This document shows, in pieces, positions 1 through 55,446 of a DNA stretch of 55,446 nt (position 1 is its first letter; the number at the start of each line of letters is the position of its first letter). The translations under genes were made by a program, and so were the position numbers. This DNA is from Oscillospiraceae bacterium (GTDB lineage: Bacteria; Bacillota; Clostridia; Oscillospirales; Ruminococcaceae). The notes under the pieces were generated by a model, which had not been told where the DNA came from, ran no database searches, and saw only the letters and a list, made by a program, of their open reading frames with translations. The stretch is from the NCBI GenBank assembly GCA_017439985.1, contig JAFSIC010000054.1:1-55446 (forward strand), written 5' to 3'.

Positions 1-589
1 CTGTATCAGCATGAACCAGAAGCACCTCTTTGGAAGCTCCTGCCGCTTTCAGAATATCATAAGCCTCTTTGTACTGCTTGTTCTCGATACAGGCAAAGGC
101 ACTCAGACGCGGATTCAGCTCCGGATGAGCGATGAAATACTTGTCCAGTCCTCCCAGCTGCTCTGCTTCCGCGAAAATTTCGTTGATTGCGCTCACTGCG
201 GTGCGCAGAATTTCCCTTGCCAATGCATCGAAGTCCTGCACGTCGTCATCCCATGGGAAAAGGTATGCCTTGGACCAGAGACGGTCGCGGCATTTCATCT
301 TACTGTTGGCACGCAGTTTATTCGAAAACTTCATCGCATGACCCGGATAGATGATAGAATACTGCAGCTCATCATAGTGGCAGTATTTCATACTCAAGTC
401 AAGACGAACATATTTTGTTCCTGCTTCCTGTCCCTGTTCTTTCCAACCCTCAAAGAAGCCTATAGTCCAGAAATAAGGCTCTTGCTTGCAGTAAACAAGG
501 TTATAGGAGGCTGTTGTCAGACCAAGCCCAGAAAACTCCTTGGACTCGATGGCCCGTTTCATGGCTTCATACATCAGCTCAAATGCCAT
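1..589 (-). CDS. unrecognised protein, C-terminus outside window
   Basis: The frame is open from an ATG at 589 to the window edge, giving 196 codons with no stop. AGGAGGAGC lies just upstream, and the start lies 10 bases beyond the holA stop, so the two genes probably share a transcript. The protein begins MAFELMYEAMKRAIESKEFS. It is rich in aromatic and charged residues, with no signal peptide, membrane segment or recognisable catalytic motif. It includes YFWTIGFFEGWKEQG near residue 40 and a helical, acidic stretch (LAREILRTAVSAINEIFAEAEQ) near residues 120-145. I do not recognise the family. That it is a real gene rests on the ribosome binding site, its position in the operon and codon use like its neighbours. 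Confidence 0.75.
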   Translation of the reverse strand, partial: MAFELMYEAMKRAIESKEFSGLGLTTASYNLVYCKQEPYFWTIGFFEGWKEQGQEAGTKYVRLDLSMKYCHYDELQYSIIYPGHAMKFSNKLRANSKMKCRDRLWSKAYLFPWDDDVQDFDALAREILRTAVSAINEIFAEAEQLGGLDKYFIAHPELNPRLSAFACIENKQYKEAYDILKAAGASKEVLLVHADT

Positions 590-599
590 TGTGCTCCTC

Positions 600-1640
600 C
601 TACTCTCTTACGATCATCAACAGCTGCGCCACACACTGTTCCAGCAGGATATTGCTGTCAGCACGGGAACTTTTCATTCGCAGATCCGTCTGCGCCAAAT
701 ACGCAATAGAACGGCGCAGAACCTCTGTGGAATATTTTCTGCAGTCTCGCAGACTGTTTCGAATTACGAAATCTCTTCCACGGTATTCAAAATTCTTCGC
801 GATCTCCGCCTGACCCTTTCCGTCAGCCAGCGCGGATTTTGCGATATACAAATCCAAATATGCCGAACTGAGCGAAGACAGAATCACCGTAGGCTGATAT
901 CTCAAATAAATCAGCTCCTGTACGATGGACATAGCCTGCTCACTGCGCTCAGCCAGAATCGCTTTTGCCAAATCGTAAATGCGTGCAGAGACTGCTTTGA
1001 CTGTCACTGCATCGATCTGCTCTTTGGTGATTTCCCCTGCTCCCGCAAAGGCACAGATCTTATCGATCTCATTGCTGAGAGTCAGCATATCGTCCTCGCA
1101 GCGTTCCAGAAGATACTGGCACAGCTCCTTGGAAATACTGCAGCCGCAGTCTTTCGCTTTCCTTTGGAGAAATTTCGCCATGTCACTTTCGCTGCGCTTG
1201 TTCAGCTCCATAACAACGCCCACATGATCCACATGAGCAATCAGCTTTTTGGCTTTTGCATTCTTTTTCGGCAGAAAATCCGGATCATTGACGATCAGAA
1301 TCAAAACCGTCGTCGGCACGGGAGCTTCCAGCAAAGAATCGAAGATCTCTTTGTCCTTGCTGTTCAGCCCTCCGTAATTGAACGGCGAGATCACCACACA
1401 GCGCTGCTCCGCCATAAACGGCATGGATTCCGCTGCCGCTGCAACTTGTTCCATATCCAGCTTATTGCCGTCAAAAACGTGGAGGTTAAACTCCGGAAAG
1501 GCATCACCCACTGCACAGTCCTGCAGTTTGCGGCAGTACAGCTCTTTCAGATACTGCTCCTCGCCGTAGAGCAGATATACAGGTGACAAATCACCCTCTT
1601 TGATTTGTGCCAGCAGCTGGCTTTCCTGTTCCAGAATCAT
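600..1640 (-). CDS. holA: DNA polymerase III delta subunit
   Basis: Delta subunit of the clamp-loader complex, which opens the beta clamp and loads it onto primed DNA in the cytoplasm. The 346 residues fit the family. The N-terminal AAA+-like domain opens with SPVYLLYGEEQYLKE, a version of the family's YLLYGEE signature. Delta lacks a working Walker site, as expected here. Later segments (LLERCEDDMLTLSNEIDKI, then RIYDLAKAILAERSEQAMSI) match domains II and III. The ATG at 1640 has GGAGGACGGAC before it. The gene starts inside the last 50 bases of comEC, so the two are translationally coupled, an order (comEC-holA) common in Bacillota. Confidence 0.95.
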   Translation of the reverse strand: MILEQESQLLAQIKEGDLSPVYLLYGEEQYLKELYCRKLQDCAVGDAFPEFNLHVFDGNKLDMEQVAAAAESMPFMAEQRCVVISPFNYGGLNSKDKEIFDSLLEAPVPTTVLILIVNDPDFLPKKNAKAKKLIAHVDHVGVVMELNKRSESDMAKFLQRKAKDCGCSISKELCQYLLERCEDDMLTLSNEIDKICAFAGAGEITKEQIDAVTVKAVSARIYDLAKAILAERSEQAMSIVQELIYLRYQPTVILSSLSSAYLDLYIAKSALADGKGQAEIAKNFEYRGRDFVIRNSLRDCRKYSTEVLRRSIAYLAQTDLRMKSSRADSNILLEQCVAQLLMIVRE

Positions 1641-3654
1641 GTCCGTCCTCCAAGGTGAATTTCAAGGCACCGCTCCAGCTTCTCGAGCATTTGACAGAGC
1701 CGTCGCCGTAAATCATTTGATCGTCGCCAAGAATCGCTGTGTATTCCGGTCGATACATTGACATTATAGCATACTTTTCATGCAATTTTAAGAACTTTCT
1801 TTCGCCATTTGAGAGGAGGGCTCCATTCTCTGTGAAGCCGAGCTGCCAATGATCCCAAAAGCGAATACTTTCTTCCGGGGCATAACGATAATTGATGTTT
1901 TTCAGCTCCATTGCGTTCAACTCTGCCGCGGAGACAATGTGGTTTGGAGCCCAGGTTTCACAGAATTCCAGCAACTGTACTTCGTCCATTTCTTCATTAT
2001 TGGTGAGGTACAGCAAATCCAATGCTTCCGCCTTTTGACTACGCAGGATTTGTTCCCATTCCTCGATGTCCCGCTTCCGTTCCGGTGCTCCGATCAGCAC
2101 TGCTCGTCCCTCTCGACAAAGCAGAAGCGAACTGCGGCAAACATACAGCTCCGTTGCGGTGGGATACAGCAACGTTTGCACACCCATTGCCGTTGTCAGC
2201 AGCAAAAGATAGGCTGATGACAAACACAGCACCTGCCTTTTCCCTGCTCGGAAAACGTAGAGCAGCAACAGAAAAACATAGAAGAAAAGCAAGCCAAACA
2301 GAAGCAGATTATTTTCTCCGTAATACACTGAGTCTAAGTTTGCGATCCATGAAAGCAAACGGAACAAAAGAGCACACAAAAGCTGTGCCGCAGCGGCGAA
2401 TAATTTTGAAATTCCTGCAAAAGGCAGGAGGATCGCTGCCACGGCTGTGATCATAATTGGCGGAAGCAGAGGCATGACGATCAACGAGGACAATGGTGCA
2501 AGCAGCGGAAGATTGCCGAAGAAATACAGCAGGAATGGTGCTGTCAGCATATTGGCCGACAGACTGACAGCAATGATATCGATAGCCCTGCTTAAGATAC
2601 GATAAGAACAGCTTCCCTCACGAGTCACTGCAAGAAGCCTCGTTCCTTCTTTGCGCAGAATCGCTGCGATCAGCAGGATTCCCAACACAGCGGAAAAGGA
2701 AAGTAAGAAACTTTCGCTGAACATTCGCAGAGGTTCCGGCAAGAGCACAACGAGCAGCGCCGCTCCCCAGCTGTTCAGTCCGTCATTGTCCCGTTCCAAA
2801 ATCATCGCCAGAAATGCCAATGTCGTCATTACCGCAGCACGCTGAACGGATATGGTCGCACCCTCCATCAAAAGCAAAACCATCAGAAACGGCAAACTAA
2901 ATGCCGCACAAAGCTTTGGATTAAACTGCAGCAGTTGGAAGCAGGCAAAAAGCCCCGCCGCCATCATAGAAAAATGAAAACCGCTGACTGTCAGCAGGTG
3001 CAGACTTCCGCTTTTCAGAAATACATCCTTCACTCCATCGGAAAGCTCCGCCTTATCACCTAACAGCAGCCCCAGAAGTATTTCCTCGCCTTTCCCATGG
3101 AACAGGCTTTCGATGCAGCTTTTCACCAGATCACGCAGACGCAGGCAGTCCGCCTGCAAGCTGCTTTCCATCCCCAAATCGACCATATTCTGAACTTGGG
3201 CTGTCAGAATACTGCCGTCGCTCCAGTATCGGTGATTTTCCTCTTCCAAATCTGCAAGGGCTTCAAAACGATTGCCCGCTGGTATCGGTTCCATATCATA
3301 AGACCATAGCGTCAGTGTCATGTCCCGGCCTTGCATAGGCACTTTTGCTTCATAGAGAAGCGCGGAGTCAAAGACTCTGCAGTCTGTTATCAAGCCCTCC
3401 AACAGGACAGGCTCACCCACCAGTTCCAATTGAGCTTCCGCTCTTTGCTGCCAGCACAGAACAGAGATACAAGCCAGCACCGAAGCCGCTGTGCCAATCA
3501 ACAGAGCCTTCCCCTTTTTCTGCTTCCAGAGTAAAAGAAGCAACATCACAACGCTCAGCAGCGTCAGACCGATCGCCGCTTTCAGAGCATAAAAAGAGAC
3601 CGCCGTCATCACAAGATATATGCATCCTGCGAGAAACAGCGGTCGCTTAGTCAT
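1591..3654 (-). CDS. comEC: ComEC/Rec2-family competence membrane channel with degenerate nuclease domain
   Basis: DNA-uptake channel of the ComEC/Rec2 family, 687 residues. The N-terminus has several hydrophobic helices followed by an OB-like soluble domain. The core Competence domain contains SGSLHLLTVSGFHFSMMAAG, the family's H-L-x-x-x-S-G hallmark, followed by a run of membrane helices to about residue 500. Classical ComEC ends in a metallo-beta-lactamase-like domain with HxDxDH. At the equivalent place (about residue 551) this protein reads TNNEEMDEVQ, with no metal-binding histidines, so it is unlikely to cut the non-transported strand by that route. Start ATG with AAGGAGAATTCCCT before it. 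The end overlaps holA by 50 bases. Confidence 0.93.
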   Translation of the reverse strand: MTKRPLFLAGCIYLVMTAVSFYALKAAIGLTLLSVVMLLLLLWKQKKGKALLIGTAASVLACISVLCWQQRAEAQLELVGEPVLLEGLITDCRVFDSALLYEAKVPMQGRDMTLTLWSYDMEPIPAGNRFEALADLEEENHRYWSDGSILTAQVQNMVDLGMESSLQADCLRLRDLVKSCIESLFHGKGEEILLGLLLGDKAELSDGVKDVFLKSGSLHLLTVSGFHFSMMAAGLFACFQLLQFNPKLCAAFSLPFLMVLLLMEGATISVQRAAVMTTLAFLAMILERDNDGLNSWGAALLVVLLPEPLRMFSESFLLSFSAVLGILLIAAILRKEGTRLLAVTREGSCSYRILSRAIDIIAVSLSANMLTAPFLLYFFGNLPLLAPLSSLIVMPLLPPIMITAVAAILLPFAGISKLFAAAAQLLCALLFRLLSWIANLDSVYYGENNLLLFGLLFFYVFLLLLYVFRAGKRQVLCLSSAYLLLLTTAMGVQTLLYPTATELYVCRSSLLLCREGRAVLIGAPERKRDIEEWEQILRSQKAEALDLLYLTNNEEMDEVQLLEFCETWAPNHIVSAAELNAMELKNINYRYAPEESIRFWDHWQLGFTENGALLSNGERKFLKLHEKYAIMSMYRPEYTAILGDDQMIYGDGSVKCSRSWSGALKFTLEDGHDSGTGKPAAGTNQRG

Positions 3655-3677
3655 AGGGAATTCTCCTTCATCGGGAT

Positions 3678-4217
3678 TTATTCGAAGAACATTGGCAGTG
3701 GTTCCAGGAAAATGATGTCGTCGCGTTTTGCAGCATCACCTTCTGCCAAAACAGCAGCTTTGCCAACGATATTGCCTTCAGCAGTATTTACCAGCGCTTC
3801 CAGTGCACGGAGAGATTCGCCGGTGGAAATCACATCGTCCACGATCAAAACTTTTTTGCCCTTCAGATAATCCATATCTTCACCGGACAGAACCAAAGTC
3901 TGAACTTTATCTGTTGTGATGGATTTCACCTGTACGGATTTGGAATTGGTCATGTAGAGTTTATGCATTTTGCGGGCCAGAATATATTTCTTGCCGCACT
4001 GACGGGACATTTCGTAAGCCAGCGGAATACCTTTGGATTCTGCGGTCACGATCACATCAAAGTCAGGAACTTTTTTCAGCATTTCTTCTGCACAGGCAAT
4101 GGTCAGTTCTACATCGGAGAACATAACAAAACCTGCAATATAGACGCCTTCTGCGATTGGGCAGATTGGGAGCTGTCGTTTCAAACCGGCAACGGTCAGT
4201 TCATAAAATTTATCCAT
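3678..4217 (-). CDS. phosphoribosyltransferase family protein (adenine/xanthine PRTase-like)
   Basis: Type I phosphoribosyltransferase, 179 residues, probably a purine-salvage enzyme that joins a base to PRPP in the cytoplasm. The PRPP-binding loop is clear: VLIVDDVISTGES at about residues 124-136, with two acidic residues then a T-G-E/S turn. Upstream, DVIVTAESKGIPLAYEMSR matches the adenine/xanthine PRTase region. I cannot tell adenine from xanthine or another base by eye, so I leave the symbol empty. Start ATG preceded by TAGGAGGAAGAAAA. It follows hinT by 11 bases and precedes comEC, so it is part of the same minus-strand run. Confidence 0.9.
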   Translation of the reverse strand: MDKFYELTVAGLKRQLPICPIAEGVYIAGFVMFSDVELTIACAEEMLKKVPDFDVIVTAESKGIPLAYEMSRQCGKKYILARKMHKLYMTNSKSVQVKSITTDKVQTLVLSGEDMDYLKGKKVLIVDDVISTGESLRALEALVNTAEGNIVGKAAVLAEGDAAKRDDIIFLEPLPMFFE

Positions 4218-4228
4218 TTTTCTTCCTC

Positions 4229-4564
4229 CTATGCCTGCCAGCTCAATTCTTTGCCGCCCAGCACATGGAAGTGCAGATGTGGAACGGTCTGACCTGCGTC
4301 AGCTTTGCAGTTGGAAATCACACGGTAACCGTTGGTGATACCTGCTTTTTCAGCCAGCATTGGAATTTTTTCAAAGATATAAGCAACGATGGCGCTGTTG
4401 TCAGCGTTGATGTCATCGATGCAGGCGATGTGTTCTTTTGGGATCACCAGAAAATGCACCGGTGCGATCGGGGAAATATCGTGGAAAGCCAGAATTTTTT
4501 CATCCTCGTAAAGTTTGTTGGATGGAATTTCTCCGGCAATGATTTTACAGAACAGACAAGACAT
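4229..4564 (-). CDS. hinT: HIT-family nucleotide hydrolase (HinT-like)
   Basis: Histidine-triad protein, 111 residues, which in characterised relatives hydrolyses purine nucleoside phosphoramidates. It begins MSCLFCKIIAGEIPS, with a CxxC pair common in bacterial HinT, and ends with the triad PHLHFHV near residue 98. I chose the internal ATG at 4564 because it has AAGGAG eight bases upstream and gives the usual family N-terminus; a longer in-frame ORF upstream lacks both. A canonical promoter lies about 40 bases upstream. It is probably the first gene of a unit running hinT-PRTase-comEC-holA. Confidence 0.93.
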   Translation of the reverse strand: MSCLFCKIIAGEIPSNKLYEDEKILAFHDISPIAPVHFLVIPKEHIACIDDINADNSAIVAYIFEKIPMLAEKAGITNGYRVISNCKADAGQTVPHLHFHVLGGKELSWQA

Positions 4565-4599
4565 AGTGTCAACTCCTTTTGGGAAAAATCTATAAAAAC

Positions 4600-4628
4600 A
4601 TTGTAGCACAAGCGCCGTTTTATTGCAA
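4600..4628 (-). promoter_or_regulatory. sigma-A promoter of hinT operon
   Basis: Read on the minus strand: -35 TTGCAA (4628-4623), a 17-base spacer, -10 TACAAT (4605-4600). The hinT start codon is 36 bases beyond. Confidence 0.65.
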
Positions 4629-4651
4629 GTTATGCCGCAAAATCTCTCTTT

Positions 4652-5065
4652 CTACAATTCCTTTGTGTAATAATAACGCTCTCCCGTATATGGGTATTCT
4701 TTCAGCGCAAACACTTCTTTGTAACCCAGTTTTTTGTAAAATCCCGGAGCCTGAAATTTATAGGTATCAACAAAAGCATATTTACAGCCGCGCTTTCTTG
4801 CTGTTTCTTCAGCTGTTTCCATAATCTTACGTCCTATTCCCTGCCCTCTCAGTTCTTCACAAATAAACAACAACTCAATGCAGAGCCAGTTTCCAAACGT
4901 TTCTCCCACCAAACCTGCCAGTTTTTTCCCGTTTTCATCTTCATAATAAATACCCAACGGAATTTTTTCTGATGACTCGCGCTTCTGCTGATTATAATGC
5001 CTCAACAAAGAAACAATCGCTTCTCTGTCCTGCTCCAAACCTGCATCGGATAATCTAAAATTCAT
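4652..5065 (-). CDS. GNAT family N-acetyltransferase
   Basis: GNAT acyltransferase of 137 residues. The acetyl-CoA-binding motif A is present as ELRGQGIGRKIMETAEETARKRG (about residues 80-102), a good R/Q-x-x-G-x-G/A match, followed by the usual beta strand and FYKKLGYKEVFAL at the C-terminus. The substrate cannot be predicted. I chose the ATG at 5065 because GGAGGAC lies just upstream and residues before it look unlike the family. It follows the Dabb gene by 13 bases and is probably co-transcribed with it. Confidence 0.88.
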   Translation of the reverse strand: MNFRLSDAGLEQDREAIVSLLRHYNQQKRESSEKIPLGIYYEDENGKKLAGLVGETFGNWLCIELLFICEELRGQGIGRKIMETAEETARKRGCKYAFVDTYKFQAPGFYKKLGYKEVFALKEYPYTGERYYYTKEL

Positions 5066-5078
5066 TCTATTTGTCCTC

Positions 5079-5384
5079 CTATTTGTCCTCAAAATCCAGA
5101 CAAACTCTGGTTTTGGTATAAGGGCGCACTTTTCCGTCGGCAACTGCAACGTGCTCCGGATGGGTAGCGTAAACTTTCAGCGCAGCTTCATCTTCAAAGG
5201 AAGAATCTAACATCAGGTCTGCATTGGAAGAAACGAGACCCTCGATCTGCACATTCACAGCCAGAAGTCCCGGGATTTTTCCCACCAGTGCTTCCAGACC
5301 GCTTTTGATTTCTTTTTTAATGTTTGCTTTTTCTTCTGCGGACAATTCTTCTTTCAACTGCCACAGGATAATGTGTTTTACCAT
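5079..5384 (-). CDS. Dabb family (stress-responsive alpha/beta barrel) protein
   Basis: Small protein of 101 residues. The opening MVKHIILWQLKEELSAEEK and the later VNVQIEGLVSSNADLMLDSSFEDEAALKVYATHPEHVAVADGKVRPYT are typical of the Dabb ferredoxin-like fold (formerly stress-responsive A/B barrel), which usually acts as a dimer. The biochemical role of most members is unknown. Start ATG has AAAGGAGCGTTTTCC in front. It sits between the alaS terminator upstream and a GNAT gene downstream. Confidence 0.9.
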   Translation of the reverse strand: MVKHIILWQLKEELSAEEKANIKKEIKSGLEALVGKIPGLLAVNVQIEGLVSSNADLMLDSSFEDEAALKVYATHPEHVAVADGKVRPYTKTRVCLDFEDK

Positions 5385-5403
5385 GGAAAACGCTCCTTTT
5401 CAG

Positions 5404-5431
5404 AAAAGAGCCCTCTAAGAGGGCTCTTTCT
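5404..5431 (-). terminator. terminator of alaS
   Basis: A perfect 9-bp stem (AGAGCCCTC / GAGGGCTCT) with a 3-base loop, followed on the minus strand by TTTTCT. It lies just after the alaS stop and before the Dabb gene. Confidence 0.85.
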
Positions 5432-5436
5432 CACGA

Positions 5437-8061
5437 TTATTTATTCACCTGTGCGGAAACAAGTTCAATCACTTTATCTTTGATGCCGTCGATGCCTGCA
5501 ATGTCGGAGATACCGCCCATTGCACTGTCAGGACGACCGCCGCCTTTACCACCCAGCAGAGCGGTGATTTCTTTCACCAGTTTGCCTGCATGAGCGCCGG
5601 CTTTTACTGCATCGGTGCCGCAAACAGCCAGAACAGTGCCTTTTGCACCGTCAACGCCTGCGAATACTGCAATGACGTCGTTTGCACGGGATTTCACCTG
5701 GTCACCCAGAGTACGCAGCTCCTCGGAAGCAGCTTCCACTTTTGCGAAGATCAGTTTCATGGAACCAACTTCAATAGTATTCTTGAAGAGATCTTCCACC
5801 TGACCGCCGGCAATTTTCGCGTTGAGTGCTTCGATGGTGCGTTCTTTTTCTTTCAGTTCTTTTACAACAGAAGCAACTTTGTTTGGAACTTCGGTTTTGT
5901 TTTCCAGTTTCAGTTCTTTTGCACAAGCGCTCAGCTGGCCTTCTGCTTCGCGGAGCAGTTCCAGAACGCCCATACCGGTAGCAGCTTCGATACGGCGTAC
6001 GCCTGCAGCTACGGAAGCTTCAGCGATGATTTTGAATACGCCCAGCTGGCCGGTTTTTGCAACGTGAGTACCGCCACAGAATTCTACGCAGTCGTCACCC
6101 ATGGTTACAACACGAACCACATCGCCGTATTTTTCACCGAAGAGTGCCATTGCACCTTTGTTTTTTGCTTCAGCGATTGGCAGTTCTTCCACAACAACGT
6201 CCAGATCAGCGAGGATCATTTCGTTAACCATTGCTTCTACTTTTGCGATCTCTTCTGCGGTCATTGCGCTGAAGTGAGAGAAGTCAAAGCGGCATCTGTG
6301 GTCGTCGTAGAAAGAACCGGACTGATGTACATGGCTGCCCAGAACAGTTCTCAGAGCGTACTGCAGCAGATGGCAAGCAGAGTGGTTGGACATGATTTTG
6401 TGACGACGCAAGGTGTCGATTTCAGCGGATACCACGGAACCAACAGACATGGAGCCTTTGGTCATGGTACCGATGTGCAGGAAGTGACCTGCATTGTCTT
6501 TCTTCACGTCGGTAACGGTGAAGACATTGTCGCCGTCGATAAGCAGACCGGTATCGCCTACCTGACCGCCGCTTTCACCGTAGAAGGAGGTTGCGGACAG
6601 AATGATGGTAGCGCTGTCGCCTTCTTCCAGAGTTTCGGTCAGTTCGCCGCCTGCAACAATCGCCTGAATGGAAGCTTCCACTTTGTTTTCTTTGTAGCCT
6701 TTGAATTCGGTCTCACCGATGTTGGTCAGGTCGATTTCATTGGTATCCCAGCCGGAAACGTCTTTACGAGCGGTTCTTGCACGAACTTTCTGCTCATTCA
6801 TCAGCTCGGTGAATTTCTCTTCATCGATGGAGATGCCTTTTTCAGCAGCGATCTCGCGGGTCAGGTCGATTGGGAAGCCGAAGGTATCATAGAGTTTGAA
6901 TGCGTCGTCGCCGGAGAGAGTTTTGTTCTCTGCATTTTCCAGCAGTTCCATCAGCATTTCCATACCGGAGTTGATGGTTTTTGCAAAGCTTTCTTCTTCA
7001 GCGTGGATTACTTTAACGATATATTCTTCGTTTTCAACCAGCTCTGGGTAAGCAGTGCGGTTTTCGTTGATAACGGTTTTTGCTACATCGGACAGGAACA
7101 GACCTTCGATGCCCAAAAGTTTGCCGTGACGAGCAGCACGTCTCAGCAGACGGCGGAGAACGTAGCCGCGGCCTTCATTGGATGGGATGATACCATCGGA
7201 GATCATGAAGGTAGTGGAACGGATGTGGTCAGTGATAACGCGCAGAGAAATGTCGGTTTTCTCGCCTGCACCGTAGGTCACGTCGGAAATGGACATGATG
7301 TGTTTCATGATATTCTGAACGGTATCAACCTCGAACAGGTTGTTGACGCCCTGCATTACGCAAGCCAGACGTTCCAGACCCATACCGGTGTCGATGTTTT
7401 TCATTTCCATTTCAGCGTAGTTGCCCTGACCGTCGCTGTCGAACTGGGAGAATACCAGGTTCCAGATCTCCATGAAGCGGTCGCAGTCGCAGCCTACTGC
7501 ACATTCCGGTCTGCCGCAGCCAACACCTTCGCCACGGTCAAAGTAGATCTCAGAGCAAGGACCGCAAGGACCGGTACCATGCTCCCAGAAGTTGTCTTCT
7601 TTGCCCAGACGAACGATGCGTTCTGCAGGAATGCCGTGGATTTTGGTCCAAATGTCGAATGCTTCATCATCTTCTTCGTAGATGGAGATCCACAGACGAT
7701 CTGCAGGAATTTCCAGAACTTCGGTCAGGAATTCCCAAGCCCATTTGGTAGCTTCTACTTTGAAGTAATCACCGAAAGAGAAGTTACCCAGCATTTCGAA
7801 GAAGGTACCGTGACGAGCGGTGATACCTACGCGCTCAATATCAGGAGTACGGATGCACTTCTGGCAGGTAGTCACACGATGATTCGGTGGTTCTTCCAGA
7901 CCGAGGAAGTATTTTTTCATTGGAGCCATACCGGAGTTGATCAGCAGCAGGCTCTTATCATTTTTTGGTACGAGGGAGTAGCTTGGCAGGCGGGTGTGCA
8001 TTTTGCTTTCGAAGAAAGACAGATACAGTTCACGCAGCTCATTGAGGCCGGTCCATTTCAT
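5437..8061 (-). CDS. alaS: alanyl-tRNA synthetase
   Basis: Class II alanine-tRNA ligase, 874 residues, the usual full length. In order: catalytic core (ELRELYLSFFESKMHTRLPS; MAPMKKYFLG; FEMLGNFSFGDYFK), tRNA-recognition domain with GRGYVLRRLLRRAARHGKLLG, editing domain with zinc ligands NHSACHLLQYAL (HxxxH) and CVEFCGGTHVAKTG (CxxxH), a coiled-coil segment (LKLENKTEVPNKVASVVKELKEKERTIEAL) and a C-Ala domain ending GGKGGGRPDSAMGG. I chose ATG 8061, which has AAGGAG nine bases upstream and gives MKWTGLNELRELYLSFF; the longer ORF reads into the T-box leader. Expression should respond to uncharged tRNA-Ala through that leader. Confidence 0.98.
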   Translation of the reverse strand: MKWTGLNELRELYLSFFESKMHTRLPSYSLVPKNDKSLLLINSGMAPMKKYFLGLEEPPNHRVTTCQKCIRTPDIERVGITARHGTFFEMLGNFSFGDYFKVEATKWAWEFLTEVLEIPADRLWISIYEEDDEAFDIWTKIHGIPAERIVRLGKEDNFWEHGTGPCGPCSEIYFDRGEGVGCGRPECAVGCDCDRFMEIWNLVFSQFDSDGQGNYAEMEMKNIDTGMGLERLACVMQGVNNLFEVDTVQNIMKHIMSISDVTYGAGEKTDISLRVITDHIRSTTFMISDGIIPSNEGRGYVLRRLLRRAARHGKLLGIEGLFLSDVAKTVINENRTAYPELVENEEYIVKVIHAEEESFAKTINSGMEMLMELLENAENKTLSGDDAFKLYDTFGFPIDLTREIAAEKGISIDEEKFTELMNEQKVRARTARKDVSGWDTNEIDLTNIGETEFKGYKENKVEASIQAIVAGGELTETLEEGDSATIILSATSFYGESGGQVGDTGLLIDGDNVFTVTDVKKDNAGHFLHIGTMTKGSMSVGSVVSAEIDTLRRHKIMSNHSACHLLQYALRTVLGSHVHQSGSFYDDHRCRFDFSHFSAMTAEEIAKVEAMVNEMILADLDVVVEELPIAEAKNKGAMALFGEKYGDVVRVVTMGDDCVEFCGGTHVAKTGQLGVFKIIAEASVAAGVRRIEAATGMGVLELLREAEGQLSACAKELKLENKTEVPNKVASVVKELKEKERTIEALNAKIAGGQVEDLFKNTIEVGSMKLIFAKVEAASEELRTLGDQVKSRANDVIAVFAGVDGAKGTVLAVCGTDAVKAGAHAGKLVKEITALLGGKGGGRPDSAMGGISDIAGIDGIKDKVIELVSAQVNK

Positions 8062-8089
8062 TTGAAACATCTCCTTATTAGAGGTAATT

Positions 8090-8374
8090 TTTTCTGACAA
8101 TAAAAAACGCTCCCGTTCCATACGACTGTATGGGACGAAAGCGAAATGATTCCGTGGTACCACCCAAATTACCCGTGCGTTTGTTGAAAACACAGGTCAC
8201 TTTGAAGCCCGTTAACGCCGGGATACGCCGCTGTTCATCACAGCGGGGCTCAGAGGCGGCCCTCTTTCGTTCTTCAGCAGAAACCTCGCAGCAAATGGTT
8301 TCCTCTCTGCAGCTGTTCCGAAAAGATTCTTCTCTTCAATGCCGATTCCTATGGATTTGTCAGAGTATGAATCC
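8090..8374 (-). promoter_or_regulatory. T-box leader (tRNA-Ala riboswitch) of alaS
   Basis: On the minus strand the leader carries the conserved T-box GGGTGGTACCACGG (8165-8152), followed by a strong terminator: CGCTTTCGTCCCATAC pairs with GTATGGAACGGGAGCG around 8143-8107, with a T6 tail. The paired T-box/terminator arrangement upstream of alaS is the textbook signature of tRNA-sensing attenuation. Stem I lies in about 8374-8220; I did not assign the specifier codon with confidence. Confidence 0.92.
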
Positions 8375-8403
8375 AGTTTATCTTGTGAAAGAGCTTTTGT
8401 CAA
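8375..8403 (-). promoter_or_regulatory. sigma-A promoter of alaS leader
   Basis: Minus strand: -35 TTGACA (8403-8398), 17-base spacer, -10 TAAACT (8380-8375). It begins 6 bases after the spoIIR stop, so alaS has its own start site even though spoIIR runs in the same direction. Confidence 0.75.
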
Positions 8404-8409
8404 GAGATT

Positions 8410-9006
8410 TTAGGAATTTTTCATGTTTTGAAGCCATTCCATCAGAGCAAAGCGGGGTTCCAGCTGTGGAGTTGTCTGTAAAATCTGCAAATCGTGCTCC
8501 GCCAGCCAATTTTCACTGCCCGACGAAGGGAGGCATAGATTCGGAAAAAGCACACACCACCAGTTCTGTCCTTTCCCCTCACCAATGATGATACGTAACG
8601 CATCGTACTCCCCTGCTGGCAGTGTAAACGCATCATAAACCCGTGTGGAAAAATCCGCACGACAAAGCTGCACGCTCACTGCATCATCGCTTCCGTTCCT
8701 TTTCAGTTCGTCCTCAGCGAGCATGGCAATGTCCTTTAGATGATTCTGCAGTTCAGCTTCCGCAGAAATTTTGTCATCTTCTGTGCAAAACCACCGCTCC
8801 GACTCCCGCAGCAGACGATCACGCACTGCAAGCTTCCTCTGCTGATCCTCATCACTGTCCGACGCTGCCAGAATGTGCAGCCGCAGAACCTCCTGCTGCA
8901 CCCGTTCCGACGCCTGACAGAATTCTCCAAGCCACGCCGCAGTTATCATCAGCAACAGCGCAAATAATACTGTAATTTCAATCCAATATTTCCGTAAAAA
9001 ACTCAT
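8410..9006 (-). CDS. spoIIR: stage II sporulation protein R
   Basis: Signalling protein made in the forespore and secreted into the intermembrane space, where it triggers SpoIIGA to process pro-sigma-E in the mother cell. The 198 residues have an N-terminal membrane anchor/signal (EITVLFALLLMITAAWLG, residues 8-25), then the family's LRLHILAASDSDEDQQRKLAVRD motif and the hallmark WWCVLFPNLCLP near residue 160. I chose ATG 9006, which has GGGAGG upstream; this is the best single marker here that the organism forms endospores. It follows ispE by 51 bases. Confidence 0.95.
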   Translation of the reverse strand: MSFLRKYWIEITVLFALLLMITAAWLGEFCQASERVQQEVLRLHILAASDSDEDQQRKLAVRDRLLRESERWFCTEDDKISAEAELQNHLKDIAMLAEDELKRNGSDDAVSVQLCRADFSTRVYDAFTLPAGEYDALRIIIGEGKGQNWWCVLFPNLCLPSSGSENWLAEHDLQILQTTPQLEPRFALMEWLQNMKNS

Positions 9007-9057
9007 GCTGTCAACCTCCCGTTTCTTATACTGAGAGCATTGACAGCATGTCACTAT

Positions 9058-9936
9058 TTATTCACAGAGTTCGTAAATTCCTGTGGACAGCGGCTGAACC
9101 ACATCCACCTGCTCCACTTGTGGGCTGAGAATCTTCGCACAGACTTCCGCTTTTTCTTTGTCCTCAAACAGCGCAAACACTGCACTGCCGCTGCCGGACA
9201 TGAGGGCGCCTTTGGCTCCCTGTTCCAGCATGGTTTCTTTGATCGCACCGATTTCTTCCGGACGGCAGAAAGGCTCAAACACATTGCCGAGTTTCGTGCA
9301 AATTTCAAATAGGTCACCTTGCGCTAATGCAGCAATCATACCCTCCACATCGGCGTGCTGAGGCTCCTTCTGCTCATCAAAACCCTGAAAAGCCAACTTA
9401 GTGCTGACCGGGAAGTTTGGCTTTGCAATGAGGACGAACAGCTCCTCGCTCAGCTTTGGAACAGGACTCATGATTTCTCCTGCTCCCTGCACTCGCTGAG
9501 TTCCGCCTTTGATACAGAAGGGAATATCCGCGCCGATTTTGAACCCGATTTCGCAGAGTTCCTCGCAGCTGAGTTTGCTTTCACAAAGCTGATTCAAGGC
9601 GCAGAGCACAGCAGCTCCGTCGGCGCTGCCGCCACCCAAACCTGCCATCATGGGGATTTTTTTCTCCAGATGGATACGTGCTCTCGGGGGCTGTCCGATG
9701 GTCTCAAAAAAGGCTTTGACGCAGCGCACACAGATGTTGCTCTCATCACAGGGCAAGCTCACATCGGAGCAAGTCATCACGATACCCTCCTCCTCACGCA
9801 GGCCGATAGTCAGAGTATCGCAGAGTCCCACTGTCTGCATCACCATATCCATTTCATGGTATCCGTTGGGCAATAAGCCACGGATGTCCAAAGCAAGATT
9901 GATTTTACAGGGGGCCTTTACAGTCATCAGTTTCAT
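9058..9936 (-). CDS. ispE: 4-diphosphocytidyl-2-C-methyl-D-erythritol kinase
   Basis: GHMP kinase of the MEP isoprenoid pathway; phosphorylates CDP-methylerythritol with ATP. 292 residues. The start MKLMTVKAPCKINLALDI contains the family's K-x-N-L substrate motif, and MMAGLGGGSADGAAVL (about residues 93-108) is the glycine-rich ATP-binding loop. The C-terminus has GALMSGSGSAVFALF, the third GHMP motif. AAGGAGAACCT precedes the ATG. It lies between the PHP-gene terminator and spoIIR and is probably co-transcribed with spoIIR. Confidence 0.96.
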   Translation of the reverse strand: MKLMTVKAPCKINLALDIRGLLPNGYHEMDMVMQTVGLCDTLTIGLREEEGIVMTCSDVSLPCDESNICVRCVKAFFETIGQPPRARIHLEKKIPMMAGLGGGSADGAAVLCALNQLCESKLSCEELCEIGFKIGADIPFCIKGGTQRVQGAGEIMSPVPKLSEELFVLIAKPNFPVSTKLAFQGFDEQKEPQHADVEGMIAALAQGDLFEICTKLGNVFEPFCRPEEIGAIKETMLEQGAKGALMSGSGSAVFALFEDKEKAEVCAKILSPQVEQVDVVQPLSTGIYELCE

Positions 9937-9950
9937 AGGTTCTCCTTATC

Positions 9951-9982
9951 AAAAAAGCTGCGTGAAAGTCACACAGCTTTTG
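9951..9982 (-). terminator. terminator after PHP phosphatase gene
   Basis: Minus strand: AAAGCTGTGTGA pairs with TCACGCAGCTTT around a 3-base loop (one G-T wobble), with a T6 run. It separates the PHP gene from ispE. Confidence 0.75.
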
Positions 9983-9990
9983 TTTTTCTA

Positions 9991-10797
9991 TTACAGAATT
10001 TTCAGCAGCTTCGGCTCCCGTCTGCGGAAAACGGTAAAGTACTCAAAGCCCGCTTCTTTCACCATATCCATACCGACGTCCAAATCGGTACCAATATCTT
10101 TTGCCCAATGAGCATCGGAACCGATGGTCACATACTCGCCGCCCAGTTCCTTGAACCATTTTACATACTCAAGGCTCGGCATGGTCATTCCAAGACCCTG
10201 ACGCAGTGTGGAGGTGTTGATCTCGATGGCTTTGCCGTTCTGTGCAATGGTTTTCAAAATCTCACGGATCAGCTCATCATACGGCTTCATGTCAACAGGA
10301 ATGCCCTGCATACCCTGGATGTAACGCAATGGGTAGGTCAGATGAGCCAGCGCATCGAACTTATTCCACTGAGCCAGTTTCAGCAGATTCTCATAATAAT
10401 TCTGCAAAATCTCCGGAACGTTTTCACCCTCAAAGCCTACATGACACAGATCCACATGGCCCGGATTATTATGGAGAGAAGCCAGAACAAAGTCAAATTT
10501 ATATTTTTCCAACAGAGCTTCCGCCACATCAGGAGCATAAATAGCCTGACCCAGCTCAATGCCGCAAAGGACCGTCATCTGTTCACGGAATGCAGCCTGT
10601 GCTTTCAGAATTTCAAACTGCACAGCAGCAAAACGATTGATCATATTCAGCTTTGGATCGTCGCATTCACAGTGGTCTGTGATGGCAAAGCCCATCAGCC
10701 CTTTCGCCTGCGCCGCCTCACACATCAGGGAGATAGGCGCGTGACCGTCATGGGAATTGTCGGAATGCGTATGGCTGTCAAATAAATTCTGGTACAT
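9991..10797 (-). CDS. PHP-domain phosphatase, HisJ/HisK histidinol-phosphatase type
   Basis: Metal-dependent PHP-family phosphoesterase, 268 residues. Motif 1 is DSHTHSDNSHDG near residue 8, followed by GFAITDHCEC; later metal ligands sit in LASLHNNPGHVD and VTIGSDAHWAKDIG, the last being a strong match to histidinol phosphatases of the HisJ type. No other his gene is in the window, so the substrate is inferred from the family only. Start chosen at ATG 10797, with AAGGAGAGAG upstream and family-like N-terminus MYQNLFDSHTHSD. Confidence 0.88.
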   Translation of the reverse strand: MYQNLFDSHTHSDNSHDGHAPISLMCEAAQAKGLMGFAITDHCECDDPKLNMINRFAAVQFEILKAQAAFREQMTVLCGIELGQAIYAPDVAEALLEKYKFDFVLASLHNNPGHVDLCHVGFEGENVPEILQNYYENLLKLAQWNKFDALAHLTYPLRYIQGMQGIPVDMKPYDELIREILKTIAQNGKAIEINTSTLRQGLGMTMPSLEYVKWFKELGGEYVTIGSDAHWAKDIGTDLDVGMDMVKEAGFEYFTVFRRREPKLLKIL

Positions 10798-11092
10798 TCT
10801 GTTCTCTCTCCTTTGCTCTGTATTCGGGCATAACTTTTCACAAGATAAATCATACCATTTCAATCGGCAAATTTACAGCCTTTTTTAGAGATTTCGTAGG
10901 GTTTTGATTAAACTTTTTTCAATTTTTGGTTAATTTGTCTGGTATCTCATTGATTTTTCAGCTGTTCCGCTTTTTTCTGCGAGATTCACAAAATGTTTCA
11001 AATTCTTCCTTGAAAGTTTCGGCAATGTGTATTAGACTAAAAGAGATATCATTTTTGCTTTTCTATTCATTTTATATATTGGAGGAATGTTT
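10798..11092. other. divergent intergenic region, PHP gene / nadE
   Basis: An A+T-rich gap of 295 bases between genes running in opposite directions. It holds the PHP ribosome binding site on one side and a candidate nadE promoter on the other. I see no terminator-like hairpin, RNA motif or small ORF with a ribosome binding site in it. Confidence 0.6.
11010..11038 (+). promoter_or_regulatory. candidate promoter of nadE
   Basis: -35 TTGAAA (11010-11015), 17-base spacer, -10 TAGACT (11033-11038), about 55 bases before the nadE start. The -10 is weak. Confidence 0.4.
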
Positions 11093-12928
11093 ATGAACTC
11101 GATCCTTCGAATCACCGCCATGGTCAATCGTGTAAAAGCCGGCAATCCGTCCTTCTGCTGCGAGCAGCTTCTGGACTTGCTTCGCCAGGCTGAGGATTCC
11201 GCCAGCGATATCATTGTGTTCCCGCGCATGGCGCTCTGCCCGCCAAGCAGCGGCAGTCTGCTGAAGAATCCCTGCATTGCAGATGAATGTGAAGAATCTT
11301 TGGAGCTTCTCATGCAGGAAAGTGAAAAACACAGCGGCTATATTCTCGCCGGCTGCCTGAAAATGGTGGACCGTGTTCCTTATGAAGTCTATGCTGTGCT
11401 CTCTCAGGGACGCATCCTGGGCTACATCCCTTGTGAAGAAGTTCCGGAAGGTTTCGACCACCTGCTCCCTGCGGACAGCATTTTCCGCGTCAATGATATG
11501 ACTTTCACCGTCTGCCCTTGTGAATTGACTGACTTGGCTGCCGTTCTTCCTGAGGCCGCTGCACGCGGTGCTCAGTGCGTCATCTGCCCAAGCTACACCC
11601 CTGTTACTGCCGAGACCTTCTCCACCTCGTCCCTCTGTGCTAAGACTCTCTCTGAGGCTTACGGCATCGCGCTGGTGCTCTGCAACGGCGGCAGCGGCGA
11701 TACCTCCAGTCCTGTGCTCTACAAAGGACTCTGCGAAGTTTATGAATGTGGACGCCTTATGGGCAGTGCAGACAGCGCTTTTGACAGCCCTGTTCTTTCC
11801 TGTGACATCGACAGCGAGATCATCCGCTCCCAGCAGCGTTATCCGCTGAAAAAACGCAGTTCCTTTGCCATTGAAACCACCAATCATCCGGACAAACTGC
11901 TGCGCTCCGTCAACAAAACCCCATATCTGCCTGCCAACGGTCAGAAGCAGAAACGCTACCTTGACCATCTCTTTGAACTGCAGGTTCAGAGTCTTGCTGA
12001 CAGAATGTCCAATACCGGTTTGAGCAAACTGGTGATCGGCGTTTCCGGCGGTCTGGATTCCACACTGGCTCTTCTGGTTTGCCAGAAAGCCCTGGAGCGT
12101 TTGGAATTGCCTGCACAGAATCTGATTGGCATCACCATGCCGGGCTTCGGCACCACTGACCGCACCTACTATAACGCCCTGAGTCTCATTTCTGCACTGG
12201 GCGGTGAAAACCGCGATATTTCCATCAAGGCCTCCGTTCTGCAGCATTTTGAGGATATTGGACACAACCCAACCGTCAAAGATGTCACTTACGAAAATGC
12301 ACAGGCCCGTGAACGCACACAGATCCTCTTTGACATCGCCAACGCATCCCGCGGTCTGGTTGTCGGCACCGGCGACATGAGCGAAGCCGCTCTCGGCTGG
12401 TGTACTTTCAACGGCGACCACATGGCAAGCTACAATGTCAATGTCTGCCTGAATAAATCCGTCATCCGCCGCATGGTCACTCACCTGTCCCACAGCTATG
12501 AAAACAAAGTGGGTGACGTGCTTCGTGATATCGTGGATACTCCGGTCAGCCCGGAACTGCTCCCACCGGATGAAAGCGGAAAAATCGCACAGAAAACCGA
12601 GGATATTCTGGGCAGCTACGACCTCCACGACTTCTTCCTCTACTATGTACTGAAATACAATATGCGCCCGCAGAAAATTTACTACTACGCCTGCGTTGCT
12701 TTTGAGGGCATTTTTGAAGCTGCCTACATCAAAGAAAAACTGAGCATTTTCTTCCGCCGCTTCATTACCAGCCAGTTCAAACGCAGCTGCGCTCCGGACT
12801 TTGCAAAGATCACCGACCTTTGTCTGGCTGATTATCAGTTCCCAAGCGACTGTTCCCCTGCTACCTTGGTTCATCAGCTGGAAAAAATTGAGGCCATGAG
12901 TCTGGACGACGTCATGAAGAAGCTCTAA
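11093..12928 (+). CDS. nadE: NAD(+) synthase, two-domain type with degenerate glutaminase domain
   Basis: Makes NAD+ from deamido-NAD+ and ATP. 611 residues: N-terminal nitrilase-like domain (about 1-270) and C-terminal synthetase domain with intact PP-loop VIGVSGGLDSTLALL and VVGTGDMSEAALGWC. In glutamine-dependent enzymes the N-terminal domain uses a Glu-Lys-Cys triad. Here FPEL has become FPRMAL (Arg45), and the P-K of the lysine motif reads GYIPCEEVP (Cys114); only a cysteine in VCPCEL (Cys143) remains near the nucleophile position. I infer that it uses free ammonia. I chose the second ATG (11093), seven bases from GGAGG; the first at 11087 is too close. A GNAT gene follows by 10 bases. 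Confidence 0.93.
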   Translation: MNSILRITAMVNRVKAGNPSFCCEQLLDLLRQAEDSASDIIVFPRMALCPPSSGSLLKNPCIADECEESLELLMQESEKHSGYILAGCLKMVDRVPYEVYAVLSQGRILGYIPCEEVPEGFDHLLPADSIFRVNDMTFTVCPCELTDLAAVLPEAAARGAQCVICPSYTPVTAETFSTSSLCAKTLSEAYGIALVLCNGGSGDTSSPVLYKGLCEVYECGRLMGSADSAFDSPVLSCDIDSEIIRSQQRYPLKKRSSFAIETTNHPDKLLRSVNKTPYLPANGQKQKRYLDHLFELQVQSLADRMSNTGLSKLVIGVSGGLDSTLALLVCQKALERLELPAQNLIGITMPGFGTTDRTYYNALSLISALGGENRDISIKASVLQHFEDIGHNPTVKDVTYENAQARERTQILFDIANASRGLVVGTGDMSEAALGWCTFNGDHMASYNVNVCLNKSVIRRMVTHLSHSYENKVGDVLRDIVDTPVSPELLPPDESGKIAQKTEDILGSYDLHDFFLYYVLKYNMRPQKIYYYACVAFEGIFEAAYIKEKLSIFFRRFITSQFKRSCAPDFAKITDLCLADYQFPSDCSPATLVHQLEKIEAMSLDDVMKKL

Positions 12929-12938
12929 GGAGTTCGCC

Positions 12939-13427
12939 ATGATCCTTAAAACAGAGCGACTGCTTCTGCGGCACTTTACCATGGATGATCTGGATTTGAT
13001 CGTAGACATCAACAATCATCCGGAGTGTATCCGTTTCAACCGCTGGGATTCCATGTCCGTCGAGGACTGTCAGGCCTCTCTGGGACGATGGATCGCACAG
13101 TATGCTGACTTCCCTGCCGGCAGTGGAGTCTTCTGTGTGGAAAACTCCGCGCAAGAGAAAGTCGGTATGGCCTTTCTCATTCCCTGCGATGATGGTGAAT
13201 TTGAACTGGGCTTTCGCCTGTGCCGCTGTCACTGGGAAAAAGGCTACGCCACCGAACTGAGCCGTGCGCTGATTCAGCACGCCAAAGAACAGCTTCATGC
13301 TGCTGCCGTCATTGGCATAGTCCACAAGGACAACCAGCGTTCTTGTCGTGTGTTTGAAAAGCTGAGCTTCAGCTGTCAGCCTCACCCACAAGGCGGAGAC
13401 GGACTTCTTTATCGTTTTGAACTCTAA
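12939..13427 (+). CDS. GNAT family N-acetyltransferase (RimJ/RimL-like)
   Basis: GNAT protein of 162 residues. It opens MILKTERLLLRHFTMDDLD, the standard RimJ/RimL-type N-terminus, and has FRLCRCHWEKGYATELSRALI (motif A, W-x-K-G-Y-A-T-E) and IGIVHKDNQRSCRVFEKLSF (motif B, N-x-x-S). The target could be a ribosomal-protein N-terminus, an antibiotic or a small molecule; sequence does not say. It starts 10 bases after nadE with AAGGAG at the nadE stop, so the two form an operon closed by a terminator at 13430. Confidence 0.9.
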   Translation: MILKTERLLLRHFTMDDLDLIVDINNHPECIRFNRWDSMSVEDCQASLGRWIAQYADFPAGSGVFCVENSAQEKVGMAFLIPCDDGEFELGFRLCRCHWEKGYATELSRALIQHAKEQLHAAAVIGIVHKDNQRSCRVFEKLSFSCQPHPQGGDGLLYRFEL

Positions 13428-13429
13428 GA

Positions 13430-13462
13430 AAAAAGCACCATCTATCGATGGTGCTTTTTGTT
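13430..13462. terminator. bidirectional terminator, GNAT / DUF975 gene
   Basis: An 8-bp stem GCACCATC / GATGGTGC with loop TATC, flanked by A6 on the left and T5 on the right, so it can end transcripts from both converging genes. The stem is identical to that at 46541-46560. Confidence 0.88.
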
Positions 13463-14365
13463 TTATTCTTCTTTCAGAGGGACATCAAAAACCTGTGTGG
13501 AGTCCATATCCTCTTCTTTTTCCACAGGAACCAGCTGGGTACTGCGGTAGTGCTGTTCCATCAGCACACGAGCATAGAGCATCGCGCCGGTTTCATAATA
13601 AGGATGCACATAAAGACTTGGTATCACCAGCACACAGCTGAGGAACCATGGCAGGAAGCTGAGCTTGAAGAGCAAAATTTCACCGCGTTTTCCCTTGCTG
13701 GCATGGCGGGACTTTTTCAGAGCCTCCCATACGCCCAGATTTTCATTGGTCACATAGTAACGAGCCAGGAAGTATTTCTGCATGGCAGCGGCATAAAACA
13801 GACCGAAGAAAATCGCAAGAAGCACAGCAAACAGCAGTCCCATGGAGCCGATAACATAGCACATATCCAGGTTCATGTAGTATGGTCCATAGTCCAAAGC
13901 CCAGATGGATGCGCCAAGTACTGCAGCAGGCAGTGCAAAATAAAGCAGTGCCCAAAGGAGCATACGACCCAGAATGTGGATCTGCAGAGACAGCGCACGG
14001 AAATACTGTCGGCTGGAGAAGCAGTTGAAAATACTGAGGATCTCAGGAGATTCTCCTTCCGTCAGCTCATAGTACCAACGGGTCACACCCAGTTTCAGCG
14101 GTGCTGTAATAAGGAAGGAGCCTATGGCAATGATCGCTGTCAGTGCAATGGACAGCAAGGATGTGTTTGGCAGGTTATTCAGCCAGTAGCCATCGTTTTG
14201 CACATCGACCATCTGCGGCGTTCCGAACACCAGTCCAATGATCAGCTCCACGATGGTAAAGAGCAGGCTCACTGCCAGCATCAGCAAAACAATAGCCACC
14301 GCCTTACCCCAGTTATTATACAGACAGCGTTTGCCGTTTTGTTTGACTAATTTCCGGAGGTTCAT
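13463..14365 (-). CDS. DUF975 family integral membrane protein
   Basis: Polytopic membrane protein of 300 residues with about six hydrophobic helices (for example AVAIVLLMLAVSLLFTIVEL near 22-41). It has the DUF975 features: a short basic N-terminus, then after the second helix GVTRWYYELTEGESPEILSIF, and a late SRHASKGKRGEILLFKLSFLPW segment preceding the last helix. The biochemical role of the family is unknown. It starts 12 bases after the histidine-phosphatase-like gene and is co-transcribed with it. The acidic C-terminal tail (VPVEKEEDMDSTQ) is predicted to be soluble. Confidence 0.85.
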   Translation of the reverse strand: MNLRKLVKQNGKRCLYNNWGKAVAIVLLMLAVSLLFTIVELIIGLVFGTPQMVDVQNDGYWLNNLPNTSLLSIALTAIIAIGSFLITAPLKLGVTRWYYELTEGESPEILSIFNCFSSRQYFRALSLQIHILGRMLLWALLYFALPAAVLGASIWALDYGPYYMNLDMCYVIGSMGLLFAVLLAIFFGLFYAAAMQKYFLARYYVTNENLGVWEALKKSRHASKGKRGEILLFKLSFLPWFLSCVLVIPSLYVHPYYETGAMLYARVLMEQHYRSTQLVPVEKEEDMDSTQVFDVPLKEE

Positions 14366-14377
14366 TCTCTCACCTCA

Positions 14378-15073
14378 CTAATCCATATCTTCGTCATCGA
14401 AGTCGTAGTCGCTGCCGTTTTCGTAGGCTTTCTGCTCCAGCCAGTATGGATCGGTTTCATCCTGCTGATACGGAACAGCGCCAAACTCTTCGAAAATACG
14501 GTCACGAAGCCAAATCTGCGGAGTGATCAGCGCGGTGAAACCGGCACCACATGGGCAGTTCCACTCACCCATCGGACGACGTGGGAAAGCCATAAGAGCC
14601 ATGATGGTCATAATGGCAGTGCCGCTGACAACAACAGCCGCTTCAAAGACCTGCTCGTCCATCATGTCACGAACCACTTTGTCCAAACCTTTGACCAGGC
14701 GTTCCACGTAATCTTTTCCGTTTTCACCATTTGGCGGAGGGTTGTTCATATTGTCACGAAGCCAGTTGTTGAAGTCCAGATCGTCCTTCATCTCTTCCAG
14801 AGTACGGCCTTCAAAGTCTCCCAGATCCATTTCACGGAGTTCCGGGATGCTCATGACCTCAGTGTCATCAAAAAGATACATAGCGGTCTGCAGGCAGCGC
14901 TCCAGCGGGCTGGAGTAAACCTTCTCGATGTTTGGATACTTAAAGGAGCGCATCTCCTCCAGCTGAGCAAAGCCTTCCTCGCAAACCGGCATGTCGGTGA
15001 TACCGATGTACTGTCCGTTCAGGTTTGCTTTGGTGAAACCATGGCGAATAAAGTGGATTTTGTAGGATCTCAT
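14378..15073 (-). CDS. histidine phosphatase superfamily protein lacking second catalytic His
   Basis: Phosphoglycerate-mutase-like fold, 231 residues. The phospho-accepting histidine is in FIRHGFTKANLNGQY (His11), with YSSPLERCLQTA and ELREMDLGDFEGRTLEE also matching the family. Members normally have a second catalytic His in a VV-x-H-G segment near residue 150; this protein reads VVVSGTAIMTIMA, with Ser150 where I align the His. Either activity is reduced or the domain is a binding module. The tail is strongly acidic (YDFDDEDMD). AAAGGAATATTCACC precedes the ATG. The DUF975 gene follows. Confidence 0.85.
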   Translation of the reverse strand: MRSYKIHFIRHGFTKANLNGQYIGITDMPVCEEGFAQLEEMRSFKYPNIEKVYSSPLERCLQTAMYLFDDTEVMSIPELREMDLGDFEGRTLEEMKDDLDFNNWLRDNMNNPPPNGENGKDYVERLVKGLDKVVRDMMDEQVFEAAVVVSGTAIMTIMALMAFPRRPMGEWNCPCGAGFTALITPQIWLRDRIFEEFGAVPYQQDETDPYWLEQKAYENGSDYDFDDEDMD

Positions 15074-15176
15074 GGTGAATATTCCTTTCGTTTTTATGAA
15101 ACATTGTGATTTTTTTACGTTTTGTCAAAAGTTTCGACAGATTGTTCATGGATTCGGCTGAATTTTTTTGAGGCTC

Positions 15177-15205
15177 TTTACATCAGGTTTTTCTTGTACT
15201 ATAAT
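15177..15205 (+). promoter_or_regulatory. sigma-A promoter of XRE regulator gene
   Basis: -35 TTTACA (15177-15182), 17-base spacer, -10 TATAAT (15200-15205). The start codon of the regulator is 87 bases downstream. Confidence 0.8.
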
Positions 15206-15220
15206 TTACGATACGTAAAT
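15204..15220. promoter_or_regulatory. palindromic operator candidate at XRE promoter
   Basis: Perfect inverted repeat ATTTACG-ATA-CGTAAAT that begins within the -10 box and runs over the expected start site. Position and symmetry suit a repressor site, most simply autoregulation by the adjacent helix-turn-helix protein. Confidence 0.6.
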
Positions 15221-15291
15221 ATCCTCAAAAAAGGCCCTTTCCTGAGGTTTTGTGGTCTTTTGCGAGAGTGATAGAACAGGAGGCCACCTCT

Positions 15292-15999
15292 ATGAACGCC
15301 GATTTCCCACGGCTTATTACCCTGCTGCGCAAAGAAAAAGGCATCAGCCAGAAACAGGCTGCCGGTGAACTGGGTATTTCCCAGGCGCTGCTGTCCCATT
15401 ATGAAAAAGGCATCCGCGAATGCGGTCTTGACTTCCTTGTGCGCTGTTCCAAATTCTACGATGTATCCACCGACTATCTGCTGGGTGTATCTCCCGACCG
15501 CAAAGGTCAGGCCCTGACTGCAGAAAACATCACCGATCCGGATTCCGTGAAGGATACCGTATTCTTCGGCAATGTTATGCCGGTGCTGAACAAAAAGCTC
15601 ATCGCCAACTCCATGGGCGTTGTTTTCGATCTGATCGGCCAGAGCGAAAGCGATCTGCTCAATGACGAGATCTCCCGCTATCTGATGGCAGCTGTATATC
15701 GCTGCTTCCGCATCCTCTACGCAAGCAACCCAAAAAATGAACAGAGCATGTTCTCCATTCCGGAAGAGCTGGCAAGCGGCTATGTTTCTGCAGCAATGAG
15801 TCTGTCTGAAGCAAGAGCGATGCAGATCGCAAAAGGTCTCTGCAAAAAGGATGACCAGATCCAGAATATCAATGAAGTGAAAATGACTACGGATTATCTC
15901 AACGAGACTTATCCGCAGCAGAGCGCTTCTCTGATGAATCTGATCATGAACATCGAAAGTGAACTGAATTTCCCAAGACCTGATGAGGACGAGGATTAG
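15292..15999 (+). CDS. XRE-family helix-turn-helix transcriptional regulator
   Basis: DNA-binding regulator of 235 residues. Residues 5-60 form a Cro/C1-type domain: LITLLRKEKGISQKQAAGELGISQALLSHYEKG, with the typical Q-x-x-x-A/A-x-x-L-G-I-S pattern, then FLVRCSKFYDVSTDYLLG. The remaining 170 residues are helical and of no recognised family, ending in an acidic tail (RPDEDED). The start at 15292 has AGGAGG eight bases upstream, better than the longer ORF. It stands alone, with its own promoter, a palindrome at the start site and a strong terminator. It faces away from the phosphatase gene. Confidence 0.9.
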   Translation: MNADFPRLITLLRKEKGISQKQAAGELGISQALLSHYEKGIRECGLDFLVRCSKFYDVSTDYLLGVSPDRKGQALTAENITDPDSVKDTVFFGNVMPVLNKKLIANSMGVVFDLIGQSESDLLNDEISRYLMAAVYRCFRILYASNPKNEQSMFSIPEELASGYVSAAMSLSEARAMQIAKGLCKKDDQIQNINEVKMTTDYLNETYPQQSASLMNLIMNIESELNFPRPDEDED

Positions 16000-16023
16000 T
16001 TCAACACCAATATAGTACCATTT

Positions 16024-16036
16024 TTCGATGTCGAAA
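16024..16036. repeat. small palindrome downstream of XRE gene
   Basis: TTCGATGTCGAA, part of a 6-bp-arm inverted repeat TTTCGA-TG-TCGAAA, followed by a TATAAT (16042) with no convincing -35. Function unknown. Confidence 0.35.
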
Positions 16037-16071
16037 TAAAGTATAATTTATAAAATTTCTGCGTATGTCTT

Positions 16072-16110
16072 CAGGGCAGCTGTCAAATCAGACAGCTGCC
16101 CTGTTTTTCT
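16072..16110 (+). terminator. terminator of XRE regulator gene
   Basis: A 13-bp perfect stem (CAGGGCAGCTGTC / GACAGCTGCCCTG) with loop AAATCA and a following TTTTTCTT. Confidence 0.92.
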
Positions 16111-16126
16111 TGCTTCTGAGGCGTTT

Positions 16127-16154
16127 TTGTGATAGGATAGACTTATGATATTAT
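16127..16154 (+). promoter_or_regulatory. candidate promoter of lipoprotein-TCS operon
   Basis: -35 TTGTGA (16127-16132), 16-base spacer, -10 TATTAT (16149-16154), 63 bases before the lipoprotein start. Confidence 0.45.
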
Positions 16155-16217
16155 GGGCTAAGTGTCTTTTGATGCTGATTTCCCTTTTTCATAACTCTCT
16201 CACGAAAGGAGCTTCCT

Positions 16218-17558
16218 ATGGTGAAAGCAAAACTGCTGCTGACGCTGCTTCCTTTGGCATTCTGCACGGGCTGTATGCAGTTCGAGCTCTCCGCAGAAGA
16301 ACTGATGCGTCCCCCTGCTCTTACACAGGAACAGCTGGAAATTTCCACTGCTCTGGAGCGCGCGGTCGGCGACAGTAACATCAAATATAAGTATCCCGAA
16401 ACCGGTGAGCATCGCTCCTCCTTCCTGTTCTACGACTTGGATGATGACGGTCAGGACGAAGCACTGATCTTCTATCAGGCGGCTTCCAAAGGCAGTGCCA
16501 CTTGGATGAATATTCTGGATAAGCAAGACGACCATTGGGTCTCCGTCTTCGATATTTCCGCACCCAATCAGGAAACGGAAGTGGATTTCATCAGCTTCCA
16601 GCCGTTACTGGAACAGGGCAGCATTGTCATTGGCTGGGCCGATGAGTATATGAATGAAAAAAGTGCTGTTGTTTACACCTATGACGGTACCGTGTTGACC
16701 GAAGTCTATGAGGACGACTACGACTTCCTCAGCTTTACCGATTTGAACAAGGACAACAAGCTGGATATGATCACCGTGGTCTCCGACCCATTCTATGAGG
16801 AAAGTACCGTTTCTTTTATTACGGAGGACAGCGACATCTCCGGCAAACATATTCTGGAACGCAAGGATATTCTGGAACTGCCTTATGGTTCCGCCGAGAT
16901 CGTCAGCGTACAGAGCGGCTTTACCGATGTGATCACTCCTGCCATCTTCATCGACAGCATTATCAACATCAGCCGCAATGAAACCGCTATGGTATCCCAG
17001 GTGGTTTCCGCTTCCGGCGATGAACTGGTCAACTTACTGGATTCAGACGACTCCGAAACTCTCCTGTCAGAAAGCACCATTCGCCCGACCTCTACCCTTT
17101 GTCAGGACATCAACGGCGATGGTTTTATCGAGATTCCAGGCGTTTCCGTACTGCCCGGCTATGAGGAGGAAGAGGAGGTTCTGTACCTGACCACCTTCAA
17201 TCGTCTGGGTGTTGGACATTCCCTGCTTCCTGCGACACGCTGTGTCATCAACGAAGACCACCGCTATCTGCTGGAATTCCCTGAACGCTGGCTCGATAAA
17301 GTCACAATCATCAGTCAGCTGGAAACCAACGAGTGGAGCTTCATTCGCTACAACGGTACACTGGAGGATTCCTCTGCTTTGCTGCTTCGACTGAAAGTGT
17401 ATTCTGTTAAGGATTACCACGATAAATTTGAAAGTGAGACCTTCAAACTGCTGGGACGGCAGGGTCTCTTTGAGTATTACGCCCACATCCCTGAGAGCAG
17501 CGATGAGCTCGCTATCACCTCTCTGGAACTGGACAGATTCTTTGAATTTCTTGAATAA
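16218..17558 (+). CDS. secreted lipoprotein with acidic D-x-D-x-D/N loops, in two-component operon
   Basis: 446 residues. The N-terminus KAKLLLTLLPLAFCTGC is a lipoprotein signal, with Cys19 as the likely lipidated residue. The body has at least three loops that resemble calcium-binding or FG-GAP/VCBS turns: LDDDGQDEAL (near 73), LNKDNKLDMI (near 174), INGDGFIEI (near 298). I do not recognise the full-length family. It is followed by an OmpR-type regulator (33 bases) and a sensor kinase, and no gene separates them, so it may modulate or be read by the sensor. AAAGGAGCTTCCT precedes the ATG. The C-terminal part (YRYNGTLEDSSALLLRLKVY-like) looks like a compact beta domain. Confidence 0.8.
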   Translation: MVKAKLLLTLLPLAFCTGCMQFELSAEELMRPPALTQEQLEISTALERAVGDSNIKYKYPETGEHRSSFLFYDLDDDGQDEALIFYQAASKGSATWMNILDKQDDHWVSVFDISAPNQETEVDFISFQPLLEQGSIVIGWADEYMNEKSAVVYTYDGTVLTEVYEDDYDFLSFTDLNKDNKLDMITVVSDPFYEESTVSFITEDSDISGKHILERKDILELPYGSAEIVSVQSGFTDVITPAIFIDSIINISRNETAMVSQVVSASGDELVNLLDSDDSETLLSESTIRPTSTLCQDINGDGFIEIPGVSVLPGYEEEEEVLYLTTFNRLGVGHSLLPATRCVINEDHRYLLEFPERWLDKVTIISQLETNEWSFIRYNGTLEDSSALLLRLKVYSVKDYHDKFESETFKLLGRQGLFEYYAHIPESSDELAITSLELDRFFEFLE

Positions 17559-17591
17559 CACAATTACATTTTGATAGAAAGGAAGTATTTT

Positions 17592-18287
17592 ATGAAACGA
17601 ATCTTAGTTGCCGAAGATGAAGATGTGATCCGCGATTTCGTCGTATTGAACCTGAAACGCAGCGGCTATGAAGTCGTTGATATGCCTACCGGCGACGATG
17701 CCCTGCGTGTCTTTGAAGAAAGCGGCGGCGATTTTGACATCGTCCTGCTGGACATTATGATGCCGGGCACCGATGGTATCACCATCTGCAAGGAGATCCG
17801 TAAGCGCAGTTCCACCGTCGGCATTATCATGCTCTCCGCCAAATCTCAGGAAATGGATAAAGTCAGCGCACTGATGTACGGCGCTGATGATTACATCACC
17901 AAGCCATTCGGCCCTGCAGAATTGCTTGCTCGCGTGGATGCCCTCCATCGCCGTGTCAACATGACCTCTGTTGTGGTAGAAGATCCATCCGAGATTCAAT
18001 CCGGTCCTTTCACGCTGAACGACCGCAGCCGCACCCTCAAAAAAAATGGCCAGAACATCGATCTGACTCAGGTTGAATTCCAGATCATGGAGTTCTTCCT
18101 GAAAAATCCGAACGTTGCTCTGGAGCGTAATGCCATTCTGACTCAGGTTTGGGGCGAAAACTACTTCGGCGATGTTAAGATCGTCGATGTTAATATCCGT
18201 CGTCTGCGCATGAAGATCGAGGACGAACCATCCAACCCGAAATATCTCACTACCGTTTGGGGCTACGGCTATAAATGGACCATCTAA
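17592..18287 (+). CDS. OmpR/PhoB-family response regulator
   Basis: Two-component response regulator, 231 residues. Receiver domain (1-120): acidic pair EDED at 8-11, phosphorylated Asp54 in VLLDIMMPG, Lys in ITKPFGPAELLARV. A winged-helix DNA-binding domain follows (about 135-231): FTLNDRSRTLKKNGQNIDLTQVEFQIMEFF and IVDVNIRRLRMKIEDEPSNPKYLTTVWGYGYKW, the canonical Trans_reg_C end. ATG 17592 has AAAGGAAG upstream, chosen over the in-frame ATG 21 bases earlier. The cognate kinase gene starts 33 bases downstream; regulated genes are unknown. Confidence 0.95.
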   Translation: MKRILVAEDEDVIRDFVVLNLKRSGYEVVDMPTGDDALRVFEESGGDFDIVLLDIMMPGTDGITICKEIRKRSSTVGIIMLSAKSQEMDKVSALMYGADDYITKPFGPAELLARVDALHRRVNMTSVVVEDPSEIQSGPFTLNDRSRTLKKNGQNIDLTQVEFQIMEFFLKNPNVALERNAILTQVWGENYFGDVKIVDVNIRRLRMKIEDEPSNPKYLTTVWGYGYKWTI

Positions 18288-18320
18288 CCATCGACCCCTC
18301 AATAGAAAGGAGGCGTTTGG

Positions 18321-19742
18321 GTGGCTGTTAAACGTATCACCAAACGCTGGCTTTACAACAGCTTTCTGGTCATCCTCCTGCTGCTGTCCGCTGTGATCAT
18401 CGCTTTTGCCATGTTCATCCGCAGTCATTTCTACAGCAATGCTCTGCAGATCATGCGTTCCAGCGCATCAGTCAATGACACGCTTCTGGTCAATTATGCG
18501 GAGGACAACTCCGTGGATTTTGCCTCTGCGCTGCGTTCTCTCGTGGAAGACTTCGATATGAAGGACAAAATGGAGCTGATGGCCATCGACAGCGCCGGAC
18601 AGGTCATGCTGACCTCCAGCGGCTTCTCACCTGCTTCGGACTTGAGCATGCCGGACTATGTGGAGGCATTGAGCAGCAGCAATCGTGATGGCTACTGGGA
18701 AGGCAGTATCAATAACGAGCCGATCATCGCCTATACGCTCTGTGTCAGCACAAGCGCTGATTCTGAGCTGACTGCTTTGCGCTACGTCTGCTCTCTCACC
18801 GACATCAACAATCAGATCATCGTGTACATCGCCATGGTTGCGGTGGTTTGTATGATCATCATTTTCTTCGTTGTTATCTCCAACTCCTACTTCATCAGTT
18901 CCGTAGTAAATCCTGTTGACCAGGTCGGAAAAACCGCCCAGCGTATTGCTCACGGCGACTTTACGGTTCGCCTTCAGAAACGCTACGACGACGAAGTCGG
19001 CGAGCTTTGCGATGTAATCAACTACATGGCAGAGGAACTGCAGGAAAACGAAAAAATGAAAAACGACTTTATTTCCTCTGTTTCTCACGAGCTGCGAACC
19101 CCATTGACTGCGATTCGCGGTTGGGCGGAAACTCTGAAAGACGGTGATGCGGATGTACAGACCATGCAGAAAGGCATGAGCGTTATCCTGAAAGAAAGTG
19201 ATCGTCTTTCCTCCATGGTTGAGGAATTGCTGGACTTCTCCCGCCTGCAAAGCGGCAGAATGCAGCTAAACCTCAGTAAAATCGACCTGATCGCCGAACT
19301 GTCTGACGTCGCTTTGATGTTCTATGAAAAAGCAAAGCGAGACAACATCGAGCTGATTTACGATGAACCGATGGACATTATGCCTATCAACGCCGACCCC
19401 AACCGTCTGCGTCAGGTGTTTATCAATATTATCGACAATGCCATCAAATATTCCGACTCCGGTGACACTGTGACCATCAACGCTTTTATTGAAGAAGATA
19501 ATGCTATTGTCACCATCGCAGATACCGGCTGCGGCATCAATGCGGCTGACTTACCAAAAATTAAGGAGAAATTCTACAAAGCCAACTCCACCCGACGCGG
19601 TTCCGGTATCGGTCTGGCAGTTGCCGACGAAATCGTCGCCCTCCACAGTGGTAAGCTGAGCCTTGATTCCAAGGAAGGACAGGGAACCACGGTAACCATT
19701 TCCCTGCCTTTGGTAAAAAATCAAGCAAATCCATCGACATAA
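18321..19742 (+). CDS. membrane sensor histidine kinase
   Basis: 473 residues; the start is GTG at 18321, seven bases after AAAGGAGG. Two transmembrane helices (about 11-36 and 165-190) frame an extracellular sensor domain of about 125 residues. A HAMP linker (VNPVDQVGKTAQRIAHGDFTVRLQ), dimerisation/phospho-acceptor motif SSVSHELRTPLTAIRGWAE and HATPase motifs (FINIIDNAIKYSDSG; IADTGCGI; RGSGIGLAVADEIV) follow, so the kinase is complete. It partners with the regulator encoded just before it. No terminator is obvious directly after it. Confidence 0.95.
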   Translation: MAVKRITKRWLYNSFLVILLLLSAVIIAFAMFIRSHFYSNALQIMRSSASVNDTLLVNYAEDNSVDFASALRSLVEDFDMKDKMELMAIDSAGQVMLTSSGFSPASDLSMPDYVEALSSSNRDGYWEGSINNEPIIAYTLCVSTSADSELTALRYVCSLTDINNQIIVYIAMVAVVCMIIIFFVVISNSYFISSVVNPVDQVGKTAQRIAHGDFTVRLQKRYDDEVGELCDVINYMAEELQENEKMKNDFISSVSHELRTPLTAIRGWAETLKDGDADVQTMQKGMSVILKESDRLSSMVEELLDFSRLQSGRMQLNLSKIDLIAELSDVALMFYEKAKRDNIELIYDEPMDIMPINADPNRLRQVFINIIDNAIKYSDSGDTVTINAFIEEDNAIVTIADTGCGINAADLPKIKEKFYKANSTRRGSGIGLAVADEIVALHSGKLSLDSKEGQGTTVTISLPLVKNQANPST

Positions 19743-19804
19743 TTCACGCATAGTTCACATTCTTATGTTACAATGATTTTACATCACAAAAAGGAGAACA
19801 ATTC

Positions 19805-20758
19805 ATGGACGATAAAAAATCTGAACTCAACAAACCCTGCGCAGAATGCCTGAAAACCAGCATCGGTGGTCAGGCGGTTCTGGAGGGTATTATGATGCGT
19901 GGTCCAAAAAAGACCGCCCTCTCCGTTCGTATGCCGGATGGCAGCATTAAAACCGAAGTATACAATACTCCGGAGAAAACCTGGTACAAAAAAGCTCCCT
20001 TTATCCGCGGCATTTTCAACTTCTTCGAGAGCATGAAAGAGGGCTACACCTACCTGATGAAGTCCGCCGAATGGACCGGCGAGCTGGAGGAAGAAGAAAG
20101 TGAATTCGAGAAGAAGCTGAAAGCGAAACTCGGCGATAAATTCAATGCTGTTTTTGAGGGAACTATCATGGTTCTTGCAATGGCTTTGGCGCTGGGACTT
20201 TTCATGTTCCTTCCTGCCTTCCTTGTAAAACAGATCCAGCCATTCATCGGCAACGGTGTGGTAATGACCGCCATCGAAAGCTGCCTGAAGCTGGCTATCT
20301 TCTTCGTTTATCTGCTGGCTGTCAGCCAGATGGACGACATCAAACGCACCTTTATGTATCACGGTGCGGAACACAAATGCATCTTCTGCTACGAGCATGG
20401 CGAAGAACTGACTGTGGAAAATGTTCGTAAATATACCCGCTTCCACCCTCGCTGCGGAACCAGCTTCATCGTAATCGTGCTGCTTCTGAGCATTCTGGTC
20501 TTCTCCTTTATTGGCTGGGGCAGTGTTCTCACCCGTGTATTGATCAAGCTCTGCTGCCTGCCTATCACCATGTCTCTGGCTTACGAGTGCATCAAATTCG
20601 CCGGCAAACACGATAATACTTTCACACGTATTCTGTCCGCTCCGGGTCTCTGGACTCAGCGTCTGACCACTCGTGAACCAAGCGACGAGATGATTGAAGT
20701 TGCCATTGCCGCTATGAAAGAAGTCATCCCTGAAAACGCTGAGGATGCGCTGTACTAA
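19805..20758 (+). CDS. yqhQ: DUF1385 family membrane protein YqhQ
   Basis: 317 residues. The opening LKTSIGGQAVLEGIMMRGPKKTALSVR is the family hallmark. The protein has three or four membrane helices and a conserved MYHGAEHKCIFCYEHGEELTVENVRKYTRFHPRCGTSF with paired His/Cys residues that look like metal ligands. The function of YqhQ is not established. AAAAGGAGAACAATTC precedes the ATG. The stop is one base before prmC, an order widespread in Bacillota. Confidence 0.9.
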   Translation: MDDKKSELNKPCAECLKTSIGGQAVLEGIMMRGPKKTALSVRMPDGSIKTEVYNTPEKTWYKKAPFIRGIFNFFESMKEGYTYLMKSAEWTGELEEEESEFEKKLKAKLGDKFNAVFEGTIMVLAMALALGLFMFLPAFLVKQIQPFIGNGVVMTAIESCLKLAIFFVYLLAVSQMDDIKRTFMYHGAEHKCIFCYEHGEELTVENVRKYTRFHPRCGTSFIVIVLLLSILVFSFIGWGSVLTRVLIKLCCLPITMSLAYECIKFAGKHDNTFTRILSAPGLWTQRLTTREPSDEMIEVAIAAMKEVIPENAEDALY

Positions 20759-20759
20759 A

Positions 20760-21605
20760 ATGAAACTCTGGGATTTATATCAACATGCTGTGGCGGATCT
20801 TTCTTCCTTGATGGACGAAGGAACCGCCTCCTTTGAAATTTACTGTTTATTGGAACATATTTTCGGCTGGAATAAACACGCTGTTTTGCTTCGTAAAGAT
20901 ACGGAATGCGATCCACAGAAAGAAAGTGACTTCCTGCAGCTGCTGGAGCGCCGTAAAAGCGGATATCCCTTGCAGTATCTGCTGGGAAGCTGGGAATTCT
21001 GGGGTTACGAATTCTCTGTCGGCGAGGGAGTATTGATCCCTCGTGCCGACACGGAGATCCTCTGTGAGACTGTTCTTGAAGCCGCAAAAGCCTTCCCCGC
21101 TCCCCGTATCGCCGACCTTTGTTCGGGCAGCGGCTGTTTGCCTGTGGTTTATTCCAAAGAGATCACTCATGCAGACGAGATTGTTGCTGTGGAGTTGTCC
21201 GAGCAGGCTCTTCCTTATCTGAAGAAAAATGTGGAGCAAAATGACTGCCGCAATGTTCGCGTCATCCACGACGATGTGCTGACCTGGACTCCGGACAAGC
21301 CTCTGCATATCATCAGCTCCAACCCTCCGTACCTCTCCGATGTGGAGATGCAGGAACTGCAGAAAGAAGTGACCTTCGAGCCGGAAATGGCCCTGCTGGC
21401 CCCGGAGAACGGCCTTTACTTCTATCGCATTCTTTCTCAGCGCTGCAAGGATTTCCTTGTTTCCGGAGGCCTGCTGGCCTTTGAAGTGGGCTGGACACAG
21501 GCCAAAGCCGTCGCCGCTCTCATGGAGCAAAACGGCTATATCAATATTCAGATTTTGCAGGACTACGGCGGCAATGACCGCGTGGTTTTGGGATATAAGG
21601 AGTGA
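20760..21605 (+). CDS. prmC: peptide chain release factor N(5)-glutamine methyltransferase
   Basis: Methylates the GGQ glutamine of release factors RF1/RF2 with S-adenosylmethionine. 281 residues: N-terminal helical domain (LYQHAVADLSSLMDEGTASFE) and a Rossmann methyltransferase with IADLCSGSGCLPVVY (SAM loop) and the catalytic SSNPPYLSD (NPPY). The N-terminal domain also contains the family's PLQYLLGSWEFWGYEF. The ATG at 20760 lies one base after the yqhQ stop. The prfA substrate gene is not in the window. Confidence 0.95.
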   Translation: MKLWDLYQHAVADLSSLMDEGTASFEIYCLLEHIFGWNKHAVLLRKDTECDPQKESDFLQLLERRKSGYPLQYLLGSWEFWGYEFSVGEGVLIPRADTEILCETVLEAAKAFPAPRIADLCSGSGCLPVVYSKEITHADEIVAVELSEQALPYLKKNVEQNDCRNVRVIHDDVLTWTPDKPLHIISSNPPYLSDVEMQELQKEVTFEPEMALLAPENGLYFYRILSQRCKDFLVSGGLLAFEVGWTQAKAVAALMEQNGYINIQILQDYGGNDRVVLGYKE

Positions 21606-21611
21606 TCTGCC

Positions 21612-22247
21612 ATGTATAAAGCCATTGTTTTCGACGTAGATGGAACCGTTGTTGACACCCGTTTCATTCTGGATGCCTGCCGCGATGCTTACTTTGATGT
21701 GCGCGGTGAAAAGCTGAGTGAAGAAATCTGCGATATCATGTACGGCTCTCCTGCAGCAGCTGCTCAGGGACTCATGGGGCTTTCCGATGAAGAATTCGCG
21801 ATTTACGGTAAGCGGTTCGCTGCCTACCTGCCTCTCTATCTGCCAAAACAGAAACTTTTTGATGGCATTCGTGAATGTATGGAGCAGTGCCGCAAACTTG
21901 GTTTGATCGTCGCTATCAACACCTCTCGCACCGTTGCCGGAGCAGAGGAAGCCGCTGCTTCTCTGGAGTGGAATTTCGCAGAATTCTGCGACCATGTCAT
22001 CGGCTGTGACCTTGTGGAAAACCCAAAACCGGCACCGGATTCCCTGCTCTATCTTTGTAAGCTCTGCGGCCTCTCTGCTGACGAAATCCTTTTCGTCGGT
22101 GACACGGAATTTGACAGCGGCTGTGCTGCCAACGCTGGCGTAGATTTTGCCGTAGCTACTTGGGGATGCAAAATCCACCTGCCTGCCACCTACTATCCAA
22201 AACACCCATTGGAGCTGCTGGACATCATCCAACAAAAAAATCAGTAA
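21612..22247 (+). CDS. HAD superfamily hydrolase (phosphoglycolate-phosphatase-like)
   Basis: Phosphatase of the haloacid dehalogenase superfamily, 211 residues. Motif I is FDVDGTVVDT (nucleophile Asp8), motif II is VAINTSRT, motif III Lys lies in NPKPAPDSL and motif IV is ILFVGDTEFD. The cap is the small helical type inserted after motif I. Physiological substrate unknown. It starts six bases after prmC with AAGGAGTGATCTGCC ahead, and ends at a bidirectional terminator. Confidence 0.92.
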   Translation: MYKAIVFDVDGTVVDTRFILDACRDAYFDVRGEKLSEEICDIMYGSPAAAAQGLMGLSDEEFAIYGKRFAAYLPLYLPKQKLFDGIRECMEQCRKLGLIVAINTSRTVAGAEEAAASLEWNFAEFCDHVIGCDLVENPKPAPDSLLYLCKLCGLSADEILFVGDTEFDSGCAANAGVDFAVATWGCKIHLPATYYPKHPLELLDIIQQKNQ

Positions 22248-22250
22248 ACA

Positions 22251-22281
22251 AAAAAGCCTTCCCGTTTGGGAAGGCTTTTTT
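22251..22281. terminator. bidirectional terminator, HAD gene / anti-sigma-like gene
   Basis: Stem GCCTTCCC / GGGAAGGC with loop GTTT; A-run before and T-run after, so it serves both converging genes. Confidence 0.9.
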
Positions 22282-22894
22282 ACTTCACTTTTTTCAGTGT
22301 AGTCATATCGAAGCGCAGCTCCTTGCCGCTTTGCAGCTCACGAATCACATAGCAGTTCTCTTCTTCCAGCACTTCGGTTTCGTCAGCACGTACCGCAACT
22401 GCCACGTCACCCTCAATTCCATGGACACGAATTACTGTCCAGAAATCACCGACCCAAGTCAGTGAATAGAACTTGATGCCGGGATACAACTCACGCAGAA
22501 CTTTCTTGCTGTCGCTGCCGACTGTGTGGGTTTTGACCTCAACACTATACTCCACAGCTCTCAGTAAGGAGGAAGCGCGCTCATCATACGCCGCTGTCTG
22601 TGGCAGTGACGAATCAGGCAGGCTGTAAGCAGCCATCTGCGGAACAGCCGCTTCTGCTTCCATTGCCGTGTCTGCAGAAAGCCCGCCATACAGTCCTACT
22701 GCTGCCACAAGAACCAATGTACAAGCCATCGGGGCCAGTTTCTTCCATGGAGCCATTGCTTTTGGCTTTGTTTCCGTTAATGCCCGCTGCTTCAGCAGCT
22801 GAGCATCCAATGCCAGTGGGAGCTCTGGCTCTGCCACTGTATAACGATCCCTAAACCAACGGATCTGTTCCTGTAATTCCTTTTGTTTTGCCAT
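22280..22894 (-). CDS. single-pass membrane protein, probable anti-sigma factor
   Basis: 204 residues. A cytoplasmic N-terminus of about 55 residues precedes one transmembrane helix (MACTLVLVAAVGLYGGLSA), then an external domain of about 125 residues ending VRADETEVLEEENCYVIRELQSG. It is encoded 12 bases after an ECF sigma factor, and the AGGAGG of its ribosome binding site overlaps the sigma stop codon, so the pair is translationally coupled. I infer an anti-sigma factor from this context. I see no HxxxCxxC zinc anti-sigma motif in the N-terminus, so recognition must differ from the ZAS type. Start is the ATG at 22894; a GTG 9 bases earlier is possible. Confidence 0.7.
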   Translation of the reverse strand: MAKQKELQEQIRWFRDRYTVAEPELPLALDAQLLKQRALTETKPKAMAPWKKLAPMACTLVLVAAVGLYGGLSADTAMEAEAAVPQMAAYSLPDSSLPQTAAYDERASSLLRAVEYSVEVKTHTVGSDSKKVLRELYPGIKFYSLTWVGDFWTVIRVHGIEGDVAVAVRADETEVLEEENCYVIRELQSGKELRFDMTTLKKVK

Positions 22895-22906
22895 TGCTTC
22901 CACCTC

Positions 22907-23437
22907 CTATTCCCTTTCCAACATTGCGCGCATTTTTTTCAGTGTACGGAACAGCTTAGAGCTGACCGTACCATGAGGCAAACGAAGGATCTGCGCGGTT
23001 TCCTTCGTGGTATATCCTTCGATCACGGCGAGAACCACGATTTGTCTCTCACTGTCTGTCAAACTGTCCAGAGCACGCAGCAGATCAGCGCGCAGGCTCA
23101 CTTCCTGCCCCACATCTCTGCCATCATCCAGATCCAGAAGCTCATCGATATCGCTTTCGTTCCTTCCACGGACGTAGTCACGCATTTTGCGCTTGCAGCG
23201 CACCGAGAGGATACGGAACATCCACGCAGCGAATGCGGCGTTTTCTCTCAGCTTCCTGATGCCGTGAAAAGCCTCCAAAAAAGTCTCTGCCACAACATCC
23301 TGTGCATCATGACTGTTGCCCAGCGTATAGAGTGCTGTACGGTACAGGCTCGGCGCCAGCTGCTCGTAGAGTGCAGAAAAGCTGTCCGCATCGCCTTCCT
23401 TGGCTTTCTGTACCAGCTGAAGATCCAGTTCTTTCAT
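22907..23437 (-). CDS. ECF-type RNA polymerase sigma factor
   Basis: 176 residues with the two expected regions. Sigma-2: DADSFSALYEQLAPSLYRTALYTLGNSHDAQDVVAETFLEAFHGI (-10 recognition). Sigma-4: LTDSERQIVVLAVIEGYTTKETAQILRLPHGTVSSKLFRTLKKMRA (helix-turn-helix for -35). No regions 1 or 3, so it is an ECF member. The adjacent membrane gene is the likely partner. Which stress it answers is not shown. It has a sigma-A-type promoter just upstream; I see no obvious ECF-type AAC motif. Confidence 0.94.
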   Translation of the reverse strand: MKELDLQLVQKAKEGDADSFSALYEQLAPSLYRTALYTLGNSHDAQDVVAETFLEAFHGIRKLRENAAFAAWMFRILSVRCKRKMRDYVRGRNESDIDELLDLDDGRDVGQEVSLRADLLRALDSLTDSERQIVVLAVIEGYTTKETAQILRLPHGTVSSKLFRTLKKMRAMLERE

Positions 23438-23485
23438 CCTCTCACCACCTTTATAGTGTCAAGTTTTCCACACTTTATTGCATCC

Positions 23486-23514
23486 ATTATAAGGTATTTC
23501 CAAAAATATTGCAA
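23486..23514 (-). promoter_or_regulatory. promoter of ECF sigma gene
   Basis: Minus strand: -35 TTGCAA (23514-23509), 17-base spacer, -10 TATAAT (23491-23486). Confidence 0.7.
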
Positions 23515-23521
23515 GATACAG

Positions 23522-23548
23522 AAAAGCTCCCGATTTTCGGGAGCTTTT
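23522..23548 (-). terminator. terminator of hrcA-grpE-dnaK-dnaJ operon
   Basis: 11-bp stem AAAAGCTCCCG / CGGGAGCTTTT immediately after the dnaJ stop, followed on the minus strand by T-rich sequence. Confidence 0.85.
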
Positions 23549-23550
23549 GC

Positions 23551-24720
23551 TTAGTCTTTCATAAAATCTTTCAGCTTGTCGAAGAAGCCTTTGCGCTTGT
23601 TGTAGTTCTTGTCGGAGCACTGTCCGTCGAACTCGCGAAGAGCGTCCTTCTGCTTGCTGCTCAGATTGGTTGGAACCTCGATGTTTACGCGAACATACTG
23701 GTCGCCGCGGCCTCTGCCGTTGATGTAAGAGATACCTTTGTTTCTCAGACGGAACACCGTATTTGGCTGGGTTCCTTCCGGAATATTGTAAGATACTTTG
23801 CCGTCGATGGTCGGAACGGTCACTTCCGCACCCAGAACTGCCTGACAGAAGGTGATCGGAACATCGCACCATACATCATAGCCGTCACGTTCAAAGAGGG
23901 CATCTTTGCGTACGGAAACGGTTACGTTTACGTCGCCTGCAGGACCGCCATTGAGGCCGTCGTCGCCCTGACCGCGCAGTACAAAGGTCTGACCATCGTC
24001 AATACCTGCCGGAACAGAAACTTCCAGCTTCACAGCCTTGCGGCTTCTGCCCTGACCGTTGCACTTCTTGCAAGGATCCTTGATGATCTTACCGGTACCA
24101 CCGCACTTGGAACATGGGCGTGCAGACTGCATCATGCCGAATGGGGTTCTCTGCTGGGTCATGACCTGACCGGTACCATGACAGTCTGGACAGATCTCCG
24201 GCTGAGTGCCTGCTGCGGCACCGCTGCCATTACAATCCTCGCAGCGAACCATGCGGTTGATGTTGATGGTCTTTTTGCAGCCTTTCGCCGCTTCAATGAA
24301 GGACAGGTTGATGGAAATATTGATGTTGTTGCCACGGATCGGACCGTTTGGATTGCGGGTTCTGGTGCTTCCGCCGAAGCCGCCAAAGCCACCGAAACCT
24401 CCGCCTCCGCCAAAGAAGGTATCGAAGATATCGCCGAAATCGCTGAAGTCAAAGCCGCCTGCTCCTGCGCCGCCTGCTCCGAAGTTCGGGTCAACGCCTG
24501 CATGACCGAACTGGTCATAGCGCTGACGTTTCTCCGCATCGGAAAGGATCGCATAAGCTTCGTTGGCTTCTTTGAACTTGGCTTCTGCCTCTGCGTCGCC
24601 CGGATTCAGGTCCGGATGATATTTTTTCGCTACCTTGCGGTATGCTTTTTTCAGTTCATCATCGGAACAGCCCTTCTGGACGCCGAGGACCTCATAATAA
24701 TCTCGTTTCTGTTCTGCCAA
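23551..24720 (-). CDS. dnaJ: chaperone protein DnaJ
   Basis: Co-chaperone that delivers substrates to DnaK and stimulates its ATPase. 389 residues: J-domain with YHPDLNPGD, a G/F-rich linker ([15 protein letters not shown]), four zinc-finger repeats of CxxCxGxG type ([39 protein letters not shown]) and the two C-terminal substrate-binding domains. The start codon is TTG (24720), seven bases after AAGGGTG; no ATG is available. It is the last gene of the heat-shock operon, 68 bases after dnaK. Confidence 0.98.
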
Positions 24721-24748
24721 TGGTATTCACCCTTCTCGTTTTACACGA

Positions 24749-24778
24749 AGTGGGGCTTCAGACCTGCTGAAGCCCCTC
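24749..24778 (-). other. dnaK-dnaJ intergenic hairpin
   Basis: Perfect 10-bp stem GGGGCTTCAG / CTGAAGCCCC with a 5-base loop and no T-run, so it is more likely to affect mRNA processing or stability than to terminate. Confidence 0.6.
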
Positions 24779-24788
24779 ATAAGTTCTA

Positions 24789-26723
<1,935 letters not shown>

Positions 26724-27266
26724 TTAGTTTGCTACCTGCACCATGGCGTATCTTACGACACGATCACCGATGCGGTAACCCTTCTGCAGTACCTGAACGA
26801 TCTCATTGTCACCGTACTGTTCGTCTTCGATGTGCATCACTGCGTTGTGCAGGTTTGGATCGAAGGTCTCACCCGGTGCGCCGACCATTTCCACATTCAG
26901 TCCGCTCAAAGTATTCATAAAGGACTGGAAGATCATTTCCATACCCTTTTTGAAGGTTTCATCAGCACAAGGAGCGCTCATTGCGCGCTCAAAGTTGTCG
27001 ATGATCGGAAGGAATTTCTCAACGGTATCCGCGGTAGCTCGTGGATAGATGGCATCCTTCTCCTTCTGGGAACGTTTGCGGAAGTTGTCATACTCCGCCA
27101 GCATACGAACGTATTTCTCGTTCAGAGCAGCAAGCTGTTCTTTCAGCTGATCTGCCTCAGAAGCTTCCACTGTTTCGGTGCTTTCTTCTGCTGCAGTTTC
27201 TTCCAGAACTTCTTCCTGTTCCGCTGCTTGATTTTTGTTTTCAGGCACTACCATTACCTCTTTCAT
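26724..27266 (-). CDS. grpE: nucleotide exchange factor GrpE
   Basis: Exchanges ADP for ATP on DnaK; dimer. 180 residues: acidic disordered N-terminus, long coiled coil (DQLKEQLAALNEKYVRMLAEYDNFRKRSQKEKD) and C-terminal beta domain with VQVLQKGYRIGDRVVRYAMVQVAN. The start is uncertain: the ATG at 27266 has no visible ribosome binding site, while AGAGG stands eight bases before a GTG at 27248, which would remove six residues from an unstructured end. It follows hrcA by 11 bases. Confidence 0.96.
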   Translation of the reverse strand: MKEVMVVPENKNQAAEQEEVLEETAAEESTETVEASEADQLKEQLAALNEKYVRMLAEYDNFRKRSQKEKDAIYPRATADTVEKFLPIIDNFERAMSAPCADETFKKGMEMIFQSFMNTLSGLNVEMVGAPGETFDPNLHNAVMHIEDEQYGDNEIVQVLQKGYRIGDRVVRYAMVQVAN

Positions 27267-27277
27267 TGTGTAATATT

Positions 27278-28312
27278 CTAATCTAATCTGTTCTCCATAC
27301 TCTCGGAGAGCAGCTCGCTTAACAAATTAGCAAAGCACTGCATCCGCGGGATCAATCGGGCGTAATCCATACGAACCGGACCGATAACACCGATGGTGCC
27401 GCAGCGTTCGCGGCCGATGCGGTACTTGGTGATGACCACCGAGGACTCGCTGAGCTCCTGACGGTTGTTTTCCTTGCCGACAATGACCTGAACGTCTGCG
27501 CCCTGTTTCGGAAGCAGATTCTTCACTTCCTTATGATTGTCAAGGAAGATCAGCAGGTCGCCTGCCGCCTCTTTCAGCTCATCATAATGCAGGAGATTGG
27601 TGTGGCCTTTCGTATAAAACTGGCCGTTGTTGATCTCCCTGCAGAGCTCGTAGATGGCACTGAGCAAGGCATTGAACGCGGCGGAAGAATCTTCCGCACC
27701 GAAGGAAACGGAGCTTGCGAAATGGCTGGCGATGTCGTTGAGGCTTCGTCCTGCCAGTCGCTCATTGGCAAAGTTGGTGAAGAATTCGCACATAGCGGAA
27801 TTGACTTCAAAGGGCATCCGACAAACTTTGTTTTTGATGACACCGTTGGAGGCAATGACCATGATGATGACCGTCTTTTCTGCCGCTGGTATCAGTTCGA
27901 TGCGGCGCACACGCACATTCTGCGGTGTGCTGGTGGAAAAAACGGATGCACAGCGTGTGAAGTTTGCCAGAGCCTGTGCGGCATCTTCCAGCAAGCGGTC
28001 AGGGTCGGGATTTGCTACATTGAACATCGCTTGGATCCTCGCCTGCTCCAGTGGAGTCAGCTCCGGAGGCTCCAGGATGTGATCCAGATAGTAGCGATAG
28101 CCCAAATGGGACGGAACCCTGCCTGCTGATGTATGAGGCTGTTCCAGCATACCCATATCGAAGAGCTGCGCCATATCGTTTCGCACGGTTGCGGGAGATA
28201 CGGTGATATCCAGCAATGCTGTGATACGCTTGGAACCTACCGGTTCGCCGGTAGCTGTGTATTCTTCAATGATAGCCTTGAGAATTTTTTGCTTTCTGCT
28301 GTCCAATTCCAT
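27278..28312 (-). CDS. hrcA: heat-inducible transcription repressor HrcA
   Basis: Repressor of class I heat-shock genes that binds CIRCE and whose folding depends on GroE in characterised systems. 344 residues: N-terminal winged helix (MELDSRKQKILKAIIEEYTATGEPVGSKRITALLDITVSPATVRNDMAQLFDMGML), then QPHTSAGRVPSHLGYRYYLDH and a GAF-like effector/dimer domain, ending near GVIGPVRMDYARLIPRM. AGAGGTGATAGCAG precedes the ATG. First gene of hrcA-grpE-dnaK-dnaJ; a CIRCE element stands at its promoter, so it is autoregulated. Confidence 0.98.
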   Translation of the reverse strand: MELDSRKQKILKAIIEEYTATGEPVGSKRITALLDITVSPATVRNDMAQLFDMGMLEQPHTSAGRVPSHLGYRYYLDHILEPPELTPLEQARIQAMFNVANPDPDRLLEDAAQALANFTRCASVFSTSTPQNVRVRRIELIPAAEKTVIIMVIASNGVIKNKVCRMPFEVNSAMCEFFTNFANERLAGRSLNDIASHFASSVSFGAEDSSAAFNALLSAIYELCREINNGQFYTKGHTNLLHYDELKEAAGDLLIFLDNHKEVKNLLPKQGADVQVIVGKENNRQELSESSVVITKYRIGRERCGTIGVIGPVRMDYARLIPRMQCFANLLSELLSESMENRLD

Positions 28313-28335
28313 CTGCTATCACCTCTTCTTTCCTC

Positions 28336-28362
28336 TTAGCACTCTACATCTCCAAGTGCTAA
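28336..28362. promoter_or_regulatory. CIRCE operator of hrcA operon
   Basis: TTAGCACTC, nine bases, AAGTGCTAA. One base differs from the TTAGCACTC-N9-GAGTGCTAA consensus. It lies just downstream of the -10 box, where HrcA would block transcription. Confidence 0.95.
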
Positions 28363-28366
28363 GCAT

Positions 28367-28395
28367 AATTTACCACGAACTTCCCCTGCTGTCAA
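28367..28395 (-). promoter_or_regulatory. sigma-A promoter of hrcA operon
   Basis: Minus strand: -35 TTGACA (28395-28390), 17-base spacer, -10 TAAATT (28372-28367). CIRCE follows within five bases. Confidence 0.85.
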
Positions 28396-28461
28396 TAGCT
28401 TTTTCAGCTATTCATAATTTATTTACAGCCGGAAAACAATCTCATCAAAATTCAGAGCAAA

Positions 28462-28488
28462 AAGAAAAGGACCCCGAAGGATCCTTTC
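28462..28488 (-). terminator. terminator of glycosyltransferase gene
   Basis: Minus strand AAAGGATCC-TTCG-GGGTCCTTT: a UUCG tetraloop on a 9-bp stem, then TTCTTTTT. Confidence 0.85.
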
Positions 28489-28496
28489 ATTTTAGT

Positions 28497-29675
28497 TTAT
28501 TTGCTTGCGTGATGACCGGTAGCCAGATCGTAAATATGTAAGGTTCTGTCAGCCAACGCAGTGCAGCCCGCATCCATAACGGACTGGCGAGTGCTCTCTT
28601 TCAGCTGCTGTTTTTCTGCTTCCGGCATATCGCGGAATTTACGCAGAAGCTCTGCCATTTCGTCCGGAGAATCGAAGCTCCAGCCGTTTTCGCCGTCTTT
28701 GATCTGATCCGCATTGATCGGGTCACGACGCTGCAGAACCGGCAGACCGGCTGCCATGCCTTCCAGCATGGAGATGGAGTTGGTGTCAGACAGAGAGGCT
28801 GTCACATAAATATCGGAAGCCAGCAGGTATGGTGGAAGCTCCGGATGCTCTACTCTGCCGGACATGATGACACGATCACCACAGCCCAGTGCTGCGATCT
28901 GATCACGCAATACCTGTTCTTCCGGACCGCCGCCGATGATAAACAGATACATATTCTCATCCGCTTTCACTGACTGATTCCAGTAGTCGATCAGCAGGTC
29001 GATGCTCTTCTCTCTGCCGAGACGACCAACAAAAACAACCACAAAAGCATCCTGCGGAATACCGAATTTCTCACGGATGGCTCTTTTCTGCTCCGGATCA
29101 AAATGTTCCGGAGAGAAATCATCCAGTTCCACAGGATTTGGAATAACATTGACCGGCAGCTTTACGCCTGCGCTGGACAGGTACTCGCTGCATTTCTCAG
29201 ATGGACCGGTGATGGCATTGGCGCGATTTGCAAAGACGCGCATATATTTATGAGAGAGTTTTTTCACTGTCTTTACAAGCGGGCGAGGTGCAATATAGTA
29301 GATGTATTCGTCGTACATGGTATGCATGGTATAAACCAGCGGAACCTTCAGCATTTTAGCAATAGAAACGCCGCAGAGACCCATGCCGAATTCGGTTTCT
29401 ACATGGATAATGTCCGGTTTGAAGTCGCGGACAAAGTTCAGACGCTTTCTGCTAACAGGCACAGAGGTTTCAAAACCGCTGAGTTTTTTTGTCAGCTTAA
29501 TACCCGGACAGTGCAGTACACCGTTTTCCAGATAATGCTCTTTGGCGTCGCCGTCAGCGGTGACGATCAGTACATCATGACCGCGAGCTTCCAGACCTTC
29601 TTTTAACAGCTTGATATGAGTTACCACACCGTTGATGCGTGGAAGATATGCTTCGGTAAAAATAGCAATTCTCAT
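28497..29675 (-). CDS. GT4-family glycosyltransferase
   Basis: GT-B fold, family 4 glycosyltransferase, 392 residues. N-terminal domain starts MRIAIFTEAYLPRINGVVTHI; the C-terminal nucleotide-sugar domain has FVGRLGREKSIDLLIDYW and the E-x7-E-like SDTNSISMLEGMAAGLPVLQRRD. Resemblance to diacylglycerol glucosyltransferases and related lipid-modifying GT4 enzymes is good, but the acceptor is not determined by sequence. GGAGGAGAACC precedes the ATG. It is co-transcribed with the Spx-like gene upstream (10-base gap). Confidence 0.93.
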   Translation of the reverse strand: MRIAIFTEAYLPRINGVVTHIKLLKEGLEARGHDVLIVTADGDAKEHYLENGVLHCPGIKLTKKLSGFETSVPVSRKRLNFVRDFKPDIIHVETEFGMGLCGVSIAKMLKVPLVYTMHTMYDEYIYYIAPRPLVKTVKKLSHKYMRVFANRANAITGPSEKCSEYLSSAGVKLPVNVIPNPVELDDFSPEHFDPEQKRAIREKFGIPQDAFVVVFVGRLGREKSIDLLIDYWNQSVKADENMYLFIIGGGPEEQVLRDQIAALGCGDRVIMSGRVEHPELPPYLLASDIYVTASLSDTNSISMLEGMAAGLPVLQRRDPINADQIKDGENGWSFDSPDEMAELLRKFRDMPEAEKQQLKESTRQSVMDAGCTALADRTLHIYDLATGHHASK

Positions 29676-29685
29676 GGTTCTCCTC

Positions 29686-30039
29686 CTACTTCACACTTTC
29701 CCATTCAGCTTCCTTAAAGCCGACTAAAACTTTATCCTCCGTAATCAGCAGGGGACGTTTTACCAGCATACCATCGGTTGCCAGCAACCCGATCTTTTCT
29801 TCATCGGTAAAAATCGGGAGCTTATCTTTCAGCTCCAGCTGACGATACAGCTGACCGCTGGTGTTATAAAACTTTTTAATTTCCAGACCGCTGCGGTCGA
29901 TCCACTGAGTCAGTTCCTCACGGGTCGGTTCTTCTTCAGCGATGTGACGGGCAATATATTCAATACCATTGGCATCAAGCCAGGCTTTTGCTTTTTTGCA
30001 GGTGCTGCAGCTTGGATACCACAGAAATAATGCAGGCAT
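29686..30039 (-). CDS. ArsC/Spx/YusI-family thioredoxin-fold protein
   Basis: 117 residues. The N-terminal PSCSTCKKAKAWLD shows a CxxC pair in the position of the ArsC/Spx active site (Cys11, Cys14), and the later VKRPLLI keeps the family's Arg-Pro. A single-strand role as a redox regulator or reductase is likely, but neither arsenate reductase nor Spx activity can be assigned from sequence. It is unlinked to the arsM gene 22 kb away. CAGGAGGAATTGAC precedes the ATG. Confidence 0.85.
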   Translation of the reverse strand: MPALFLWYPSCSTCKKAKAWLDANGIEYIARHIAEEEPTREELTQWIDRSGLEIKKFYNTSGQLYRQLELKDKLPIFTDEEKIGLLATDGMLVKRPLLITEDKVLVGFKEAEWESVK

Positions 30040-30107
30040 GTCAATTCCTCCTGTATAAAACAGATGTAACAGTTACTTCATCTCAATGTAATGCTTGTTT
30101 CACCGAT

Positions 30108-30136
30108 ATTATATCAATAATGGCTTTCGATGTAAA
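30108..30136 (-). promoter_or_regulatory. promoter of Spx-like/glycosyltransferase operon
   Basis: Minus strand: -35 TTTACA (30136-30131), 17-base spacer, -10 TATAAT (30113-30108). A small palindrome GTAAC-T-GTTAC lies in the leader (30065-30075). Confidence 0.75.
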
Positions 30137-30202
30137 CTGCCAAAACTGTTCCAAATTGTGAACTTTTAGTATATTTTCAGCTTTTTCTTCGATTTTTGTC
30201 AA

Positions 30203-30233
30203 GAAAAAAGCCCCATCTTCCAATGGGGCTTCG
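30203..30233 (-). terminator. terminator of DUF1015 gene
   Basis: Minus strand: AAGCCCCAT and ATGGGGCTT form a stem, followed by T5C; directly after the DUF1015 stop. Confidence 0.85.
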
Positions 30234-30240
30234 AGTTCTT

Positions 30241-31521
30241 TTATTTGATGATCTTGCGGCATTCCAGATAGAAGCGCTTATCTTCTGCCTTACCCATGGA
30301 GAAGGTCTTTCTTGGAAGAATATCATCCACCAGAATGGTTTCAAAGAGGACTTCCTTGCCCATAGCCGGGAAGATAAAGCCCACATTATCTTTCAGAGAG
30401 GACAGCTGCTGCACGATGCTGTTGCCGTGAACATAGTCCACCTTGCCGGAAAACTCCTGCACATAGGTGTCGATGAAGTTCTGGATGGTGCCGGTCACCA
30501 TGTTGGAGGATGGCTTCTGGATCCACATATGCTTCACTTCGCCCTGAAGATACATATCCACATGCTGACATTCCTGACCGTTTTCATCCTTGCAAGGCTC
30601 GTAGGATACTTTACAGCTGCGTTCCAGCTGGCGAACAAAGTTCTGTGTATCCACACCGAAAACGATGCGGTTGATTGGCTCGAATTTCAGGGATTCGTCA
30701 TTCAGATTCACCAGTTCGCAAAGTGCGTAGCGAGCCGGATGGTTCTTCATTTTTTCCGGAGAAAGGGTCGCTTTCAGAGCTTCATAGTGAGCTTTCGCTG
30801 CTGCCAGAGACATATTACCGTCACCAACTGCGTAAATCATGGTCTCTTTTTCCGGCATATTGTATTTATCTTCAAAGAGCTGACGCTCACCCAGTTTTTC
30901 CAGTGTTGCATCAATGTTCTCGGACTGCTCTGCTGTCACCAGCCAACCGCGAATGGAACCGCCGTCTTTCATCAGTTCGAAATCATAAAGTGGTTTCATT
31001 TCATCTGTGTGGCCACGAAGAGCAGACATCACAGCATCTTCTCTGTCGTCCATCAGCAGAATGATATGAGATACTTCCAGCGGTGCATTTTCACGGAACT
31101 GACGGCGATACTGCACCAAGTTGGTGGTGCGTTCCGATGCGCGGACTTTGGTTCCCGCATCCTCGTGATAGTCATATTCCTCCAAATCCACAACGCCGAC
31201 AATACCGCTGCGAACCTGACCGTCATGGGTCACACGTTCTACATAAATATAATCCTCCACTTCCACCAGCATGTGGCGGCGGAGGTAGGTTCTCATCGCA
31301 CGATACAGCGCACCAACACGCTGATCCAGATCCGGCTGCCAGAGATTACTGTCCGGAATGATCATATTCAGAGTGGACGGATTGCTTTTCACCTGTTCTT
31401 CCACATCACGCCAATATTCCGGCTGAGAAGAGAACTGGTCGCAGGCAATCACGCTCCAGCTTGTCATGTCCTTCACATTTGGAACGAGAATTTTTCCCTT
31501 TCCAAAGCCTGTGTTATTCAT
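30241..31521 (-). CDS. DUF1015 family protein
   Basis: 426 residues. Family hallmarks are the N-terminal GKILVPNVKDMTSWSVIACDQFSSQPEYW, internal EEYDYHEDAGTKVRASERTTN, and TMIYAVGDGNMSLAAAKAHYEALK. Members related to SerK/SbnI have been shown to phosphorylate free serine; activity here is inference only. Start chosen at ATG 31521 with CAGGAGGAAAGCG upstream; the longer frame has no such site. It is a single-gene unit: terminator after, and a possible promoter (TGGACT-17-TACAAT) near 31620-31650. Confidence 0.88.
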   Translation of the reverse strand: MNNTGFGKGKILVPNVKDMTSWSVIACDQFSSQPEYWRDVEEQVKSNPSTLNMIIPDSNLWQPDLDQRVGALYRAMRTYLRRHMLVEVEDYIYVERVTHDGQVRSGIVGVVDLEEYDYHEDAGTKVRASERTTNLVQYRRQFRENAPLEVSHIILLMDDREDAVMSALRGHTDEMKPLYDFELMKDGGSIRGWLVTAEQSENIDATLEKLGERQLFEDKYNMPEKETMIYAVGDGNMSLAAAKAHYEALKATLSPEKMKNHPARYALCELVNLNDESLKFEPINRIVFGVDTQNFVRQLERSCKVSYEPCKDENGQECQHVDMYLQGEVKHMWIQKPSSNMVTGTIQNFIDTYVQEFSGKVDYVHGNSIVQQLSSLKDNVGFIFPAMGKEVLFETILVDDILPRKTFSMGKAEDKRFYLECRKIIK

Positions 31522-31722
31522 CGCTTTCCTCCTGAATTTCAGACCAAAACAAACGGTCTGCATGATACTTTTCATATAAAAACCGCAAAAATTGCGGGAA
31601 TATTGCAAAACTACTTAATATTGTACAATAGATTTCATCAATAGTCCAGAGGAAAACATGAATTTTTTTCAATCATTTTGTATTATTTTGTCGCAAAATG
31701 CAACAGAAAATGAAGAGCTTCC
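31522..31722. other. intergenic region, DUF1015 gene / TIGR04086 gene
   Basis: An A+T-rich gap of 201 bases with a weak candidate -10 (TACAAT on the minus strand at about 31630). No small ORF or terminator is convincing. Confidence 0.4.
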
Positions 31723-32139
31723 TCATCGGCTGTTGACCCCCATGATCCCTCCAACGGCGCCGGATAAAAGCATCGCAAAGAACTTTACCAGCGTGTATGT
31801 TCCCAACTTCTGTTTCCACACCAGCAGAGCAATGATAAGCAGGATCACAAACAGCAACGCTCCGCAGAGAATGCCAAAGAAGAAGCCTTTTTCTCGGCTC
31901 ATCAGGGAGCAAAGAAAGCCTGCCGCCATGGATCCAAGGCTTCCGATGATCAGTCCTGCCGGAGAAAACACAGACAGCGGCAGAGGAAAACTGCTCAGTG
32001 CTGCGGCAAACAGCAGCATCAGCACAAACATGGTAACAATGCCTCCTGCTGTCGCCAAACATACACAAAACAAGGCACCTTCCCTGCCCTTCATCGTACT
32101 TTTTAGTTTTGACAGCATCGAGCCTCGTTTCTTTGCCAT
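31723..32139 (-). CDS. TIGR04086 family membrane protein
   Basis: 138 residues with four hydrophobic helices, a basic N-terminus (MAKKRGSMLSKLKSTMKGREG) and glycine-rich helix ends (LCGALLFVILLIIALLVW; LLSGAVGGIMGVN). This pattern matches the small clostridial TIGR04086 family, of unknown function. GAGGTGGGCGT precedes the ATG. It follows the glmS terminator and so may have its own promoter. Confidence 0.8.
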   Translation of the reverse strand: MAKKRGSMLSKLKSTMKGREGALFCVCLATAGGIVTMFVLMLLFAAALSSFPLPLSVFSPAGLIIGSLGSMAAGFLCSLMSREKGFFFGILCGALLFVILLIIALLVWKQKLGTYTLVKFFAMLLSGAVGGIMGVNSR

Positions 32140-32194
32140 ACGCCCACCTCACATATCAGATGTTTCAGTTTATGCGCAGGTATTTTCCGATATG

Positions 32195-32221
32195 CAAAAA
32201 GGCCCCCGAAGGAGCCTTTTC
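32195..32221 (-). terminator. terminator of glmS
   Basis: Minus strand AAAGGCTCC-TTCG-GGGGCCTTT with T-run, immediately after the glmS stop. Confidence 0.88.
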
Positions 32222-32222
32222 T

Positions 32223-34061
32223 TTACTCTACTGTAACAGATTTTGCCAGATTTCTTGGCTTATCGATATCGCAGCCGTGCATTTTTGCCATATAGTACGC
32301 AAAGAGCTGTGCGTATACCGTTGTTAAAATCGGTGCAAGCTGATCGCTGCAGGCAGGGATATTCCAAACAGTGCAGTCATGTGGATGATCGACCGGGAAG
32401 TGACCCAACAACAGTAATTCCGCACCGCGGGCGCGAACCTCTTCCATGTTAGCCAACGTTTTTTCCAGAACCACGGACTGGGTGGCTGTCACGACTACCA
32501 AGCAACTTTCGTCCACCAGAGCAATGGTGCCGTGTTTCAGTTCGCCGGCAGCATAAGCCTCTGAATGGAGATAGGAAATTTCCTTCAGCTTCAGTGCAGC
32601 TTCCAGAGAGGAAGCATAGTCCATCAGTCGTCCAATGAAGAAGATGTCATGGCAGTTTTTCTGTGTCTGCACAAAATCTTCCACTGTTTTCTTGGAAGCA
32701 AGGATCGCTTCTACCTGTTCCGGCAGCTGAGCCAGTTCTGCGATACGGACTTTCAGTTCCTCATCAGAGAGAACTCCTCGCAAATTCGCCAGATCCAGAG
32801 CTAAAATTTCAAAAAGCAGAACCTGTGTTAAATAAGCTTTGGTGGAAGCTACCGCAATTTCAGGACCTGCAAGGGTATACATCACATGGTCTGCTTCCCT
32901 CGCAATGGTGGAACCGATCACATTGCTTAGCGCCAGACAGCGCAAGCCCTGTGCTTTTTTGTGTGTCAATGCTGCGAGAGTGTCGGCGGTTTCGCCGCTC
33001 TGACTGACAGCCATAAAGACCTCGCCCTCCATCGGAGGCATGGTACTGTAACGATATTCGCTGGCAACAGCCGCCATAGCAGGGACTCCTGCCACCTGTT
33101 CCAGCAAACTCTGTCCCATAACGGCCGCATGATATGCGGTGCCGCAGGCAGCGATGGTCAGTCGCTTCAATGCTTTTGCCTGTTCCATTGTAAACGGCAT
33201 GGTTTCTCTGCGGATGATGCCTTTTTCCACGTCAACATAGTGGTTCAATGTATCTCTCAAAGCTGTCGGCTGATCGAAAATTTCTTTCAGCATAAAATGA
33301 TCGAAGCCATTTTTCCGTGCGGCAGAGCTGTCCCAGTTGATATGTACCGACTGTGGGAATTGCTGCTCGCCGTCTTTCCAGAACATAATTTCTTCCGGAG
33401 TCAGCACGGCAATGCTGTCCTCATCGATATACCAAACATCTCGGGTATAGTCCAGCAATGCGGAAATATCACTGGCAAGATATGCACCATCCTCTCCTTT
33501 TGCAAGCAGAAGCGGACTTCTGCGGCGGGCACAGTAGATGGTGTCCGGCTGATTTCGATCCAAAATCGCCAATGCGAAGGAGCCCTCCAGCTGTGGGAGC
33601 ACTCGCTCCAGAGTTTTCTTCATGTCGCCGCAATACTGCTTCTCCAGCAGCTGCGCAACCACTTCCGTATCCGTCTGAGAGGCGAAGTGCACGCCTTCTT
33701 TCTGCAGCTGCAATTTTAAGGCCTGATAATTTTCAATGATGCCATTGTGTACCACTGCGACTGTTTTCTTTTCTGCAAGGTGGGGATGGCAGTTCTCAAC
33801 AGAAGGTTTTCCGTGAGTTGCCCAGCGGGTATGACCGATACCGCAGCTTCCCTCCGGTTTTTCCTCTTCCACGACGCGGCGAAGATTACTGATCCTTCCC
33901 ACCGCACGGCAAAGTTTCAATTCCTGATGTTCCATATCAGAGACTGCAATACCCGCAGAGTCATAACCGCGATATTCCAGGTTTTCCAGGCCATTCAGCA
34001 GAACCTCCAGGCAGCAGGCAGAACGATATTTCTTTTTGGTAAAGCCAACGATTCCACACAC
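32223..34061 (-). CDS. glmS: glutamine--fructose-6-phosphate transaminase (isomerizing)
   Basis: Makes glucosamine-6-phosphate from fructose-6-phosphate and glutamine, the entry to peptidoglycan amino sugars. 612 residues: class II glutaminase domain starting V/M-CGIVGF (Cys2 becomes the nucleophile after Met removal) with GIGHTRWATHGKPS, then two SIS isomerase domains (AVSQSGETADTLAAL; SYLHSEAYAAGELKHG), ending DKPRNLAKSVTVE. The start is GTG at 34061, ten bases after AGGAG; a nearby ATG is out of frame. No glmS ribozyme is seen in the leader. Confidence 0.98.
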   Translation of the reverse strand: MCGIVGFTKKKYRSACCLEVLLNGLENLEYRGYDSAGIAVSDMEHQELKLCRAVGRISNLRRVVEEEKPEGSCGIGHTRWATHGKPSVENCHPHLAEKKTVAVVHNGIIENYQALKLQLQKEGVHFASQTDTEVVAQLLEKQYCGDMKKTLERVLPQLEGSFALAILDRNQPDTIYCARRRSPLLLAKGEDGAYLASDISALLDYTRDVWYIDEDSIAVLTPEEIMFWKDGEQQFPQSVHINWDSSAARKNGFDHFMLKEIFDQPTALRDTLNHYVDVEKGIIRRETMPFTMEQAKALKRLTIAACGTAYHAAVMGQSLLEQVAGVPAMAAVASEYRYSTMPPMEGEVFMAVSQSGETADTLAALTHKKAQGLRCLALSNVIGSTIAREADHVMYTLAGPEIAVASTKAYLTQVLLFEILALDLANLRGVLSDEELKVRIAELAQLPEQVEAILASKKTVEDFVQTQKNCHDIFFIGRLMDYASSLEAALKLKEISYLHSEAYAAGELKHGTIALVDESCLVVVTATQSVVLEKTLANMEEVRARGAELLLLGHFPVDHPHDCTVWNIPACSDQLAPILTTVYAQLFAYYMAKMHGCDIDKPRNLAKSVTVE

Positions 34062-34173
34062 AGTGCATCAGCTCCTTTCAAGCACGATAACGTATTCTAT
34101 GCGTTCCTTCTCTGTCCGTAACAAAAACTTATGAGAATACAAAAACTTGTTTTTTAATCCCATAACGAACAAA

Positions 34174-34194
34174 TGCGTGACAAAATGTCACGCA
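34174..34194. promoter_or_regulatory. inverted repeat in glmS leader
   Basis: Perfect arms TGCGTGACA / TGTCACGCA around AAA, about 45 bases downstream of the glmS start site. It could be a protein-binding operator or an RNA hairpin; on the minus strand TTTGTT follows it. Confidence 0.6.
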
Positions 34195-34237
34195 GCAAAG
34201 GAACGATTTTCTTGTCTCTTCTCACAATGATAAGTAT

Positions 34238-34266
34238 ATTATACCTGTCTGTGAATCAGACTGCAA
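34238..34266 (-). promoter_or_regulatory. sigma-A promoter of glmS
   Basis: Minus strand: -35 TTGCAG (34266-34261), 17-base spacer, -10 TATAAT (34243-34238). Confidence 0.7.
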
Positions 34267-34304
34267 GTAGCAATTAAGAAAATCCTTTCGTAATTCAAAA
34301 AAAC

Positions 34305-34333
34305 TTGAATTTCATACTTTGACGCGTTATAAT
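34305..34333 (+). promoter_or_regulatory. sigma-A promoter of thrE pair
   Basis: -35 TTGAAT (34305-34310), 17-base spacer, -10 TATAAT (34328-34333). Confidence 0.7.
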
Positions 34334-34414
34334 ATGCTCCGTTGAAGGGTATAAATGACCGTCTTATGATTCATTTTATTCCTTATATTATGATGTAACA
34401 GGAGTATTCTAAAC

Positions 34415-35176
34415 ATGAATTATCATCGTTTGCTGCATCTGGTGATCTCACTGGGAGCAACTCTTTTGGAAAACGGTGCGGAAACCTACCGCGTTGAAGA
34501 ATCCATTCTTCGTATTTTTCAGGGACATGATATGGCACAGGTGGATGTCTTTGTTATTCCAAGCATGCTGATCGTCACCGTCCGACCCAATGGTTCGGAA
34601 AAAATCTATACGCAGCAGAAGCGCATCAAAGTTCGCGGAACTGACCTAACCAAAATCAAAGAAGCCAACGACCTCTGCCGCTATTACTGTACCCACGACA
34701 TGACATTGGATGAACTGGAGCAGCGCATTGAGACCATTCGACACGGCGCTCTCTATTCTCAGCTGACCCAGTACCTCGGTCATGTGCTGGCGGGCAGCGG
34801 CTTCTCCCTGTTCTTTGGCGGTACCTTGGTCGATGCCTTTTGTGCGATTTTCAGCAGCTTGATGGTCAAATTTATCTTCGATCAGATGGGTAAGCTGGAG
34901 ACCAACACCTTCTTTACCAACATTCTCGCTTCTGCAACATTGACTGCCTGGGCAGAACTCATGTCCATCAGTCCGTTGCAGGCTAACATGGACACCACCA
35001 TCATCGGCCCGATGATGCTGTTGGTTCCGGGTATGGCGCTGACCACCAGTATGCGGGACATTATCGCCGGCGACTACATTTCCAGCTTGGTCAAGCTGGT
35101 AGAAGTTGTTATGATCGGTCTCGGTGTTGCTCTCGGCGCTTATATTTCCATGACAGCCATGAGCTTCATCGTATAA
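34415..35176 (+). CDS. threonine/serine exporter, ThrE_1 half
   Basis: 253 residues. The soluble N-terminus has LVISLGATLLENGAETYRVEESILRI, the family signature, followed by about four or five helices (LAGSGFSLFFGG onward). It corresponds to the DUF1212/ThrE_1 half of the exporter; the second gene supplies the ThrE_2 half. Together they would export threonine, serine or another small metabolite. AGGAGTATTCTAAAC precedes the ATG. The partner starts 15 bases after. Confidence 0.92.
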   Translation: MNYHRLLHLVISLGATLLENGAETYRVEESILRIFQGHDMAQVDVFVIPSMLIVTVRPNGSEKIYTQQKRIKVRGTDLTKIKEANDLCRYYCTHDMTLDELEQRIETIRHGALYSQLTQYLGHVLAGSGFSLFFGGTLVDAFCAIFSSLMVKFIFDQMGKLETNTFFTNILASATLTAWAELMSISPLQANMDTTIIGPMMLLVPGMALTTSMRDIIAGDYISSLVKLVEVVMIGLGVALGAYISMTAMSFIV

Positions 35177-35190
35177 AGGAGGTTTGAACT

Positions 35191-35679
35191 ATGTCTTTTG
35201 ATCTTCTCCTTCAGGCAATAACTTCTTTCACCGCTGAACTATTCCTGCCTGTACTAATTTCCTTTATTGCCTGCATCGGCTTTGGCATCATATTCAATAT
35301 TCGAGGAAAAAATCTGCTTTTATCCGCTTTGGGAGGCGCAATCAGCTGGATGGTCTACCTGATCACCGTTCATTACAGTAACGATATCCTCGCTTGTTTC
35401 CTCAGCGGCTTCGCAGTATCTCTTTATGCCGAATTGTTTGCTCGAATTCGCCGCACTCCATCCACCTGCTTCTTGATCATTGGTCTGCTGCCTCTGGTTC
35501 CGGGAGCCGGTATCTATTACACGATGAAATACTTTGTGCAGGGACAGTATGTGGAATTCGCTGAAAAAGGCGTTTCCGTTCTGTCCAGTGCCGGTGCGAT
35601 AGCACTGGGCGTTATGCTCGTCATCTCCATGTTCCGCATGATGATGCACATCAGCGCCCATCGCAGAAGAAAAGCCTAA
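35191..35679 (+). CDS. threonine/serine exporter, ThrE_2 half
   Basis: 162 residues, about five membrane helices. FLPVLISFIACIGFGIIFNIRGKN and FLIIGLLPLVPGAGIYYTMKYFVQG are the DUF3815/ThrE_2 signatures (P-L-V-P-G-x-G). It is encoded just after the ThrE_1 half with AAAGGAGGTTTGAACT ahead of the ATG, and the pair is closed by the terminator at 35683. Confidence 0.92.
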   Translation: MSFDLLLQAITSFTAELFLPVLISFIACIGFGIIFNIRGKNLLLSALGGAISWMVYLITVHYSNDILACFLSGFAVSLYAELFARIRRTPSTCFLIIGLLPLVPGAGIYYTMKYFVQGQYVEFAEKGVSVLSSAGAIALGVMLVISMFRMMMHISAHRRRKA

Positions 35680-35682
35680 CCC

Positions 35683-35712
35683 AAGGGACGACCTGTTCGT
35701 CCCTTTTCTTTT
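35683..35712 (+). terminator. terminator of thrE pair
   Basis: AAGGGACGA-CCTGT-TCGTCCCTT followed by TTCTTTT. Confidence 0.88.
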
Positions 35713-35724
35713 ATGAGGTGAACC

Positions 35725-36756
35725 ATGAACGACCCACTGAAACAACTGCCCACTCCCCTGTTGAGTTGGTATGAAAAACATCGCCGCATTCTTCCGTGGA
35801 GAGAAGACCCGCAGCCTTATCGCGTTTGGATTTCCGAAATCATGCTGCAGCAGACTCGTGTGGAAGCTGCCCTTCCCTATTTTGAGCGTTTTCTCCGCAC
35901 TCTGCCTGATGTGCAGGCTCTCGCTGACGCTTCGGAAGAACAGCTTCTGAAGCTCTGGGAGGGCTTAGGCTATTACATCCGCGTGCGCAACCTGCAAAAA
36001 GCGGCACAGCGCATTGTCAGCGACTACGATGGTCAGATCCCATCGGATTACAGCACTCTTCTTCGTTTGCCGGGTATCGGAGAATACACTGCCGGAGCCA
36101 TCAGCTCCATTGCTTTTGGAAAGGCAGTTCCTGCCGTTGATGGCAATGTTCTGCGTATCTGCAGCCGTATTTGTGCGGATTCTTCCAATATCATGTCCGC
36201 AAAGGTCAAAAAAGACTATCGTCAGCGTTTGCTGCCGCTGTACGAAGATGTATCCGCCGGCGATCTCACGCAGGCCTTGATGGAGCTTGGAGCGACGGTT
36301 TGCCTGCCCAACGGAGAACCTCTGTGCGAGATTTGTCCCGCACGGGAGTTTTGCCTTGCCCATGCGCAGGGCGACCCGCTGGACTATCCTGTAAAGCCCA
36401 CGAAAAAAGCGCGAAAGATAGAGAAACGTACTGTGTGGCTCATCTGTGCTGAGGACAGGATTTTGCTCCACCGACGAGCAGACAAAGGTCTGCTTGCCGG
36501 ACTTTGGGAGCTGCCAAACTGTCTGGAAGGTTCTTCTTTTGATTTTGAACTGCCTTCCGGAATGATAGAAGACTGTGGATCTGCCACTCATGTTTTCTCC
36601 CACATCGAATGGCATATGACAGGCTGCAAGCTGAGCCTCGGCAGGATTTTCTCCGTCCCGCCAGATTGGCGTTGGGTCAGCAAGGAAGAACTGCTGCAGG
36701 AGATCGCCCTCCCCAGTGCTTTCGCTGCTTTTCATCCGAGGAAGTTCCTGCTCTAA
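35725..36756 (+). CDS. mutY: A/G-specific adenine glycosylase
   Basis: Removes adenine mispaired with 8-oxoguanine; base-excision repair. 343 residues. WISEIMLQQTRVE holds the catalytic Glu; the helix-hairpin-helix is LLRLPGIGEYTAGAISSIAF with the catalytic Asp in VPAVDGNVLRI; the 4Fe-4S ligands are C-x6-C-x2-C-x5-C (CLPNGEPLCEICPAREFC). A C-terminal NUDIX-like 8-oxoG recognition domain (LLAGLWELPNCL) follows. GAGGTGAACC precedes the ATG. Confidence 0.97.
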   Translation: MNDPLKQLPTPLLSWYEKHRRILPWREDPQPYRVWISEIMLQQTRVEAALPYFERFLRTLPDVQALADASEEQLLKLWEGLGYYIRVRNLQKAAQRIVSDYDGQIPSDYSTLLRLPGIGEYTAGAISSIAFGKAVPAVDGNVLRICSRICADSSNIMSAKVKKDYRQRLLPLYEDVSAGDLTQALMELGATVCLPNGEPLCEICPAREFCLAHAQGDPLDYPVKPTKKARKIEKRTVWLICAEDRILLHRRADKGLLAGLWELPNCLEGSSFDFELPSGMIEDCGSATHVFSHIEWHMTGCKLSLGRIFSVPPDWRWVSKEELLQEIALPSAFAAFHPRKFLL

Positions 36757-36775
36757 AAAGGAACCCTACCACCCG

Positions 36776-36804
36776 TTTACCTGCCGCCAAAAATATGTTA
36801 TACT
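36776..36804 (+). promoter_or_regulatory. promoter of lipoprotein gene 36838
   Basis: -35 TTTACC (36776-36781), 17-base spacer, -10 TATACT (36799-36804). Confidence 0.65.
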
Positions 36805-36837
36805 TGTTCCATAAAATTTGATTTGTGAGGTAACAGT

Positions 36838-37548
36838 ATGAAGAAAACACTCTCGCTTCTCCTGTCTTTCCTGCTTTTATTAAGCGCTTGCACCGCTCGC
36901 AGCGCGTCCCCTTCCCTCAGCGAAGAAGAAAATGATAAAAAGGAAACGCCTTCTGTTCCAAGCGTATTGGAACAACCTGCAGAGCTTCCTTCTGCCGCTC
37001 CGGAAAACGAAGGAGAAAAGAAGGAAGAAAACAGCGGTGAAGAGGAAGAAGAAACTGCTGATGATGAGCTGGGCAACAGTGCTTCCGGTGTGTTCCGTGT
37101 GCTGAACTCCGGCTATGAGATCACCCTGAAATCTCCGCTCTCCGGTATCTATGACCAAATGGCCGGCGGCTTCTACATTTCCGCTCAGGGTGATGCGGCT
37201 TTCCAGGGGCTTATCTCTTACACTTCCGATGCTGCTGAGGTTAAAAGCATCGAAGATAACATTACCGTCCTCAATGATACGCTGAAAGCAGATGGCAGCG
37301 TCAAAGACTTCAAATTTGATCGTCAGAAGGACGCAGATGGCTTATACTCCATCACATTCAGCTACCGCAACATCGGTGACGAATACAGCGCCAGCGGTTA
37401 CAACTACGTTCTGTATCGCCAGACAGACAGCGGCATGATCACAGTCATGTTTAGCGCGCAGGACAGCAGCTATGAATCCACCATCCAGAGCGCGTTCCAG
37501 TCCGTTCAGCCTGCCACCACTGAGGCCGTTGATCCACCGACCCGCTAA
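36838..37548 (+). CDS. lipoprotein of unknown function with acidic linker
   Basis: 236 residues. Signal KTLSLLLSFLLLLSAC gives the lipidated Cys18. Residues 22-80 are an acidic, Pro/Glu-rich linker (PENEGEKKEENSGEEEEET), then a globular domain of about 150 residues beginning SASGVFRVLNSGYEITLKSPLSGIYDQM. The domain resembles small surface-exposed beta/alpha stress domains but I do not recognise it. The cell-wall-spanning linker suggests that it is displayed outward. Own promoter and a terminator afterward. Confidence 0.8.
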   Translation: MKKTLSLLLSFLLLLSACTARSASPSLSEEENDKKETPSVPSVLEQPAELPSAAPENEGEKKEENSGEEEEETADDELGNSASGVFRVLNSGYEITLKSPLSGIYDQMAGGFYISAQGDAAFQGLISYTSDAAEVKSIEDNITVLNDTLKADGSVKDFKFDRQKDADGLYSITFSYRNIGDEYSASGYNYVLYRQTDSGMITVMFSAQDSSYESTIQSAFQSVQPATTEAVDPPTR

Positions 37549-37555
37549 ACAGCAC

Positions 37556-37585
37556 AAAAGCACAGCCTTTCGGCTGTGCTTTTTC
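37556..37585. terminator. bidirectional terminator, lipoprotein / transglutaminase gene
   Basis: Stem GCACAGCC / GGCTGTGC with loop TTTC; A4 before and T5 after, serving the converging genes. Confidence 0.88.
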
Positions 37586-37587
37586 TT

Positions 37588-40116
37588 TTAGTTCAGTTCA
37601 TTGAAGATTTTCAGGATCAAATCACCCAAACCTACGTTGTAACCACTGGAACCATAGATTCCGTTGAGCCCTTCGCTGCAGAGTACAACGATCGGCAGTT
37701 TATCGGGATCGATGTACATTCTTCGTGCCAGCATGGACATGGTGTCGCGGAAGTCGTCATAAAGAACCACAATGCCCGGAATATGCTCCAGGGCGCGATG
37801 GATCCTTGCGTCCTGCAATGCATCTTTGGATTTGAGCACAAAGAAAATGTTCGCGTTGAGCTTAGAGAAACCGTCACGCAAGTCCTCCATCTCGTTGAGG
37901 ATATGCTCCGTCGGCTCCTTACCCTCTTCCAACCAGAGGAACAGATTGGCGCGACCTGCGCTCTGCTCTGCCATCGAGCAGGCTTTCCCCTCCTCTGTGT
38001 ATAAGTTGAAATCGGGAATCGGCTTATCGGACAGCAGGTCGGTCAGCTTCGCTTTGCGCTGACGGATGCATAAGCGGTCACCGTTCTGTTTCAGCTCAAA
38101 ACGATATTCCTTGGCAAACAGTGCACCGGTCGGCATACGTTTGCAGGTCAGCAGACGGTACTGCCCCGGAGCCAGCTGCAACGGCAACTGATTGCCTGTC
38201 CACTTCTCTGCCGAGAGATCCAGCGTCACATATTCCCCCTGCTCCAAGCGCGCCAGAGACCAGTTCTGACTGTAGATCCACGGCTCTGTTTCTTCACTTT
38301 CCAAGAGGAAGTTCAGTAATTGTCCTTCCTGTTTTGACATTGCATCGGTAAACGCTGCAATTTCTCCATTCCAAAACTGCGGACGCTGATCGTCCGGTGC
38401 CAGACGGGCAGGAATGCCCAGACTGCGGCAGATCGCCACAAAAAGACTGTACTGAGAACGCTGATTGCCGCTTCTGATTTGAAGTGTAGCCAGCGGTGTG
38501 GTCAGCAGGTCAGAATGTTCCTGCTTCGGCTGATGGATAATATGGTGCCGGATCCACTCACCGATCGTTGTCGGATCAGCGAGGAACTTCGCCTTCTCTT
38601 CATCGGTAAACTGCTGAGGCAGAGCTTTTCTCCAAGGTTTGAGGACCTCTCTGCCGATACGTGGATTCATCAAATAAGGTATAAACAGTTCCTGCGGACA
38701 AGCAGCTTCAAAGCGTAACGCCTCATCATAAGCTTCCTGCAAAAGCTCCGCCTTGCAGTCATAAAGATCCTTTTCTGTCAGGGCTTCCAACAGGGATAAC
38801 TTCATATCAAGGCAGCCATCATCAAGGAAAGTCAGCAGTTCCTGCTCGTTGCCATAGCTGCCTGCCAAAAGACGTGCTCCGCGTTTGGCCGTTTCTTCCG
38901 CCCATCCGCGCTGAAGCAGCAGCTGTTCACTTTGCTGTTCATTGAGATAAGCCGCTTCTTTCTGACGACGTTTCTCCACCGCCGCATCGAACTTCTTCTG
39001 CCGCAGCAATTTCACTTCCTCACTCTGTGGATGGAGGTAGCTCATATTATCTCTTGGCGGCTGCATATCAAAATCAATGCCGTTCCGCTCCTGTGCTTCA
39101 TACAACTGTGCTTCTCCGAAGTCGATCAAGATCTCCTGCTCTTTTCGCAAATCAATTTTACGAGTCAGGAAACGTCCGTCCTTCACACAGTGCAGATGCA
39201 GATCACCCAAACCGGTCGTCAGGCTGATTTGACCCTTTTCATCGGTGATTTGACGAGAAATCGCTGCAAATTCAGCGTAATTCAGCAGTTCACAGCGCAC
39301 AGTCACTCCCGCAAGCGGCTTTGTATCTTCTGTCACAGTGACTATCAGTTTTTTAGTGTCCGCATAGCGCGGCAGCTGATTCCATAAGCTCATACAGCCA
39401 TCGTCGGAAATCAGTTCCTCCTGCATACCCACAGGGCCGAAGGTTCTGCTGTGCACCAGCATCGCACGGGAGGCCGCCGCCATAAACCAGCCGCGGTTCA
39501 GACTTTCTTCCGGCTCGCAGGCACCAAGATACTGCCAGCGTCCGTCGCAGAACAGCTCCACCCAAGCGTGGTTATCATCACAATGCGGCCACTTCGGCGC
39601 ATAGACCTGACGGGCAGGGATACCCACTGCGCGCAGAGCATTGACGGCGAACATGGATTCCTCCCCACAGCGGCCAAAGGCGCAGCGAAGAACAGTCTCG
39701 GGAGAGGCGGTACGCTCATCGGTCAGGCGATACGTTGCCTCCTCCAGACACCAGTAATTGATGATTTTTGCCGCTTCTTCCATGGATTTGTCCTGTACCA
39801 GCGGCCAGAGTTTTTCATAAAACAGCGCTCTGCAGTCACTGATCTCCTCATCGTTGACACGATGGAAGAGAACCTGATTAAGATAGAACTCCTCGCTCAA
39901 ATCGCGGCACCAAGGCACATTTTCCCGCAGAAAACGTCCGTGGGATGCAAAGCCTTCAAACAATTCGGGCGGATAGTTTGCGGCGTCACTGAGGGGCATA
40001 GAGGCATAAAGATACTCAAGCTCCTCTCGATAGCGACTCGCCGTTACAAAGGAGCGAATCTCTTGCTCCCGCTGTGCAAACAGCGGACAGCGTTGTTCAA
40101 ATGCGTCCCGAATCAT
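37588..40116 (-). CDS. transglutaminase-like / thioredoxin-like fusion protein
   Basis: 842 residues, no signal peptide, so cytoplasmic. In order: a helical domain (1-130); a papain-like transglutaminase core with Cys150 in FGRCGEESMF, His183 in DDNHAWVELF and GACEPEE after it in place of the usual Asp; a beta domain with LAGVTVRCELLNYAEF, similar to carboxypeptidase-regulatory/CNA-type folds (about 265-330); a long linker; and a C-terminal thioredoxin-fold stretch (from about 700: DFNLYTEEGKAC, then FFVLKSKDALQDARI and LPIVVLCSEGLNGIYG) without a CxxC. It is one base after cutC (TAG-C-ATG), so translation is coupled. Function unknown. Confidence 0.85.
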   Translation of the reverse strand: MIRDAFEQRCPLFAQREQEIRSFVTASRYREELEYLYASMPLSDAANYPPELFEGFASHGRFLRENVPWCRDLSEEFYLNQVLFHRVNDEEISDCRALFYEKLWPLVQDKSMEEAAKIINYWCLEEATYRLTDERTASPETVLRCAFGRCGEESMFAVNALRAVGIPARQVYAPKWPHCDDNHAWVELFCDGRWQYLGACEPEESLNRGWFMAAASRAMLVHSRTFGPVGMQEELISDDGCMSLWNQLPRYADTKKLIVTVTEDTKPLAGVTVRCELLNYAEFAAISRQITDEKGQISLTTGLGDLHLHCVKDGRFLTRKIDLRKEQEILIDFGEAQLYEAQERNGIDFDMQPPRDNMSYLHPQSEEVKLLRQKKFDAAVEKRRQKEAAYLNEQQSEQLLLQRGWAEETAKRGARLLAGSYGNEQELLTFLDDGCLDMKLSLLEALTEKDLYDCKAELLQEAYDEALRFEAACPQELFIPYLMNPRIGREVLKPWRKALPQQFTDEEKAKFLADPTTIGEWIRHHIIHQPKQEHSDLLTTPLATLQIRSGNQRSQYSLFVAICRSLGIPARLAPDDQRPQFWNGEIAAFTDAMSKQEGQLLNFLLESEETEPWIYSQNWSLARLEQGEYVTLDLSAEKWTGNQLPLQLAPGQYRLLTCKRMPTGALFAKEYRFELKQNGDRLCIRQRKAKLTDLLSDKPIPDFNLYTEEGKACSMAEQSAGRANLFLWLEEGKEPTEHILNEMEDLRDGFSKLNANIFFVLKSKDALQDARIHRALEHIPGIVVLYDDFRDTMSMLARRMYIDPDKLPIVVLCSEGLNGIYGSSGYNVGLGDLILKIFNELN

Positions 40117-40117
40117 G

Positions 40118-40864
40118 CTATTCCCCCGCTTTCTCCAGAATGGCTTTGGCTCTTGCTACTTCTTCCCCATCACAGCGCCAAAGCACGAACTCACTCATCA
40201 TCGGCAGTCCCATTGGCACGCCCTCGCGGCGATAGTTCATCGGGCTGTCTACAACCTTTTTGGCTGACATATGATAGGCTTTTGCGCCGCATTCCAATAG
40301 TTGAGGCAGATTCTTGGAGGAAACGCCACTGCCGGGCATAATGCAAATGTCGCCGGCTTCATGCACAAGCTGTTTCAACAAATCCAAGCCCTCCTGTGCA
40401 GAAGCTTTCTGTCCGGAAGTCAGAATAGTTGAAACACCCAGACGTTTGCAGGTTTCAAGAGCTTCCATCGCATCTACGGTCACATCAAAAGCACGATGGA
40501 AGGTCACAGGAAGGTCTCCTGCTGCCTGCATCAGCAGAGCCATACGCTCCTCATCGATGCTGCCGTCCTCTTTCAGCACACCAATGACGATACCGTCAGC
40601 CCCCGCCTCTCGGAAGAGCAGCACATCTGCCAGCAGGATCTCAAACTCATCCTCACTGTAACAGAAATCACCAAAGCGCGGACGCAGCAGCACATTGATT
40701 TTTGTTCCATAGGGAGCAACCTTTTTCTTCACACGATAAAACAGGTTGATATCCGGCGTTGTACCGCCAATAAGCAGATTGGCACAAAGCTCCAGACGGT
40801 CTGCTCCGTTTTGTGCGGCAGTTACAGCCGATTCCACGCAGTCAACACAGCATTCCAACAGCAT
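40118..40864 (-). CDS. cutC: CutC family protein
   Basis: TIM-barrel protein of 248 residues, annotated in other organisms as a copper homeostasis protein, though its biochemical role is disputed. MLLECCVDCVESAVTAAQNGADRLELCANL and the later GADGIVIGVLKEDGSIDEERM, VTFHRAFDVT, ILTSGQKASAQEGLDLL and IMPGSGVSSKNLPQLLE are the family signatures. I chose ATG 40864, nine bases after AAGGAG. It leads a two-gene operon with the transglutaminase-like fusion. No metal-responsive site is recognised upstream. Confidence 0.95.
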   Translation of the reverse strand: MLLECCVDCVESAVTAAQNGADRLELCANLLIGGTTPDINLFYRVKKKVAPYGTKINVLLRPRFGDFCYSEDEFEILLADVLLFREAGADGIVIGVLKEDGSIDEERMALLMQAAGDLPVTFHRAFDVTVDAMEALETCKRLGVSTILTSGQKASAQEGLDLLKQLVHEAGDICIMPGSGVSSKNLPQLLECGAKAYHMSAKKVVDSPMNYRREGVPMGLPMMSEFVLWRCDGEEVARAKAILEKAGE

Positions 40865-40901
40865 AACAAACGCTCCTTTCAAGCAATCGTTTCATGATTT
40901 C

Positions 40902-40930
40902 AGTATAGCAAAGCGAACTGCTTCTTGCAA
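40902..40930 (-). promoter_or_regulatory. sigma-A promoter of cutC operon
   Basis: Minus strand: -35 TTGCAA (40930-40925), 17-base spacer, -10 TATACT (40907-40902). Just upstream are repeated TGTGCA words (40931-40945) and, further off, TTTTACACA twice (40999-41018). Confidence 0.75.
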
Positions 40931-41026
40931 TGTGCAAAATGTGCATTTTATATGTAAACTCCTCTATAGCAACTCTTATATGAAAAGTTCCCATTTCTTT
41001 TACACATTTTACACATGATAATGCGT

Positions 41027-41096
41027 TGCTCGAAGTGCGGAAGGCAAACGAAAAGCCTCCGACAGAAGTCGGAGGCTTTTCTACTTAACAAGGGAG
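41027..41096. repeat. duplicated terminator-bearing repeat, copy 1
   Basis: About 70 bases, from TGCTCGAAGTGCGG to AACAAGGGAG, containing the hairpin AAAAGCCTCCGAC-AGAA-GTCGGAGGCTTTT (arms 13 bp). Copy 2 begins 133 bases later and differs by one substitution and one single-base gap. Confidence 0.93.
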
Positions 41097-41159
41097 TGCG
41101 GCGGCGTCTTACTTTCTGCTTATCGCCCCTCTTTGTCGCCGCCTCTCACTTCTTCGCGA
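41097..41159. other. spacer between terminator repeats, with inverted GGCGGCG / CGCCGCC
   Basis: GCGGCGGCG at 41098 can pair with CGCCGCC near 41138, closing a loop of about 30 bases; no gene visible. Confidence 0.5.
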
Positions 41160-41228
41160 TGCTCGAAGTGCGGTAGCAAACGAAAAGCCTCCGACAGAAG
41201 TCGGAGGCTTTTCTACTTAACAAGGGAG
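41160..41228 (-). repeat. duplicated terminator-bearing repeat, copy 2 (terminator of OppA-like gene)
   Basis: Near-identical to copy 1, including the 13-bp-arm terminator hairpin, and closest to the stop of the minus-strand substrate-binding protein gene at 41252. A second stem, ACTTAACA / TGTTAAGT, lies at 41215-41238. Confidence 0.93.
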
Positions 41229-41251
41229 ATTGTTAAGTGTGAGATTTGAAA

Positions 41252-43249
41252 TTAAGCGTTTGCAGCAGCTGCTGCAGCCATTTCTTCGGTGGTGTAACCA
41301 TTTACGTTGGTTTCCCAGTTCTTCATCTTGTCGTTCTGGCAACCGAAGATAGCGTTCATGCGGCTGTAGTAGTTAACGCGGGTCAGACCCCAAGATACAC
41401 CGTAGTAAGCAGGCATGGTCAGTACATTTTCAATCATGTAAGCCTCTGCTTCAGCGAATGCCTGCAGACGAGCATCGTGGTCGTCAACGATAGCGTCAGC
41501 AGCTTCAACCATAGCGGTGAAGGTTTCGTATGCAGTGAACAGGTCAGCATTGTAGTCGTTTTTCTCCAGAGTCAGCATGTTGTTGTAGGTTTTGTAGTTA
41601 GCGGATTCAGACAGGATTTCCTGGCCCAGGTAGTTTACAGGGTCAGCGTAGTCTGCGCCCCAACCGTTAATGCTAATGGAGAACAGTCTTGGGTTACGAA
41701 CTTCCTGAGAGAAGGAAGAAACGTAGGTGCAGATGTTCAGTTTGATGTAGTCATCGCCGAGGCAATCTTTGAATGCCTGAGCCAGAACGTTAGCGGTGTC
41801 CAGGGCAGTCTGGTTAGAACCAGAGATGTAGTAGTCAAATTCTACTGGGAAAGTAACGCCGATAGCAGTCAGTTCTTCGATAGCCTGTGCTTTCAGTGCT
41901 GCTGCTTTGTCTGCATTCAGACGAACAGGGGTTTCGCCGTTGTAAGCTGGCAGACCCAGTTCATCGCGAACCAGCTGGGTGTAATCGGTACCGTCGGTGG
42001 TGTAGATCAGACCCTTCATGGTGTATGCATCGTTTTCACAGGACAGTGGGTGGATGGAGTTAGTTCTCTGTAAGTAAGTGGTGAGATCCAGACCATAGTA
42101 GATGGACTGACGGAAAGCAGTGTTAGCGATTGCTTTGTTGTAGTTTACATCTTCAGTACCGTCTTCATTGTTTTTGTAGAAGTTGATGTGGAACTGATAA
42201 GCGTAAGAGGTTGCTGGCTGTTCAACCAGGTAGTTGTAGAATTTGTGATCTTTGTTGTTGTAGATGGTGTTCAGAGTAGATTCGGTCAGAGAGCACATAT
42301 CGATCTCGCCGTTTTCATACAGCTGATAAGCAACTTCGTTGGAGTCGAGCATCTTAACGGTAACGGTATCGAAGAGAGTAGCTTCGGTATCCCAGTAATG
42401 TGGGTTTTTGGTGAATACTTTTTCGTTGCCGTGTACGAAGGTGGTCATGGTGTAGCAGCCGTTGTACCAGTAGTTGGTGTTATCCATAGCCATTACGCCT
42501 TCAACGCCCAGTTCATCAACCATGCCCTGTGGCATTGGGTACAGACCAGCCCATGCTGGGAAGGATGGGAAGTATGGTTTTTCGGTTGGGCAGTGGTAAA
42601 CCAGAGTCAGTTCGTCTGGGCATTCAATACCAACCATTTCCATGAATTTGGAACCTTCAGAAGCATCCAGAGCCCAAGCATCAGCTTCAGACAGTTCTTT
42701 GGTGTAAGCCAGGTAATCAGCAGCACCAGCAATCATGTCAGATGGCTGAGAGGTATGAGCGGTTTTGTTTTTGTGGTAGTTCATTACCCATTCCAGAGCT
42801 ACTGCCCAGTCGTGGGAGGTAACATCGCCTTTGATGTTGCCGTTCATGTCTACCCATTTAACACCTTCACGCAGGTGGAAGGTCCAGGTCAGACCATTGT
42901 CGTTGGTTTCCCAGGATTCAGCGATTGCAGGAACAACGTTACCTTTGGTATCAACTTCTACCAGAGAGTCGATCATGTTGGTCAGGTTCTCAAAGTCAGA
43001 GAAGGTGGTGGAGTAGAGAATGTTGAAGGTCTCAATCTCACGGGTTGCCAGACGACCGATTACCAGGTCGGTAATTGGTTCAGCTTCTGGAGCAGCTGGA
43101 GTGGATGGAGCTGGGGTTGCAGGAGTGGTAGCTTCTGGAGTGCTTGGAGCAGCTGGAGTCTCTGCAGGAGCCTGGGTGGAACCGCAAGCAGACAGAGTCA
43201 TAGCAGCAGCAAGAGCCAGTGCCAGCACTTTAGTCAGTTTTTTGGACAT
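41252..43249 (-). CDS. peptide/oligopeptide ABC transporter substrate-binding lipoprotein (OppA-type)
   Basis: 665 residues, SBP_bac_5 family. Lipoprotein signal KKLTKVLALALAAAMTLSAC; then a linker rich in Ala, Pro, Thr (PAETPAAPSTPEATTPATPA) and a two-lobed binding domain with ESWETNDNGLTWTFHLREGVKW and GCYTMTTFVHGNEKVFTKNPHYW, typical of peptide binding. No permease or ATPase gene is adjacent, so it is an orphan and must use components encoded elsewhere. ATAAGGAGGAATTTGCT precedes the ATG at 43249; the longer frame in front lacks a site. It ends in a row of alanines (MAAAAAANA). Confidence 0.95.
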   Translation of the reverse strand: MSKKLTKVLALALAAAMTLSACGSTQAPAETPAAPSTPEATTPATPAPSTPAAPEAEPITDLVIGRLATREIETFNILYSTTFSDFENLTNMIDSLVEVDTKGNVVPAIAESWETNDNGLTWTFHLREGVKWVDMNGNIKGDVTSHDWAVALEWVMNYHKNKTAHTSQPSDMIAGAADYLAYTKELSEADAWALDASEGSKFMEMVGIECPDELTLVYHCPTEKPYFPSFPAWAGLYPMPQGMVDELGVEGVMAMDNTNYWYNGCYTMTTFVHGNEKVFTKNPHYWDTEATLFDTVTVKMLDSNEVAYQLYENGEIDMCSLTESTLNTIYNNKDHKFYNYLVEQPATSYAYQFHINFYKNNEDGTEDVNYNKAIANTAFRQSIYYGLDLTTYLQRTNSIHPLSCENDAYTMKGLIYTTDGTDYTQLVRDELGLPAYNGETPVRLNADKAAALKAQAIEELTAIGVTFPVEFDYYISGSNQTALDTANVLAQAFKDCLGDDYIKLNICTYVSSFSQEVRNPRLFSISINGWGADYADPVNYLGQEILSESANYKTYNNMLTLEKNDYNADLFTAYETFTAMVEAADAIVDDHDARLQAFAEAEAYMIENVLTMPAYYGVSWGLTRVNYYSRMNAIFGCQNDKMKNWETNVNGYTTEEMAAAAAANA

Positions 43250-43362
43250 AGCAAATTCCTCCTTATAAAATAAAACAACTATGTTCCGGTAAAATCTCCC
43301 TGCCGGAACTACTTCAGGCGGCAGTTTTGGTGGACACTGCACAATTCCTAAAGTTCGCTCAC

Positions 43363-43391
43363 ATTTTAGCACTATCAGATTTTGTTGTCAA
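43363..43391 (-). promoter_or_regulatory. sigma-A promoter of OppA-like gene
   Basis: Minus strand: -35 TTGACA (43391-43386), 17-base spacer, -10 TAAAAT (43368-43363). The leader is about 105 bases long, with a 6-bp stem (TTCCGG / CCGGAA) near 43290-43315. Confidence 0.85.
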
Positions 43392-43605
43392 TAATTATGA
43401 ATGAAGTTTTAACGAAATACCTAATGAAGTGGAATAAAACATGACATTCTCTATAAGCTTAATTTTCACTTTATGGCTTTTTTATGCGTTTTTTGTTTGT
43501 TTTCCCTATTTTTTGAAATATGTTTACCTTATGCAACTTCATACATGTAGATCATTTCTGTACAAAATCCACAAGGAAACAGCGCTTTGTATCGCGATTC
43601 TTTCG
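43392..43605. other. A+T-rich intergenic region, OppA-like gene / queA
   Basis: No ORF with a ribosome binding site, and no clear terminator. It only separates two divergent promoters. Confidence 0.5.
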
Positions 43606-43634
43606 TTGCAATCCTGTCCATTATTTTGTATAAT
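43606..43634 (+). promoter_or_regulatory. sigma-A promoter of queA-tgt operon
   Basis: -35 TTGCAA (43606-43611), 17-base spacer, -10 TATAAT (43629-43634). A second, weaker one (TTGATA-17-TATAGA, 43638-43666) overlaps the leader. Confidence 0.8.
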
Positions 43635-43681
43635 AAATTGATAGGCTATTATTTCATTTATATAGAAGAAAGGATATCGTT

Positions 43682-45875
<2,194 letters not shown>

Positions 45876-45888
45876 GGGAGGCATTGTT

Positions 45889-46533
45889 ATGACAGAAAAC
45901 GAACTGATCTTCGACCCAAACCAGACTCCTTGCATGGACGGCTGGAATGCTATCACAGAAGCCTTCCTCGGTCTCTATCCGAATCAGGCAGAGCCAAAGC
46001 ACTTCGCTCCTGAACTGCCTTACGCTATGGGCGGCGATGATCCGCTGGATGGCGTCAGCGCTTACGACGGCGGCGATTTCTGGCACTTTGTCAGCTACGG
46101 TCTCTCTGAACTCTATGCTAAGGAATCTGAGGACAAAGAGCTGAGCGGTATGGGCTTTGAGCTGACCCTGAAGCTCTCCAAAAACGCACTCCCTGACGAA
46201 GAAGCTGAGCTGGAGAATATCGCTGCTCTCATGCAGTCTCTGGCAGAACTCTGCTTCGAGCAGGAGGATGTCATCTCCCCTTACGAGTACATCTACACCG
46301 GCCAGGAGGAAGGTGTGGACACCGATTCCAAATCCAAAATCTGCGGCTTTATCACCCTGCCGGACGAGTTGGGCACCATCTCCACTCCAAACGGTAAACT
46401 GAGCTTCGTAAAACTCATCGGCGTGACCAATGCGGAACTGAAACCGGTTCTGGATGGTCACTGGTCTGTGAAAGACTTAGCTGACAAGCTTGGTACCGAC
46501 TGCACCGACTACGGCAGAAAATCCTTACTGTAA
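45889..46533 (+). CDS. Suppressor-of-fused (SUFU) domain protein
   Basis: 214 residues. The whole length matches the bacterial SUFU domain: DGWNAITEAFLGLYPNQAEPKHF, YAMGGDDPLDGVSAYDGGDFWHFVSYGLSELYAKESEDKE, then PYEYIYTGQEEGVDTDSKSKICGFITLPDELGTISTPNGK and FVKLIGVTNAEL. In animals SUFU restrains Gli factors; in bacteria the domain also occurs as an immunity protein in polymorphic-toxin systems. No toxin gene is adjacent, and it is encoded 13 bases after tgt with AAGGGAGGCATTGTT ahead, so a housekeeping role cannot be excluded. A terminator follows. Confidence 0.9.
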   Translation: MTENELIFDPNQTPCMDGWNAITEAFLGLYPNQAEPKHFAPELPYAMGGDDPLDGVSAYDGGDFWHFVSYGLSELYAKESEDKELSGMGFELTLKLSKNALPDEEAELENIAALMQSLAELCFEQEDVISPYEYIYTGQEEGVDTDSKSKICGFITLPDELGTISTPNGKLSFVKLIGVTNAELKPVLDGHWSVKDLADKLGTDCTDYGRKSLL

Positions 46534-46534
46534 C

Positions 46535-46566
46535 AAAAAAGCACCATCGAATGATGGTGCTTTTTC
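46535..46566. terminator. bidirectional terminator, SUFU gene / glsA
   Basis: Stem GCACCATC / GATGGTGC, loop GAAT; A6 before, T5 after. Confidence 0.9.
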
Positions 46567-46575
46567 TATTTCGGT

Positions 46576-47493
46576 TTAGAAAATACTCAGGAACAGTTTT
46601 TCGCTGAGCAGTTCCAGCGCTTTGATGCCGGCAACGGAGTTACCTTTTGCATCAAGGGCCGGAGAGAAGATACCGATGCCCATACGGGTTGGAACAACAG
46701 CCATGATGCCGCCGCCAACACCGGATTTTGCAGGCACGCCGACTTTCACGGCAAATTCACCGGAGCCGTCATACATACCGCAGGTGCTGAGAATGGCATT
46801 AACAAAGCTCGCATATTCCGCTGGGAAGACACGCTCGCCGGTGTAAGGCATTCTGCCATGGTTTGCCAGAATGTAACCGATGCGGGCAAGGTCTCCGCAG
46901 GTGATCTGAATGGAGCAGGCACGGAAGTAGCAATCCAGTACATCCTCTACGTCATCCTGGATCATGCCATAGGTTTTCAGCATATAAGCCAGTGCGCGGT
47001 TTTTACTGCCGGTGCGTTTTTCGGAAAGATAAACATCTTCATTGAGGCAGATCTCATTGTTGTCAGCCAGTTTTCGAGTCAGGTCCAGCAGACGCTCAAA
47101 TTTCTCCTGATAGGTGTCGCCTTTGATGAGGGTACACATCAGGATCGCACCCATGTTGACCATTGGATTGATATGGTCGCTGAGCAGAGCCTGCTCATTG
47201 ACATTGATGGCATCAAATGGCTTGCCCGTCGCTTCCACACCAACATGCTCGCGGACAACATCAATTCCGTTGTCCATCAGTGCAAGCAGCAGCAGAATTG
47301 GCTTAACAATAGACTGAATAGTGAATTTCTTGCCGTAGTCACCGGCACGGTGAATGCGGTCATCACTGGAAATAATATAAATTCCCAAATCATTTTTATT
47401 GGCTTTTGCCAGTTCCGGAATATAATTTGCCAGGTTACCCTGTGCAGTATAAGGATGGCATTCCGCTAAAATCTGTTCCAGCAGTTCGTCCAT
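46576..47493 (-). CDS. glsA: glutaminase
   Basis: Serine-dependent beta-lactamase-like glutaminase; hydrolyses glutamine to glutamate and ammonia. 305 residues. FTIQSIVKPILLLLAL is the S-x-x-K site; LLSDHINPMVNMGAILMC and VPAKSGVGGGIMAVVP are later active-site motifs. The ATG at 47493 has GGGAGCGTGATGAG upstream. Single-gene unit between two hairpins. Ammonia from it could feed NAD synthase, whose own glutaminase appears lost, but the genes are 34 kb apart. Confidence 0.95.
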   Translation of the reverse strand: MDELLEQILAECHPYTAQGNLANYIPELAKANKNDLGIYIISSDDRIHRAGDYGKKFTIQSIVKPILLLLALMDNGIDVVREHVGVEATGKPFDAINVNEQALLSDHINPMVNMGAILMCTLIKGDTYQEKFERLLDLTRKLADNNEICLNEDVYLSEKRTGSKNRALAYMLKTYGMIQDDVEDVLDCYFRACSIQITCGDLARIGYILANHGRMPYTGERVFPAEYASFVNAILSTCGMYDGSGEFAVKVGVPAKSGVGGGIMAVVPTRMGIGIFSPALDAKGNSVAGIKALELLSEKLFLSIF

Positions 47494-47533
47494 CTCATCA
47501 CGCTCCCCATTGTAAGATTTTGTCGTTATTCTA

Positions 47534-47562
47534 AGCATAGCAAGGGAACGATTCGATGTCAA
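47534..47562 (-). promoter_or_regulatory. sigma-A promoter of glsA
   Basis: Minus strand: -35 TTGACA (47562-47557), 17-base spacer, -10 TATGCT (47539-47534). Confidence 0.75.
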
Positions 47563-47569
47563 GGGTTTG

Positions 47570-47610
47570 GAAAAAGTTCAGTCCCCTGCTGACGACGCAG
47601 CAGAGGACTG
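47570..47610 (-). terminator. terminator of flavoprotein gene
   Basis: Minus strand hairpin with arms AGTCC-T-CTGCTG and CAGCAG-G-GGACT around a six-base loop, then AACTTTTTCC. Confidence 0.7.
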
Positions 47611-47638
47611 TCTTATATAGGATCATATGAGGATGTGG

Positions 47639-48160
47639 TTATCTTTCGATAAAGGCACGGATCACAGCTTTTGCTTCCTCCGATGCCATCAGTGGGCTGC
47701 CGTAGGTTCTGCTTCCGAGGAAGAGCATATCCTCCTCTTTCATACCGTGGTAACCCAGAAGTTTTTTGAAGTTATCCGCACCGGAATTGCTGACGATGAT
47801 CGCCTTCTTCTGCGCATTGTTGTACGCGTCGACCCGATCCTGCCGTCCCCATGTCCAGCATACACAGCGTTCGTTAAACACGAAAAAGTTTGAACAGGGA
47901 TAACCGCAATAGTTCGGTACGATGAAGTAGGTCATGTCGCTGTTCGCGGTGGCCTCCTGCAGAGTCACTTCCATATCGTCGATGTGCGGGCAGCTATTTC
48001 CTGCCATACACTCATGGTTACAGGTTCCGCAGGCGCTAATGGAAAAGTCCGAGAAACGATAAATGGTTGCTTCGCCTTGATGAAGTTCGTTCAGGTAATC
48101 AGCGATCTGGCTGCAGTTGCCATTCGCGCGTCCGCTAAAGGAAATGATACTGATTTTCAT
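47639..48160 (-). CDS. flavodoxin/NADPH-dependent FMN reductase-like protein
   Basis: 173 residues. KISIISFSGRANGNCSQIADYL is the FMN phosphate-binding opening of the flavodoxin-like fold. A cysteine-rich SACGTCNHECMAGNSCPHIDDM segment (residues about 55-78, C-x2-C-x3-C-x5-C) matches iron-sulfur flavoproteins of anaerobes, where it holds a 4Fe-4S cluster. Probably an electron-transfer or quinone/nitro-reducing protein. The ATG at 48160 follows GAAGGTCTCGT. A perfect 28-bp palindrome covers its -10 box, so it is likely repressed by a dimeric regulator not in the window. Confidence 0.85.
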   Translation of the reverse strand: MKISIISFSGRANGNCSQIADYLNELHQGEATIYRFSDFSISACGTCNHECMAGNSCPHIDDMEVTLQEATANSDMTYFIVPNYCGYPCSNFFVFNERCVCWTWGRQDRVDAYNNAQKKAIIVSNSGADNFKKLLGYHGMKEEDMLFLGSRTYGSPLMASEEAKAVIRAFIER

Positions 48161-48175
48161 ACGAGACCTTCTTTC

Positions 48176-48203
48176 GTTTTTCTTCATTATAATGAAGAAA
48201 AAC
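48176..48203. promoter_or_regulatory. 28-bp perfect palindrome over flavoprotein promoter
   Basis: Arms GTTTTTCTTCATTA / TAATGAAGAAAAAC, no spacer. The center contains TATAAT on both strands. A -35 TTGACA (minus, 48215-48210) is 18 bases from that -10. Position and symmetry are those of a MarR/TetR-like operator. Confidence 0.8.
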
Positions 48204-48233
48204 AAGCTCTGTCAACCAAGCATTTTCTTATAC

Positions 48234-48509
48234 TTAGGAAACGCGGCGCAGGACCGGACGCTCTCTGCGGTACAGCGGTTTGCTGCACAGATCGCGGAAG
48301 CGTTCGATGGCGTTTACTTCAGTGAAGGCATAACCTTCGCTGCTGCGCTCCGGCAGCACCATGGTGTAACGGCGTTCTCCACCGATACGGCACATATTCA
48401 AAACACGCCAGCCGTCTTTTTTCAGCTGCTGCATGGTTTCCTCACGACAGGCAAGTCTCATATCGAGATAGCTTTCGATCATCAGTTCGTCATTGTTCCA
48501 ACCCAACAT
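48234..48509 (-). CDS. small protein under double LexA-box control, function unknown
   Basis: 91 residues, MLGWNNDELMIESYLDMRLA then a basic C-terminus (PLYRRERPVLRRVS). No signal peptide or membrane helix. Mid-segment KKDGWRVLNMCRIGGERRYTMVLPERSSEGYAFTEV could be a small beta-rich fold. No resemblance to known SOS proteins of this size (for example YneA, which has a LysM domain) is visible. AGGAGGACACAAC precedes the ATG. The promoter is fully consensus and flanked by two LexA-type boxes, so the gene should be silent until DNA damage. Confidence 0.85.
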   Translation of the reverse strand: MLGWNNDELMIESYLDMRLACREETMQQLKKDGWRVLNMCRIGGERRYTMVLPERSSEGYAFTEVNAIERFRDLCSKPLYRRERPVLRRVS

Positions 48510-48564
48510 GTTGTGTCCTCCTTTTTGCCTCATTTTATGTCAATGGCAGTATTTCCTTCTAAAA

Positions 48565-48576
48565 GAACGTCTGTTC
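48565..48576. promoter_or_regulatory. LexA (SOS) box, downstream of -10
   Basis: GAAC-GTCT-GTTC, within the symmetric AAAAGAAC...GTTCTTTT. Same half-sites as the uvrB box. Confidence 0.82.
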
Positions 48577-48590
48577 TTTTCTGTGATTTC

Positions 48591-48619
48591 ATTATAGCGC
48601 GGCTTTTTCCACTTGTCAA
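48591..48619 (-). promoter_or_regulatory. consensus sigma-A promoter of 91-aa gene
   Basis: Minus strand: -35 TTGACA (48619-48614), 17-base spacer, -10 TATAAT (48596-48591). Confidence 0.92.
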
Positions 48620-48628
48620 GATAAAATT

Positions 48629-48640
48629 GAACATTTGTTC
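48629..48640. promoter_or_regulatory. LexA (SOS) box, upstream of -35
   Basis: GAAC-ATTT-GTTC, 64 bases center-to-center from the other box, 10 bases beyond the -35. Confidence 0.82.
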
Positions 48641-48648
48641 TTTTTGTG

Positions 48649-48690
48649 CAAAAAAAGTTTCCACAGGCCATTTGACCTGTGGAAAACAAT
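48649..48690 (-). terminator. terminator of ABC-F / nuclease-like operon
   Basis: Minus strand: TTTCCACAGG and CCTGTGGAAA form a 10-bp stem with 8-base loop, followed by CTTTTTTTG. Confidence 0.88.
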
Positions 48691-48693
48691 CGT

Positions 48694-49443
48694 TTATTCT
48701 TCTGTCGAAAAACTGTAAAGAATAGCCTTCCCCTCTTTACCGCAGCGGTGAAGCAAACCGCACTGCTCCAGGGTATAAAGCGTGTAGCGCGCCCACGCTT
48801 CCGTTCTCCTGGCTGCTTTCATCAGCTCTTTCTTAGTGAAAGGATCGGGCAGTTCCGGCAGCATACTCAAATAATCCTGCAGCTCGTGATAGCAGTGAAT
48901 CTCTTTCAGCTCCACCGGAATCTGTTGATAGCGGGTGGCTCGTTTTTTTCTGTCCTTGCCGTAACCATTGAGGAAGCGGTATTCCTCCACCTCCAGCATC
49001 CATACCTGAAAGCTCAGATTCGGGTGAGCAAGTAAATCGCGTATCCGCATCAGCTCCATAAAGCTGTCCAGCGGTTTTCCGCTTTTTGAGGAACGCTTCG
49101 GTGCGGAAACCTCCCCACTTTCCTCATCCACCCAGAAAATCTGCTTCTTTTCCGCAATCGGATGAATCAAAATCACCGGACCCTTTTCCAGCAGAGCCTC
49201 CAGCTTCTTTTTGGTTCCGAAGAAATTTCTCGTCTGCACCTCAACGATGCCCTGCTCTGTCACAACATCCGCCACATGGGAGCCGATGCGAACTTCGTGA
49301 TAAGTGTCGTTGGGTTCTACGGTGTATTTGATGACAGCATGGACAGGCTTCTCCGACAGTGTACCGATACCGCCGCTTTTCTGCTGGCTTTTCTGCAGCT
49401 CCAATGCTGCAAGCCAGCGCTCGTACAAGTCTTTGTCGATCAT
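48694..49443 (-). CDS. unrecognised protein with nuclease-like D...E-x-Q motif
   Basis: 249 residues. GSHVADVVTEQGIVEVQTRNFFGTKKKLEALLEKGPVILIHPI (about residues 54-97) has the spacing of a PD-(D/E)xK core, with E-x-Q replacing E-x-K, as happens in some active and inactive members. A helical middle region and a C-terminal segment (LMKAARRTEAWARYTLYTLEQCGLLHRCG) of winged-helix type follow. Its ATG directly follows the ABC-F stop (TAG-ATG), so they are coupled. Function is unknown; a nucleic-acid-directed role is a plausible inference. Confidence 0.8.
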   Translation of the reverse strand: MIDKDLYERWLAALELQKSQQKSGGIGTLSEKPVHAVIKYTVEPNDTYHEVRIGSHVADVVTEQGIVEVQTRNFFGTKKKLEALLEKGPVILIHPIAEKKQIFWVDEESGEVSAPKRSSKSGKPLDSFMELMRIRDLLAHPNLSFQVWMLEVEEYRFLNGYGKDRKKRATRYQQIPVELKEIHCYHELQDYLSMLPELPDPFTKKELMKAARRTEAWARYTLYTLEQCGLLHRCGKEGKAILYSFSTEE

Positions 49444-51237
49444 CTACTTACCCTGCGCCTGAATGCGGTCGTTGAGGTCATTAAGATAAACCCAACGCTC
49501 CATTTTTTCTGCCAGCTGTTCCTCCAGTTGAGCTTTCTCGTCCATCAGTTCCTGCAGACGAACAAAGTCCGCGGAGGCTTTTTTCATATCCTTGTCTGCC
49601 TGTTCGATTTTCTCTTCCAGCGCAGCAATATCCTCATCGATGGTTTCAAATTCCTTCTGCTCTTTGAAGGTAAATTTCAGCTTTGGAGGAAGCGTTGTGC
49701 GACTGGCACGTGTGGACTGAACAGCAACTTTCTCCTGTTTTTCTTTCTTCTCTTCCTCTTTGTGGAGGGTGTAGTAATCCGTATAGCCGCCGTTATATTG
49801 ACGGATGCTGCCGTTGCCTTCATAAGCAAAGATGTGGTCAACTACTTTATCCAGGAAGTAGCGGTCATGGGATACAACGATCACTGCACCGGCATAGCTT
49901 TCCAGATAGTCCTCCAGAATGGTCAGGGTCTGGATATCCAGATCGTTGGTCGGCTCGTCCAGAATGAGGATGTTCGGCGCTTCCATCAGAATTCCCAGCA
50001 GGTACAGACGACGTCTCTCACCGCCGGACAGTCTGCCGATGGTGGTGTACTGCAGTGTGGAGTCAAAGAGGAAGGTCTCCATCAGCTGAGATGCAGAGAG
50101 AGTTCCGTTTGGAGTCTCCACTTCCACGGCGATATCTTTAATATAGTCGATTGGACGCTGATTCAGGTCCATTTCCTCACATTCCTGAGAGAAGTAACCC
50201 AGCTTCACCGTTTCTCCCAGAACAATGCTGCCGCTGTCCGGCTGAATCTTGCCGGCAATCATTTTTAACAGTGTGGACTTACCGCAGCCGTTTGGGCCAA
50301 GAATACCCAGACGATCATCACGGCGCAGAAGATAGGAGAAATCCTTGATGAGAACTTTATCACCATAGGATTTGCTGATGTTTTCGATCTCGATGGTTTT
50401 TCTGCCCATGCGGGAGAAGGATGCGGAGATCTCCATTTTTGCATCTTCTTCGATGGTCGGAGCGTTGCTCAGTTCTTCGTAGCGTTCCACACGGAAGCGT
50501 GCCTTCGTGCCTCTTGCTCGCGCTCCACGCTGAATCCACTCCAATTCTTTACGCAGCAGGCTCTGGCGTTTGCGCTGAGAAGCCAGCTCCATCTCCTCGC
50601 GCTGACTCTTCAGCTCCAGATACTTGGAGTAGTTCTCCGGATAGCTGTAAAGCTTGCCGTGATCCAGCTCTACGATTTTGTTTGCTACACGTTCCAGGAA
50701 ATAGCGGTCATGGGTGATCATGAAAATTGCGCCTTTATACGCTGCCAGGTAGCTCTCCAGCCAATCCACCATGGAGCTGTCGATATGGTTGGTCGGCTCG
50801 TCGAGGATCAAAAGCTCCGTCTCTGCTGCCAGAGCTGCCGCCATGGCAACACGCTTTTTCTGACCGCCGGACAGCACGCCGATTTTCTGCTCATAATCGC
50901 TGAGTCCCAAACGGGTCAGGATATTTTTCACCTGAAATTCTTTGGCTTCCTGCTCCGCCGGGGAAACACCCGCCATCGCCTGCTCTAAAATGGTTTTGTC
51001 GCCATCAAAGTCAGGATTCTGCGGCAGGTAGCCGATGCGTACACCGTTGCCTGTAATCACAGTGCCTGCTTCCGCTTCGTCCACGCCGGCGAGGATTTTC
51101 AAAAAAGTGGACTTGCCTGTACCATTGACACCGATGAGACCGATTTTGTCGCCCTCATTGATGCCAAGACTGACATTGTCCAGCAGGATTTTTTCGCTGT
51201 AGCTTTTGCTGATGCCTTCTGCATTTAATAAAATCAC
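49444..51237 (-). CDS. ABC-F family ATPase, Uup type
   Basis: 597 residues, two ABC domains: GLIGVNGTGKSTFLK / LSGGQKKRVAMA and GILGPNGCGKSTLLK / LSGGERRRLYLL, each with a Walker B LILDEPTN. A basic linker joins them and a C-terminal coiled coil starts near 530 (TFKEQKEFETIDEDIAALEEKIEQ), typical of Uup/YfmR. Known members bind ribosomes or branched DNA; I lean to translation/DNA-maintenance. I chose GTG at 51237, ten bases from AAGGA; a longer TTG-started frame is less likely. The nuclease-like gene is coupled downstream. Confidence 0.93.
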   Translation of the reverse strand: MILLNAEGISKSYSEKILLDNVSLGINEGDKIGLIGVNGTGKSTFLKILAGVDEAEAGTVITGNGVRIGYLPQNPDFDGDKTILEQAMAGVSPAEQEAKEFQVKNILTRLGLSDYEQKIGVLSGGQKKRVAMAAALAAETELLILDEPTNHIDSSMVDWLESYLAAYKGAIFMITHDRYFLERVANKIVELDHGKLYSYPENYSKYLELKSQREEMELASQRKRQSLLRKELEWIQRGARARGTKARFRVERYEELSNAPTIEEDAKMEISASFSRMGRKTIEIENISKSYGDKVLIKDFSYLLRRDDRLGILGPNGCGKSTLLKMIAGKIQPDSGSIVLGETVKLGYFSQECEEMDLNQRPIDYIKDIAVEVETPNGTLSASQLMETFLFDSTLQYTTIGRLSGGERRRLYLLGILMEAPNILILDEPTNDLDIQTLTILEDYLESYAGAVIVVSHDRYFLDKVVDHIFAYEGNGSIRQYNGGYTDYYTLHKEEEKKEKQEKVAVQSTRASRTTLPPKLKFTFKEQKEFETIDEDIAALEEKIEQADKDMKKASADFVRLQELMDEKAQLEEQLAEKMERWVYLNDLNDRIQAQGK

Positions 51238-51285
51238 GGTAAAACCGTCCTTTTCTCGTAAAATCAATCACTTTATTTTACAACA

Positions 51286-51314
51286 TTGTTTGCATCGGCG
51301 CAAGGTGTTATAAT
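51286..51314 (+). promoter_or_regulatory. promoter of GNAT gene 51343
   Basis: -35 TTGTTT (51286-51291), 17-base spacer, -10 TATAAT (51309-51314). Confidence 0.65.
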
Positions 51315-51342
51315 AGAAAGAAAACGAAGAAGGAGGAATCTC

Positions 51343-51855
51343 ATGCGTCTCTCAACTTCCCGCTTGACTTTGGAACCCTTGGGCATGGACTATTTTGAAA
51401 GCACCCACCATTACTCCTCCGATGCGGAGAACTGCCGTTATATGTTCCGTTTACCTCATGACGACGAGGAAGAGACCCGTCTTTTCCTCCAACAATGTGA
51501 AGAAGAGTGGAAAAAGCCACAGCCATCCTTCTATGAGTTTGCTGTGCTGCTGGATGGTATTCACATCGGCGCAGTCAGTGCTTATATTGAAGATGAAAGC
51601 GCAGAATTGGGCTGGATCCTTGATAAGCGCTATTGGGGGCAGGGCTATGCCTTTGAGGCTGCCTCTGCTTTGCTGCAATTCTGCCACGACCTTGGAGTTT
51701 GTCATTTCATCGCCCACTGTGATGACCGCAACAGCGCCTCCAAACGTATCATGGAGAAACTTGGCATGACCCTGACTCTCTGCTGCGGCGGGCGCAAGAA
51801 CCGTGCCTCCGAAGAACTGGGCACAGAATGTATTTATGAATTAACTCTTGCCTAA
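51343..51855 (+). CDS. GNAT family N-acetyltransferase
   Basis: 170 residues. MRLSTSRLTLEPLGMDYFES opens as RimJ/RimL-like proteins do; LGWILDKRYWGQGYAFEAASALLQF is motif A and AHCDDRNSASKRIMEKLGM motif B (N-x-x-S). Substrate unknown. Start ATG 51343 follows AAGGAGGAATCTC; residues before it in the longer frame look non-coding. The following arsM has a separate promoter beginning inside this gene's stop. Confidence 0.9.
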   Translation: MRLSTSRLTLEPLGMDYFESTHHYSSDAENCRYMFRLPHDDEEETRLFLQQCEEEWKKPQPSFYEFAVLLDGIHIGAVSAYIEDESAELGWILDKRYWGQGYAFEAASALLQFCHDLGVCHFIAHCDDRNSASKRIMEKLGMTLTLCCGGRKNRASEELGTECIYELTLA

Positions 51856-51877
51856 CACCCTGCCTTCATGGTATAAT
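51848..51877 (+). promoter_or_regulatory. promoter of arsM
   Basis: -35 TTGCCT (51848-51853), 18-base spacer, -10 TATAAT (51872-51877). Confidence 0.6.
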
Positions 51878-51878
51878 A

Positions 51879-51896
51879 CATTGAGACTTATCAATG
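51879..51896. promoter_or_regulatory. inverted repeat at arsM start site
   Basis: CATTGA-GACTTA-TCAATG, starting two bases after the -10. A repressor site is plausible, for example for an ArsR-type protein; none is encoded nearby. Confidence 0.55.
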
Positions 51897-51910
51897 AGAG
51901 GAGCCTATCC

Positions 51911-52672
51911 ATGCCGGAAATTCACGATCAGGTTCGAAAGGATTACCAGAAGATCCTGCTTGACCCATCCAATTCTCTTGTCACCGACACCAATACTGCC
52001 GATACCATGTCTGCCAGCGTCGGCTATACTGCCGAGGAACTGGCTCTTGTTCCTGCCGAAGCCAATCTGGGCTTGGGCTGCGGCAATCCTCTGATCGCTG
52101 CTGATTTGCAGCCGGGCGAAGTGGTCATCGACCTGGGTTCCGGCGCGGGACTGGACTGCTTCCTTGCCGGAGTGAAAATCGGCCGCCGCGGTCGTGCCAT
52201 CGGTGTGGATATGACCCCGGAAATGCTGTCCAAGGCTCGCGACATTGCCAAGAAAAACCGTATCCGCAACGTAGAATTCCGTCTGGGAGAGATTGAAAAT
52301 CTCCCTGCCGCTGATAACTGCGCTGATGTCTGCATTTCCAACTGCGTCATCAATCTCTCGGACAACAAGCCCCGCGTCTATCGTGAGATTTTCCGTGTGC
52401 TGAAACCGGGCGGTCGCCTTTCCATCTGCGATATCGTCATTATGAAAGAGCTGCCGGAGGAAATGCAGGATAATCCTGATATGCATTCCTGCTGAGTGAG
52501 CGGCGCTTCTTCGGTCGAAGAACTGGAAAATATCATCCGCCGTGCCGGCTTTGTGGACGTTTCCGTTAAAGAAAAACCGGTCTCCAAGGAGTACGAGGAA
52601 AAATGGGGACGTAGTCTGTCCGTCGGTCAGTACATCATGTCCTCCACCATCACCGCACGAAAACCGGAATAA
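51911..52672 (+). CDS. arsM: arsenite S-adenosylmethyltransferase, probable selenoprotein (UGA at 52493-52495 = Sec)
   Basis: 253 residues if UGA is decoded as selenocysteine. It methylates As(III) using SAM in characterised relatives. ANLGLGCGNPLIAADLQPGE, VVIDLGSGAGLDCFLAG, IGVDMTPEMLSKA, VEFRLGEIENLPAAD and CISNCVINLSDNKPRVYREIFRVLKPGGRL are all ArsM motifs. ArsM has conserved As-binding cysteines: here C145 in SNCVINL, and the place of the next, usually G-C-V/I-x-G-A, reads C194-UGA-V-S-G-A. After the UGA, 58 family-like codons (VEELENIIRRAGFVDVSVKE) run to TAA 52670, then a terminator. A hairpin like a bacterial SECIS follows the UGA. The family's N-terminal Cys-Cys is missing. Start ATG with GAGGAGCCTATCC. 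If the cell lacks SelB/SelA the product would be a 194-residue fragment. Confidence 0.82.
52507..52522 (+). promoter_or_regulatory. SECIS-like hairpin after arsM UGA
   Basis: Perfect 6-bp stem TTCTTC / GAAGAA with loop GGTC. The stem starts 11 bases after the UGA, the same distance as the upper stem in E. coli fdhF, and the loop carries the G-U pair used by SelB in that element. It lies in codons that also fit the protein. Confidence 0.75.
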
Positions 52673-52675
52673 ATC

Positions 52676-52700
52676 AAAGCACCCAAACGGGTGCTTTTTC
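52676..52700 (+). terminator. terminator of arsM
   Basis: AAAGCACCC-AAAC-GGGTGCTTT with T5, starting four bases after the TAA. It shows that the gene ends here and not at the UGA. Confidence 0.92.
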
Positions 52701-52748
52701 TTTGCAATTTTTCATAAAATGGCTCTTCCCAATTAAAAATATTCTTGT

Positions 52749-52754
52749 TATAAT
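52749..52754 (+). promoter_or_regulatory. -10 box of uvrB
   Basis: TATAAT with a weak -35 (TTCCCA, 52726-52731, 17-base spacer). Confidence 0.6.
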
Positions 52755-52765
52755 AGAAGCGTATC

Positions 52766-52777
52766 GAACGCATGTTC
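52766..52777. promoter_or_regulatory. LexA (SOS) box of uvrB
   Basis: CGAAC-GCAT-GTTC, 11 bases after the -10. It fits the Bacillota LexA consensus CGAACRNRYGTTYC at 13 of 14 positions including flanks, in the expected place at a known SOS gene. Confidence 0.93.
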
Positions 52778-52802
52778 TTGTATTTTATTTGGAGGTGATT
52801 CC

Positions 52803-54812
52803 ATGCCGGAACGTTTTGAACTGGTTTCTGACTACAAGCCGACCGGTGACCAGCCGGAAGCCATCCGTGCTCTGGCTCAGGGCATCCTCAATGGTGATAA
52901 GGAGCAGTCACTGATGGGTGTTACCGGTTCCGGTAAGACCTTCACCATGGCTAATGTCATCGCGGAAGTCAACCGCCCAACCCTGATCCTTGCTCACAAC
53001 AAAACCCTCGCTGCACAGCTCTGCAGTGAGTTCAAGGAGTTCTTCCCCAACAATGCGGTGGAGTACTTCGTATCCTACTACGACTACTATCAGCCGGAGG
53101 CGTACATCGCCAACACCGACACCTATATCGAAAAAGACAGTGCAGTCAACGAAGAAATCGAGAAACTGCGCCACTCTGCCACTTCCGCTCTGTCGGAGCG
53201 CAGAGATGTCATCATCGTAGCCAGTGTTTCCTGTATTTACTCTCTCGGCGACCCAATCGACTATCAGAACATGGTCATTTCCCTGCGCAGCGGCATGGAA
53301 AAGGACCGTGACGAACTGCTCCACAAATTGGTGGAACTGCAGTATGAACGCAACGACATCAACTTTATTCGTAATAAATTCCGTGTCCACGGCGATGTGG
53401 TGGAGATTTTTCCTGCCTACTCCAGTGAAACTGCCATCCGCGTGGAATTTTTCGGTGACGAGATCGACCGCATCAGTGAGTTCAATCCGCTGACCGGTGA
53501 GGTGAAAAATGTGGTCAGCCATGTGGCTATTTACCCCGCTTCCCACTACATCGTTCCCCGCGAAAAGATGCAGGACGCATTAGTGGAAATCCGCCGCGAA
53601 ATGGATGAGCGCGTTCAATGGTTCAAAGCCAATGACAAGCTCATTGAAGCGCAGCGCATTGCGGAGCGCACCAACTACGACATGGAAATGCTGACCGAAA
53701 TCGGCTTCTGCAAGGGCATCGAAAACTACTCCCGCGTACTCTCCGGTCGTGAACCGGGCAGCTGTCCTTATACTTTGCTGGACTACTTCCCTGATGACTT
53801 TGTCCTCTTCGTGGATGAGTCTCACGTTACTTTGCCGCAGGTTCGCGGTATGCACGGCGGCGACCAGGCTCGTAAAAAGAACCTGATCGATTATGGTTTC
53901 CGTCTGCCCTCTGCTGCTGATAACCGCCCTCTTAACTTCGACGAGTTTTACAGCAAGCTGAATCAAATCGTTTTCGTCAGCGCAACGCCCGGTGATTTTG
54001 AAAAAGAGAAAAGCACTCGCATCGTAGAACAGATCATCCGTCCGACCGGTCTGGTTGATCCGGAGATCGACGTGCGTCCTGTGGATGGTCAGATCGACGA
54101 TCTGCTGTCCGAAATCAACCAACGCGTGGAAAAGGGCGAACGTACCCTCGTCACCACTCTGACCAAGAAAATGGCAGAAGACTTGACCTCCTATTTTGAG
54201 AATATGGGAGTGAAGGTGCGATATATGCACCACGACGTGGACACCATGGAACGCATGGAAATCATCCGAGACCTGCGACTGGGCGAGTTTGATGTTCTGG
54301 TGGGCATCAACCTGCTGCGAGAAGGTTTGGACATTCCTGAAGTTTCTCTTGTAGCGATTCTGGATGCGGATAAGGAAGGCTTCCTCCGCTCCGAAACTTC
54401 CCTCGTGCAGACCATCGGTCGTGCGGCACGAAATGCCAACGGTAAGGTCATCATGTACGCTGACAACGTGACCAACTCCATGGAGCGCGCTATCAGCGAA
54501 ACATATCGCCGACGCGAGATCCAGATGACTTATAACGAGGAACATGGCATCATTCCGCAAACCATCAAAAAGGATGTCCGCGATATTCTGGAGATCAGTT
54601 CCCGCGGCACCGTGGAAAAAGGTACCAAGCGCCGCATGAATGCAGAGGAATTCCGCCGCACCATCGACCAGCTGACACTGGAAATGAAAAATGCCGCTAA
54701 GATCCTGGAATTCGAGCACGCAGCTTATCTCCGTGATAAGATCCGCAAGCTGAAAGAAGAATACAACACCAATCCTGTTATGGAACATTTGAATAAGAGA
54801 AAGAAGAAGTAA
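52803..54812 (+). CDS. uvrB: excinuclease ABC subunit B
   Basis: DNA-damage verification helicase of nucleotide excision repair. 669 residues. Walker [37 protein letters not shown] is the beta-hairpin that probes damage; DESHVTLPQ is the Walker B region; [15 protein letters not shown] begins the second helicase half; the UVR domain, [20 protein letters not shown], closes it. GGAGGTGATTCC precedes the ATG. A LexA box lies at the promoter. uvrA follows by 12 bases. Confidence 0.99.
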
Positions 54813-54824
54813 AGGAGTGAGATC

Positions 54825-55446
54825 ATGTCCTTAGACAAAATCGTCATTCATGGCGCCAGAGAGCACAATCTGAAGAATGTTGATGTGGAGATTCCCCGCG
54901 ACAAGTTGGTTGTGTTCACCGGTCTGTCCGGTTCCGGTAAGTCCTCTCTGGCCTTCGACACTATCTACGCCGACGGCCAGCGTCGCTATATGGAGAGCTT
55001 GTCCTCCTACGCCCGTCAGTTCCTCGGTCAGATGGAAAAACCCGATGTAGACGACATTCAGGGTCTGTCCCCTGCCATCTCCATCGACCAGAAAACCACC
55101 TCCAAGAACCCACGCTCCACGGTGGGTACCGTCACTGAAATTTACGACTATCTGCGTCTGCTCTATGCCCGCATCGGCATTCCTCATTGCCCGATCTGCG
55201 GCCGCGAGATCAAACAGCAGAGTGTCGATCAGATGGTGGATCAGATTCTTGATCTTCCTCTGAAAACCAAAATTCAGATCCTTGCTCCCATTGCCCGCGG
55301 CAAAAAGGGACAGTTCATGAAAGAGCTGGAATCTGCAAAGAAATCCGGCTATGTCCGCGCCCGCATTGACGGCGAGGTTCATGATCTCAGTGAAGACATT
55401 AAGCTGGAGAAAAACAAAAAGCACAACATTGAAATCGTTGTTGACC
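54825..55446 (+). CDS. uvrA: excinuclease ABC subunit A, N-terminal part
   Basis: Damage-sensing ATPase of nucleotide excision repair; 207 codons are in the window and the rest lies beyond. [30 protein letters not shown] leads to Walker [62 protein letters not shown] follows, then the zinc-binding start [23 protein letters not shown] precedes the ATG. Same operon as uvrB. Confidence 0.98.

Follow-up and report, generated by a model that had tools for sequence, protein, structure and literature searches.

Inside an arsM-like gene of an Oscillospiraceae bacterium the reading frame is interrupted once, by TGA, raising the question whether this codon ends the gene or encodes selenocysteine (Sec) at a position where the enzyme would hold arsenic. 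We refer to the whole stretch of DNA analysed, 55,446 nucleotides in length, as the window. Read directly, the frame starts with ATG at 51911 and ends with TAA at 52670–52672, and its sole in-frame TGA, at 52493–52495, is codon 195. C194 stands just before the TGA, V-S-G-A just after it, and 58 sense codons lie between it and the TAA. These readings bear out a preliminary description of the locus, which had also reported family-like codons beyond the TGA and a strong terminator near the TAA: family-like sequence does continue past the TGA, and a terminator-like stem, recognized by eye, begins 3–4 bases after the TAA. The features are as follows, with counts referring to the 105 listed homologous loci described below.

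51872–51877, plus strand: possible -10 box of arsM, TATAAT (by eye), with TTGCCT 18 bases upstream
51896–51903, plus strand: possible ribosome-binding site GAGAGGAG (by eye), 7 bases before the ATG
51911–52672, plus strand: predicted arsM selenoprotein gene, coding for 253 residues if the TGA is Sec; 300.4 bits against NF008823 (cut-off 263)
52079–52081, plus strand: Cys57 codon (TGC), aligned with CmArsM Cys72; Cys in 24 of 25 listed Sec loci (one gap) and 77 of 80 listed Cys loci (one Ser, two gaps)
52343–52345, plus strand: Cys145 codon (TGC), opposite CmArsM Cys174 in the alignment; every one of the 105 listed loci has Cys
52490–52492, plus strand: Cys194 codon (TGC), vicinal to the predicted Sec195; trait of an eight-member subgroup
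52493–52495, plus strand: in-frame TGA, predicted Sec195, aligned with CmArsM Cys224; TGA in 25, Cys in 80 and any other residue in 0 of the 105 listed loci
52507–52522, plus strand: SECIS-like hairpin, stem UUCUUC/GAAGAA, apical loop GGUC; the five inner pairs form in all 20 TGA loci of the main group (defined below) and in 9 of the 80 Cys loci, with compensatory changes in wobble pairs
52676–52699, plus strand: terminator-like hairpin AAAGCACCC-AAAC-GGGTGCTTT, then a T run (by eye; 9-bp stem)

The read-through protein matches the NCBIfam arsenite methyltransferase model NF008823 over positions 6–269 of 272, and Pfam methyltransferase domains also match it. Its best relatives of solved structure are arsenic methyltransferases, including CmArsM (4fr0, 4kw7). 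By residue count on the alignment, Cys57, Cys145 and residue 195 of the window protein stand opposite C72, C174 and C224 of CmArsM. These three cysteines are As-binding sites, and the C174A and C224A mutants methylate neither arsenite nor methylarsenite (PMC3877260); their counterparts in human AS3MT are C61, C156 and C206 (PMC4211708). Because residue 195 aligns with C224, a known As ligand, the TGA sits at an established arsenic ligand. One rule for recognizing ArsMs asks for at least three of four conserved cysteines, 44, 72, 174 and 224 in CmArsM (PMC5552862), and the window protein has three, C57, C145 and U195, with Sec counted as Cys. The fourth, C44, faces Asp31 in the alignment; nor, across the 80 listed Cys loci, does Cys rank with the six most frequent letters in this column.

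Which codon do the relatives carry at this site? The homolog set comprises 105 listed loci: the best 80 of 543 confirmed relatives from a scan of genome contigs, and 25 more, the window's own included, obtained by searching 148 genomes from the family and 391 from the class. Three of these 25 come from the family and the rest from the class with E ≤ 1e-50; in the family search the three full-length ArsM matches were counted, and 27 loci whose matches were weaker (E 1e-12 or worse) were left out. Across this set (the best 80 of 543 plus 25) the codon is TGA in 25 loci, TGC in 43 and TGT in 37, and nothing else occurs. Cys or UGA at the site was the support that the preliminary description had said to look for in homologs, and all 105 listed loci, 80 with Cys and 25 with TGA, supply it. 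In the 148-genome family sample, full-length ArsMs (E ≤ 1e-100) are found in the window genome and in two of its genus, all three with TGA; the remaining matches, in 101 further genomes, are weak (E 1e-12 or worse). Ten of the listed TGA loci are from Bacillota and the others from the window's own class; the TGA form of arsM is present in Paraclostridium benzoelyticum and four Clostridium genomes among the listed loci.

If the TGA were an ordinary stop, a recent nonsense mutation or an assembly error, arsM would be truncated or decaying. A plain ORF reading does end at the TGA, 59 residues short and with the arsenic ligand left out. We compared identity to the window protein before and after the TGA in eight of the 24 other TGA loci and four of the 80 Cys loci, some N-terminal parts being too short owing to start choice. 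In six of the eight TGA relatives, identity past the TGA is within 2 points of the upstream value or higher: 85/84% in L101, a locus from the window's own genus, 80/83% in L020, 77/79% in L021, 73/71% in L022, 73/72% in L023 and 61/69% in L102. In the other two, as would suit a stop, it falls, from 82 to 64% in L024 and from 66 to 58% in L025 (the upstream part of both being shortened by wrong start choice). The four Cys-type homologs go from 54–58% before the site to 36–40% after it. An in-frame UGA opposite Cys in homologs, with coding conservation beyond, is the pattern that marks bacterial selenoproteins, and it is the pattern found here, with the drop in two of the eight TGA relatives.

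The phylogeny bears on the same question. In a maximum-likelihood tree of the 105 listed loci, built from proteins of which some N-terminal parts are too short owing to start-codon choice, all TGA loci fall into a single group (support 100/93, the bootstrap not fully settled). Since this one group holds varied TGA loci, the TGA is not a recent mutation, and its presence in 24 other loci excludes sequencing error as the sole cause. The TGA of a prmC-like gene at 21603–21605 of the window (plus strand) served as a negative control. Six bases beyond this ordinary stop, in the same frame, lies a HAD-like gene (both genes named by eye), and read-through gives a long fused frame that runs into that different gene, not into family-like sequence. 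With TGA at precisely the arsM codon in 25 of the 105 listed loci, Cys in the other 80, and neither TAA, TAG nor another sense codon in any, we consider an ordinary stop extremely unlikely, the unremarkable folding energy of the hairpin considered next being a further point on its side. The TGA frame in arsM is confirmed as a genuine observation.

Bacterial SECIS elements are hairpins just downstream of the UGA, about 16–37 nt from it, with a G at the first or second loop base. In the window, GTGAGCGGCGC (11 nt) separates the TGA from TTCTTC (52507–52512), GGTC (52513–52516) and GAAGAA (52517–52522), so the stem that the preliminary description had placed 11 bases past the TGA is there as reported. 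The hairpin, with its loop GGUC 17 nt after the UGA, is conserved with compensatory change in the main group, by which we mean the 20 listed TGA loci with the peptide ASSVE after the site; the folding energy is not exceptional. ASSVE occurs in 20 of the 25 listed TGA loci and in 0 of the 80 Cys loci, which suggests that an RNA element fixes the protein sequence at this point. Counting 6-bp stems, G-U pairs included, whose 4-nt loop lies exactly 17 nt on, we find one at 14 of the 2156 TGA triplets on both strands of the window (0.65%). Six TGA codons in the window have 150 or more open codons ahead of them and 50 or more behind, and among these six the arsM TGA alone has such a stem; this strict definition was drawn post hoc from the observed hairpin. 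By a looser definition, 281 of the 2156 triplets (13%) and three of the six long-frame codons have a hairpin.

Folding energy was rejected as evidence for a SECIS. The window hairpin has a z of -0.24 against shuffles, 79 of 200 of which fold at least as well, and when seven other sequences were folded against their own shuffles, two did clearly better (z -1.95 and -2.48). Best-hairpin energies separate Sec from Cys genes weakly, with means of -4.5 and -3.8 kcal/mol; among the listed loci, 24 of 25 Sec and 43 of 80 Cys genes have a best hairpin at -3 kcal/mol or lower. Because this separation is weak, we used pairing at a fixed position and covariation instead. The inner five pairs are formed at the fixed position in all 20 main-group TGA loci and in 9 of the 80 Cys loci. 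Third codon positions, where protein constraint is slight, are joined in two of the six pairs (columns 15-30 and 18-27). There, U-A is exchanged for C-G in three loci at 15-30 and in two at 18-27, never on one side only at 18-27; pair 15-30 is U-G in two loci and unpaired in four of the 20 main-group loci. Fisher tests of this wobble-pair covariation give p values of 0.009 (15-30) and 0.005 (18-27), uncorrected for relatedness.

With 19 distinct rows, the share of paired cells is 96.5%, compared with 92.9% in shuffles; five cells are changed on both sides, compared with 1.0 in shuffles, and the covariation score is 0.150. None of 500 shuffles reaches the paired-cell, both-sides-cell or covariation value; 66 reach the number of pairs with a both-sides change and 337 the number of pair types. 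In slid alignments 41–62% of cells pair, with a covariation score of up to 0.135 at slide +1, and in two of the 20 main-group loci (L020 and L028) another hairpin is better by energy. The putative element sits where a bacterial SECIS should, and the evidence for it is comparative. Of the hairpin check that the preliminary description had proposed, conservation and compensatory change came out in the hairpin's favour, while the folding energy (z -0.24) did not.

Five of the 25 TGA loci lack the main-group hairpin and have another peptide and other hairpins, with the loop 20–23 bases after the codon. A divergent group of Sec-type ArsMs (L137, L139, L145, L146 and L147), without ASSVE and without a Cys near the Sec, has different SECIS-like hairpins, with loops GGA, AGGAA and GGC. 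In an Rfam scan of the whole window at the gathering threshold, the sole match is a T-box leader (RF00230) at 8128–8348 on the minus strand, with 97.1 bits, and none is at arsM.

Does the genome encode the means to insert Sec? selD, selA, selB and selC lie together on contig C48 of the genome that carries arsM, at about 101.6–106.3 kb; all four genes that the preliminary description had suggested looking for are thus present, at one locus. The tRNA-Sec, with anticodon TCA, adjoins selB. The selD frame itself contains one TGA (L002 3690–3692), in the context G-A-G-U-A-S-K, which matches UxxK, the motif given for Sec-type SelD (PMC13188914). The frame of glycine reductase A (GrdA) also contains one TGA (L155, G000:C53:13649-14089). 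selA was sought in 28 genomes, 13 TGA carriers and 15 of 70 Cys carriers, the latter an unbalanced sample in which 13 of 15 are Bacilli. It was found in all 13 TGA carriers tested (E 1e-143 or better); among the 15 Cys carriers tested, two have a strong match (E 1e-140 or better), four a weak one that nonetheless passes Pfam's cut-off (E 1e-10 to 1e-15) and nine none. These data bear on an alternative that has nothing specific in its favour, namely that UGA stands for a different amino acid, for instance Trp under code 4, or is passed without selenium being inserted. All 80 listed non-TGA homologs have Cys and none has Trp, prmC in the window ends in TGA with the next gene starting behind it, and a tRNA-Sec with anticodon TCA is encoded beside selB. 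We find this alternative hardly credible.

A selenoprotein methyltransferase could still act on a physiological substrate other than arsenic, and the surroundings of the window gene would allow it. arsM lies between a GNAT acetyltransferase gene and uvrB; the three neighbours scanned, GNAT acetyltransferase, ABC ATPase and uvrB, include no arsenic operon or ars gene, and a search of the window genome for Acr3 gave no hit. The three As-ligand positions, however, are all kept, and the same genome has a row of genes on C48 (L154, G000:C48:157000-165000) for an ArsR-like domain, a cobW-like GTPase, a thioredoxin-like protein and an ArsP_1 permease. In this row the ArsR-like domain is in one continuous frame with the cobW-like GTPase, and the ArsR-like and thioredoxin-like calls were made by eye. 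The permease contains PFCSCSSIP; the motif PXCSCXXXP is given as a mark of the methylarsenite efflux permease ArsP (PMC5552862). In NCBIfam it comes closest to the models for SaoE and a Cu/Zn transporter but falls far short of either cut-off, so the name ArsP is not certain. A second, weaker ArsP_1 match lies on contig C7 of the window genome.

In Faecalicatena contorta ET52 (L023), cobW-like, thioredoxin-like and ArsP_1 permease genes are followed directly by the Sec arsM. The L154 row has the gene order that precedes arsM in L023, but it lies on another contig than the window arsM. Within L023, at 2530–3747, a DUF2703 domain is in frame ahead of the Sec-type ArsM. Selected ORFs were scanned in the flanks of 17 TGA loci, and at least four of the 16 other than the window's have an ArsR-type regulator (L025, L026 and L029) or Acr3 (L130) nearby. 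A DUF819 protein is the single upstream neighbour scanned at L020; at L102 the small neighbour scanned gave no match. On balance, arsenic is favoured as the probable substrate of the window enzyme, and a substrate of another kind seems to us quite unlikely.

Taken at the level of sequence, the coding frame through the UGA, the exchange of Cys and UGA at the As ligand, the conserved hairpin and the complete Sec gene set are established. The window gene very probably encodes a stand-alone, SAM-dependent ArsM that binds and methylates As(III), with residue 195 inserted as Sec through SelB, tRNA-Sec and the hairpin. The UGA would be decoded by SelB and tRNA-Sec, aided by the hairpin that starts 11 bases downstream. 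The Sec195 selenol and Cys145, together with Cys57 for the first methylation, would bind As(III) beside SAM, and the methyl group would move from SAM to arsenic. We infer As(III) binding and methylation from the family; the selenol may speed As binding or the reductive recycling step. A Sec at an As(III) ligand of ArsM, the mechanism put forward in the preliminary description, appears well supported by the match of the site to CmArsM Cys224, by homologs that carry Cys or TGA there, by the sel genes and by the conserved hairpin.

The Sec-type enzymes also differ from the Cys type in where their other cysteines lie. N-terminal cysteines were counted in up to 55 residues before the GCG motif, with the frame read upstream regardless of start. 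CC or CGC precedes this motif in 79 of the 80 listed Cys loci, the exception (L072) ending at a contig end; N-terminal vicinal cysteines are therefore present in 79 of the 79 listed Cys-type ArsMs that can be assessed. Three or four N-terminal cysteines are found in 67 of the Cys loci and only two in three. Among the 25 listed Sec-type ArsMs, 12 have one N-terminal vicinal pair and 13 have none. A cysteine stands directly before the Sec in eight of the 25 TGA loci, two residues before it in 12, and at neither position in five; either position is occupied in 20 of 25 Sec against 5 of 80 Cys loci among those listed. The 12 Cys-x-Sec loci have exactly two N-terminal cysteines, as one CC; the eight Cys-Sec loci, the window's included, and the five other Sec loci are without an N-terminal pair. 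Since all Sec loci form one tree group, these cysteine changes represent few evolutionary events, not 25.

The vicinal Cys-Sec pair (194-195) of the preliminary description is thus present in the window protein but is not general, being found in eight of the 25 TGA loci, and we rejected it as a general feature of Sec-type ArsMs. A tentative reading, which we hold to be possible but rather doubtful, is that selenium at the third arsenic ligand came with a rebuilt thiol relay: in the window's subgroup Cys194 would replace the N-terminal thiols, and each methylation would be followed by a redox step closed through a Cys-Sec selenenylsulfide instead of an N-terminal disulfide. Strict replacement in this relay is argued against by the five Sec enzymes that have neither cysteine; Cys-Sec as a strict substitute for the N-terminal cysteines is unsupported. 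Two details, the loss of N-terminal cysteines and the Cys-Sec subgroup, may perhaps be new; a limited literature search found no statement on N-terminal cysteine redistribution in Sec-type ArsMs.

What would selenium in this enzyme mean? The sequence comparisons, for a genome that has the full set of Sec genes, indicate that arsenic methylation in some Clostridia would depend on selenium. If so, selenium supply could be an overlooked control on anaerobic arsenic methylation, and a Sec-type arsM cloned in a host unable to decode the foreign SECIS would be expected to yield a truncated product. Three papers on anaerobic arsenic methylators (PMC11653729, PMC9213503 and PMC12124457) do not discuss selenium in ArsM in their main text, as judged by a word search for 'selen'; the one, four and zero occurrences are a reference title and Selenomonadales. 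By title or abstract opening, we found no report on the kinetics or structure of a bacterial Sec-type ArsM, in a search that left subscription journals mostly uncovered.

The Sec-type ArsM itself is already known, and the novelty of the window gene is low; the caution in the preliminary description that such proteins might be in databases was correct, the family standing in published selenoprotein lists (PMC13188914, PMC9312934, PMC5029168, PMC7435645). A 2026 review gives arsenite methyltransferase NF008823/PRK11873, with the motif UxxG, one Sec and the accession WP_011987699.1, as 'Experimentally verified', citing Fomenko et al. 2007 Science (PMC13188914); the text of the same review also places the family with selenoproteins that for the most part came from bioinformatics and whose functions are largely uncharacterized. 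PMC9312934 gives this family and accession as verified too, with no motif. A 2016 survey lists 41 arsenite methyltransferase selenoproteins in 39 organisms (PMC5029168), arsenite methyltransferase is named among selenoprotein families in PMC2398784, and it appears in the selenoprotein table of PMC7435645.

Compared with these systems, the window protein belongs to the NF008823/PRK11873 family, being above its cut-off and having U-V-S-G as its UxxG motif; its subgroup is set apart by the Cys194-Sec195 pair and the absent N-terminal cysteines. UxxG is also the motif given for fused ArsM-type selenoproteins (PMC13188914), ArsM_AhpD_UU (NF041537), ArsM_DUF2284_UU (NF041536) and MTase_UXPK_star (NF047649), which share a homologous ArsM-like domain. 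The window protein stays far below the cut-offs of their models, with 161.3 of 510, 144.2 of 575 and 149.6 of 460 bits, respectively. Those proteins are multi-Sec fusions with models of 283–459 positions, whereas the window protein stands alone, with a single Sec, and ends at residue 253. With CmArsM and human AS3MT it has the catalytic domain in common. CmArsM differs in having Cys at the third ligand, where the window protein has its predicted Sec, in having C44, to which the window protein has no equivalent, and in its longer chains of 377–383 residues, the alignment taking in residues 2–219 of the window protein.
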